Origin: Deltaproteobacteria bacterium
GTDB lineage: Bacteria > Desulfobacterota > Desulfuromonadia > Geobacterales > DSM-12255
Assembly: GCA_021849045.1 (NCBI GenBank)
Contig: JAJZTK010000024.1
Span: 1 to 39,247 of the forward strand
Length of the DNA: 39,247 bases
Direction of reading: 5' to 3'
A program made the position numbers and the translations under genes. Every line of letters starts with the position of its first letter. Within the stretch, counting starts at the first letter, position 1. Positions 1 through 39,247 of the stretch are shown here, in pieces. The notes beneath the pieces are model-generated. The model had not been told where the DNA came from and made no database searches. It was given only the letters and a program-made list of their open reading frames with translations.

Positions 1-1202
1 ATCTCACTCGGCATCGCCATGTTCCCCCCCTTGTCAATGGCCATGATATGCTGCGGCGTCACGTAGACGGCCGCGCCGAGCCCCAGGAACGTCACCATCA
101 ACTGGAAAATGGCGATCAGACTCATGGCAACGACAACGCTCTTGCGCGCCGCCTGGGCATTGGGCACGGTAAAAAAGCGCATCATGATGTGCGGCAGGCC
201 GGCAACACCGAGGAACATGGCGATGCCGAGTGAGATCTGGTCAAGGGGATCCTTGAGAAACAGTCCCATCTCCAGAAAGCGCTGGCCGTAGTCGAAACCC
301 TGTACCGCTGAGGGATGCTTCAGAAGCGTCCGCACATGGTCCTGAACTGCCGTGTTGTCCGCAACCTTGTCCAGGAGAGCAACCGGGTTCATACCCGACT
401 TCCAGAGTACGGCTCCGGCCAGGATGATGGCAGTGAATATCAACAGCGCCGCCTTTATGATCTGGACATAGGTGGTGGCCTTCATCCCGCCGAAGCTGAC
501 ATAGACGACGATCAGGATGCCGACGCCGACAACGGCCACATTGTAGGGAATGCCGAGCAGAAGCTGCATCAGCTTGCCTGCACCCACCATCTGGACCAGC
601 ATGTAAAACGAGGACAGGACCACCGCCGAAACCGATGCGGCACCGCGGACCATTTTGGACGGCGAACGGAACGACAGGATGTCGCCCAATGTGTACTTGC
701 CGGCATTGCGGCACGGTTCGGCGATGATCAGGAGAATCGTGAGGAAGCAGACCGTTGGGCCAGCCGCATACATAAACCCATCGAGGCCGAAGAGGGAGAT
801 GAGCCCGGTGGTCCCGAGGAAGGTGGCGGCCGACAGGGTGTCGCCGGCAATGGCCCAGCCGTTCTGCAGGCCGGAGATCCCGCCACCGGCGGCGTAATAA
901 TCGGACGCCGTCTTGGTCTTGCCCGACGTCCAGACCAGGATCACGACCGTTGTGGCGATGATCGCCAGGAACATGCTGATCGTGAACACCCGATTGGTCT
1001 TGAGCTCCTTTGCCGGCAGAGCCGGTTTGGCGCTGGCCGTGGCCGGAATACCCTGCATGGCCGAGGGCGCAGAAGCAGCCGAGACTGCTACGGACTCTAC
1101 TGTCACCTGGCCGGGAGTTGCCAGCTTCGGTGCCGGTTCAGCAGCAAAGGCAACGGTACAGAGCACCCCCAGAACTATAAACAGCAATGCTATCTTCTTC
1201 AT
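1..1202 (-). CDS. actP: ActP-like cation/acetate symporter, C-terminus cut by window edge
   Basis: A sodium:solute symporter (SSS family) that would import acetate or another short carboxylate with a cation across the inner membrane. The first 400 codons are present and the frame is open to the left edge. The N-terminus (MKKIALLFIVLGVLCTVAFA) resembles a signal peptide, followed by about 45 Ala/Pro-rich residues and then hydrophobic helices, as in E. coli ActP, which also begins with a cleavable-looking segment. The region containing SDYYAAGGGISGLQNGWAIAG is the family's sodium-site helix signature. The start overlaps the stop of the upstream DUF485 gene by 4 bp, the usual yjcH-actP pairing. 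The exact substrate is inferred from this pairing. It could equally carry propionate, butyrate or pyruvate. Confidence 0.88.
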   Translation of the reverse strand, partial: MKKIALLFIVLGVLCTVAFAAEPAPKLATPGQVTVESVAVSAASAPSAMQGIPATASAKPALPAKELKTNRVFTISMFLAIIATTVVILVWTSGKTKTASDYYAAGGGISGLQNGWAIAGDTLSAATFLGTTGLISLFGLDGFMYAAGPTVCFLTILLIIAEPCRNAGKYTLGDILSFRSPSKMVRGAASVSAVVLSSFYMLVQMVGAGKLMQLLLGIPYNVAVVGVGILIVVYVSFGGMKATTYVQIIKAALLIFTAIILAGAVLWKSGMNPVALLDKVADNTAVQDHVRTLLKHPSAVQGFDYGQRFLEMGLFLKDPLDQISLGIAMFLGVAGLPHIMMRFFTVPNAQAARKSVVVAMSLIAIFQLMVTFLGLGAAVYVTPQHIMAIDKGGNMAMPSE

Positions 1203-1522
1203 CGGCCCCTCCCCGGCTCCAGTTCTTCCAACAGCTCCCTGGTGAGAGGATCGAACACCTTATTGGTCCGGTACGTGTAGTAAACAGCGATTGCCACTGT
1301 CACGAAAAACTGCACGACGCAGAACAGGTACCCCAGGTTCATCCTGCCGACAAGCCTCGTCTTGAAGATGTCCGGGGCGTAAGCGGCGCCGAGGGTCAGC
1401 AGAAAATACGGGATCGCTCCGAATACCCAGAGTCCGAAAAGGAACCGGCTCTTCTTGCGATGCAACGTGACGAACTTCGGATTCTTGGCAATGCTTTTCC
1501 AATCGTAATCTGGTTCTGACAT
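1199..1522 (-). CDS. DUF485 family inner-membrane protein (YjcH-like)
   Basis: A 107-residue protein of the DUF485 family, usually encoded just before ActP-type symporters and thought to be an accessory membrane subunit. It has a charged N-terminus (MSEPDYDWKSIAKNPKFVTL) and two hydrophobic segments at about residues 29-48 and 63-83, joined by a short polar loop, as is typical of the family. I chose the ATG at 1522 because AAGGAGTAG lies 5 nt upstream. A longer open frame to 1660 runs through sequence without family character. It ends in an ATGA overlap with the symporter, so the two are translationally coupled. Its biochemical role is unknown. Confidence 0.87.
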   Translation of the reverse strand: MSEPDYDWKSIAKNPKFVTLHRKKSRFLFGLWVFGAIPYFLLTLGAAYAPDIFKTRLVGRMNLGYLFCVVQFFVTVAIAVYYTYRTNKVFDPLTRELLEELEPGRGR

Positions 1523-1561
1523 CAAGCTACTCCTTATCTTTGCCGGGAGGACCGGTATCAT

Positions 1562-1573
1562 GGGACCGGTCCC
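1562..1573. repeat. 12-bp perfect palindrome GGGACCGGTCCC
   Basis: This lies between the molybdopterin oxidoreductase stop and the DUF485 start, about 40 bp upstream of the latter. A second GGACCGGT copy lies about 14 bp to its left. It could be an operator for the symporter operon or part of a hairpin. There is no T-run, so it does not look like an intrinsic terminator. Confidence 0.4.
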
Positions 1574-1635
1574 ACCATCCATAGTTACTGGTACGGCGTA
1601 AGAAACAGCGGCTATTGGTTTTTCTGGCGTTAGCG

Positions 1636-3687
1636 TCAGGCCGCCTTGCTCACCGAGCACATGAGCGATTTCACGTCGGGATACCCGAGGATCTCTTCCC
1701 GACAGTCGGTATCGGTGAGCAGGTTGGCATTGGCCTCACCGGACCAGCCATGGGGGACGAAGATGCACCCTTCCGCCACCCGCTCGTCCAGCGCCACCTT
1801 CATCTTGACCTTGCCGCGGTTGGTTTCGATGATGATGTCGTCGCCGGTTGCCAGACCGTACTGCGTGCCGGTCGCCACCCCCACCTCGGCAACCGGGTCC
1901 GGTGTTTCCGCCTTCAGGGCATCCACCCCCCGGAACTGGGAATGCACGTAATAGTAATTGCGATGGCCCGTGGAGAGGATGAGCGGATATTTCTCCAGGA
2001 ACTCCTTGCTGCTGCGCTTCGGACTCCTCTCCGGTTCGATGTAGACCGGCAGAGGGTTCGCACCGACATGCTCAAGGGCGGAACTGTAGATTTTGATCTT
2101 GCCGGTGGGGGTGGCGAAGATCCCGTCCCGCACCTCGTACTTCTTTTTGCCGTAGTAGAGACCTTCCGGCTGCTCGTTCAGCATCTGCTCGAAGGTGATG
2201 CCCGAGGGTCCGAGCTCGAACTGGATCAGCTCTTCCTCGCTCTGCCACGGGAACTGATCGCCCAGCCCGAGCCTCTTGGCCAGCTCGGTGAACACCTTCC
2301 ACTCGGACCAGCTCTCCCCGATCGGTTCGATGGCCTTCTTGCGGAGCATCAGGAACGGCAGGCAATGGCAGACGTTATAGGTATAGGCAAGGCCCCATTT
2401 TTCCAGGTGCGAGCAGGCAGGCAGCACATAGTGGGCCTCCTGGGCGGTTTCGGTCATGAACATGTCGTGCACCACCAGGAGGTCCAGACGTCGGAACGCC
2501 TCGCGGAAGGCGTTGGAATCGGCCATGGAGACCAGCGGGTTCCCCCCCACCACGTAAAACGCCTTCAGCTTGTCGGGAATGGCCTCCGGCACCATGGTGA
2601 TGACGCCATACGGGCTCTTGCGGCCCCAGACCTCGATGAACAGCGGATACTCGTCCATCCCCAGCGGGTCGCCCTCCACGTTGAGCCCGACATTGCCAAA
2701 GTGCGGCCGCGGACTGATGACCCAGCCACCCGGCACGTTGATGTTGCCGGTGATGGTCTGGAGGACCGAAAAAGCGCGGCTGTTCTGGGTGCCGCCGGCG
2801 GTCTGGTCCTGGGTGCAGGTCCCCTGGTAGATAGCCGCCCCCTTGGTGGTGGCGAACATCCGCGCCAGCTCCCGGATCTTGTCGGCGGGAACCCAGGTGA
2901 TCTCCTCGGCCCATTCCGGGGTGAACGGCTCGATGTGCGGCACCAGCTTGTCGTAGCCGGAGGTATGCTTGTCGACGAAGTCGTGGTCGACAAGGTCTTC
3001 CTTGATGATGACGTGCATCATTGCCATGGCCATGGCGCCGTCGGTGCCGGGCCGGATCTTCAGGTACATGTCGGCCTGATCGGCCAGCGGTATCCGCCGG
3101 GGGTCGATCACCACCAGCTTTGCCCCCTTGGCCAGGTTCCGTTCCAGGGCGAGCTTCAGGGGAAAGTCGCTGGCATCGGGGTTGTGGCCCCAGAGGATAT
3201 ACAGCTTGGAATCCAACTCCTCGGTGGGGTACTTGCCGAAGGTGATCTGCCGGGTGCGGATCCGCATCCGGTAGCAGATGCTCTCCACGGAAAAGAAGTT
3301 CGGTGAACCGAAGGCGGCCTTGAACCGCTGGGTCAGTTGCGCCATCTCCAGGTTCTCGACACCGATGGAACCGCTGAATACCCCGAGGACGCTGGGTCCG
3401 AACTCTTCTTTCAGCTTGAGGAGCTTGGCGGCGATCTCATCCAGCGCCTGCTCCCAGCTGACCGGGACGAACTTCCCGTCGACCTTTTTCAGCGGAGTCT
3501 TGATCCTGTGGGGGGAATAGATATGGGTGAGTGCCGCCTCCCCCTTGGGGCAGAGCTGTCCGTCATTGATCGGGTGGCCTTCGAGCCCCTCGACCTTGAT
3601 GGCCGTGCCGTCCTCGACGGTCACCTTGGTGCCGCAACTGTGATAACAGAGGGTACAATCGGTAAGAACCTGCTGTGTAGATGCCAT
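1636..3687 (-). CDS. Molybdopterin oxidoreductase, bis-MGD catalytic subunit, substrate unknown
   Basis: A 683-residue member of the DMSO-reductase/formate-dehydrogenase superfamily. The N-terminus carries a [4Fe-4S] motif with C11, C14, C18 and C46 (CTLCYHSC, then LCPKG). A likely Mo/W ligand is C138 in SVESICYR, which falls in the same place after GSPN as the ligand cysteine of acetylene hydratase. The C-terminal molybdopterin-dinucleotide binding domain is complete (LILSTGHR onward). There is no Tat signal, so it is probably cytoplasmic. The aspartate that follows the second cluster cysteine in acetylene hydratase is tyrosine here (CTLCY), which argues against that activity. No electron-transfer subunit is adjacent. 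It follows ptb with a 19-bp gap and has its own site (AAGGAGCAGGTC), so it is probably the last gene of a buk-ptb operon. The substrate cannot be read from sequence. Confidence 0.9.
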   Translation of the reverse strand: MASTQQVLTDCTLCYHSCGTKVTVEDGTAIKVEGLEGHPINDGQLCPKGEAALTHIYSPHRIKTPLKKVDGKFVPVSWEQALDEIAAKLLKLKEEFGPSVLGVFSGSIGVENLEMAQLTQRFKAAFGSPNFFSVESICYRMRIRTRQITFGKYPTEELDSKLYILWGHNPDASDFPLKLALERNLAKGAKLVVIDPRRIPLADQADMYLKIRPGTDGAMAMAMMHVIIKEDLVDHDFVDKHTSGYDKLVPHIEPFTPEWAEEITWVPADKIRELARMFATTKGAAIYQGTCTQDQTAGGTQNSRAFSVLQTITGNINVPGGWVISPRPHFGNVGLNVEGDPLGMDEYPLFIEVWGRKSPYGVITMVPEAIPDKLKAFYVVGGNPLVSMADSNAFREAFRRLDLLVVHDMFMTETAQEAHYVLPACSHLEKWGLAYTYNVCHCLPFLMLRKKAIEPIGESWSEWKVFTELAKRLGLGDQFPWQSEEELIQFELGPSGITFEQMLNEQPEGLYYGKKKYEVRDGIFATPTGKIKIYSSALEHVGANPLPVYIEPERSPKRSSKEFLEKYPLILSTGHRNYYYVHSQFRGVDALKAETPDPVAEVGVATGTQYGLATGDDIIIETNRGKVKMKVALDERVAEGCIFVPHGWSGEANANLLTDTDCREEILGYPDVKSLMCSVSKAA

Positions 3688-3706
3688 GACCTGCTCCTTA
3701 AATGTG

Positions 3707-4612
3707 TTAGGAAATATACGCTGCCAGGGCGATGGTCAGCAGCATGGTGTCCGCGGAATCCGTCCTGGAGGTCAGGATGACCGGCGCTTTAGCGCCCATC
3801 AGGGCGGTGGCGATCCGCTGTTTGGTGTAATAGACGAGGCACTTGCGCAGCGGATTTGCCGCCAGCAGGTTGGGCATCATGATGATATCCGCATGCCCGC
3901 CAACCTCTCCCCCCACCTTTTTGTATTCGGCGGCTTCGACCGAGATGGCGTTGTCAAAGGCAAAGGGGCCGTCGACGATGCAGCCGGTGATCTGGCCGCG
4001 ATCGGCCATTTTGCTCAGGGCTGCGGCCTCGATGGTATCCGGCATGGCGGGGTTCACCACTTCTACGGCCGATATGACCGCCACCTTGGGGAGTGGATTG
4101 CCGAGCTTGTGCGCCAGACTGACAGCATTTTCAATGATCTGCTTTTTTTCATCCAGCGTTGGCTGCACGTTAATGGCACAATCTGTCAGGAAGCGGAATC
4201 CTCCCCCGGCCGGGTCTACTATCTTTTCATAGATGGTAATCTCGCTGATCACCTTGTTGTCATTGAGCCCTTTTTGTTTGTCGAGTATTGCCCGCATAAA
4301 GACAGCTGTCGGCAGATTTCCCTTCATGATGGCGTTGGCGCCACCGGCCACAACGAGCCTGACGGCCTCTTCAGCGGCTTCCTTCTGATCAGTTATATTG
4401 ATGATGTTGACACAATGGGAATCAAAGCCGGCTTCGGCGCACATGCTTTTGATCTTTTCTTCGTTACCGACGAGAATGAATTCGGCAATACCTTCTTCTG
4501 TTGCCTTTTTGACGAGCTCTATGACAGTAGTCCCCTCGGGGGCTGCAATCGCGACCTTTTTCTTCGGCTTTTCCTGTACAGCGGCAATCAGTTCGTTAAA
4601 AGACTTGATCAT
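3707..4612 (-). CDS. ptb: Phosphate butyryltransferase (phosphotransbutyrylase)
   Basis: This 301-residue enzyme interconverts an acyl-CoA (butyryl-CoA or similar) and the acyl phosphate in the cytoplasm. It belongs to the phosphate acetyl/butyryltransferase family, seen in IIEN-type helices and the C-terminal GHADIIMMPNLLAANPL segment that forms the phosphate/CoA site. The ATG at 4612 is preferred over that at 4618 because AAAGGAG then sits 7 nt upstream. The start is 13 bp after the butyrate kinase stop, so the pair forms an acyl-CoA to acyl-phosphate to acid plus ATP module. Chain-length specificity is inferred from the kinase partner; branched or aromatic-derived acyl groups are possible. 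Confidence 0.9.
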   Translation of the reverse strand: MIKSFNELIAAVQEKPKKKVAIAAPEGTTVIELVKKATEEGIAEFILVGNEEKIKSMCAEAGFDSHCVNIINITDQKEAAEEAVRLVVAGGANAIMKGNLPTAVFMRAILDKQKGLNDNKVISEITIYEKIVDPAGGGFRFLTDCAINVQPTLDEKKQIIENAVSLAHKLGNPLPKVAVISAVEVVNPAMPDTIEAAALSKMADRGQITGCIVDGPFAFDNAISVEAAEYKKVGGEVGGHADIIMMPNLLAANPLRKCLVYYTKQRIATALMGAKAPVILTSRTDSADTMLLTIALAAYIS

Positions 4613-4625
4613 GGTCATGCTCCTT

Positions 4626-5699
4626 TCAGTATGTTGAAAGCTGTTCTTCACCGTTGAAGTAGCGCATGGCACCGGCGGCCAATGCTTCCATCTCGTTCTC
4701 GCCCGGATCCAGCAGCACCTGGGCAATGAACGAAACCTTTTGCGTCAAACTTTCTGTGAGCCGCTTCGAGTAGGCAAGACTGCCGGTGAGGGCAATGGCG
4801 TCCACTCGCCCTTCCAGCACGGCCGCACAGGCGCCGATCTCCTTGGCGACCTGATAGGCCATGGCTTCGAACACCTCTGCCGCAACGGCATCCCCTTCGG
4901 TGATCCTCTTTTCTATCTCAAGACCGCTGGTCGTCCCCAGATAGGACACCAGCCCGCCACCGCCCTGCACGAGCCTGTAGACCTGTTCCTTCGTGTAGTC
5001 GCCGCTGAAGCAGAGCTTGACCAGATCGCCAGCCGGGAGCGTTCCGGCGCGCTCCGGCGAAAAGGGACCATCGCCGTCCAGGGCATTGTTCACATCCACG
5101 ACCTTGCCGTTTCGGTGCGCCGCCACCGAAATCCCCCCACCCAGGTGCACGACGATCAGATTGACCTCGTCGTACCCTTTTCCCAGCCTGGCGGAGATCT
5201 TTCTGGCCGTTGCCTTCTGGTTCAGGGCATGGAAACTACTCTGCCTGGTGATCTGCGGAATACCCGAATAACGGGCGAACACGCACATCTCATCCACCGT
5301 GGGGGGGTCGACCGTGAGGGCCGGGATGTTCAGCTCCTGTCCCAGGTTATACGCCACGATGCCGCCGCACATGTTGGGATGCTGGCCGAACTTTCCGCTC
5401 TTCATGTCACCGATCATCTCGGGGCAGATGGCGTAGATCCCGCCGGGGATCGGCTTCATGTTCCCCCCTCTGCTGGCTATACAGTCCAGTTGATCAAGGG
5501 TTATCCCCTTACCTGCAAGGACCCCCAGAATGGTTTTTTTCCTCAGGTCATACTGGTCAATGATCGACGTGAACTGCTTGAGCTCTTCCGCAGGATGACT
5601 CGCCGATTCGGTGAACAGCATCTTCCCCGACATGCTGACACTCACCTTGGTTGACGTCGACCCGAGATTGATGACCAGTATTGTCTTTTCTTTTCCCAT
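4626..5699 (-). CDS. buk: Butyrate kinase
   Basis: An acetokinase/ASKHA-fold kinase of 357 residues that transfers phosphate between acyl phosphate and ADP, yielding ATP. The N-terminal phosphate loop LVINLGSTSTKVSV, the central HLGGGISVAAHRNGKVVDVNNALDG block and the C-terminal ALTGSLAYS segment are butyrate-kinase hallmarks. It is shorter than acetate kinase (about 400 residues), as expected for Buk. The ATG at 5699 is preceded by AAAGGAG with an 8-nt spacer, whereas the open frame extends 14 codons upstream without a ribosome site. It is the first gene of the buk-ptb-molybdoenzyme cluster. In an aromatic-degrading anaerobe the pair could release energy from acyl-CoA products. Confidence 0.92.
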   Translation of the reverse strand: MGKEKTILVINLGSTSTKVSVSMSGKMLFTESASHPAEELKQFTSIIDQYDLRKKTILGVLAGKGITLDQLDCIASRGGNMKPIPGGIYAICPEMIGDMKSGKFGQHPNMCGGIVAYNLGQELNIPALTVDPPTVDEMCVFARYSGIPQITRQSSFHALNQKATARKISARLGKGYDEVNLIVVHLGGGISVAAHRNGKVVDVNNALDGDGPFSPERAGTLPAGDLVKLCFSGDYTKEQVYRLVQGGGGLVSYLGTTSGLEIEKRITEGDAVAAEVFEAMAYQVAKEIGACAAVLEGRVDAIALTGSLAYSKRLTESLTQKVSFIAQVLLDPGENEMEALAAGAMRYFNGEEQLSTY

Positions 5700-5793
5700 A
5701 TCCGGCTCCTTTATGTTGTGCTCCGCAATGAACAAGATCACCGTCTGCCTGGAGAAACGAACCTCACATCCGAAACATGGGCCTATTGGTAAA

Positions 5794-5822
5794 TTAGTAC
5801 CTTAATGCGCAGTTTTTGTAAA
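5794..5822 (-). promoter_or_regulatory. Candidate sigma-70-type promoter of buk operon with GGTAC motif
   Basis: Read on the minus strand, TTTACA (5822-5817) is followed by a 17-bp spacer and TACTAA (5799-5794), about 95 bp before the buk start. The sequence ATTAAGGTACTAATTTA overlaps the -10 element and resembles sequences in the promoters at 18.95 kb and 26.76 kb. The -10 match is only moderate. Confidence 0.45.
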
Positions 5823-6300
5823 GTACATCCGCACACTGTTCTAATACCGACCCACCCATAACCCGTTTTATTGCACGGTATATGCCCAATAACAACGACT
5901 ACTCAAAGCTTGCACTTCAACAATTAATTAACGCTGTTCTGCTTGACCGATCCGGCACAAAAAAGAGCTGTTCCGCTTGATCGGCGAGACAACCCGGCCC
6001 AACACAACCTCTCTCTGCGACCGCTACCCGACTGATTTCAGCAGATGCCAGCCATCCTCACATTGCCACCACCAGACCAACCGGGCCTCCATGACAAAAA
6101 CTGCCGATCTGCTGTATACCAGAGAGGAACAACAGGCTTCATGAAACAAGTACGCCCCAATCGCGCCGACAACATGTCCTGTAACCAAACAACCGTCTGA
6201 TTTGCGGACACCTCACCACGACTATACGTATCCCAGCGGGGCACCTTATAAAGATGGGGTGTATTCTCCGCTGTGCCATTCCTTCGATAGTGTGAGTTTC
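5823..6300. other. Intergenic stretch without recognisable gene
   Basis: About 480 bp between the buk promoter and the end of the HD-GYP gene. The only open frame of note (68 codons, 6038-6244, minus) has no ribosome site and Trp/Cys-rich composition typical of chance frames. No intrinsic terminator was found after the HD-GYP stop. Confidence 0.6.
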
Positions 6301-7392
6301 TTACGTATCGACTGATTCCTGGCTGATTCGGAGAAGGTCACCTGAAATGTCGTCGAACGCCGCGACAATGGATGGGTCAAAATGGGTGCCACTCCCCTTG
6401 ATGATCATGCCATAAGCCTCCTCGTGAGACATGGCAGGCCGATAGCAGCGGTTGGAACGGAGTGCGTCGTAAACATCGGCAATTGCCATCACCCTCGCAT
6501 AGAGCGAGATTTCCTCACCCTTCGCCCCGTCGGGATACCCGGAGCCATCCCATCGTTCATGGTGTGAGCGGGCGATGGTCACACCGGTACGGACAAAGAC
6601 ATTCTGCGGATATTTAGCGAGAACAGAGGCAAGGGTGGCGGCACCGATCACCGTATGGGTCTTCATGACCTCAAACTCCTCGGCAGTGAGCTTCCCCTCT
6701 TTCAAGAGAAGGGCATCGGCGATGGCAACCTTGCCAATGTCATGGAGTGGGCTGGCCAGATAGATGTTCTCGATGAAGTCGGGGGTGACCTCCCGTCGGT
6801 ATATTGATCTCTCGGCAAGGCGTTCTGCCAGTATCCTGCTGTATAACTGGACCCGCTCAAGGTGCTTCCCCGTGTCGTCGTCACGGGATTCGGCCAGTTT
6901 TGCCAGAGCGAAAATGGTTGCCATCTGGGAGGCTATTATTTCATGGGCATATGCCTCCACCTGGTCCTTGAGGCGCCGGTTGTGTTTCTCCACCTCCTGT
7001 TGCAGACGGCGAAGATTCAGGTGGGTTTCCAGCCGAGCCTGGACCTCTTCCAGGTAAAACGGCTTGGTTATGTAATCAACCCCGCCCGTGCTGAACGCCT
7101 TGACCTTGTCAATCGGTTCGCTCAGGCCGCTGAGGAAGATGACCGGGATCCTGCATGTATGCTCGTCCGCTTTCAGGGCCGCACAAAACCGGTAGCCGTC
7201 CATGCCCGGCATGGTGATGTCGAGTAAGACAGCATCAGGCGGGTTTTTTTGCGCTGCCTTAAGGGCAATGTCTGCACGGGGGAACGTCAGGACACGGTAG
7301 CGCTTCTCCAGCAGCATCGTTTCGAGGAGTTGCAGATTGGCAGGGGTATCGTCCACGATCATGATGGTCGATGGCTGTTCATGTATTGTCAT
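6301..7392 (-). CDS. Response regulator with HD-GYP c-di-GMP phosphodiesterase output
   Basis: A 363-residue RpfG-type protein. The receiver domain (about residues 8-125) has the acidic pair DD and phospho-acceptor D58 in LLDITMPGMDG, with T89-like and K110 positions intact (YITKPF). A coiled-coil linker leads to an HD-GYP domain with HDIGK (H217, D218), the paired histidines in RSHHERWDGSGYP and the GYP triplet at 285-287. This implies hydrolysis of cyclic di-GMP upon phosphorylation. The ATG at 7392 has GGGAGGA upstream and overlaps the end of the hybrid kinase gene by 14 bp, so the kinase is the obvious partner. It is the last gene of the porin-kinase operon. Confidence 0.93.
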   Translation of the reverse strand: MTIHEQPSTIMIVDDTPANLQLLETMLLEKRYRVLTFPRADIALKAAQKNPPDAVLLDITMPGMDGYRFCAALKADEHTCRIPVIFLSGLSEPIDKVKAFSTGGVDYITKPFYLEEVQARLETHLNLRRLQQEVEKHNRRLKDQVEAYAHEIIASQMATIFALAKLAESRDDDTGKHLERVQLYSRILAERLAERSIYRREVTPDFIENIYLASPLHDIGKVAIADALLLKEGKLTAEEFEVMKTHTVIGAATLASVLAKYPQNVFVRTGVTIARSHHERWDGSGYPDGAKGEEISLYARVMAIADVYDALRSNRCYRPAMSHEEAYGMIIKGSGTHFDPSIVAAFDDISGDLLRISQESVDT

Positions 7393-9787
7393 TTGTCGAT
7401 TCCTCCCCGACCAGCAGCTCGGTGAGCGTGTCGTATGCATAGGTGTCAACCAGACGGCCAAGCGCCGTCGCGACCGCAGGTTCAGACTCGCCGACACGCC
7501 CGATCAGCCGGCGGAGTGCCGTCATGTCCCCCGCATCGAGGGCATCCCGCATGGCCGCCAGGAGATCGTCGGGCATGGCCGCCAGGTCTGCCGCGCAAAG
7601 GGGCGTCCCCCCCACAGCAGCATCCCCTCTGGAGCTGTTCTCCTCATAGAGGTAGGCGATATGCGTGAGACGCCGGATCTCTTCGAACAGGTCCTTCATC
7701 TGGACCGGCTTCATGATGAACCCGTCAAATCCGCTGTCGAGGGCCTTCTGGCGTTCTTCCATCATCACGCTTGCCGTTATGGCGACTATCGGAACCTCGG
7801 CCCCGGCAGCGGTTGCCTTGATCTGCCGCATCGCTTCATACCCGTCCATTTCCGGCATCAAGATATCCATGAGCACTATGTCGGGAAGCCATTCCCTGAA
7901 TCGGGCAACCCCACTCGCTCCATCGCCGGCTTCACGAACTGTGAAACCGGCCTGGGTGAGGACCTGTGACAGCAGACCGCGGTTGGTCTCCTGATCATCG
8001 ACCACCAGGACGCGCCATTCCTTCCCGTCCGGGGCAATCCTCCGAACGCACCGGTCGGCAGGGGGGAGTCCCGTGCAAGGTGCCGTATCCAAGACCTCTG
8101 CCTTGAAGGTGAAACGGAACACCGAACCGACGCCGGGTTCGCTGCGCAGAAGGACCAGGTCCCCCCCCATCAGGCGGGCGAACTGGCGACTTATGGGCAT
8201 GCCGAGGCCGGTTCCGCCGATCCTGTGTCTGCCGCTCTCGGTCTGCTCGAAGGGGGCAAAAACCTCATCGAATTCGCCGACGGCGATGCCGCTGCCGCTG
8301 TCCTCGACATCGACGGTCACGGTCACGTTGGAAAGGGTGCCCGGCCCGTCGTCAAGGCTCGCCGGTTCAGCGGCAATGCGCACGGTAATTTCCCCATGGT
8401 CGGTGAATTTGAACGAGTTACTGATCAGATTTATCAGCACCTGGCGCACCTTTCCCTCGTCCGTATTCAGCACCATTGGCACGTAACCGGTCAGGTCGAT
8501 GCTGAACCGCACTTTCTTCTGGCTGGTTCGGACGCTGAACAGGGACTCGATATCCTTCAGCAGACCATGGAAATTGAAGGCCTTCACCGTGAGATTGATG
8601 GTCCCCGCCTCTATCTTGGACATCTCGAGGATGTCGTTGATCAGCTTGAGAAGATGCTCGCCGCTTCTGTTGATGATGTCGAGATAGTTTTCCTGCTGCG
8701 GCGCAAGATCCCGCTCGCGCCTGAGCAGTTGCAAGTAGCCCAGTATGGCGTTCATGGGGGTACGGATCTCATGGCTCATGCCGGCCAGGAAGATGCTCTT
8801 GGCACGGCTGGCAGCCTCGGCGGCTTCTTTGGCCGCCACCAGCTCGGCTTCCAGTGCGGCCTGTTCGGATAGGTCGACAAAACTTTCCAGCAGGTAGGGA
8901 CGGCCGTTTACCATTACGTTGTTTACCGACTTAAGGATCGGGAGTTGCTCGCCATTGCGGAGGGTAAGCGCTTTTTTGGAGTTGTCGAGGGCCTTCCCTT
9001 CGTCCAGGATCGGACAGACCGTATCATCGCCCGAATGAAAAAGGCTCAGGCAGGATCGTCCTACAAGCTCCTCCTTTGCGCCACCGTACATCCGCAGGGC
9101 GGCCGGGTTTACATCGGCAATGGTTCTCGTAGCACAATCAATGAGCACGATTCCGGCATTGACCGATTCGAACATGACCCGCATCCGTTCCTCGCTCTCG
9201 CGCAATGCCTCTTCAAACTGGTTGATGTGCCGGATCAGACGGGAAATCAGGAAGGCGGTGGCGACCACTCCGGCCAGCAGCGCCGCGAACACCACGGCCC
9301 TGTTGGTCAGGGCGGAATTGATGTTGGCCTGGATTTCGGCGCGGCTGGCCTCGTCGCAGCCCCTGTCCAGCGCCGCAAGTTCCGTATCGACACCATTGAT
9401 GGTTTCCCGCAACGGCAGCAGGCCTTGAAGTGAGCGATCTTTGTGCAGATGGGCAAGCAGCGCATCCATCCTGGCGGCCAGGGCGCCGAATTTCCCGGTC
9501 CGGTCTCCCCCGGTGATCGATTTGAGTCCCTCCTCTGCTGCCTGGAGATGACTGACGGCATCTTGCGCCACCCGCCCCGTGTCAACCGCATCGACCACAC
9601 CGTTGACGAATGAGGAGAAGTTATGCCGCGCCGTGGAAGTGGCGGCGTGGAGGCGGTAGGCGCCTGCCAGCCTGTCAAAGGCGGTGATGTCGCTGACGGT
9701 CTGGTAGATGAGAAGCGCCGTCAAGGGGAGCATGACGATGATGATTTCCGAAAAGATGCCGGCACGAAGCGATTTGACGTTATTCAT
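7379..9787 (-). CDS. Membrane hybrid sensor histidine kinase with PAS and receiver domains
   Basis: An 802-residue sensor. Transmembrane helices at about residues 11-30 and 164-183 enclose a helical periplasmic region. A PAS domain lies at about 200-310, followed by HisKA with H339 (AGMSHEIRTP), an ATPase domain with N-box near 450-465 and G-boxes (DSGSG, GGTGLGM), and a receiver with phospho-acceptor D641 (LMDILMPEMDG). The last 110 residues are helical like an HPt domain, but I see no clear phospho-histidine motif. It would autophosphorylate in response to a periplasmic or PAS signal and pass phosphate to the overlapping HD-GYP regulator. It overlaps the upstream PstS-like gene by 8 bp, suggesting that protein may be its periplasmic sensor partner. 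Confidence 0.93.
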   Translation of the reverse strand: MNNVKSLRAGIFSEIIIVMLPLTALLIYQTVSDITAFDRLAGAYRLHAATSTARHNFSSFVNGVVDAVDTGRVAQDAVSHLQAAEEGLKSITGGDRTGKFGALAARMDALLAHLHKDRSLQGLLPLRETINGVDTELAALDRGCDEASRAEIQANINSALTNRAVVFAALLAGVVATAFLISRLIRHINQFEEALRESEERMRVMFESVNAGIVLIDCATRTIADVNPAALRMYGGAKEELVGRSCLSLFHSGDDTVCPILDEGKALDNSKKALTLRNGEQLPILKSVNNVMVNGRPYLLESFVDLSEQAALEAELVAAKEAAEAASRAKSIFLAGMSHEIRTPMNAILGYLQLLRRERDLAPQQENYLDIINRSGEHLLKLINDILEMSKIEAGTINLTVKAFNFHGLLKDIESLFSVRTSQKKVRFSIDLTGYVPMVLNTDEGKVRQVLINLISNSFKFTDHGEITVRIAAEPASLDDGPGTLSNVTVTVDVEDSGSGIAVGEFDEVFAPFEQTESGRHRIGGTGLGMPISRQFARLMGGDLVLLRSEPGVGSVFRFTFKAEVLDTAPCTGLPPADRCVRRIAPDGKEWRVLVVDDQETNRGLLSQVLTQAGFTVREAGDGASGVARFREWLPDIVLMDILMPEMDGYEAMRQIKATAAGAEVPIVAITASVMMEERQKALDSGFDGFIMKPVQMKDLFEEIRRLTHIAYLYEENSSRGDAAVGGTPLCAADLAAMPDDLLAAMRDALDAGDMTALRRLIGRVGESEPAVATALGRLVDTYAYDTLTELLVGEESTNDNT

Positions 9788-10196
9788 GATCTGTCCGATC
9801 AGTACCTGGTATGACTTTAACGCCGGTTGGGGCCGTCCTCACATAACCCACCCCTCCCGGCGTCCTCCTGACGAATTCCAGGGTGGCGGCATCATTCGCC
9901 TTCACCGGCGGCTGCCGTATGCCGTCGCGAAACGATTTCTTCGTCCAGTGGGCCGAATACTTCACGCCGCTCATCCGCATCACCTTGGCCAGGAACTCTT
10001 CCTGGGCCGCGGCGTTGTCCACCGGGACCAGTTTGATGTCGCCGCTGAACTGTTTGCCACCGGTGAAGACGTCGGGTATGTCATCGGCGCCAAGAGACGT
10101 GCCGCTGTTGCAGACAACGAAGAGCTCGGCCCCGGCCAACCCGTCTGAGAAGATCAGAGTCAGGGCCGCGGCAAAAAAAACGAGATATCTTGCCAT
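9780..10196 (-). CDS. Small PstS-like periplasmic substrate-binding protein
   Basis: A 138-residue exported protein. It has a signal peptide (MARYLVFFAAALTLIFSDGLAGA, likely cleaved after AGA) and a single short domain resembling phosphate/molybdate ABC binding proteins. Regions such as IPDVFTGGKQFSGDIKLVPVDN and TPGGVGYV are typical of the PBP-like family. It is about half the size of true PstS, and no ABC permease is adjacent, so transport is unlikely. The ATG at 10196 follows GAGAGGG. It lies between a porin and a membrane hybrid kinase in a tight operon, so a sensory role presenting ligand to the kinase is plausible but unproven. Confidence 0.82.
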   Translation of the reverse strand: MARYLVFFAAALTLIFSDGLAGAELFVVCNSGTSLGADDIPDVFTGGKQFSGDIKLVPVDNAAAQEEFLAKVMRMSGVKYSAHWTKKSFRDGIRQPPVKANDAATLEFVRRTPGGVGYVRTAPTGVKVIPGTDRTDHE

Positions 10197-10209
10197 GTGC
10201 GCCCTCTCG

Positions 10210-11538
10210 TCAGAATCTGATGGCAAACTGGGAACTGATCTCGAAATAGTCATCGGAATCCCGGTTCATGATCCGGGTGTGGTTTCCTTCCAGCTTCAGC
10301 GCCGCCTTCGGCGTCAGGTCAAAGCGAATCCCTGCGAGACCGCGCCGGTAGGAATTCCCCTCCTTGAGCCTGCTGAAATAATTGTCCCCCTGGTCGAGGG
10401 AGGTGAACTCGAAGCGGGCATAGGGGGTGAATCTGCCGATAAGTCGACCGGCCTGGAGAAAGCCGGCGGAGCTCGAATGGGCGCCGGTGCCGCCGGAACG
10501 ATCCCGGTTGAGAAACTGATAAAATTCGCCGATGAGTTCCCAGTCGTCGGCCGTGTACACCCCGTATCCGCCGAAAAGGTTCAGCTCAGACCGGCTGACA
10601 CGGACGCCCTGCCTGTCATAGCCGTCAACATCGCTGTGCAGGCCGTGCACGCCGAGCCGCAATCCATTGAGGGCGCCACCGAAATCATACCCCAGGTTGA
10701 AGCCAATGGCCGGCCCATAGTTGTCATCGGAAAAGGAATTGGGATCGAGCTTGCCGTCCCCTCCCACATTGATCCCGCTGATCTTCGGCCCGTTGGCAAA
10801 ATACAGGTCATAACTCATCTTGCCGCTGCCGGCACGGACCGCGCCGGTTCCCCACACCCCGGTCATATGGGTGGGAACGACCCCGTCATGATCCTCGAAA
10901 TCGAGAAACTTTGGCCGGCCAACGGTGGTCTGGAACTGCTTGCCATGGTGAAAAGCGGTGTTCCAGTATCCAAGCGGGGTATGATACCGCCCTGCCCAGA
11001 GGGAAAGGTAATCGCTGAAGGCATACCCGATCTGGAACCGCTCCAGGTCCACCTCAGTCTCTCCCTCGTGATTCACCTCGAAGATCAGCTCCACCAGGCT
11101 CTTGACATGGGTTCCCACCTGGGGAGTGAGGTAAAAATCGAGACCACCTACCGAAAACCCCTTTCTCCTTCGGCCATCGTCCTGCCGCCGGCCGCTGTAC
11201 GTGAGATCCACATCGGCAAAACCGTGGAGCCAGGTGACGTCTTCCAGAAAGCCCAGTTCACCCGCAGCGGGCGCCTGATCGATGACCGCGGTTTGCACAG
11301 AGGTCACGATCGGGGCAGTTCCTCCCCTCTCATGGGTGCTCCTTTTTTCCAGTTCCCGGACCCGCTCCAGCAATCTTTCTATAACCTTCGTATTTTCCTC
11401 GAGCCGCCTCTCCAGTTCAGCGATTCGGCCCGCATCATCGGCCATGGCGCCTCCGGCGCTCAACAGCTGGAGCAGCACAGCGATTCCCACCAAAGGTAGG
11501 GCAAGAAGAACGCTACTCCGCCGAATCTCCTGCTTCAT
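10210..11538 (-). CDS. Outer-membrane porin (OprO/P-like beta-barrel)
   Basis: A 442-residue exported protein. A signal peptide (MKQEIRRSSVLLALPLVGIA, cleavage near AMA-DD) is followed by a coiled coil at about 26-53 (RIAELERRLEENTKVIERLL). The rest is alternating aromatic beta-strand sequence ending in a terminal aromatic residue (QFAIRF), the usual signature for outer-membrane insertion. Segments such as LSLWAGRYHTPLGYWNTAFHHGKQ match phosphate-selective-porin-like proteins common in Geobacter. The start at 11538 has GGGAGGTAACG upstream. It is first in an operon with the PstS-like protein, kinase and HD-GYP regulator. The transported solute is unknown. Confidence 0.86.
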   Translation of the reverse strand: MKQEIRRSSVLLALPLVGIAVLLQLLSAGGAMADDAGRIAELERRLEENTKVIERLLERVRELEKRSTHERGGTAPIVTSVQTAVIDQAPAAGELGFLEDVTWLHGFADVDLTYSGRRQDDGRRRKGFSVGGLDFYLTPQVGTHVKSLVELIFEVNHEGETEVDLERFQIGYAFSDYLSLWAGRYHTPLGYWNTAFHHGKQFQTTVGRPKFLDFEDHDGVVPTHMTGVWGTGAVRAGSGKMSYDLYFANGPKISGINVGGDGKLDPNSFSDDNYGPAIGFNLGYDFGGALNGLRLGVHGLHSDVDGYDRQGVRVSRSELNLFGGYGVYTADDWELIGEFYQFLNRDRSGGTGAHSSSAGFLQAGRLIGRFTPYARFEFTSLDQGDNYFSRLKEGNSYRRGLAGIRFDLTPKAALKLEGNHTRIMNRDSDDYFEISSQFAIRF

Positions 11539-11891
11539 CGTTACCTCCCTCTTCTTATTGCCGGCCGTATAGACATACCGCGGCATTGGTCTTATTGGTT
11601 TCGGTTAAAAGAGGTCAAACTTGAAGGGGGGTGGAGGCAAGGAAGAATGCACGGTATCGAACCTATGGGGACTGGTTTGACGTTCGGACTCTCCCGATCA
11701 ATGTCCTCTTAAGGGGACGTTGCTGCATCATGGGAAGGAGCAGAAGGGGGAACAACAAGCCGGTGCAGATACAGATCCGGCAACGTCCGAAGGGTGGCTT
11801 TGATCAACGGCTGGGTAACAAAATACGATCGGCTGATGCGGTCATTGCGAAACGGCTCCCTGTCGGTCATATGACCTTCACTTTGCAGGCG
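11539..11891. other. Intergenic region upstream of porin operon
   Basis: No convincing gene. It contains separated 9-bp inverted arms (GGACGTTGC at 11715-11723 and GCAACGTCC at 11780-11788) and a perfect palindrome GGTCATATGACC at 11865-11876 just downstream of the nhaA stop. The long plus-strand frame across 11631-12164 is largely antisense to nhaA and is not believed. No clear -24/-12 promoter was seen for the porin. Confidence 0.5.
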
Positions 11892-13037
11892 TTAGGGCAT
11901 ACGCCTGACTTTAAACAACCTGCCGAGCAAAATCGCAGCAAGAGCACAGACAGCACTGCAAAGCGCACCCATCTTGGCCGCCCCCTGTATGTGCGGAACA
12001 GAAAAAGCTTCTCCTGCAACAAACAACGCTACCGTAAGCCCAACCCCTGCAATCAAGCCGACCAGTGCCAGTTCCGTCCCACCCATGTTGTCCGGCAACC
12101 GATGTCCCATCTTTACTCCAATCCATCCCATACAAAAGATTCCGCATGTTTTTCCGACAACTAATGCAGATAAGACCAGAATGGTTGCTAGCCCAACCGA
12201 AGCAAATTTTACCCCAGCATTTGCGAGCCCAAACATAAATAAACCGAAATCAACTACTACTTTCCACTCGTGTTCGAAGCGGGCAAGCGGACCCCGGTCC
12301 TTGCTATCCTCAAAGATGTGCAATGTCTCTCGCCGCGGATGGGGAAGAAAAGGGACAATAAATGCCAACGCTAGTGCGGGATGAAGATGGGCTTTGAATA
12401 GACCGATCCAGCTCAGGCTACCGCCTGCAAGTAAATAGGGCCAATAGCTTCGGACTCTGTAGCTCCGTAACAAATAAGCTGAAATCATTCCTGTGACGGT
12501 CAGCAGAAGCCATGCGGGCTGGGTTGGCTGCGATGCATCGGGATAAAATATTGCTATGATGGCTAGCCCGATCGCATCATCAGCTATCGCCAACAAAAGT
12601 AGGAAGGAAATGGCAGGGTGTCTCTTACCAAAGACAATCCTTGCCACGAGCCAGGCTAATGCAATATCAGTTGCCGTCGGGATGCCCCATCCTCTATTCA
12701 AGCCTGGGTCGCCTATGACATGGTTGAGCCCGAGGTAGACCAGTATCGGTCCGATGACGCCACCAAGAGTAGAAAGCAAGGGGTTTACTGCTTTGCGAAG
12801 CGGATAGAGGTCGCCACCAGGCAAACAACTCTGGGTGATCTCGGCTACGGCTATGCCAAAGAACAGTACCATAAACATGTCATTTGTTAGAAAGTGAAAA
12901 CTGAGCTTTCCTACAAGAGGGTCATGGATAAAATGAATATAACTGTCATGAAGTAGATTGGACCAAACAAGCGCCAACAATACCCCACTGATCAAAGGAA
13001 CTGAAAATTCCTGCAGCATATTAATTCTGCGATACAT
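11892..13037 (-). CDS. nhaA: NhaA-family Na+/H+ antiporter
   Basis: A 381-residue, roughly 12-helix inner-membrane protein that exchanges sodium for protons. Diagnostic segments include GWGIPTATDIALAW and the adjacent aspartates in LLLAIADDAIGLAIIAIFY (E. coli NhaA D163/D164), plus a conserved Lys in VVGKTCGIF (E. coli K300 region). Length matches the family (about 390). The DNA is visibly more AT-rich than the flanking porin and Liv genes, which may mean separate acquisition. It stands alone, 325 bp downstream of the universal stress gene. The ATG at 13037 lacks a strong ribosome site, and an in-frame ATG at 13019 (MLQEF) is an alternative. Confidence 0.9.
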   Translation of the reverse strand: MYRRINMLQEFSVPLISGVLLALVWSNLLHDSYIHFIHDPLVGKLSFHFLTNDMFMVLFFGIAVAEITQSCLPGGDLYPLRKAVNPLLSTLGGVIGPILVYLGLNHVIGDPGLNRGWGIPTATDIALAWLVARIVFGKRHPAISFLLLLAIADDAIGLAIIAIFYPDASQPTQPAWLLLTVTGMISAYLLRSYRVRSYWPYLLAGGSLSWIGLFKAHLHPALALAFIVPFLPHPRRETLHIFEDSKDRGPLARFEHEWKVVVDFGLFMFGLANAGVKFASVGLATILVLSALVVGKTCGIFCMGWIGVKMGHRLPDNMGGTELALVGLIAGVGLTVALFVAGEAFSVPHIQGAAKMGALCSAVCALAAILLGRLFKVRRMP

Positions 13038-13362
13038 TTATAGCTCCATTTCACGTGCGCGCACATCTCTCATATGCGAGGGTTTGCTCCATCACAATGA
13101 AATAATCAAAGCGCAGGCATGCCCAGTGGGTTACAGAATAATTCATTTAGAACATGCTGTTGAATTGATAATGGTTTGTTTGAGAGGATCTGTTCAAGGA
13201 GGTACGGGCGGAGGGTTATCCGCCACCCGTACCTGAACTCACTTATCCCATCTGTCCGCAAGGATTATAAGAGATAAGACTAGTGGTAGGCAAGCAATCA
13301 ATCGCTCAGCTCAGAAATACAATTGTTAATTCAAGCAATTAAATACTAGCAGCGTCATGATT
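13038..13362. other. Intergenic region between usp and nhaA
   Basis: 325 bp of AT-rich DNA with no supported gene. The main feature is the strong hairpin annotated separately. The nhaA promoter should lie here, but no clear -35/-10 pair stands out. Confidence 0.5.
13201..13233. repeat. Inverted repeat, stem GGTACGGGYGG
   Basis: The arms GGTACGGGCGG and CCACCCGTACC pair over 11 bp with one mismatch around a loop of about 11 nt that can add further pairs (GGA/TCC). Outer bases GTTCA/TGAAC extend the symmetry with a 4-nt insertion. There is no T-run on either side, so this is more likely an RNA-processing hairpin, an operator or a relic of a small repeat than an intrinsic terminator. Confidence 0.55.
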
Positions 13363-14172
13363 TCAATGGGACATTAACACCGGCAGTGTCATATGATCAA
13401 AAAAATCCTTGGCTACCGGGCCGAGATCGTATTTCCCACGGGAGATGTGGGCATAGACGCCCATGACAATGAGGTCGCAGGAATTTTCCCAGGCATAATT
13501 CATCAATAAATTGGCAACCGGAATGTTCTTCATCACGATATGTGCTTCCTTGACCCTTATAGCATGACGTTCCAGGTTGACACGAATACTGCCATCCGTC
13601 CGCTCCTCAGAACCTTGTTCATCGGGATCCTTTATCGTGAGCACGGACACCTCTTCGGCATTCAGGAGGAAAGGTAGCGCATCATTTACTGCCCGTGCTG
13701 AAGCACGTCCTGCTTTCCAGGCCACAATTGCGCGCTTGCCAACGGTAGCGAACGTCCCCGTATACGGCACCACGAGTACCGGTCGCCCCGCGCCCACGAC
13801 AATCCGTTGGGGCAAATCGGGAGGCACATCCCCTGGCAGGACGCCCGGATCTGTCTGGCCAACAATAATCAGATCTTTTGAGTGTGCATAGTAATTGAGG
13901 ACCACCTCCATGCCGACACCTACTCGTGCCCAATCAGCGGATACCCATTCTGCACTGATATCAGCCTCACCTGTTTTCTGCGCAAACATAGCTTCCGCTT
14001 GCGCTTCATCCTGTTTCACCCTTATGCTTTGCGATTCGTACGGGGAATGGGTAATTATGTAAAGTCCCGTCAGATGTGCCTCGTGCTCCCTGGCGAGTTT
14101 AATTGCAAGTTCAAGCCGGTTTGCGCACTGTTGTGAATGATCGATATGAACGAGAATATCCTTGAACTTCAT
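13363..14172 (-). CDS. Tandem-domain universal stress protein
   Basis: A 269-residue cytoplasmic protein with two UspA-like domains. The first (1-140) starts MKFKDILVHIDHS and ends in PVLVVPYTG. The second (about 148-269) starts RAIVAWKAGRASARAV and ends DLIVMGVYAHISR...LPVLMSH. The second domain keeps part of the nucleotide-binding G-rich loop (MGVYAHISRGKYD), while in the first this region is altered (VGQTDPG). GGGAGGCTCTC precedes the ATG. Such proteins respond to energy or envelope stress. Proximity to nhaA hints at an ion-stress pair, but the genes are 325 bp apart and may be separate units. Confidence 0.9.
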   Translation of the reverse strand: MKFKDILVHIDHSQQCANRLELAIKLAREHEAHLTGLYIITHSPYESQSIRVKQDEAQAEAMFAQKTGEADISAEWVSADWARVGVGMEVVLNYYAHSKDLIIVGQTDPGVLPGDVPPDLPQRIVVGAGRPVLVVPYTGTFATVGKRAIVAWKAGRASARAVNDALPFLLNAEEVSVLTIKDPDEQGSEERTDGSIRVNLERHAIRVKEAHIVMKNIPVANLLMNYAWENSCDLIVMGVYAHISRGKYDLGPVAKDFFDHMTLPVLMSH

Positions 14173-14301
14173 GAGAGCCTCCCAGGCTTTCAGTACCCGC
14201 GGAACGGAATTTTACCACTGAATCTACGCGGAGCCAGCTAAGATTATTGGCCACCAACTGCAGTTGCCGGAAAAGTGGCCGGTAACTTCCTGTAATGCGA
14301 G

Positions 14302-15006
14302 TTACGGATGCGCAACGCGTACGCCGACCCATTTTTCCAGAACAGAGAGGTTACCAAGCAGATCGGGGCATTGGGCATTATGCACTACGCGGCCGCGTTC
14401 CAGGACTATGGCGCGATGCGTCAAACACAACGCCTGTTCAACGTGCTGTTCGACCAGAATCAGGGACTGCCCTTCGTTACGGATCATGCGTTGAATGGCA
14501 ACGCAGAGCTCGTCGGCAATCACCGGCGCAAGTCCTTCCAGCGGTTCGTCGAGCAATAACAGTTTCGGGTTGAGCATCAGGGCACGCCCAATCGCAAGCA
14601 TCTGCTGCTCGCCGCCAGACAACTGATTACCGAAGTTTCTGCGTCGTTCCTGAAGACGCGGGAACAGTGCATAGATCGATTTCAGATCCCACTTGCCGGG
14701 CAGAGCCGTTACCGTCAGGTTTTCCTCGACGGTAAGCGACTTGAATATTTCACGCTCCTGCGGTACCCAGCCGAGACCAGCGCGTGCGCGAGCATGCTGA
14801 GGCACTTTCACAAGGTCCTGCCCACACCAGCGTATCGAACCACGATGCACTTTGGTATGCCCCATGACCGTCAACAACAACGAACTCTTGCCGACGCCGT
14901 TGCGACCAAGCAGTGCAATGCTTTCGCCCTCGTCCATCGTCAGCGAACAGTCATCGATAACAATCGCCTCACCATATCCGGCGTACACATGTTCAAGCGT
15001 CAGCAT
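14302..15006 (-). CDS. livF: Branched-chain-type ABC transporter ATP-binding protein LivF
   Basis: A 234-residue ATPase subunit of a HAAT-family importer. Walker A is LLGRNGVGKSS, the signature is LSGGEQQMLAIGRAL, Walker B is LLLLDEPLEGLAP and the switch histidine follows in LVEQHV. The ATG at 15006 is chosen because it matches LivF N-termini (MLTLEHVYAGYG) and sits 1 bp after the livG stop; the open frame extends 42 codons further without family similarity. It is last in the operon livK-livH-livM-livG-livF. The substrate is probably an aromatic or carboxylic acid rather than an amino acid, given the neighbouring catabolic genes. Confidence 0.93.
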   Translation of the reverse strand: MLTLEHVYAGYGEAIVIDDCSLTMDEGESIALLGRNGVGKSSLLLTVMGHTKVHRGSIRWCGQDLVKVPQHARARAGLGWVPQEREIFKSLTVEENLTVTALPGKWDLKSIYALFPRLQERRRNFGNQLSGGEQQMLAIGRALMLNPKLLLLDEPLEGLAPVIADELCVAIQRMIRNEGQSLILVEQHVEQALCLTHRAIVLERGRVVHNAQCPDLLGNLSVLEKWVGVRVAHP

Positions 15007-15007
15007 C

Positions 15008-15766
15008 TCAGTGCCCCTTTCCCAGATACACTTCGCGTACCCTCGGATCGTCGGCAATTTCAGACGGCGTCCCCGTGACCAGTTCCTCTCCGTTGACCAG
15101 CACCGTAATGCGATCGGCAAAGTTAAACACAAGGTTCATGTCATGCTCGATCAAAAGGATGCTGATCTCCTTTGGCAATGTGTTCAACACTTCGAACAAT
15201 TCATCGCTCTCTCCCTCCGGCACGCCGGCTGCCGGCTCATCCAGCAGGAGCACCTTCGGTCTGGTCGCCAGCGCCAGCGCCATTTCGAGCAGACGCTGCT
15301 TACCGTAGGCCAGCGTGTGAGTTTCGACCAGACAATCCTGGGCAAGATTGAGTTGCTCAAGCAACGCATAGGCCTCGTCTATCAACGTACTGCACCGCGA
15401 TACCCCGAAAAATCTCCGTTTCAATATGTTCAGCCGCTTGCGCTCCCGGACACAAATTGTGTTTGTCACCGCCTCCAGAGGAGTCAGCCGTGGGAACAAC
15501 GTATTGATCTGGAATGTTCGCGACAAGCCGCGATAAACCCGCTCATTTGGCGGAATCCGTGTAATATCCGCACCGTCAAGCCACACCGAACCGCTCGAAG
15601 GACGCAGCACGCCGGTAAGCTGGTTGATCAGGGTGGTCTTGCCGGCGCCATTCGGACCAATCAGCGCATGCCGCGCACCTGGCGCAAGCGACAGGTTGAC
15701 GTCCTTCGTAACAATGAGTCCACCGAAGGCCTTCCAAAGGTCTCGAGTCTGAAGAATGGCGTTCAT
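15008..15766 (-). CDS. livG: Branched-chain-type ABC transporter ATP-binding protein LivG
   Basis: This second ATPase subunit of the importer has 252 residues. Walker A is GPNGAGKTT, the signature region is LAYGKQRLLEMALALA, Walker B is VLLLDEPAAGVP, and the switch histidine is in LLIEHDMNLV. The LivG-specific insertion between Walker A and the signature and the C-terminal VREVYLGKGH tail are present. The start at 15766 overlaps the livM stop by 4 bp (ATGA). The frame is open upstream for over 100 codons, but that part is antisense-like sequence within livM. It works with LivF on the cytoplasmic face of LivHM. Confidence 0.93.
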   Translation of the reverse strand: MNAILQTRDLWKAFGGLIVTKDVNLSLAPGARHALIGPNGAGKTTLINQLTGVLRPSSGSVWLDGADITRIPPNERVYRGLSRTFQINTLFPRLTPLEAVTNTICVRERKRLNILKRRFFGVSRCSTLIDEAYALLEQLNLAQDCLVETHTLAYGKQRLLEMALALATRPKVLLLDEPAAGVPEGESDELFEVLNTLPKEISILLIEHDMNLVFNFADRITVLVNGEELVTGTPSEIADDPRVREVYLGKGH

Positions 15767-16776
15767 GGACGCTCCTTGTTGCGCCAGTGTCTGTACAGAT
15801 CCGCCAGTCGGCTCAGTCCACCGAGCATCCCGCCGCGCAGATAAAGTGTCATGACGATGAGTATGATACCGAGCCAAAACAGCCAGTACTGTGGATTGAG
15901 ATTGGAAAGACGGTCCTGCGCCAGCATGAATACCGCTGCGCCGACAAAACCGCCGTACAACGTCGCCGTACCGCCGATAATCAGTATTATCAACAAGTCT
16001 GCCGAACGCTGGAAGCTGAGGACATCGATGCCGACAAACTGCGTCGTCTGCGTCAGCAATGCACCGGCGATCCCGGCGATTACCGCCGCGATAGTGTAGA
16101 TGTTGGTCAGGCACGCACTGATCGGAATCCCGATGGCAAGCGCACGGGTCTGATTCTCTCGCATGCTGCGCAGGGCAAGCCCATAGGGCGAATGCATCAT
16201 GCTGCGCGTGAAGGCAAACAACAGAAAAGCTATGCCCAGTACATAGGCATAGGCCGTTTTACCGTAGAGATCGAACCCAAAGACGCCGAACAGCTTGCCG
16301 ACTTCCACACCCTGCAGTCCGTCCACGCCCCCCGTGTATTTCGTCGCGCTATTCGCCACCTCGAAAAGCAGCAAGCCGATGCCCAGAGTAATCATGAGAC
16401 GGGTCAAGTCGCCGCCGCCTCGCGACAAGAGGAAACTGCTGAGGTAGCCGGCAATACCGGCGGCGAGGCCGGCCACCAGCAGCCCCGAAAGCGGCTCGTG
16501 CCAACCGTGCGCCGCCATCAGACCTGCCGCATAGGCGCCAATGCCGAAGAACGCGGCATGGCCGAGCGTGACGATTCCGGCGTAGCCGAGAATCATGTCG
16601 AGCGACAGGGCGAACAGGCCGGTGATCAGAATCTGGGAGACGAATATCAAGTTGGTCGGAAAAACGAAATAGACACCGACCAACGCGAACCAGAACGCAA
16701 TTTCCGCCGGTTTCCAGCGTTCGCGCGCCCGCAGAAAAGTGAGGTGACGCGAATCCCGGGCCAAAGTATCACTCAT
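15763..16776 (-). CDS. livM: Branched-chain-type ABC transporter permease LivM
   Basis: A 337-residue inner-membrane permease with about 9 hydrophobic helices. The family signature GYAGIVTLGHAAFFGIGAYAAG near residues 63-85 and the SMRENQTRALAIGI coupling segment (EAA-like loop) identify LivM. It begins inside the livH stop (ATGA overlap) and ends overlapping livG, so the operon is translationally coupled throughout. The tail RHWRNKERP is cytoplasmic. With LivH it forms the translocation channel; the passenger is not evident from sequence. Confidence 0.92.
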   Translation of the reverse strand: MSDTLARDSRHLTFLRARERWKPAEIAFWFALVGVYFVFPTNLIFVSQILITGLFALSLDMILGYAGIVTLGHAAFFGIGAYAAGLMAAHGWHEPLSGLLVAGLAAGIAGYLSSFLLSRGGGDLTRLMITLGIGLLLFEVANSATKYTGGVDGLQGVEVGKLFGVFGFDLYGKTAYAYVLGIAFLLFAFTRSMMHSPYGLALRSMRENQTRALAIGIPISACLTNIYTIAAVIAGIAGALLTQTTQFVGIDVLSFQRSADLLIILIIGGTATLYGGFVGAAVFMLAQDRLSNLNPQYWLFWLGIILIVMTLYLRGGMLGGLSRLADLYRHWRNKERP

Positions 16777-17642
16777 TTCGACTTCCTCCGCCCCAAGAGC
16801 CCATGGGGAAACAATAACAACAGGAAGATCATCGCTGCATAGATGATGAATGCGCCGAGTTGCGGCACATAATATTTCCCTGCGATGTCGGCAACACCGA
16901 GAAGTAACGCCGCCAGCAAGGTGCCGAACACCGATCCGGGACCGCCAACCACCACGACGAGCAAGAAGTACACGAGATATTTGATTGCGAAGTTCGGATC
17001 CAACCCGAGCACGTCCACGCCCAGTGCTCCTCCCAACCCGGCAAGGCCGCTACCGAGCGCAAATGTCATTTGGAATACCCGTTCGACCCGGATGCCCATC
17101 GACTCGGCTGTCCGCTGGTTGTCGACCGAAGCACGAATCTTGGCTCCGAAACGGGTGCGTTCCAGGCCAAACACCAGTGCAAGCGTGATCCCCGCAACGA
17201 TTGCCATCAGGAACAGCCGATACCGCGACAGATCGAGTCCCAGTACGCTATACTGACCGCTCAGCCATTCAGGGATAACCACCGGCTGCTGCCCCGGTCC
17301 CCACAAGAATGTCGTCCCGGCGGTGGCTATGAAAATGATGCCGACCGACAACAGCACCTGGTCGAGCGGCGTGCTTTTGTAGAGCTGCCGGTAGAGGGTC
17401 CGTTCGAGGACAAGACTCCCCACCGCGACGATGCAGAACACGATGGGTAGAGCCGGAAGAAAACCGATTCCGGCCTTTGACATCAACGTTACCAACAGAT
17501 ACCCGCCGGCCATTGCAAACACGCCATGGGCAAGATTGTTGAACCCCATCAGGCCGAGCGTAATTGACAGTCCGACAGAGATCACGAACAGCAAGGCACC
17601 GTAGGCCAAGCCGTCGAAAAGGACTCCGAGTAAACTAAGCAT
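16773..17642 (-). CDS. livH: Branched-chain-type ABC transporter permease LivH
   Basis: A 289-residue permease. The LivH hallmarks are the N-terminal LFDGLAYGALLFVISVGLSI, GFNNLAHGVFAMAGGYL, and the coupling loop RTFGAKIRASVDNQ-like segment (RFGAKIRASVDNQRTAESMGI). About eight transmembrane helices are visible, with a short basic C-terminus (GLLGRRKSK). It lies 36 bp after the binding-protein gene and overlaps livM by 4 bp. Codon use and protein style recall betaproteobacterial aromatic-acid Liv systems, which raises the possibility of horizontal transfer, though this is an impression without a search. Confidence 0.92.
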   Translation of the reverse strand: MLSLLGVLFDGLAYGALLFVISVGLSITLGLMGFNNLAHGVFAMAGGYLLVTLMSKAGIGFLPALPIVFCIVAVGSLVLERTLYRQLYKSTPLDQVLLSVGIIFIATAGTTFLWGPGQQPVVIPEWLSGQYSVLGLDLSRYRLFLMAIVAGITLALVFGLERTRFGAKIRASVDNQRTAESMGIRVERVFQMTFALGSGLAGLGGALGVDVLGLDPNFAIKYLVYFLLVVVVGGPGSVFGTLLAALLLGVADIAGKYYVPQLGAFIIYAAMIFLLLLFPHGLLGRRKSK

Positions 17643-17678
17643 GGTTTGCCCTTTGATCCACGTTGGTGGAGATGACTA

Positions 17679-18881
17679 TCATTTGCCCGGATCCTTCACC
17701 GCGTTAAATGTCTCGAACTCGACGTTGTAATAATGGCCGTCCACCTTCTTGACTTCGCGGATATAGATGTTCTGAACAACGTCCCTGGTAGCAGCGTCTA
17801 TCTGGATCGGGCCGCGAGGGCTGTTCAGCTTCATCCCCTTGAGTACAGCCATCGCCTTGTCGCCATCGATTTTACCGTTCAACTGTTTGATCACATTATA
17901 GATCGCCGCCATGCCGTCATAGCCACCAACTGCCATGAAGTTCGGTCGCTGGGGGTCAAACTTGCTGTAGGCCGCAAGAAAATTCTTATTTTCCTGAGAC
18001 TTGTGGGCTACGGAGTATTGATGTGACGATATCACGCCCAGCGCGTGATCCCCCAGCGCATCCTGCACCGCGTCGTCCATCACGTCACCGGTTGAAAGCA
18101 GCTTAATGCCCGACTTGGCCAGACCACGCTCGTTGTAGGTCTTCATGAAAGCAACTGCCATCTCGCCGGGCATTACGAACGCGAACACCGCCTGCGGCTT
18201 GGCGTCCTTAATGCGCTGCACGTAGGGGCCAAACTCCGGGCTCTTCAACGGCACACGTGACTCGCCGATCACCTCGCCACCCATTTTCGTGAATGCCTTC
18301 TTAAAGGCAGCTTCAGCGTCGTGGCCCGGACCGTAGTCGGCGACAAGCGTATAGATCTTGCGATAGCCTTTCTTGAACGCCCACTGCGCCATCGGCTCGG
18401 TGACCTGGGGCAGCGTCATCGACACCCTGGCGAAGTAGGGTGACTTGGTCGTTATTATCGAAGTCGCCGCGTTCATGATGATGGTCGGCTTTTTCGCTTC
18501 GGTCACGAGCGGTGCTATTGCAAGCGCATTTGGAGTGAAGCCAAGACCGGCAATGAAGTCGACTTTGTCCTTGACTATCAGTTCCTGCGCAAGCCGTTTT
18601 GCAACATCGGGCACAGGGCCGGTAGTATCCCGGATGATAAGCTCGACCTTCTTCCCCGCGACCGTATCGCCATTCACCTTCATGTACGCTTTGGCGCCGC
18701 CGACAATATGCCGCCCGAAATCAGCGAAAGTACCGGTCATCTCGGTAATGATCCCGACCTTGATCGTGTCCCCCGCGGCATGGGCCTGGTCGGTTGCAAG
18801 TGCAACTATTCCGCACATCACCATGAGAAAAACCGCAACATCATGAACAATCGTCAACAAATTGTGTCTCTGTTTTTCCAT
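17679..18881 (-). CDS. livK: Periplasmic ligand-binding protein of Liv-type ABC importer
   Basis: A 400-residue type I periplasmic binding protein (Peripla_BP_6). A signal segment runs to about residue 36 (cleavage near AHA-AGD), and mature sequence begins with KVGIITEMTGTFADFG, the canonical first strand of this family. The two lobes are covered to the end (VEFETFNAVKDPGK). AAAGGAGG precedes the ATG with good spacing. It delivers substrate to LivHMGF. Family members near aromatic genes bind benzoate-like or hydroxybenzoate-like acids; that assignment here is inference from context. The first residues before the hydrophobic core are unusually long for a signal peptide, and membrane anchoring is possible. 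Confidence 0.92.
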   Translation of the reverse strand: MEKQRHNLLTIVHDVAVFLMVMCGIVALATDQAHAAGDTIKVGIITEMTGTFADFGRHIVGGAKAYMKVNGDTVAGKKVELIIRDTTGPVPDVAKRLAQELIVKDKVDFIAGLGFTPNALAIAPLVTEAKKPTIIMNAATSIITTKSPYFARVSMTLPQVTEPMAQWAFKKGYRKIYTLVADYGPGHDAEAAFKKAFTKMGGEVIGESRVPLKSPEFGPYVQRIKDAKPQAVFAFVMPGEMAVAFMKTYNERGLAKSGIKLLSTGDVMDDAVQDALGDHALGVISSHQYSVAHKSQENKNFLAAYSKFDPQRPNFMAVGGYDGMAAIYNVIKQLNGKIDGDKAMAVLKGMKLNSPRGPIQIDAATRDVVQNIYIREVKKVDGHYYNVEFETFNAVKDPGK

Positions 18882-18945
18882 ACTGAGCCTCCTTTAGAAG
18901 TAAAACTCCGCCCCTGGTTGAACCACAATTGATCCAAGTAGTATT

Positions 18946-18974
18946 CTTGTACCATTTTACACTTTTCCTGTAAA
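18946..18974 (-). promoter_or_regulatory. Candidate liv promoter with overlapping inverted repeat
   Basis: On the minus strand TTTACA (18974-18969), a 17-bp spacer and TACAAG (18951-18946) form a plausible sigma-70 promoter about 65 bp before the binding-protein gene. The -35 hexamer is one arm of a perfect inverted repeat, TTTACA-N7-TGTAAA (18956-18974), a likely operator. GGTACAA at the -10 resembles the buk promoter, which has the same -35 and spacing. Confidence 0.5.
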
Positions 18975-19362
18975 GCCAGTATTAGTACATTGTTTTAAAA
19001 TTTACTGACAATACATTACCACGACTTACAATACTCCATCACCGTACCTGCTCCACAACTCAAAAAAACTGAGGCAAACCGACCAACTGCGCCAGAAACA
19101 AGCCAACGCCACATTCCAGCCATTTATGAGACTTGACTTGATTATCAAATAACGCTGTTTTCCGCATCGCAAACTTTGCAATTTCAGTACCAGCCATACC
19201 GACCAGAGAAGCCAATTGAACGGCAACGGGGACCAGGCAGAATACGCCAACATCATAGCAACTTGGGCCGGGGTCATGAAATCCTACCACACAGCACCCT
19301 TCCGGCAACTCAGCAGCGCTGTCCTGAATACAAACAGTCGTATGTTTTCCATACAACCAAAC
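18975..19362. other. Intergenic stretch without supported gene
   Basis: About 390 bp between the liv promoter and the terminator of the sigma-54 activator gene. Short frames of 67-114 codons are present on both strands, but none has a ribosome site or a recognisable domain. ATTAGTAC at 18981-18988 repeats part of the GGTAC-type motif. Confidence 0.5.
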
Positions 19363-19398
19363 ACAAAAAAGCCCCTGGCAACGAAAAGCCAGGGGCTT
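19363..19398 (-). terminator. Intrinsic terminator of CBS-PAS activator gene
   Basis: The arms AAGCCCCTGGC and GCCAGGGGCTT (19369-19379 and 19388-19398) form a perfect 11-bp stem with an 8-nt loop. On the minus strand it is followed by TTTTTTGTGT. It lies about 40 bp past the stop of the 19441-21477 gene. Confidence 0.92.
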
Positions 19399-19440
19399 GA
19401 ACAATCCAACCGGTACTGATCCTATTACAACGCCAACGAA

Positions 19441-21477
19441 CTACTGGCCCTGCGAAAGCTTTTCATACAACTTCGACCTGCTGATCCCCAACAACCTCGC
19501 TGCCTTTGATTTGTTGCCCTGGGCTTCTGCCAGGACGGCCTGGATAGCCTCCTGCTCAATATCGGCCAAACTCCTGCCTGTTTTCATGGCAACCTTATCC
19601 GGCAGCCTGATCTCCTCAGGCACATCACGAAGATCAATCAGGCCACTCTCGACATAATTCAGTATTCTTTCGATAATATTTTCCAACTCCCTGATGTTGC
19701 CAGGCCAGTCATACTGGACCAATGCCTCCAAAGCGGCATCCGTGATGCCACTAACCCGCTTGGTAAAGAGGCTGTTATATTTCCGTATGAAATGATCGGC
19801 CAGAACCGGAATATCCTGCTTCCGCTCACGCAGAGGAGGGATCTTGAACTCGATGACGTTTATCCTGAAATAGAGATCCTCCCTGAACTTGCCTTCGGCC
19901 ACAAGACGCTTCAGATCCCTGTTCGTAGCGGCGATGATCCTCACATCGACCTTGCGCGTCTTGACATCGCCGACTCTCTCGACCTCTTTTTCCTGGATCA
20001 CCCTGAGCAGTTTGCCCTGAAGCAACAGCGGCATGTCGCCAATCTCGTCGAGAAAAATTGTGCCGCCGCCAGCCAGCTCAAACTTGCCCGGCTTGCCCTG
20101 CTTACGCGCGCCGGTAAAAGCGCCATCCTCATACCCGAACAGCTCGGCTTCGGCAAGTTCGGCCGGAATGGCCGAACAGTTGACTTTGATGAACGGTTCC
20201 TTGCGCCGATTGGACGCATTGTGGATGGAGTGCGCGAACAACTCTTTGCCGGTGCCGCTTTCCCCGGTGATAAGCACTGTGGAGTTGCTGCGCGCAACCT
20301 GGATGATGCGAGATTTGATGTTTGCGATAAGGTCATTGTTACACACGATACTGCTGATGGTGTAACTGGTGCCGTTGACCTTGTACAGTTCGTCCTTGTA
20401 GTAATCCAGTTGCATGTTCAGCCGATTTAACTGTTGCATCACATCGGCCAGTTGATCAAGGTCCTCGTAAATCTTTATCACTACGCCCTTGACGTTGCCT
20501 TCTTTGGTAATGGGCAACGACGATATGACGCATGGCTTGCCATTGATTTCCAACACCTTCAGCGCCAGATTGTTATCCGTCATGGGGATGAATCTGTTTA
20601 TGTTCTGCCCGACAATCTGATCCCTTGATGCGCCCACCTTAGCGCAAAAGCGTGCATTGGCCAACGTGATCTGACCCTGCTCATCCAGGACGGCTACCCC
20701 TTCGTAGGCCACCTCCAACACCGTCTCCAAGGTCATTTTAAGCTCTTTTACGGCACCCAGCTCATGAGCGACCCCCTCGACATCGGTCAGATCCTGGATA
20801 ACGAAAATGACCCCTTTGACCCTGTTGTTTTTATATATCGGTACTGCCGTGGCAATCAACTTCAGGGACTTATGCTCGATCTTGCGGGGGGCAATCCAGT
20901 TGCCATTGGTAACGGGGGTAAAATCACCTTTCAAGTCACAAAGATACTCGCCAATGTATTTTCCTGTCCGAATATCCTGCAGGATGTCCTTGGCGTATTG
21001 ATTTGCCAGGGTGATAAACCCGGCATCGTTAGTCGCCAGGATACCAGCCGGTACATTTTCAATCACGCTGGACAGTTCTTTGTACAGATACTCGGTACGA
21101 TCAAGAAGATCAATGACCGTACTCGCCTGGGTAAGAAAGCCGATAGGTTCATGCTCCATATTGACGACAACGGTCTGTCCGACCTGACAGGTCTGCAGCC
21201 AATGGGATATTTCCTCCAACGTATCGTAGGATTTATCCTCACGCAGGTACACCACATCCCTGATGTAGTGGTTGTCAATAGCCGTATCGAGACTGGTATC
21301 GTTCAACAGGCAATCAAGCAGATTGGTGCGGCTGAAAAAGCCAATCAGTTTCCCTGCCCCATCGACGACAGGTACGCCGTTCAGCTTGGAGCTTTTGAAT
21401 AGTTCCAGAGCCTTACGTATGCTGTCGTGGGGGCACATCTGTATTGTGGTGGAAATCATGATTTCAGTGACCAGCAT
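19441..21477 (-). CDS. Sigma-54-dependent activator with N-terminal CBS pair and two PAS domains
   Basis: A 678-residue enhancer-binding protein. It has two CBS motifs at about 1-125 ([20 protein letters not shown]; later [12 protein letters not shown]), PAS domains at about 133-235 and 250-345, and an AAA+ domain with Walker A GESGTGKE (405-412), the sigma-54-contacting GAFTGA (452-457), Walker [12 protein letters not shown] and arginine fingers in [10 protein letters not shown] and PPLRER. A Fis-type HTH ends the protein ([21 protein letters not shown]). GGGGAGAAGG precedes the ATG. The sensory input is cytoplasmic: CBS domains usually bind adenylates, suggesting energy sensing, and PAS domains could bind a metabolite or cofactor. 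It sits just downstream of the benzoate-CoA ligase gene, whose upstream region has a -24/-12 sequence, so that gene is a likely target. Confidence 0.94.
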
Positions 21478-21568
21478 TAACCTTCTCCCCTTACCAGTTG
21501 CTTGATTATTTCGGCATCTCCCGGACCAGATCCAGGAACTTCTCTGCGTAACGCCACCTTACCTTAAC

Positions 21569-21614
21569 ACAAAAAAGCCCTTTACCTGTCTGAAAATAGA
21601 CGATAAAGGGCTTT
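21569..21614 (-). terminator. Intrinsic terminator of benzoate-CoA ligase gene
   Basis: The arms AAAGCCCTTTA (21574-21584) and TAAAGGGCTTT (21604-21614) pair perfectly, with further inner pairing (TGTC/GAC). Read on the minus strand the stem is followed by TTTTTTGTGTT. It is 44 bp past the ligase stop and before the activator gene, so the two genes have separate transcripts. Confidence 0.9.
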
Positions 21615-21657
21615 ATTCAACTTTGGACGTTACGGGCCTACTACGCGATCCCTGCCG

Positions 21658-23217
21658 TCAGGCAGCTTCCTGCAAGATCAGATTCCGCAATTCAAAACGC
21701 TTGATCTTTCCGGTCGGGGTTTTGGGCAGTTCGTCAAGGAATCGTATCCAGCGGGGGTACTTGTAGAGTGCCAGCTGACCCTTCACATAGTCCTTCAATA
21801 CATTTTCCATTTCTTCAGATGGCGAATGCTGCTTATTGAGGACAACAAACGCCATCGGCTTGATAAGGTCGTCTTCATCCGGAGCCCCAATAACCGCACA
21901 TTCGAGGACTGCGGGGTGTTCTATCAGGCAGGATTCCACTTCGTTGGGCGAAACCCAGATCCCGCCCACCTTGAGCATGTCGTCGGAACGCCCGGCACAG
22001 TAAAAATTGCCCTGCTCGTCGCAGAAATACTTGTCACCGGTATTTATCCAGTGGCCCATCATGGTCTGCCTGGTTTTCTCGTGCTTGTTCCAATACAGGG
22101 CCGCGGCGCTGTCACCCTTGACCAGCAGCGTGCCGATCTCACCCACCGGCACATCGTGCATATCCTCGCCAACGATGCGGGCTTCGTAACCGGGCACCGC
22201 CTTGCCGGAACTGCCGGAAACAATCTCACCCGGCCTGTTTGAGATGAAGATATGGGCCATCTCGGTAGAGCCGATACCGTCGAGGATGTCCAGTTGAAAG
22301 CGCTCCTTCCAACGATGCAGGTAGGGCGCCGGCAGGGCTTCGCCCGCTGAAACGCACAATCTCACCCCGTCCATGATCCCTTCTTCCTCAAGCATCTGTC
22401 CGTAGAGCGTGGGTACACCGAAGTAAAGGGTTGGCCGGTGGCGCCGCACCGTATCATAGACCTGTGCCGGTGTCGGTCGTTGCGGCAGATAGACAGCCGT
22501 GGCCCCTACACAGAAGGGGAAGTAGATGCCGTTGCCGAGGCCGTAGGCAAAAAATAGTTTGGCCGCGGAGAAACAGATGTCGTCCTCTTTGATGTCAAGA
22601 ATCTTAGCCCCATAGGTCTTGGCGGCATACACCATGTCGTGCTGAAGATGGACCGTACCTTTTGGAGAACCGGTGGAGCCGGAACTGTAAAGCCAGAAGC
22701 AGGCATCGTCGCGACAAGTGGGAGCGGTTTCAAGGCTGGCGGATTGCAAACCGGTCAGTTCGGCCAGGCTCAGATCGCCGACCGGGGCAGGCCCGTTGGC
22801 GACAATAATGTGCTTAAGGAACCTGAGGTTGTCACGAATAGACTCAATCTGTTCGAGGAGGAGTGCATCGACAACAAGGACCCGGGCGCGGCAGTCGTTG
22901 AGGTAGAACTCAAAATCCTTGGAACGATTCATGGTATTCAGACAGACCGGGACAGCGCCTATCTTGATCGCTCCGAAAAACGCCTGGGGATATATCTCGG
23001 TATCCAGCAGGAGAAGGGCTACCCGTTCCTCCATCCTGACATCCAGTGAGTGCAAGGCGTTTCCGAAACGGTTCACCCCTTCCTGGATCTGGCTGTAGGT
23101 GAAGGCCCGCTCCTCGCAGAGGACCGCGACCTTGTCCCCCCTTCCCTCACGGATATTGCGATCTACGAAGAAGTCAGCGGCGTTGAAAGCTTCCGGTAGA
23201 TTGAGATTGTAGGGCAT
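21658..23217 (-). CDS. bamY: Benzoate-CoA ligase family enzyme
   Basis: A 519-residue AMP-forming acyl-CoA synthetase that activates benzoate (or a close aromatic acid) to its CoA thioester with ATP. The P-loop YSSGSTGSPKG spans 177-187. Further core motifs are DGIGSTEMAHIFISN, NTGDKYFCDEQGNFYCAGRSDDMLKVGG and the C-terminal catalytic lysine K504 in PKTPTGKIKRF. Whole-length resemblance is to the benzoate-CoA ligase subfamily rather than acetate or phenylacetate ligases. GGAGGTTCACC precedes the ATG. K504 lies in a PX4GK motif, the known target pattern of Pat-type protein acetyltransferases. 4-Hydroxybenzoate could also be a substrate, which would connect it to the phenol operon. It is transcribed alone and divergently from the CoA-transferase. 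Confidence 0.9.
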   Translation of the reverse strand: MPYNLNLPEAFNAADFFVDRNIREGRGDKVAVLCEERAFTYSQIQEGVNRFGNALHSLDVRMEERVALLLLDTEIYPQAFFGAIKIGAVPVCLNTMNRSKDFEFYLNDCRARVLVVDALLLEQIESIRDNLRFLKHIIVANGPAPVGDLSLAELTGLQSASLETAPTCRDDACFWLYSSGSTGSPKGTVHLQHDMVYAAKTYGAKILDIKEDDICFSAAKLFFAYGLGNGIYFPFCVGATAVYLPQRPTPAQVYDTVRRHRPTLYFGVPTLYGQMLEEEGIMDGVRLCVSAGEALPAPYLHRWKERFQLDILDGIGSTEMAHIFISNRPGEIVSGSSGKAVPGYEARIVGEDMHDVPVGEIGTLLVKGDSAAALYWNKHEKTRQTMMGHWINTGDKYFCDEQGNFYCAGRSDDMLKVGGIWVSPNEVESCLIEHPAVLECAVIGAPDEDDLIKPMAFVVLNKQHSPSEEMENVLKDYVKGQLALYKYPRWIRFLDELPKTPTGKIKRFELRNLILQEAA

Positions 23218-23290
23218 GGTGAACCTCCGATGTAGTTATTGACGGTCGTGGAAACGCTGACCGGTATGCAACAATTTAAAATATTGTTAT

Positions 23291-23305
23291 GCACATTACA
23301 AACCA
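23291..23305 (-). promoter_or_regulatory. Candidate sigma-54 promoter of benzoate-CoA ligase gene
   Basis: On the minus strand TGG-N10-GC is present (GG at 23304-23303, GC at 23292-23291), in the context TGGTTTGTAATGTGCA. The ligase start is 74 bp downstream. The invariant GG and GC match, but the -24 CAC is TTT. Nearby on the plus strand are two similar 15-bp stretches, ATTGTTATGCACATTA (from 23283) and ATTGTTATACATTAA (from 23389), possible activator sites. Confidence 0.45.
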
Positions 23306-23659
23306 AAAACCACAGACAGGCACGCTCGACCCACCACACCAAAAACACACCTAAAAATAAAAGAAAATAATTTCAAACATCAAGCAACATTGTTATACAT
23401 TAACCATAAGCCTTTCGACAATGTAATATATTGAGCAGTCGTGTAAAAATCTGGGAGTGCCGATGCCAACGGCTTTTGTTGAGAAACGTGCGAAACCCTA
23501 TAGAATGATCTGAAGCAAGTAGCGTACAACCGATGGGTAAGAAGCGGTGATCGTCGATGCGCTGCAGCACATCGGCACCGCCATGGAGAGCAGCACACTA
23601 CCCCGACAAACCATCGGCTGTCACTTCACACGGCATTAACAAGTCAAAAAGGCGTAAAC
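23306..23659. promoter_or_regulatory. AT-rich divergent control region, weak -24/-12 for CoA-transferase
   Basis: 354 bp without a gene between the ligase promoter and the CoA-transferase start. A plus-strand GG-N10-GC pattern occurs at 23453-23466 (TGGGAGTGCCGATGCC), a poor match outside the invariant bases. Short frames here have no support. Confidence 0.35.
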
Positions 23660-25585
23660 ATGAACACCCTAACCGAGCTTTACCGACAGAAGCTGAAAAC
23701 CGCAGATGAGGCGGTATGTCAGATACAATCCGGCTGGCGCGTTTTTGTAGGATCCGGTTGTGCGGTCCCGCAAACACTGGTTGCCGCTCTTTGCAGAAAC
23801 GCCAACCGTCTTCACGATCTAGAATTGATCCAACTCCTCTCCTTAGGGGCTGCCGATTATATTGCCGAACAAAATGCCGGGCATTTCCGGCACAACTCAT
23901 TCTTTATCAGCGAAAATGTCCGCCAGGCCGTTTGCGATGGGCGGGCCGATTACACGCCGATATTTCTGAGCGAAATTCCGGAACTTATCCGTAATGGTCA
24001 GCGAGGCAATCAAGTGGCCTTATTACAAGTGTCGCCGCCTGACAAACACGGATACTGCAGCATGGGAACAAATGTGGATATCCAGCGTGCGGCACTGGAT
24101 CGTGCCAAGCTGGTCATTGCCGAGGTTAACTGCCGAATGCCCAGGACTCACGGCGACAGCTACGTACACCTGAGTAAAATAGATTTTATGGTAGAGATCG
24201 ACCAGCCCATTCTCGAATCCGAGGCAAAGCAACCCGATGAGGTGGAGTTGCAGATTGGCTACCATATCTCACGCCTGGTGGAAAACGGCAGTTGCCTGCA
24301 GATGGGAATCGGCACCATACCCGGTACCGTATTGCAGTTTATTGCCGACAAGCGTGATCTCGGTATCCATACGGAGATGTTCAGCGATGCCTTGATACCA
24401 TTGATCGACGGAGGCAATATCACCAACCGCTTGAAACAGGTCTGCCCCGGCAAGACGGTCACCAGTTTTGTCATGGGCAGCAGAACGCTTTACGATTTTA
24501 TCGATGGCAATGCCGGCGTTGAATTTCATCCGTCGGATTTTGTCAACGATCCACGGGTGATTTCCAGCAACGACAAGGTGGTGGCGATCAATTCGGCGCT
24601 GCAGGTGGACCTGACCGGACAGATATGCGCCGACAGCATTGGTTACAAGTTTTACAGCGGCATTGGCGGTCAGGTGGATTTCGCCCGCGGTGCGGCCATG
24701 AGCCGGGGAGGCAAGCCGATCGTGGCAATCCGCAGTACCGCAAAAGATGGGACAATCAGCCGCATAGTGCACCGGATCGACGACGGCGCCGGCGTCGTCA
24801 CCAGCCGCGGTGATGCCCATTACGTGGTTTCCGAATACGGCATCGCCTACCTGCATGGCAAAACCATTCGCGAACGGGCTCTGGCATTGATCTCCATCGC
24901 CCACCCCGACTACCGCCAGGAGCTCTTGGATTTCGTCAAGAAGAAGCATTATGTCTATGAAGACGAGCAGGTGTGGCAACAGGCCCTGGATCAGTACCCA
25001 AAGGAGTTTGAGGAGCAGAGGCGGTTCGGCGGTACCATGATGCTGGTCAGACCCCTCAAGGCCACAGATGAACGTACCCTGCAGGAATTTTTCTATAGCC
25101 ACAATCCGGAAACCATCTACAACCGGTACTTCGGACCAAAACTGCAGCTTGCGCATCTGGAGGCGGCAAAACAGGTTTGCGTCGATTACCATAGTCGCAT
25201 GGCACTGGCTGTGTTCCTGCAGGTGGACAATGCCGAATCAATTGTGGCCGTAGCACGTTATGCGGTCAATCCCCGCACGAACATGGCGGAAACAGCGGTA
25301 GTGGTCCATGAGGATTTCCGCAGACTGGGGCTGGCCCAGTACCTGCTCCGGCAACTGGAACGTTACGCAATCAGCAAGGGAATCGAGGGGTTTTGTTCGG
25401 AGATTCTACCCACCAACGAGGCGATGATCAGCTATCACCGCAAGCTGGGCCATTCAGTGATATATTCGCAGGAAACGGACACCTATCACATGGAATTCCG
25501 TTTCAACAAGAAGCATCAGAAGATCGAGACAAAATCGGGGGGAGAAACGGGGCGGAGGGGTTCGGGCAGTGATTTCTCAGGTTGA
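23660..25585 (+). CDS. Acetyl-CoA hydrolase/transferase-family CoA-transferase fused to GNAT domain
   Basis: A 641-residue fusion. Residues 1-450 form a class I CoA-transferase of the acetyl-CoA hydrolase/4-hydroxybutyrate CoA-transferase family, with candidate catalytic glutamate E239 in HTEMFSDALIPLID, the GIGTIPG loop near 216-222 and GIGGQVDFARGA. From about 455 a GNAT acyltransferase domain follows (MMLVRPLKATDERTLQEFFY; acetyl-CoA loop region VHEDFRRLGLAQYLLRQLE). The tail is short, polar and disordered. It would exchange CoA between an acyl-CoA donor and an acid. A succinyl-CoA:benzoate CoA-transferase is known in Geobacter metallireducens, making an aromatic acceptor possible, but acetate or butyrate acceptors are equally likely. 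The GNAT part may be regulatory or may acetylate proteins. It is the only plus-strand gene between the left edge and the phenol operon. Confidence 0.9.
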   Translation: MNTLTELYRQKLKTADEAVCQIQSGWRVFVGSGCAVPQTLVAALCRNANRLHDLELIQLLSLGAADYIAEQNAGHFRHNSFFISENVRQAVCDGRADYTPIFLSEIPELIRNGQRGNQVALLQVSPPDKHGYCSMGTNVDIQRAALDRAKLVIAEVNCRMPRTHGDSYVHLSKIDFMVEIDQPILESEAKQPDEVELQIGYHISRLVENGSCLQMGIGTIPGTVLQFIADKRDLGIHTEMFSDALIPLIDGGNITNRLKQVCPGKTVTSFVMGSRTLYDFIDGNAGVEFHPSDFVNDPRVISSNDKVVAINSALQVDLTGQICADSIGYKFYSGIGGQVDFARGAAMSRGGKPIVAIRSTAKDGTISRIVHRIDDGAGVVTSRGDAHYVVSEYGIAYLHGKTIRERALALISIAHPDYRQELLDFVKKKHYVYEDEQVWQQALDQYPKEFEEQRRFGGTMMLVRPLKATDERTLQEFFYSHNPETIYNRYFGPKLQLAHLEAAKQVCVDYHSRMALAVFLQVDNAESIVAVARYAVNPRTNMAETAVVVHEDFRRLGLAQYLLRQLERYAISKGIEGFCSEILPTNEAMISYHRKLGHSVIYSQETDTYHMEFRFNKKHQKIETKSGGETGRRGSGSDFSG

Positions 25586-25654
25586 GGTATGGTGCTCTAA
25601 CATACCCGGACACGCGGCATGAGCGTGCTTCAACAAGAGAATACCCGGGCGGAA

Positions 25655-26122
25655 TCAGGCGGTACGGGAAGAGCTGGTTTTCTCGGGAGCCTTATTCTGG
25701 GCATCGGTCTCGGAGCGCTTGCGCGCGCTTTTCAATGCAGTGGCAAGGGTGATCGTATCCAGCACTGCCTTGGTAAGTTCGTCGATTTCGTTGGTGATAC
25801 TTTGCAACTCCGCCACGATGGGGTCGCCCGAGTGATTCCAGTGGTTCGGTATGTCGAGCTCCGACTCCAGGGTTTCAAAAAGTTGGATTACGTCCAGCAG
25901 CGTGGTGCGACTGACGTTTCCCGCGAACCGATATCCGCCGCCAACGCCACGCACCGCCTGTACCAGCCCCTCGTGAACAAGATTCCGCATCACTTTGGCA
26001 AGATGATGTGAAGATATCCCGTACTTGTCGGCAATATCGGTGGTTGAAAGCTGGCGATCAGCGTCGCTGGCCAGTTCGAGTACGGCAAGAAGGGCAAACA
26101 GGCTTCCTTTATTTAGCTTCAT
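25655..26122 (-). CDS. Rrf2-family transcriptional regulator without cysteines
   Basis: A 155-residue DNA-binding protein. The winged helix at about 1-80 contains STTDIADKYGISSHHLAKVMRNL as recognition region and the Rrf2 wing signature VRGVGGGYRF. It contains no cysteine at all, so it cannot ligate an Fe-S cluster as IscR or NsrR does; another ligand must be sensed. The tail from about 130 is polar and low-complexity. It lies 49 bp after the GNAT gene and is probably co-transcribed. A benzoate-pathway repressor of this family (BgeR) has been described in Geobacter bemidjiensis, so this may be a functional counterpart; the identity is inferred from family and context only. Confidence 0.9.
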   Translation of the reverse strand: MKLNKGSLFALLAVLELASDADRQLSTTDIADKYGISSHHLAKVMRNLVHEGLVQAVRGVGGGYRFAGNVSRTTLLDVIQLFETLESELDIPNHWNHSGDPIVAELQSITNEIDELTKAVLDTITLATALKSARKRSETDAQNKAPEKTSSSRTA

Positions 26123-26171
26123 GGTAAGATCCCACTCCGGTCAGCGACCCGGATAGTCTGGTAGATAAAGG

Positions 26172-26624
26172 TCAAAGCGAATCGAGCTTTTTTTCGAGCT
26201 CGACATAGCGGCCCGTCCGCAAACCCTGGCTGCGGAAAAATGACAGGGTGAGTGTATTATCGAGATGCACCATCGTTCGCACCGTCTTGATCCCGGTCTC
26301 CTTCAACCGCTTGCAAATCTCCTCGAACATCAGATGGGCGATCCCCCTCTGACGTACCTTTGGCGACACAGTCAGCGCAAACACCCAACCACACGGGGGC
26401 GAACCGAATTCCCAGGCACGCACCTCGCCAATGATAAAACCGACGACTTCTTTGCCGACTTCAGCGACCAGACAGAGCCGTTGCCCTTTATCGCTTATCA
26501 CATAGTGCTCAAAAACCCCGCGCCAGTAGGCAGGTTTTGCCTCCTCGGGGTCAACATCATCCAATGAGATAACGGCATCAAGGTCGGTCGGAACGGCATT
26601 GCGTATGGAAATCTGACTTTTCAT
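26172..26624 (-). CDS. Single-domain GNAT N-acetyltransferase
   Basis: A 150-residue acetyltransferase. The fold is complete: IRNAVPTDLDAVISLDD at the N-terminus, VGFIIGEVRAWEF in the central sheet, acetyl-CoA pyrophosphate loop VRQRGIAHLMFEEICKRL (Q/RxxGxA pattern) and the C-terminal FFRSQGLRTGRYVELEK. The ATG at 26624 follows AGGATACGGAA; the open frame extends 22 codons further without similarity to the family. It is first in an operon with the Rrf2 regulator. The substrate may be a protein lysine. In Rhodopseudomonas palustris a single-domain GNAT (KatA) acetylates aromatic acyl-CoA synthetases, and a ligase of this type is nearby. A small-molecule substrate cannot be excluded. Confidence 0.88.
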   Translation of the reverse strand: MKSQISIRNAVPTDLDAVISLDDVDPEEAKPAYWRGVFEHYVISDKGQRLCLVAEVGKEVVGFIIGEVRAWEFGSPPCGWVFALTVSPKVRQRGIAHLMFEEICKRLKETGIKTVRTMVHLDNTLTLSFFRSQGLRTGRYVELEKKLDSL

Positions 26625-26757
26625 TTCCGTATCCTGAATGATTGTTGCGTCGCAGCAACGTCCGGCCGAGTAATCTGCCGCACAGATCATTGATCATTGC
26701 CTGCGAGCATAAGGATCAGACCGCCCCTGTAGACTGCGAGCAAGAGAATGCTAATTT

Positions 26758-26792
26758 GGTACCTTAATACCACAATTTAAACCGATTTTCAA
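26758..26792 (-). promoter_or_regulatory. Promoter of GNAT-Rrf2 operon with GGTACC operator candidate
   Basis: On the minus strand TTGAAA (26792-26787), a 17-bp spacer and TATTAA (26769-26764) form a good sigma-70 promoter. ATTAAGGTACCAAATTA overlaps the -10 and start point and is nearly the same as the buk promoter sequence (ATTAAGGTACTAATTTA). Its position suits autorepression by the Rrf2 protein. Confidence 0.6.
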
Positions 26793-26836
26793 GTTTAATT
26801 ATTTTTCATCCCGAAAAGTGGCCAAACATACTCTTT

Positions 26837-27721
26837 TTACCATGATGTCCATGTTTCTCGGATGTATCCTTTCTCAGGCGACTCGATCGTCTCCCACGCA
26901 GACACAAAGGTTGTGTCATGAAGCCTGAGAACGGGATCAATGGTACCGTCCCGCATCACCTGATACCCCCCGGCAAGACTGGCACAGATGGGGGCCCCGA
27001 TTTCACGGATCACCTCAAAGACGATCCTTTCGCGTCTGGCCATCTGTTCGGTAGTGAGATTGCCGCCCAAGGGGTCGTCAATGTGGGAATCGACGCCGGC
27101 GTTGTAGATCACAAGGTCGACATCCGAAAATCCCCCCACGACACCCGGCAGCCTTTTCAGCCAGCGCTCCGCGGATGAGGATTTCGCATCCTGGTCCCCC
27201 CCGAAGCTGTAATGCCTGACATATTCCAGGTCAAGTCGCTCTATGATGTCGTCAGTACCGTTCCCGTAGTGATAGTCCAGGTCAAGGATACCAATCCGCC
27301 GGGCCCCGGCCCGATGTACCATTATTGCGGCAATGACAAGAAAATTGAAGGTACAGAAATCTCCGCCGCTGGCATAGCAGGCATGATGTGCGCCTGACGT
27401 AGGACTGAAACTCACCTCCTTGGTAATAAAGGAGTGCCGGGCAGCGGCAACCATGCTTCCGGCAACCCACGGCAAGGCCGCCGCAATCTCCGGGCTCCGG
27501 TTTTCATAACCGTTCATCTGGGTACATGAAAGCACACCGTCCACATACTCTCTGGCATGCGCCAGGGCAATGTCGTCAGCGGTAAGCGGCACAAAAGACT
27601 GCTCACAAAAGGGAATCCCTAGTTTTTTCCAGCTCTCCAGCACCTGTGCCGGCTTGCCGGCCGAAGGACTGAACGAGACCTGCCCCGAAACCGATTGTCG
27701 CTTATCGTAGAACACTCTCAT
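26837..27721 (-). CDS. Histone-deacetylase/acetoin-utilisation family zinc amidohydrolase
   Basis: A 294-residue deacetylase-like enzyme. Catalytic elements of the class II fold are visible: the HH pair in SGAHHACYASGGDFC, zinc ligands in GILDLDYHYGNGT (DxD..H), the later aspartate in NAGVDSHIDDPLGG, and the catalytic tyrosine in LAGGYQ. It likely removes acyl groups from protein lysines or polyamines. The ATG at 27721 with GGGAAAG upstream is preferred over the TTG six codons earlier. It follows a histidine kinase gene by 55 bp. In Rhodopseudomonas palustris a related enzyme, LdaA, deacetylates aromatic acyl-CoA synthetases. The neighbouring GNAT and ligase make the same role plausible here. 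Confidence 0.88.
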   Translation of the reverse strand: MRVFYDKRQSVSGQVSFSPSAGKPAQVLESWKKLGIPFCEQSFVPLTADDIALAHAREYVDGVLSCTQMNGYENRSPEIAAALPWVAGSMVAAARHSFITKEVSFSPTSGAHHACYASGGDFCTFNFLVIAAIMVHRAGARRIGILDLDYHYGNGTDDIIERLDLEYVRHYSFGGDQDAKSSSAERWLKRLPGVVGGFSDVDLVIYNAGVDSHIDDPLGGNLTTEQMARRERIVFEVIREIGAPICASLAGGYQVMRDGTIDPVLRLHDTTFVSAWETIESPEKGYIRETWTSW

Positions 27722-27776
27722 GGCTTTCCCATTGCACAATGACCGGGTCGGCTGCCATCCTGCGGCAACAGAGGTC

Positions 27777-29588
27777 TCAAAGCAACTGCTCTCCCTTTTC
27801 GGAAGGCCCCGTCAATGGCAGGACCACCGTAAAGGTGGCGCCAAGACCTGGCTCACTTTCAACCGTGACCGACCCGCCATGCCGAAGGACGATGGTCTGA
27901 AGGATCGACAGCCCCAACCCACCGCCGGAGGTCCTGGTTGTGTAAAATGGGTCAAACAGCTGCTCACTCTTGTCCTTCTGGATTCCTCCACCCGTATCGC
28001 TTACCATAATATGTGCCTGGCCGTCCTTGCCGTATGCGGTTATATCCAGACATCTTTCGTGTACGACCCCCTCCATGGCTTCGATGGCATTGAGGACAAG
28101 ATTCAGCAGCACCTGATGGATCTGCTCGGGGTCACAGACAAGCTGCACAGGGGAGTCGATGCTGATTTTGACATGAATGCGCTGGTCGGCAAGACGCTCC
28201 GACATCAGCTGAATCAACCGGCTGACAATCTCTCCAAGTTCAACGGACTGCAGCCGCAGCGGCCGGGGACGCGCAAAATCCATGACATCCTTGAGCAGAC
28301 GGTTGAGGCGCTGGATTTCACCATCGACAATGGAAAAGTTTTCGCAAAGGACACCTGAAGGATCGATTTTCTTGCGAATCATCTGCATATTCATCTGAAT
28401 AGCCGAGAGAGGGTTGCGGATTTCATGCACCAGTCCCAGTGCCAGGTGCCCCACAGCCGCCACTTTCTTGGCCACCAGCAGTTCATCGAAGGTGGACTCA
28501 AGGCGCGAATGCGCTTCACTGAGAGCCCTGGTGTGCAAGCCGACCTGGGTCGAAAGTGTCCTGTTCCAGTTGAACAACAGCGCCAGCAACAAGGTGGCGC
28601 CGCCGAGGATCGTCACCAGGAGTGTCGTTGAAATGGCTTCCTGACGTTGCAGGAAGGAGGACAGAAGCGCCTCCACCTCCCGCTCCGGCGTAGCGACGCC
28701 CAATATCCAGAGTCGATTCTCCAGGCGCACCGGATGGTAACTGACCAGTTTGCGAACGTGCCGGCTCGGGTCGTCCGGGTCCACGTAATCATACCAGTCA
28801 CTCCCCGGCTTACCGTCCCCGGCAGAGATCAACATATTGTAAATACGGGGCCATTTTGGGAGAAGCGCTTCCTCGAAGCTTTTCCCGGTAATTTTCCCGT
28901 TAGGATCGACAAGAATGGTTTTGTGGCTGCGGTCCATCAGCCAGGCATGGCCGTGTTTACCCATCCTGACGGAAAGGACATGCTTGCGCGCCAGTTCGTC
29001 AAAATTCAGCGTACAGGTGACAACACCAAGGAACTCCCCCTTCGGACCGTAAATACCTTCGGCAACGATAAGCTCCTTGACCCCGCGATGCCGCCCCCCC
29101 TCAAGCCGCATGAACGGCGTAAGATACATCCGCCCCGGCTCCTTGTTTTCCTTGGCCCAGCGGTAGTAGTCCCGCCAGGCATAGCTTCGGCCCAGGGTAA
29201 ACTGATCATTCGGCTCAATCGCAACCACGGTCCCGTTACGGTCGAAAACGACCAGGTCAATAAGAGGGGTATTGGCAAGGGAGCCGTAGATCTTCTTCAG
29301 ACTCCCTTTCACCTCTTCGGCACGTTGCCGGTTGACCTGTTTCCCGTCGAAGAGACTTGCCACGAGGTCCAGGTTGCGGTGGAACGTGGTGAACATTTCG
29401 TTGAGGCTCTGGGATGCCAATTCGGCCACGAGAAATTGCTGACGATTGTACTGTTCGAAGAAACGAGCGCGAGCCTCGGCCCGCACTCCGTTATTGGCAT
29501 GTTGAATCCAGAGGAGAGCGCTGATGGCACTGGCAACAATCAAAACCAGGGCAATCAACAGCTTATGCGTGCGCAAAAACATCATCAT
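27777..29588 (-). CDS. Cache-domain membrane histidine kinase
   Basis: A 603-residue sensor kinase. Transmembrane helices at about 10-28 and 318-340 flank a double-Cache periplasmic domain (LVVFDRNGTVVAIEPND; GRSYAWRDYYRWAKE; LMDRSHKTILVDPNGKI). The cytoplasmic part has a coiled coil, HisKA with H388 (LGLVHEIRNPLSAIQ) and an ATPase domain with N-box (LNLVLNAIEAM), G1 DTGGGI and G2 GGGLGLSI. This architecture resembles NtrB/DctB-type kinases that pair with sigma-54 response regulators. No gene with a receiver domain of that type is in reach, so it is an orphan here. It lies 114 bp after the phenol activator gene. No good ribosome site precedes the three tandem ATGs at 29588. Confidence 0.92.
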   Translation of the reverse strand: MMMFLRTHKLLIALVLIVASAISALLWIQHANNGVRAEARARFFEQYNRQQFLVAELASQSLNEMFTTFHRNLDLVASLFDGKQVNRQRAEEVKGSLKKIYGSLANTPLIDLVVFDRNGTVVAIEPNDQFTLGRSYAWRDYYRWAKENKEPGRMYLTPFMRLEGGRHRGVKELIVAEGIYGPKGEFLGVVTCTLNFDELARKHVLSVRMGKHGHAWLMDRSHKTILVDPNGKITGKSFEEALLPKWPRIYNMLISAGDGKPGSDWYDYVDPDDPSRHVRKLVSYHPVRLENRLWILGVATPEREVEALLSSFLQRQEAISTTLLVTILGGATLLLALLFNWNRTLSTQVGLHTRALSEAHSRLESTFDELLVAKKVAAVGHLALGLVHEIRNPLSAIQMNMQMIRKKIDPSGVLCENFSIVDGEIQRLNRLLKDVMDFARPRPLRLQSVELGEIVSRLIQLMSERLADQRIHVKISIDSPVQLVCDPEQIHQVLLNLVLNAIEAMEGVVHERCLDITAYGKDGQAHIMVSDTGGGIQKDKSEQLFDPFYTTRTSGGGLGLSILQTIVLRHGGSVTVESEPGLGATFTVVLPLTGPSEKGEQLL

Positions 29589-29702
29589 ATCAGGGAAGGC
29601 GTACCAGCGGAGTCAGTCCGTAATCACCATACACCCCACTGTCGGCAGGCTCGCATGTATCATACACCACGTTTCATCCGACCGCATCAATCGGCGCCAA
29701 TC

Positions 29703-31436
29703 TCAGGAGGAAACGAGCCCGATGCCGGGTCGGGCCGGGTCGCCTTCGTGCAGGCGCCCAAGACGATAGGCGAGCTGACGCCGGGTCAGGCCGAGCATCC
29801 TGGCAGCTGAGGAAAGATTGCCGCGGGCCTTGGCCACCGCGGTTTCGACCAGCATGGCCTCGACCTGGTCCAGCGTCATGACCCCGTTAAAGACCGCCTC
29901 GCAAAGATCTTTGCCTGATTCCCAGCGGTTGGTGTCGAGAGCACCGTTGCCATCAAGACCAAATTCCACTGACTGCTGGTCGCCGCTTGCCGAAAACATC
30001 TGATCCTGCTCGATGCGGCTGCCGCTCGGGGCCAGAATGACGCCACGCTCAATCATGTTCTGCAATTCGCGAATGTTGCCAGGCCATGGGTAGGCAAGAA
30101 GTGCCCGCTTGGCCTTGTCGGTAAAACCGCGCAGCTTCTTGCCGTGGATAGCGGAATATTTTTCCAGAAAGCGCTTGGCCAGCAACGGGATGTCCTCTTT
30201 GCGTTCACGAAGAGGCGGGATGCCGATCTGGAAGGCATTCAGCCGGTAATACAGGTCCGAGCGGAATTTCCCCTCCTTGACCAGCTGTTTCAGATCGACG
30301 TTGGTTGCCGCCACCAGCCGCACATTGACCTTTCGTGTCTTCTGATCGCCAAGTCGCTCTATCTCCCCCTCCTGCAGCACGCGCAAAAGTTTGGCCTGAG
30401 CCGAAAGAGGCAGATCACCGATCTCGTCGAGGAACAGCGTGCCGCCGTCTGCCCGCTCAAACCGGCCCGGACGAGTGATTAGTGCTCCGGTATAGGCCCC
30501 CTTCTCAACCCCGAACAGCTCGGATTCCACCAGGTCGTGAGGAATGGCCGCGCAGTTAATGGCGATAAAGGATTCCTTGTGGCGGGCACTGCTGTCATGC
30601 AGGGTGCGGGCGAACACTTCCTTGCCGACACCAGTCTCCCCGAGGAGCAGTACCGTGATCTGACTCTTTGCCGCCTGCCGGAGCAATTCGTAGGCGGTTC
30701 GGAAGGGGGGTGAATTGCCCACTATGTCGGCGGGAAGTTTTTCCTTCTCGCCAATGACTGAACGGAGCTGCACCACCTGGGTCTGCAAGTCAATGAGCTG
30801 GTCGGCAATCGATTCCCGGCTGAAAAGGCGCGCATACTCGTTCGCGTCCTCCCATTCCGCAATCGGCTTACCGACAATGCGGCAATGGTTCTCTCCCATT
30901 CCCGCACACGCCACCTCCTTGTACAGGATCGGGCACCCCATGAAGGCCGTCGTATACCCGCTGGCATAGCCGATCTGGCCCCAGCAGACCGGAGCGGAGT
31001 GGGTACCGTAGTGGCGTCGGTGCCATTGGGCCTCCCATGAGTTCTCCCAGAGAAACTCGCCGTAGAAGCTTCCTGCAACACGGTCGAATTCAACCCTAAC
31101 CGGGACGACCTTGACCGACCCCTCCAGCATATGAAGTTGCGGACCGGTCATGAAGAGTTCCATGTCCGTCGCCCCCTCGAAGCGCGTCCGGGCAAGTTCG
31201 GCATCGTGCATCCCCGCCGCGTACCCCATGCGGGTGAGAAGCCCTTGTACGCGCTCCATGCCGAGCGTGTCGATCAACTCCCGGCGCAGCGTGGCCTGTG
31301 CCTCGGCATGGACCAGGAGCATACGATGTTCGTGCAGCCAGATATGGCCGGATTCAGCACAGAAATGGACCCGTGCGCGCAGATCTCCGTCGGTCGTATC
31401 GCGGGTGGGTTTACTGATACTGCGGAGCTTGGTCAT
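29703..31436 (-). CDS. DmpR/MopR-type phenol-responsive sigma-54 activator
   Basis: A 577-residue activator: XylR-N sensor domain (about 15-115), V4R domain (about 125-190), B-linker, AAA+ domain (235-460) and Fis-like HTH (SSAARMLGLTRRQLAYRL). The V4R zinc ligands C151, E174, C177 and C185 have exactly the spacing of MopR (C155, E178, C181, C189). H102 and W130 fall where MopR H106 and W134 hold the phenol hydroxyl. Walker A is GETGVGKE (266-273), Walker B GGTLFLDEIGD. The sigma-54 loop reads GAYTGA (313-318), a conservative variant of GAFTGA. It binds phenol directly in the cytoplasm and is divergent from the phenylphosphate synthase operon, whose control region carries paired palindromes and a -24/-12 promoter. 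Confidence 0.95.
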   Translation of the reverse strand: MTKLRSISKPTRDTTDGDLRARVHFCAESGHIWLHEHRMLLVHAEAQATLRRELIDTLGMERVQGLLTRMGYAAGMHDAELARTRFEGATDMELFMTGPQLHMLEGSVKVVPVRVEFDRVAGSFYGEFLWENSWEAQWHRRHYGTHSAPVCWGQIGYASGYTTAFMGCPILYKEVACAGMGENHCRIVGKPIAEWEDANEYARLFSRESIADQLIDLQTQVVQLRSVIGEKEKLPADIVGNSPPFRTAYELLRQAAKSQITVLLLGETGVGKEVFARTLHDSSARHKESFIAINCAAIPHDLVESELFGVEKGAYTGALITRPGRFERADGGTLFLDEIGDLPLSAQAKLLRVLQEGEIERLGDQKTRKVNVRLVAATNVDLKQLVKEGKFRSDLYYRLNAFQIGIPPLRERKEDIPLLAKRFLEKYSAIHGKKLRGFTDKAKRALLAYPWPGNIRELQNMIERGVILAPSGSRIEQDQMFSASGDQQSVEFGLDGNGALDTNRWESGKDLCEAVFNGVMTLDQVEAMLVETAVAKARGNLSSAARMLGLTRRQLAYRLGRLHEGDPARPGIGLVSS

Positions 31437-31583
31437 AGGCGAACCTCTCTACAGTTCTCGTAGCGGTTAGACTATCTCTTCAGAGCCCGCCAGAACAAAA
31501 CATTGTCGCATTCATTTCCAATTGGCATTCAGGTTGACGACGACATACATCAATGCTGACCGGAACAGATTATCAATACATCA

Positions 31584-31761
31584 CCTGATTAGTACCAATC
31601 TTCCGCAACACACTCTCCCCCTCCCTTGACGGGAGGGGGGCGGGGGGGTGGGTGAAGCTGCAACCAGCGGACTTCGTGGCAACTTCCCCCCCACCATCAC
31701 CCTCCCCCGCCAGGGGGGAGGGGATTTTTTTCAAGCGGGCGGAAGATTAGTGCTAATCAGG
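31584..31761. mobile_element. MITE-like element with 23-bp terminal inverted repeats and 8-bp target duplication
   Basis: The 178-bp element starts CCTGATTAGTACCAATC and ends in its inverted copy. The outer 23 bp of each end match at 21 positions (left 31584-31606, right 31739-31761). The identical octamer ATACATCA directly flanks both ends (31576-31583 and 31762-31769), as expected of a target-site duplication. The interior is a GC-rich nested palindrome (CCCTCCC...GGGAGGG type, 31614-31724). It contains no coding capacity, so transposition would need a transposase in trans. It lies between the phenol activator and the phenylphosphate synthase operon. Confidence 0.8.
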
Positions 31762-31769
31762 ATACATCA

Positions 31770-32056
31770 TGAAGCGAGAATCAATCCAATACTGCCGATT
31801 TCGGCCAACCCAGGATTCTTTTGGCAAAACAAGGTTATGCTAACACCCGCACAATTGACATGCAAGCAAGAAAACTGCGCTCAACGGCAGTTACCCAATC
31901 CGGACACGATACATCTGCCACCACTCTTTACAGGATCAACAATCTCCACATCACTCCGGTCGCGAGACAGAAGCCAACATACCGCCCAAACCCTTCCCTT
32001 AACGCCCAGCACGGCATTTCTTGCCCTCCTGTTCAAGCATTGCCACTTTTGATATG
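31770..32056. other. Part of divergent control region, no gene seen
   Basis: About 290 bp between the MITE-like element and the activator palindromes. Open frames on the plus strand (127 and 134 codons around 31648-32204) run through the repeat and the palindromes and have no ribosome site or family features. Nothing further was recognised. Confidence 0.55.
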
Positions 32057-32112
32057 TGACAAAATTGTCAAATCACCCGGTTCGGCGACGGCACGAAATG
32101 ACAAAATGGTCA
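32057..32112 (+). promoter_or_regulatory. Tandem upstream activator palindromes for phenol activator
   Basis: Two near-perfect palindromes, TGACAAAATTGTCA (32057-32070) and TGACAAAATGGTCA (32099-32112), have centres 42 bp apart, four helical turns, so both face the same side of DNA. They lie about 170-210 bp upstream of the -24/-12 promoter, a normal distance for enhancer sites of XylR/DmpR-type activators. Confidence 0.75.
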
Positions 32113-32271
32113 ACTGCCGATGGAGACAGTCGGCAGTGCCGGCCGATTCAAAAACGGCTTTTTCGAGAATTTTGCCGCCCATGAAAATCGTCGTTTGCCC
32201 TTAATTAACAGACCATTCGCCTGAGCTATCAATACGACCCATCGTCTGCCACACAACGACAAAACAATGTT

Positions 32272-32287
32272 TGGCATATGCTGTGCT
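32272..32287 (+). promoter_or_regulatory. Sigma-54 (-24/-12) promoter of phenylphosphate synthase operon
   Basis: TTGGCATATGCTGTGCT has the invariant GG (32273-32274) and GC (32285-32286) ten bases apart, and TGGCA at -24 fits the consensus TGGCAC. Transcription would start near 32298, leaving a leader of about 150 nt before ppsA. Confidence 0.75.
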
Positions 32288-32447
32288 CATGGAGATATAG
32301 ATCCAGCGTGGTACCCGCAAGGATCAGCAGTTGGCAAGATAACATTGCGTAATCACCACTTGTAGCAGAACCATCTAACACCCGGTGCAAGAGGAACGTC
32401 ATTTCCGAAACCATGCAACATTCACGAACCAATTGGGGGGAGACGTA

Positions 32448-34277
32448 ATGAAATTTCCGAAGCCGCACGACATCAAGGACATTCCGGGAACAGAAGGTTG
32501 GGAAAGGATGTATCCGTACCAGTATCAGTTCGTCACCGACGACCCGGAACGCAAGGCCTACGAAGAGCAGGCATTCTGGTTCTACGACGGACTCCACTAT
32601 CCCGAGGCGATCTACCCCTTTGACACGATCTGGGACGAGGCCTGGTACCTGGGGTTGTCCCAGTACAACAACCGTATCTTCCAGGTGCCGCCAGTGCGCG
32701 GCGTGGACCATCGGATCATCAACGGCTACGTCTATATCTCGCCAGTGCCGGTAATGGACCCGGCAGAGATTGGCAGCCGTGTCCCGAACTTCATGGAGCG
32801 GGCCGGTTACTACTACAAGAACTGGAACGAGCTGGAAGCCAAGTGGGAAGAGAAGATGAAGCGGATCATCAAGGAGGTCGAGGATCTGCCGATTCCGCGT
32901 CTTCCCGATCTGGAAGATATCAGCGTGGTAACCGAGGGAGTCGGCGAATCCAAGGGGTTCCACCTGATCAAGGCCTATGACGACCTGATCAACCTCGGCA
33001 TCCAGTGCTGGCAGTACCACTTTGAATTTCTCAACCTCGGGTACGCGGCCTACGTCTTTTTCCTCGACTTCGTCCAGAAGCTGTTTCCGAGCGTCCCCCT
33101 GCAGAGCGTGACACAGATGATCGCGGGGATTGACGTGCTCATGTTCCGCTCCGACGAGGAGTTGAAAAAGCTGGCAAAAAAGGCGATCGAACTGGGGGTG
33201 GATCAGGTCCTCACCTCCTGCACGGAGTGGACGGATGCCGAGGCTGCCCTGAAGAGTCAGCCCAGGGGACAGGAGTGGCTTGCGGCCCTGGAAGAGGCCC
33301 GGTACCCCTGGTTCCACATATCCACCGGCACCGGCTGGTCCCACAGCGACAAATCCTGGAACGACGACCTGAACATACCGATGTCGGGCATCTCCACCTA
33401 CATCCAGCAGCTCAGGCAGGGAGTGGACATCGAGCGGCCGATGGAGAAGGTGCGTGCCGAACGCGACCGCATCACCGCCGAATATCGCAATCTGATCAAT
33501 TCGGACGAGGAGCGCAAGACCTTCGATGATCTGCTGGCCACTGCCAAGACGGTCTTCCCCTATGTGGAAAACCACCTGTTCTACGTCGAGCACTGGTTCC
33601 ACACCATCTTCTGGAGAAAGATGCGCGAAGTGGCGGCGATCATGAAGGAGCACGGCCTGATCGAAGATGTCGAGGATGTCTGGTATCTGCGCCGCGACGA
33701 GATCAAGCAGGCGCTGTGGGACGTGGTCACGGCCTGGGCAACCGGGGTCAAGCCGCGTGGCACAAAGGTGTGGCCGAAGGAAATCACCTGGCGAAAGGGG
33801 GTAATGCAAAAGTTCCAGGAATGGAGTCCCCCTCCTGCCATCGGCACGGCACCGGAGGTAATCCAGGAACCGTTCACCATCGTGCTGTGGGGGGTCACCA
33901 ATACGTCCATCTCCGATTGGGCGGAGGTCCAGGACGCCTCCGACCCGGACAGCATCACCTCCCTGAAGGGGTTCGCCGGCAGCCCCGGCGTTGTGGAAGG
34001 GAAAGCGCGTGTCTGCCGCAGCGCAGACGACATCCGCCTCCTGCAGGAGGGTGAAATCCTGGTTGCCCCCACCACCTCACCATCCTGGGCACCGGCCTTT
34101 GCCAAGATCAAGGCCGCTATTACCGACGTTGGCGGCGTCATGAGCCACGCGGCCATCGTCTGCCGCGAGTACGGCATGCCAGCGGTGGTCGGCACCGGGC
34201 TCGGGACGAAGATCATCAGGACCGGCATGACACTTCGGGTCGATGGCTCAACCGGGATCGTGACCATTGATCGCTGA
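32448..34277 (+). CDS. ppsA: Phenylphosphate synthase subunit A (PEP-synthase-like, catalytic His)
   Basis: A 609-residue protein matching the 70-kDa subunit of phenylphosphate synthase, which phosphorylates phenol with ATP as the first step of anaerobic phenol breakdown. The N-terminal two thirds (EGWERMYPYQYQFV onward) is specific to this family. The C-terminal domain is the PEP-utilising swivelling domain with the phospho-histidine at about H567 in GGVMSHAAIVCREYGMPAVVG. In Thauera this subunit carries a conserved histidine and exchanges phenol with phenylphosphate. I chose the ATG at 32448 because GGGGGGAGACGTA precedes it, not the upstream in-frame start at 32385. ppsB follows by 24 bp. 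The PEP-binding barrel of true PEP synthase is absent, as expected. Confidence 0.94.
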   Translation: MKFPKPHDIKDIPGTEGWERMYPYQYQFVTDDPERKAYEEQAFWFYDGLHYPEAIYPFDTIWDEAWYLGLSQYNNRIFQVPPVRGVDHRIINGYVYISPVPVMDPAEIGSRVPNFMERAGYYYKNWNELEAKWEEKMKRIIKEVEDLPIPRLPDLEDISVVTEGVGESKGFHLIKAYDDLINLGIQCWQYHFEFLNLGYAAYVFFLDFVQKLFPSVPLQSVTQMIAGIDVLMFRSDEELKKLAKKAIELGVDQVLTSCTEWTDAEAALKSQPRGQEWLAALEEARYPWFHISTGTGWSHSDKSWNDDLNIPMSGISTYIQQLRQGVDIERPMEKVRAERDRITAEYRNLINSDEERKTFDDLLATAKTVFPYVENHLFYVEHWFHTIFWRKMREVAAIMKEHGLIEDVEDVWYLRRDEIKQALWDVVTAWATGVKPRGTKVWPKEITWRKGVMQKFQEWSPPPAIGTAPEVIQEPFTIVLWGVTNTSISDWAEVQDASDPDSITSLKGFAGSPGVVEGKARVCRSADDIRLLQEGEILVAPTTSPSWAPAFAKIKAAITDVGGVMSHAAIVCREYGMPAVVGTGLGTKIIRTGMTLRVDGSTGIVTIDR

Positions 34278-34301
34278 GTGACGCAAAAGGAGACGACAGG
34301 C

Positions 34302-35414
34302 ATGACTACCACAGCGAACGTACACGCAACCCAGTCTGACAAACCCCTGGTCTGCTGGTTCGAGGAGTGCAGGAAGGATTCGGTCCCCCTGGTCGGGGGA
34401 AAGTGTTCCTCGCTCGGCGAACTGATCAATGCCGGAGTCCGCGTCCCCCCCGGTTTCGCGCTCACCACCGAGGGGTATCGGAGCTTCATGGCCGACGCGG
34501 GGATCGACCGGGAAGTACAGTCCCTGCTGACCGGCATCGACGCCCGGGACATGGATGCCCTGGAGAATGCCAGCTCGGCCATCCGCGAGATGATCGAGTC
34601 CCACTCGTTCTCCATGGAAATAGAGGATCTGGTGGCGGAGAAGTACCGCAAGCTCTCGGTACGCAGCTGCCTGCCGGCGGTGCCGGTAGCCGTCAGGTCC
34701 AGCGCCACGGCCGAGGACCTGCCCGGAGCGAGTTTTGCCGGCCAACAGGACACCTATCTCTGGATCCGCGGCGTGGATGAAGTACTGCATCACATGCGCC
34801 GCTGCATCTCCAGCCTGTACACGGGCCGGGCCATTGCCTACCGGATCAACCAGGGGTACGCCGACGAGCAGGTGGCAATCAGCGTCGGCGTGCAGAAAAT
34901 GGCCAATTCGTTCACGGCAGGCGTGATGTTCACCATTCATCCGGCCAACGGCGACCGCTCGGTGCTCGTCATCGACTCCAACTACGGTTTCGGCGAGTCA
35001 GTGGTCTCCGGAGAGGTAACACCCGACAACTTCGTCGTGAACAAGATCACGCTGGACATCCTTGAGCGGACCATATCGCAGAAGGATATCTACTACACGG
35101 TGGACCAGAAGACGCAGGTATCCCGCCCCATAGAGGTACCGTTCGAGCGGCAGAAGGTGCAGTCGCTGATGGACGACGAGATCACCGAACTGGCCAGGAT
35201 GGGGAAGCTGATCGAGAAGCATTACGGCCGGCCCATGGATATCGAGTGGGCGGTGGACAAGGATCTCCCCTTCGGCGGCAACATCTTCATTCTGCAGGCG
35301 CGGCCCGAAACGGTCTGGAGTCAGAAACAGCAATCACCCGTAGCAGCCAAGGCAGGTGCTTCTGCCATGGATTACATCCTGGCCAGCATACTGGAAGGAA
35401 AACGAGTGGCGTAG
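34302..35414 (+). CDS. ppsB: Phenylphosphate synthase subunit B (ATP-grasp, N-terminal PEP-synthase-like)
   Basis: A 370-residue protein matching the 40-kDa subunit that binds ATP and phosphorylates PpsA. It corresponds to the N-terminal nucleotide-binding part of PEP synthase/pyruvate phosphate dikinase: LVGGKCSSLGELINAGVRVP at about 30-50, VAVRSSATAEDLPGASFAGQQDTYL at about 135-160, and the distal FILQARPETVWS where the family's ATP-binding domain ends. It starts 24 bp after the ppsA stop with AAAGGAGAC upstream; an in-frame GTG at 34278 is less likely. The C-terminus ends soon after the domain, as expected for a split enzyme. Together with ppsA and ppsC it forms the complete three-subunit set. 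Confidence 0.93.
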   Translation: MTTTANVHATQSDKPLVCWFEECRKDSVPLVGGKCSSLGELINAGVRVPPGFALTTEGYRSFMADAGIDREVQSLLTGIDARDMDALENASSAIREMIESHSFSMEIEDLVAEKYRKLSVRSCLPAVPVAVRSSATAEDLPGASFAGQQDTYLWIRGVDEVLHHMRRCISSLYTGRAIAYRINQGYADEQVAISVGVQKMANSFTAGVMFTIHPANGDRSVLVIDSNYGFGESVVSGEVTPDNFVVNKITLDILERTISQKDIYYTVDQKTQVSRPIEVPFERQKVQSLMDDEITELARMGKLIEKHYGRPMDIEWAVDKDLPFGGNIFILQARPETVWSQKQQSPVAAKAGASAMDYILASILEGKRVA

Positions 35415-35538
35415 GAGCACCATACAACGGCCGCTACGGCAGCTTCACAAACTAAAACCATAAGGATAAGGAGGGCTATCCAGGTAGCGAGAACAGCAGC
35501 AATCACCCAAACCAACACGACAAGGAGGCACGAACATT

Positions 35539-37044
35539 ATGAGTAACCGTCCGGACGTAAAACCCATCAACGACATCAGGAGTTACATTGCAGCCCTTGA
35601 GGCCAACGGGGTACTGCATCGCGTTAAATCGGAAGTGGACTGGAAGTTCGAACTTGCCCACATATCCAAGGTGAACGAAGAGCAGAAAGGCCCGGCGTTG
35701 CTCTATGAGAATGTAAAAGGGCATACCATTCCGGTCTTCACCAGTGCCTTTACCACGCCTCAGCGGATCGCGATCTGCCTGGAGCAGGATCCGTCGCTTA
35801 CCATGTGTCAGCTTTCCCGGAAATGGATGGAACTGACCACCAAGCAGATGATCAAGCCCACGTTCGTTAAAAACCCGTCGGTGATGGAAAACATCATCGA
35901 GGAGAAAGATGTCGATCTGGAGAACTTCCCCGCTCCATGGTTTTATCCCGATGATGGCGGCCGTTTCTTCGGCACCTCCGGCTACCTGGTGACCCAGGAC
36001 CCGGACACCGGCTGGACCAACCTGGGCACCTATCGTTCGCAGATTCTGGGCAAGAATATTCTTGGCTCGCAGATCATCGCCGGCAAGCACGGCGAATTCC
36101 ACATGAAAAAGTACCAGGAGCGCGGCGAGAAGATGCCCGTTGCCTACGTGGTGGGCGGCGATCCGGTGCTGTTTTTGGCCAGTTCCACCCTGGTCAGCGC
36201 CCAGACGGACGAGTATGACGTGGGGGGGGCGCTGCGCGGCCGCCCGATCGAGGTGTTCAAGTCCGATCTTACCGGCCTGACACTGCCGGCCAACGCCGAG
36301 ATCATCGTCGAGGGGTGGATGGATCCGAACGAACTGATGGAGGAAGGCCCGTTTGGCGAATACACCGGGTACTACTCGGGGAACAAGATGAAGGACTATC
36401 CGAAGCCGGTCATCCGCGTGAAGCGGATCATTCACCGCACCAAGCCGGTCTTCTGGTCGACCACGGTCGGCAAGCCGATCAACGACACCCATATGGTCCA
36501 GTCACTCAACCGCACCGCCACGCTGTGGCACGACCTGGAAACCATGAAGGTGCCCGGCATCCAGAGCGTCTACTTCCCGGCCGCAGCCACCGGTCGTTTC
36601 TGGGTCGTTGTGTCCGTGAAGCAGATGTATCCGGGCCACTCGAACCACGTTGCCGATGCGGTGAACGGAAGCACCACCGGGCATTACGGTGTCAAGGGGA
36701 TCATCATTGTTGATCACGATATCGAGGCAGACGACATGGACCGTGTCTGGTGGGCGCTGGCCACCCGCTTCGATCCGAAGCGCTCGGTCCAGATCATCAC
36801 CCGCGGCCGTTCCACACCGCTCGATCCGGGCCTGCCGATCGAGGCTCGTGATGTGGTCAGCCGGATCATCATGGATGCCTGCACCCCCTACGAGTGGAAA
36901 AACAAACCGAACGAGATCTTCATGGATCGTGCGGTGCTGCAGAAGGTCTCCGACCGTTGGAACGAGTACGGTTTCACCGGGGTAAGTCCGGTGGCCGACA
37001 TGATTTCGCGCCTGACCCGGCCCGAAACGGTCAAGAAGAAGTGA
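35539..37044 (+). CDS. UbiD-family (de)carboxylase, probable phenylphosphate carboxylase subunit
   Basis: A 501-residue UbiD enzyme expected to use prenylated FMN. The catalytic triad seen in UbiD is preserved: R166 in GTYRSQ, E269 and E274 in EEGPFGEYTGYYSG. Metal/cofactor-site residues in NLGTYRSQI and GKHGEFHMKKY also fit. In phenol degraders the PpcA/PpcB subunits of phenylphosphate carboxylase are UbiD proteins producing 4-hydroxybenzoate. Placement directly after ppsAB supports that role. Only one UbiD gene is visible and no PpcC or PpcD, so the enzyme may be simpler than the four-subunit Thauera form, or further subunits may lie past the right edge. AAGGAGGCACG precedes the ATG, after a 124-bp gap from ppsB. 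Confidence 0.9.
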   Translation: MSNRPDVKPINDIRSYIAALEANGVLHRVKSEVDWKFELAHISKVNEEQKGPALLYENVKGHTIPVFTSAFTTPQRIAICLEQDPSLTMCQLSRKWMELTTKQMIKPTFVKNPSVMENIIEEKDVDLENFPAPWFYPDDGGRFFGTSGYLVTQDPDTGWTNLGTYRSQILGKNILGSQIIAGKHGEFHMKKYQERGEKMPVAYVVGGDPVLFLASSTLVSAQTDEYDVGGALRGRPIEVFKSDLTGLTLPANAEIIVEGWMDPNELMEEGPFGEYTGYYSGNKMKDYPKPVIRVKRIIHRTKPVFWSTTVGKPINDTHMVQSLNRTATLWHDLETMKVPGIQSVYFPAAATGRFWVVVSVKQMYPGHSNHVADAVNGSTTGHYGVKGIIIVDHDIEADDMDRVWWALATRFDPKRSVQIITRGRSTPLDPGLPIEARDVVSRIIMDACTPYEWKNKPNEIFMDRAVLQKVSDRWNEYGFTGVSPVADMISRLTRPETVKKK

Positions 37045-37056
37045 GTAACTGTGGGA

Positions 37057-37099
37057 CGGCAGGCGGCCTTGATTGCCGCCTGCCGAAGCAGCAATCAAG
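37057..37099 (+). other. RNA hairpin with competing downstream pairing
   Basis: The arms CGGCAGGCGGC (37057-37067) and GCCGCCTGCCG (37075-37085) form an 11-bp perfect stem with loop CTTGATT. The same loop plus GC (CTTGATTGC, 37068-37076) is complementary to GCAATCAAG (37091-37099), just before the ribosome site GGGAGGAAC of the next gene. There is no T-run, so it is not a standard terminator. It could be an mRNA stability or translation-control structure. Confidence 0.6.
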
Positions 37100-37114
37100 A
37101 GGGAGGAACATACC

Positions 37115-38368
37115 ATGGCCCGGAAAAAGGGTATCGTCATCATCTGCAACCTGGACACGCGGGGCGAGGATATCATTTTTGTCAAACATATGATCGAGGA
37201 ACGGGGGCATAACGCCTATTTCCTTGATTTCAGCATGGAGGAGCCACCCCCCTTTCCCGGAGATATCACCTGTGAACAGGTGGCTGAGCGGGGTGGCATG
37301 ACGATTGAAGCCGTGCGGGAATGCTATCGTTCCGATCGTGATCGGGCAATGGGAAACCAGATTAAGGGTGCGAAAGCAATTGTCGCCGACATGATGAAAG
37401 AGGGAAAGGTTCAAGGGGTCTTCGGAGTTGGCGGCGGGACGTCGTCGCTCGTCGGCACCAGCGTCATGAAAAGCCTCCCCTTTGGCATGCCCAAACTGAT
37501 GGCGTCCCCCATGGCGGCTCATCCGGCCTATGTCGGCAAGTACGTCGGCACCTCTGACATCACCATGCACCATACGGTGCTCGATGTAGTGAAGATGAAC
37601 CCGCTCCTGAAGGCGCAGATCATCAACGCGGTGGGCGCCATCTGCGGCATGGTCGAGGTGACCCAGGGGACGAACATCACGTTCGACAAGCCGTGTGTTG
37701 CCATCTCCTCGTTCGGCTTCGGCGAGATGGCGGTGCAGGCGGCACTGTCCATGCTGGAGGAGGCCGGTTTCACCCCCATCGTCTGCCATGCCCAGGGCAA
37801 GGGGGACAAGGCAATGGAGGATATGATCAGCGCCGGCGCTTTCCATGGGGTGCTTGACATCTGCACCGGGGGGATCATCGAAAACCTGTTCCAGGGCAAC
37901 CGCGATCCCGGGCCGGACCGGCTGAATGCGGCAGTGGAGACCGGCATTCCCATGGTGCTGGCGCCGTGCGGCCTCGACATTCTGTCCTACGGCGGTCGTG
38001 CCGACATGCTGGAAAAGACCAAGGACCGCCCCCAGTACGTGCAGGACTCGCTTCGGGTCCAGGTGCGCACCAGCGCCGACGAACTGCGCCAGGCTGCCGA
38101 CGTTATTGCCGATCGGCTCAACCGGGCCAAGGGTGCCTGGACCTTCCTGATTCCGCTCAAGGGATGGTCGTCCCAGGATCTGGAAGGGAGGATCATTTAC
38201 GACCCGGTTGCCGACGCCGCCTTTGTCGCCCGGCTGAAGGAAAAACTGAATGAACCCGACCGGGTCAAGGAAGTCGACCTGCACCTGTACACCCCTGAAT
38301 TCGCCCGCGTGGCAGTCGACGAATTCGTACGGCTCTATACGGGTGAACAGGCAAAAGCAGTGGCATAA
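37115..38368 (+). CDS. Tm-1-like ATP-binding domain protein (UPF0261 family)
   Basis: A 417-residue protein of the UPF0261/Tm-1-like family. The N-terminal half has the family nucleotide-binding features: IVIICNLDTRGEDI at the start and the glycine-rich GVGGGTSSLVGTSVMKSLPFGMPKLMASPMAA near 103-135. The C-terminal half has GVLDICTGGIIENLFQGNRDPGPDRL and LAPCGLDILSYGG. Its enzymatic role is not established for bacteria. GGGAGGAACATACC precedes the ATG at 37115. It sits between the carboxylase and ppsC in a single operon, so it is expected to act in phenol metabolism, perhaps as an ATP-dependent accessory or repair factor. This is inference from position only. Confidence 0.9.
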   Translation: MARKKGIVIICNLDTRGEDIIFVKHMIEERGHNAYFLDFSMEEPPPFPGDITCEQVAERGGMTIEAVRECYRSDRDRAMGNQIKGAKAIVADMMKEGKVQGVFGVGGGTSSLVGTSVMKSLPFGMPKLMASPMAAHPAYVGKYVGTSDITMHHTVLDVVKMNPLLKAQIINAVGAICGMVEVTQGTNITFDKPCVAISSFGFGEMAVQAALSMLEEAGFTPIVCHAQGKGDKAMEDMISAGAFHGVLDICTGGIIENLFQGNRDPGPDRLNAAVETGIPMVLAPCGLDILSYGGRADMLEKTKDRPQYVQDSLRVQVRTSADELRQAADVIADRLNRAKGAWTFLIPLKGWSSQDLEGRIIYDPVADAAFVARLKEKLNEPDRVKEVDLHLYTPEFARVAVDEFVRLYTGEQAKAVA

Positions 38369-38398
38369 CACCGCTGATCGCAAGAAGGAGGATGGGCA

Positions 38399-39058
38399 AT
38401 GATAGTGCGCAACTGGATGCAAACCAACCCGATGACTGTTCCGAGCGATACGCTTGCCGCGGAGGCAAAGCGCCTCCTCATCGACAACAATCTGAATGCG
38501 CTGCCCGTGGTGGACAACGGACGGTTACGCGGCCTGGTAACGCGACACAATATGCTGCGCATGGGTCACTACGTTACGCGCACCCAGAATCCGGACGAAT
38601 TGAGTTTCTTTGTGAACCGGCTCAAGGTGCGTGATTTCATGGTCCGCAATCCGGCCACCGTGAGTGCAGACGACACCATGGAGCATTGCCTGCGTTACGG
38701 CAAGGAACTGATGGTGGCACAGTTTCCCGTCATGGACGGGGGAGAGGTGGTGGGGATCATCTCGGCACACGAGATTTTCCAGCTCGCCGCCCACTGCGTT
38801 GGAGCCTGGGAACGACGCAACGGCGTGACCCTTGGCGGAATACGGCTCAGTCCCGGCGTACTGGGCAAGATCGCCGATGTGGCCGAAGCTGCCGGTGCCG
38901 TACTGCAGGCGATCTATCCGATAGCAATGCACGATAAACAGGCGGATGACGGCTATCCGGAGAAATCGGTCATCCTTCGCTTCCATTCCCCTGATTTTGA
39001 AAAAGTTATTTCCGCCCTGGAGTCGGCAGGTTTCTTCCCGGTCAGCGGGAGATGCTGA
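38399..39058 (+). CDS. ppsC: Phenylphosphate synthase stimulatory subunit C (CBS protein)
   Basis: A 219-residue protein with two CBS motifs at 1-60 (VRNWMQTNPMTVPSDTLAAE; ALPVVDNGRLRGLVTRHNML) and about 77-130 (VRDFMVRNPATVSADDTMEH; FPVMDGGEVVGIISAHEIF). A C-terminal ACT-like region follows from about 145. In Thauera the 24-kDa third protein of phenylphosphate synthase also has CBS domains and stimulates the enzyme severalfold. Size and operon position fit. CBS domains commonly bind AMP/ATP, so it could link phenol activation to energy state. AAGGAGGATGGGCA precedes the ATG; the gap from the Tm-1-like gene is 30 bp. Confidence 0.9.
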   Translation: MIVRNWMQTNPMTVPSDTLAAEAKRLLIDNNLNALPVVDNGRLRGLVTRHNMLRMGHYVTRTQNPDELSFFVNRLKVRDFMVRNPATVSADDTMEHCLRYGKELMVAQFPVMDGGEVVGIISAHEIFQLAAHCVGAWERRNGVTLGGIRLSPGVLGKIADVAEAAGAVLQAIYPIAMHDKQADDGYPEKSVILRFHSPDFEKVISALESAGFFPVSGRC

Positions 39059-39118
39059 TTGCCAGGCAGTCCCCACGCAGATGACAGCAAAAAAGCGAAG
39101 GAACGAGAGGAGCAAATC

Positions 39119-39247
39119 ATGAGCCTTCCATTGGTAGTGGCAATTACCGGCGCAACAGGGGTGATATACGGGGTGGAGATGCTGAGCGTGCTGAAAGGAT
39201 TGGGGCAGGAGACCCACCTCATCGTCAGCGAGGCGGCAAGCAAGAAC
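39119..39247 (+). CDS. ubiX: UbiX-type flavin prenyltransferase, C-terminus cut by window edge
   Basis: The first 43 codons of a UbiX/PAD1-like protein that makes prenylated FMN. The start MSLPLVVAITGATGVIYGVE carries the FMN-binding GAS/TGxxYG motif of the family, and VSEAASK aligns with the next flavin-contact loop. GAGAGGAGCAAATC precedes the ATG. It would supply the cofactor for the UbiD enzyme encoded four genes upstream. Only about a fifth of the expected length is in the window. Confidence 0.9.
   Translation, partial: MSLPLVVAITGATGVIYGVEMLSVLKGLGQETHLIVSEAASKN

Follow-up and report, generated by a model that had tools for sequence, protein, structure and literature searches.

A UPF0261 protein encoded in anaerobic phenol operons as a candidate partner of alpha-less phenylphosphate carboxylase

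What does a member of the UPF0261 family do inside an operon for anaerobic phenol degradation? The question is raised by contig JAJZTK010000024.1 of a Deltaproteobacteria bacterium (assembly GCA_021849045.1), the whole of which, 39,247 nucleotides, is the window analyzed here and in which the operon runs in the order ppsA, ppsB, ppcB, UPF0261, ppsC, ubiX. Our tentative answer, to which we give a chance somewhat short of even, is that the UPF0261 protein belongs to the anaerobic phenol operon as a dedicated component and acts as the partner of an alpha-less PpcB at the phenylphosphate step. The features on which the argument draws are as follows:

29703-31436, minus strand: MobR-like sigma-54 activator (XylR_N/V4R), divergent from the operon (Pfam, NCBIfam, related loci)
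32385-34277, plus strand: ppsA, phosphohistidine subunit of phenylphosphate synthase (Pfam/NCBIfam); the start may be 32448
34302-35414, plus strand: ppsB, ATP-grasp subunit of phenylphosphate synthase (PPDK_N; position as in related loci)
35539-37044, plus strand: ppcB, UbiD-type phenylphosphate carboxylase beta subunit (TIGR02724)
37058-37084, plus strand: intercistronic hairpin GGCAGGCGGC-CTTGATT-GCCGCCTGCC in the gap between ppcB and the UPF0261 gene (sequence and folding, z -3.1)
37100-37106, plus strand: ribosome site AGGGAGG of the UPF0261 gene, 8 bases ahead of its ATG (sequence)
37115-38368, plus strand: UPF0261 (Tm-1/MarK family) protein gene (ORF, Pfam, NCBIfam, model)
38399-39058, plus strand: ppsC, CBS-domain stimulatory subunit of the synthase (Pfam, related loci)
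39119-39247, plus strand: ubiX, 5' end only, flavin prenyltransferase making prFMN (ORF, related loci)

The ppcB product passes the TIGR02724 equivalog model with 551.1 bits (cut-off 468.95). The ubiX gene is partial because the contig ends there; it is complete in L003, a locus 97% identical to that of the window. A sigma-54 promoter ahead of ppsA was considered and rejected, as pattern matches were no commoner than chance, and an Rfam search of the operon gave no match. Elsewhere in the window lie an acetyl-CoA hydrolase/transferase fused to a GNAT domain (23660-25585) and a stretch (25619-29588) encoding a GNAT protein, a histone-deacetylase-like protein and a dCache sensor kinase.

The UPF0261 reading frame opens with ATG and encodes 417 amino acids. 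An in-frame TTG at 37073 is a possible alternative start, and 37115 is favored because of the ribosome site and because the family alignment begins at residue 1. The reading frame, the AGGGAGG motif and the neighbors all agree with the earlier note, which had placed the gene between the carboxylase and ppsC with a ribosome site of its own. The protein belongs to UPF0261: both domains of the family lie far above the curated Pfam cut-off of 27 bits, with 165.6 bits for PF06792 (N domain, residues 6-183) and 225.3 bits for PF23189 (C domain, residues 192-407). The protein also matches NCBIfam NF002676 with 603.6 bits against a cut-off of 556, an equivalog that carries only the name "hypothetical protein", and it retains the invariant residues G107, D148, G228, P279, P347 and F396. 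The hairpin ahead of the gene is strong, with 10 pairs and no T-run after it, and is possibly a transcript-processing or stability element. The same gap forms strong stems of other sequence in L003, L004, L006 and L007 of the Geobacter order (z -2.6 to -5.1); no hairpin was seen in this gap in L016.

A scan of the genome collection with the window's UPF0261 protein returned 80 loci from relatives of Geobacter, beta-, alpha- and gammaproteobacteria, Myxococcota, Spirochaetota and Bacillota, and in nearly all of them the gene sits among ppsA-ppsB-ppcB-[UPF0261]-ppsC-ubiX. The arrangement varies: the gene stands ahead of ppsA in spirochaetes (L070, L073), a Bacillota contig reads ppsB-UPF0261-ppcB-ppsA (L082), and in L067 and L069 the gene lies apart from the rest, adjoining mobR. 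Genes that are shuffled yet co-located are stronger evidence of linkage than a copied order. The earlier note had considered that the gene might be rarely linked to pps genes elsewhere; what we found is tight linkage to pps/ppc genes in distant bacteria. Since the 80 loci were picked by similarity to the gene itself, two less biased tests were made, one within the window's order and one seeded with PpcB. A close PpcB occurs in seven of the 141 genomes of the order, and the UPF0261 gene accompanies it in all seven, about 70-135 bases away. In the case of an eighth copy in the order (G924; 87% identical), a contig end has probably cut off ppcB, and the other UPF0261 copies among the 141 genomes are paralog-type. 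The linkage is established. In many proteobacterial operons, another gene is inserted between UPF0261 and ppsC (L013:11251-11847, L026, L038, L040, L044, L049, L078 and others); it encodes a NUDIX hydrolase, and its identification as the delta subunit was rejected.

Which carboxylase does the gene accompany? PpcABCD of Thauera aromatica serves the same pathway, contains a member of the same PpcB family and is surrounded by the same synthase and regulator genes; however, Thauera-type loci hold alpha, gamma and delta and no UPF0261 gene at the site, whereas the window genome has none of these three subunits. It gave no match at all to TIGR02725 (gamma, PpcC), none above the cut-off to TIGR02726 (delta, PpcD; the best score, 166 on another contig, falls short of 282) and none above the cut-off to TIGR02723 (alpha, PpcA). 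The window carboxylase is not of the four-subunit Thauera type: PpcB passes its model, and none of alpha, gamma and delta exceeds its cut-off. The absence of PpcC and PpcD, which the earlier note had remarked on between ppsB and ubiX, extends to the whole genome. An alpha subunit above the cut-off was found in 0 of the 76 genomes with PpcB and UPF0261 (the window's included) and in three of three controls.

The PpcB-seeded test covered 395 Desulfobacterota genomes; fetching the DNA around matches above the cut-off gave 71 loci, chosen independently of UPF0261. These show two architectures, PpcB with delta, alpha and gamma (e.g., L088, alpha 690 bits) and PpcB without them, and a UPF0261 gene lies within 6 kb in 39 of the 47 alpha-less loci versus 4 of the 24 alpha-bearing ones. 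Five of the eight alpha-less loci that do not have it are on contigs ending near ppcB, and the other three (L100, L129, L136) have long flanks, yet no UPF0261 gene nearby. The alpha-bearing loci L092, L094 and L104 hold a UPF0261 gene of the pps/ppc clade (see below) near the same operon, and in L183 and L184, from alpha-bearing genomes, a clade member stands beside PpsAB; strict mutual exclusion of UPF0261 and alpha was rejected on account of these five genomes. The association of UPF0261 with alpha-less carboxylases is strong but not absolute. On the PpcB tree, the loci with alpha group as a single clade, flanked by two clades that bear UPF0261, so that the swap occurred about once, and with a single switch the small Fisher p-values are pseudo-replicated and do not stand for many independent cases. 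The value of 7.5e-8 was therefore rejected as independent evidence, and an independent-pairs test had too few pairs. The UPF0261-linked PpcB proteins span two deep PpcB clades. In the Thauera-type locus L166, mobR, ppsA (77%), ppsB (74%) and ppsC (61%) are kept, the carboxylase genes read PpcB-D-A-C, and no UPF0261 gene lies within the 20 kb fetched; in L167, the counterpart from betaproteobacteria, UPF0261 is found instead. Near the alpha/gamma/delta-type locus L112 (G361) lies a remnant of a UPF0261 gene, interrupted by several stop codons.

The predicted model of the window's UPF0261 protein (pLDDT 96) matches tomato Tm-1 with a Z of 42 and PDB 9mpy with a Z of 33.7 at 30% identity. Further fold matches of the N domain to sugar-nucleotide 2-epimerases (Z about 12) were set aside, as they share the arrangement only. 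By its title, 9mpy is Saro_1862, a UPF0261 domain protein of Novosphingobium aromaticivorans, bound to acetovanillone; it has the two-domain fold in common with our model and shares G107, K127, D148, G228, R269, R305, P347 and G350. Judged by the same organism and the same ligand, and by an author who is a crystallographer, Saro_1862 is very probably the kinase MarK. MarK is reportedly the subject of Hall et al. (2025, J Biol Chem 301:110606). It is a single-component kinase and the enzyme with which acetovanillone catabolism begins (PMC13101465). Together with the acetovanillone-bound structure, this means that at least one bacterial UPF0261 member binds a phenol and very likely phosphorylates it, and the earlier note's view of a family without an established bacterial function is out of date. 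MarK resembles the proposed system in its phenolic substrates and in a pathway with phosphorylated intermediates; it differs in that acetovanillone catabolism uses a biotin carboxylase, in falling outside the pps/ppc clade on the UPF0261 tree, and at two sites, G231 and E253, which are D and G in the window protein. Tm-1 (PDB 3wrw, 3wrx, 3wry) likewise shares the fold and core residues and has G231 and E253, unlike the window protein. Plant Tm-1 is fused to a TIM-barrel (TBST) domain (PMC5028733). A partnership of this kind was rejected as an explanation: TBST (PF09370) has no match in the window genome and is present in 1 of 14 other genomes tested.

On a tree of 65 UPF0261 proteins, a single group of 31 (SH-aLRT 99) unites the members encoded in pps/ppc clusters and stands apart from MarK, Tm-1 and most other UPF0261 copies. 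The signature of this clade is the change of G231 to Asp and of E253 to Gly in two beta-alpha loops. In every tree member of the group, position 231 is D or E and position 253 is G or A (D231/G253 in the window), and the proteins outside it, MarK and Tm-1 included, have E253 and, save for a few poorly aligned exceptions, G231. Across 135 sequences from the fetched loci, the changed pair occurs in 118 (D/E with G/A/S, one of them D with S), the original pair in 17 and a mixed pair in none. In the model, each of the two positions is close to where a helix begins after one of two neighboring strands, the region in which such folds have their active sites, and an acidic group may have moved from one loop to the next. 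The window protein does not carry the MarK-type residues at this presumed active site. H225 and H390 are also relaxed, often missing, in the Desulfobacterota branch of the clade, and most core residues are common to the clade and MarK. The changed signature and the relaxed histidines argue against simply naming the protein a MarK kinase. ATP binding, to which "ATP-binding-like" in the earlier note refers, is presumed from the relatives; two loop residues that look like part of the active site differ from those of MarK and Tm-1, so that ATP use by this protein is putative. Twelve alpha-less Desulfobacterota loci carry one original-type and one changed-type copy each; such pairs of a changed and an original (MarK-like) gene were observed in L163 (12543-13754), L160 (5439-6650), L153, L155, L121, L134 and L152. 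The window genome has a paralog on another contig (L083:596-1855; 74% identical, changed-type clade) in an operon encoding a PNPOx-like protein, SDR enzymes, a thiolase, a NagD-like HAD hydrolase, DUF1329, a YCF48-like protein, a transporter-like protein and a sigma-54 regulator, with no UbiD gene.

The same gene is found in an organism whose phenol carboxylation has been studied. Genome G184 was taken as Desulfatiglans anilini because its PpcB masses (52.240 and 51.922 kDa) equal those printed for 02059 and 03563 and because its PpcB proteins from the aniline and phenol clusters are 51.709% identical, in agreement with the printed 51.71%. Both its clusters hold PpcB-type carboxylases without gamma and a UPF0261 gene. 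The phenol cluster encodes PpcB, a CoA ligase, UPF0261, UbiX, flavin and iron-sulfur subunits, a molybdopterin subunit and PpsA, a run that fits tags 02059 to 02052 and thus makes UPF0261 02057; in the aniline cluster, UPF0261 lies between the PpsB-like 03868 and the CoA ligase 03870 and is thus 03869. The published "ppc-alpha" 03563 scores as beta-type (TIGR02723 219, cut-off 565; TIGR02724 513, cut-off 469). The searched text of PMC6114531 and PMC7500099 makes no mention of the UPF0261 protein. The enzymes of cluster 02049-02059 are reported to be far more abundant on phenol, and the mechanism put forward there is another one, going as far as a variant with CO (PMC6114531). The recombinant PpcB pair, without UPF0261, carboxylated phenylphosphoamidate in vitro and did not convert phenylphosphate (PMC7500099). 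The former result limits any claim that UPF0261 is generally needed, and the latter is compatible with a factor being absent in the case of phenol.

On the reading that we favor, the UPF0261 protein would be a binder of phenol or phenylphosphate with a phosphotransferase fold that probably handles the phosphoryl group for PpcB. In the mechanism that we infer, phenylphosphate would be made by PpsABC as before; the UPF0261 protein would bind phenol or phenylphosphate, probably together with a nucleotide, in its interdomain cleft, and would assist PpcB, here a lone UbiD-type protein, at the phenylphosphate step by holding phenylphosphate and removing or transferring its phosphoryl group, whereupon phenolate would be carboxylated. 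In Thauera, this task falls to delta, a HAD phosphatase, together with alpha and gamma. Two substrates of the pathway, phenol and phenylphosphate, could fit a pocket like that of MarK. Because PpsABC already makes phenylphosphate and the dephosphorylating set is absent, the simplest reading is that UPF0261 serves there. The multi-phylum linkage, the absence of alpha, the fold, the signature, the D. anilini clusters and the PpcB pair that left phenylphosphate unconverted speak for such a partner; the one-event swap, the three alpha-less exceptions, the clade copies near alpha, the UbiD-free paralog operon and the in vitro carboxylation of phenylphosphoamidate in its absence speak against it. 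The suggestion in the earlier note that the protein replaces an accessory function fits the linkage, the missing PpcA, PpcC and PpcD and the occurrence of UPF0261 mostly where those are absent; the replacement itself we infer. A wider claim, that there are two kinds of phenylphosphate carboxylase and that in the second a single PpcB with a D231/G253 UPF0261 protein replaces alpha, gamma and delta through phosphoryl handling, is possible but rather doubtful. If true, the second kind would be used by D. anilini, the operon-bearing members of Geobacter's order and many proteobacteria.

The main rival, unlikely in our judgment but a serious one, is a one-step, ATP-dependent kinase of the MarK type acting on phenol or a substituted phenol, which would offer a route cheaper than PpsAB or additional to it and would be unrelated to the carboxylase as such. 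The acetovanillone-bound structure of the closest solved bacterial relative, the single-component action of MarK and the majority of core residues in common all agree with it, as does the window-genome paralog near a NagD-like HAD hydrolase, which recalls HpeD in the Hpe pathway. Yet nearly all the same operons already encode PpsAB, the maker of phenylphosphate, and the clade has lost the E253 that MarK and Tm-1 keep, with H225 and H390 often gone in its Desulfobacterota branch; moreover, a kinase leaves the rarity of the gene beside alpha/gamma/delta carboxylases unexplained. An accessory of the synthase PpsABC, for phenol delivery or enzyme stabilization, for example, would account for the window position between ppcB and ppsC and for 4 of 20 background loci (L169, L180, L183, L184) where UPF0261 stands next to PpsAB with no PpcB nearby, two of which carry pps/ppc-clade members. 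We hold this to be improbable, as PpsAB occurs without UPF0261 in the alpha-bearing L166, L088 and L086, PpcB and UPF0261 occur with no PpsAB in the fetched DNA of L150 and L159, and Thauera PpsAB phosphorylates phenol without UPF0261 (PMC12167813).

Two other explanations have, to our mind, a very small chance each. A location between ppcB and ubiX, and the diverse helper proteins known next to UbiD genes (PMC10865409), would suit a helper for the uptake or maturation of prenylated flavin in PpcB, in the manner of LpdD for UbiD decarboxylases; the solved bacterial relative, however, binds a phenolic compound and not a flavin, the fold is unlike that of LpdD, and the paralog and many relatives lie away from UbiD genes. 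Equally remote is a passenger role, in which the gene accompanies the operon while its product serves a neighboring pathway or works on a side product: the UPF0261 family is indeed large and found in many gene contexts, but this gene stays with the operon through reordering in several phyla, and its PpcB partners span both deep clades.

The partner role that we favor bears on phenylphosphate carboxylation in obligate anaerobes that lack gamma and have only a PpcB homologue. For almost all operons of this type it supplies a specific candidate that has a named relative, a model of high confidence and two signature residues, and it would assign a function in bacteria to a family known chiefly for a virus-resistance gene of plants.

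Two further genes recur at these loci. In L003 (16340-17398, minus strand), a gene near the phenol operon encodes a CTP-dependent riboflavin kinase domain joined to a HAD phosphatase; the kinase domain also adjoins ubiX in L088, L090, L092, L096, L097, L099, L101, L104 and L166, is often beside ubiX at alpha-bearing loci, and perhaps supplies FMN for prFMN. A small protein that by eye resembles PNPOx-type flavin-binding proteins adjoins mobR in L003 (17385-17867, minus strand) and in 40 other loci, about half of the phenol loci.
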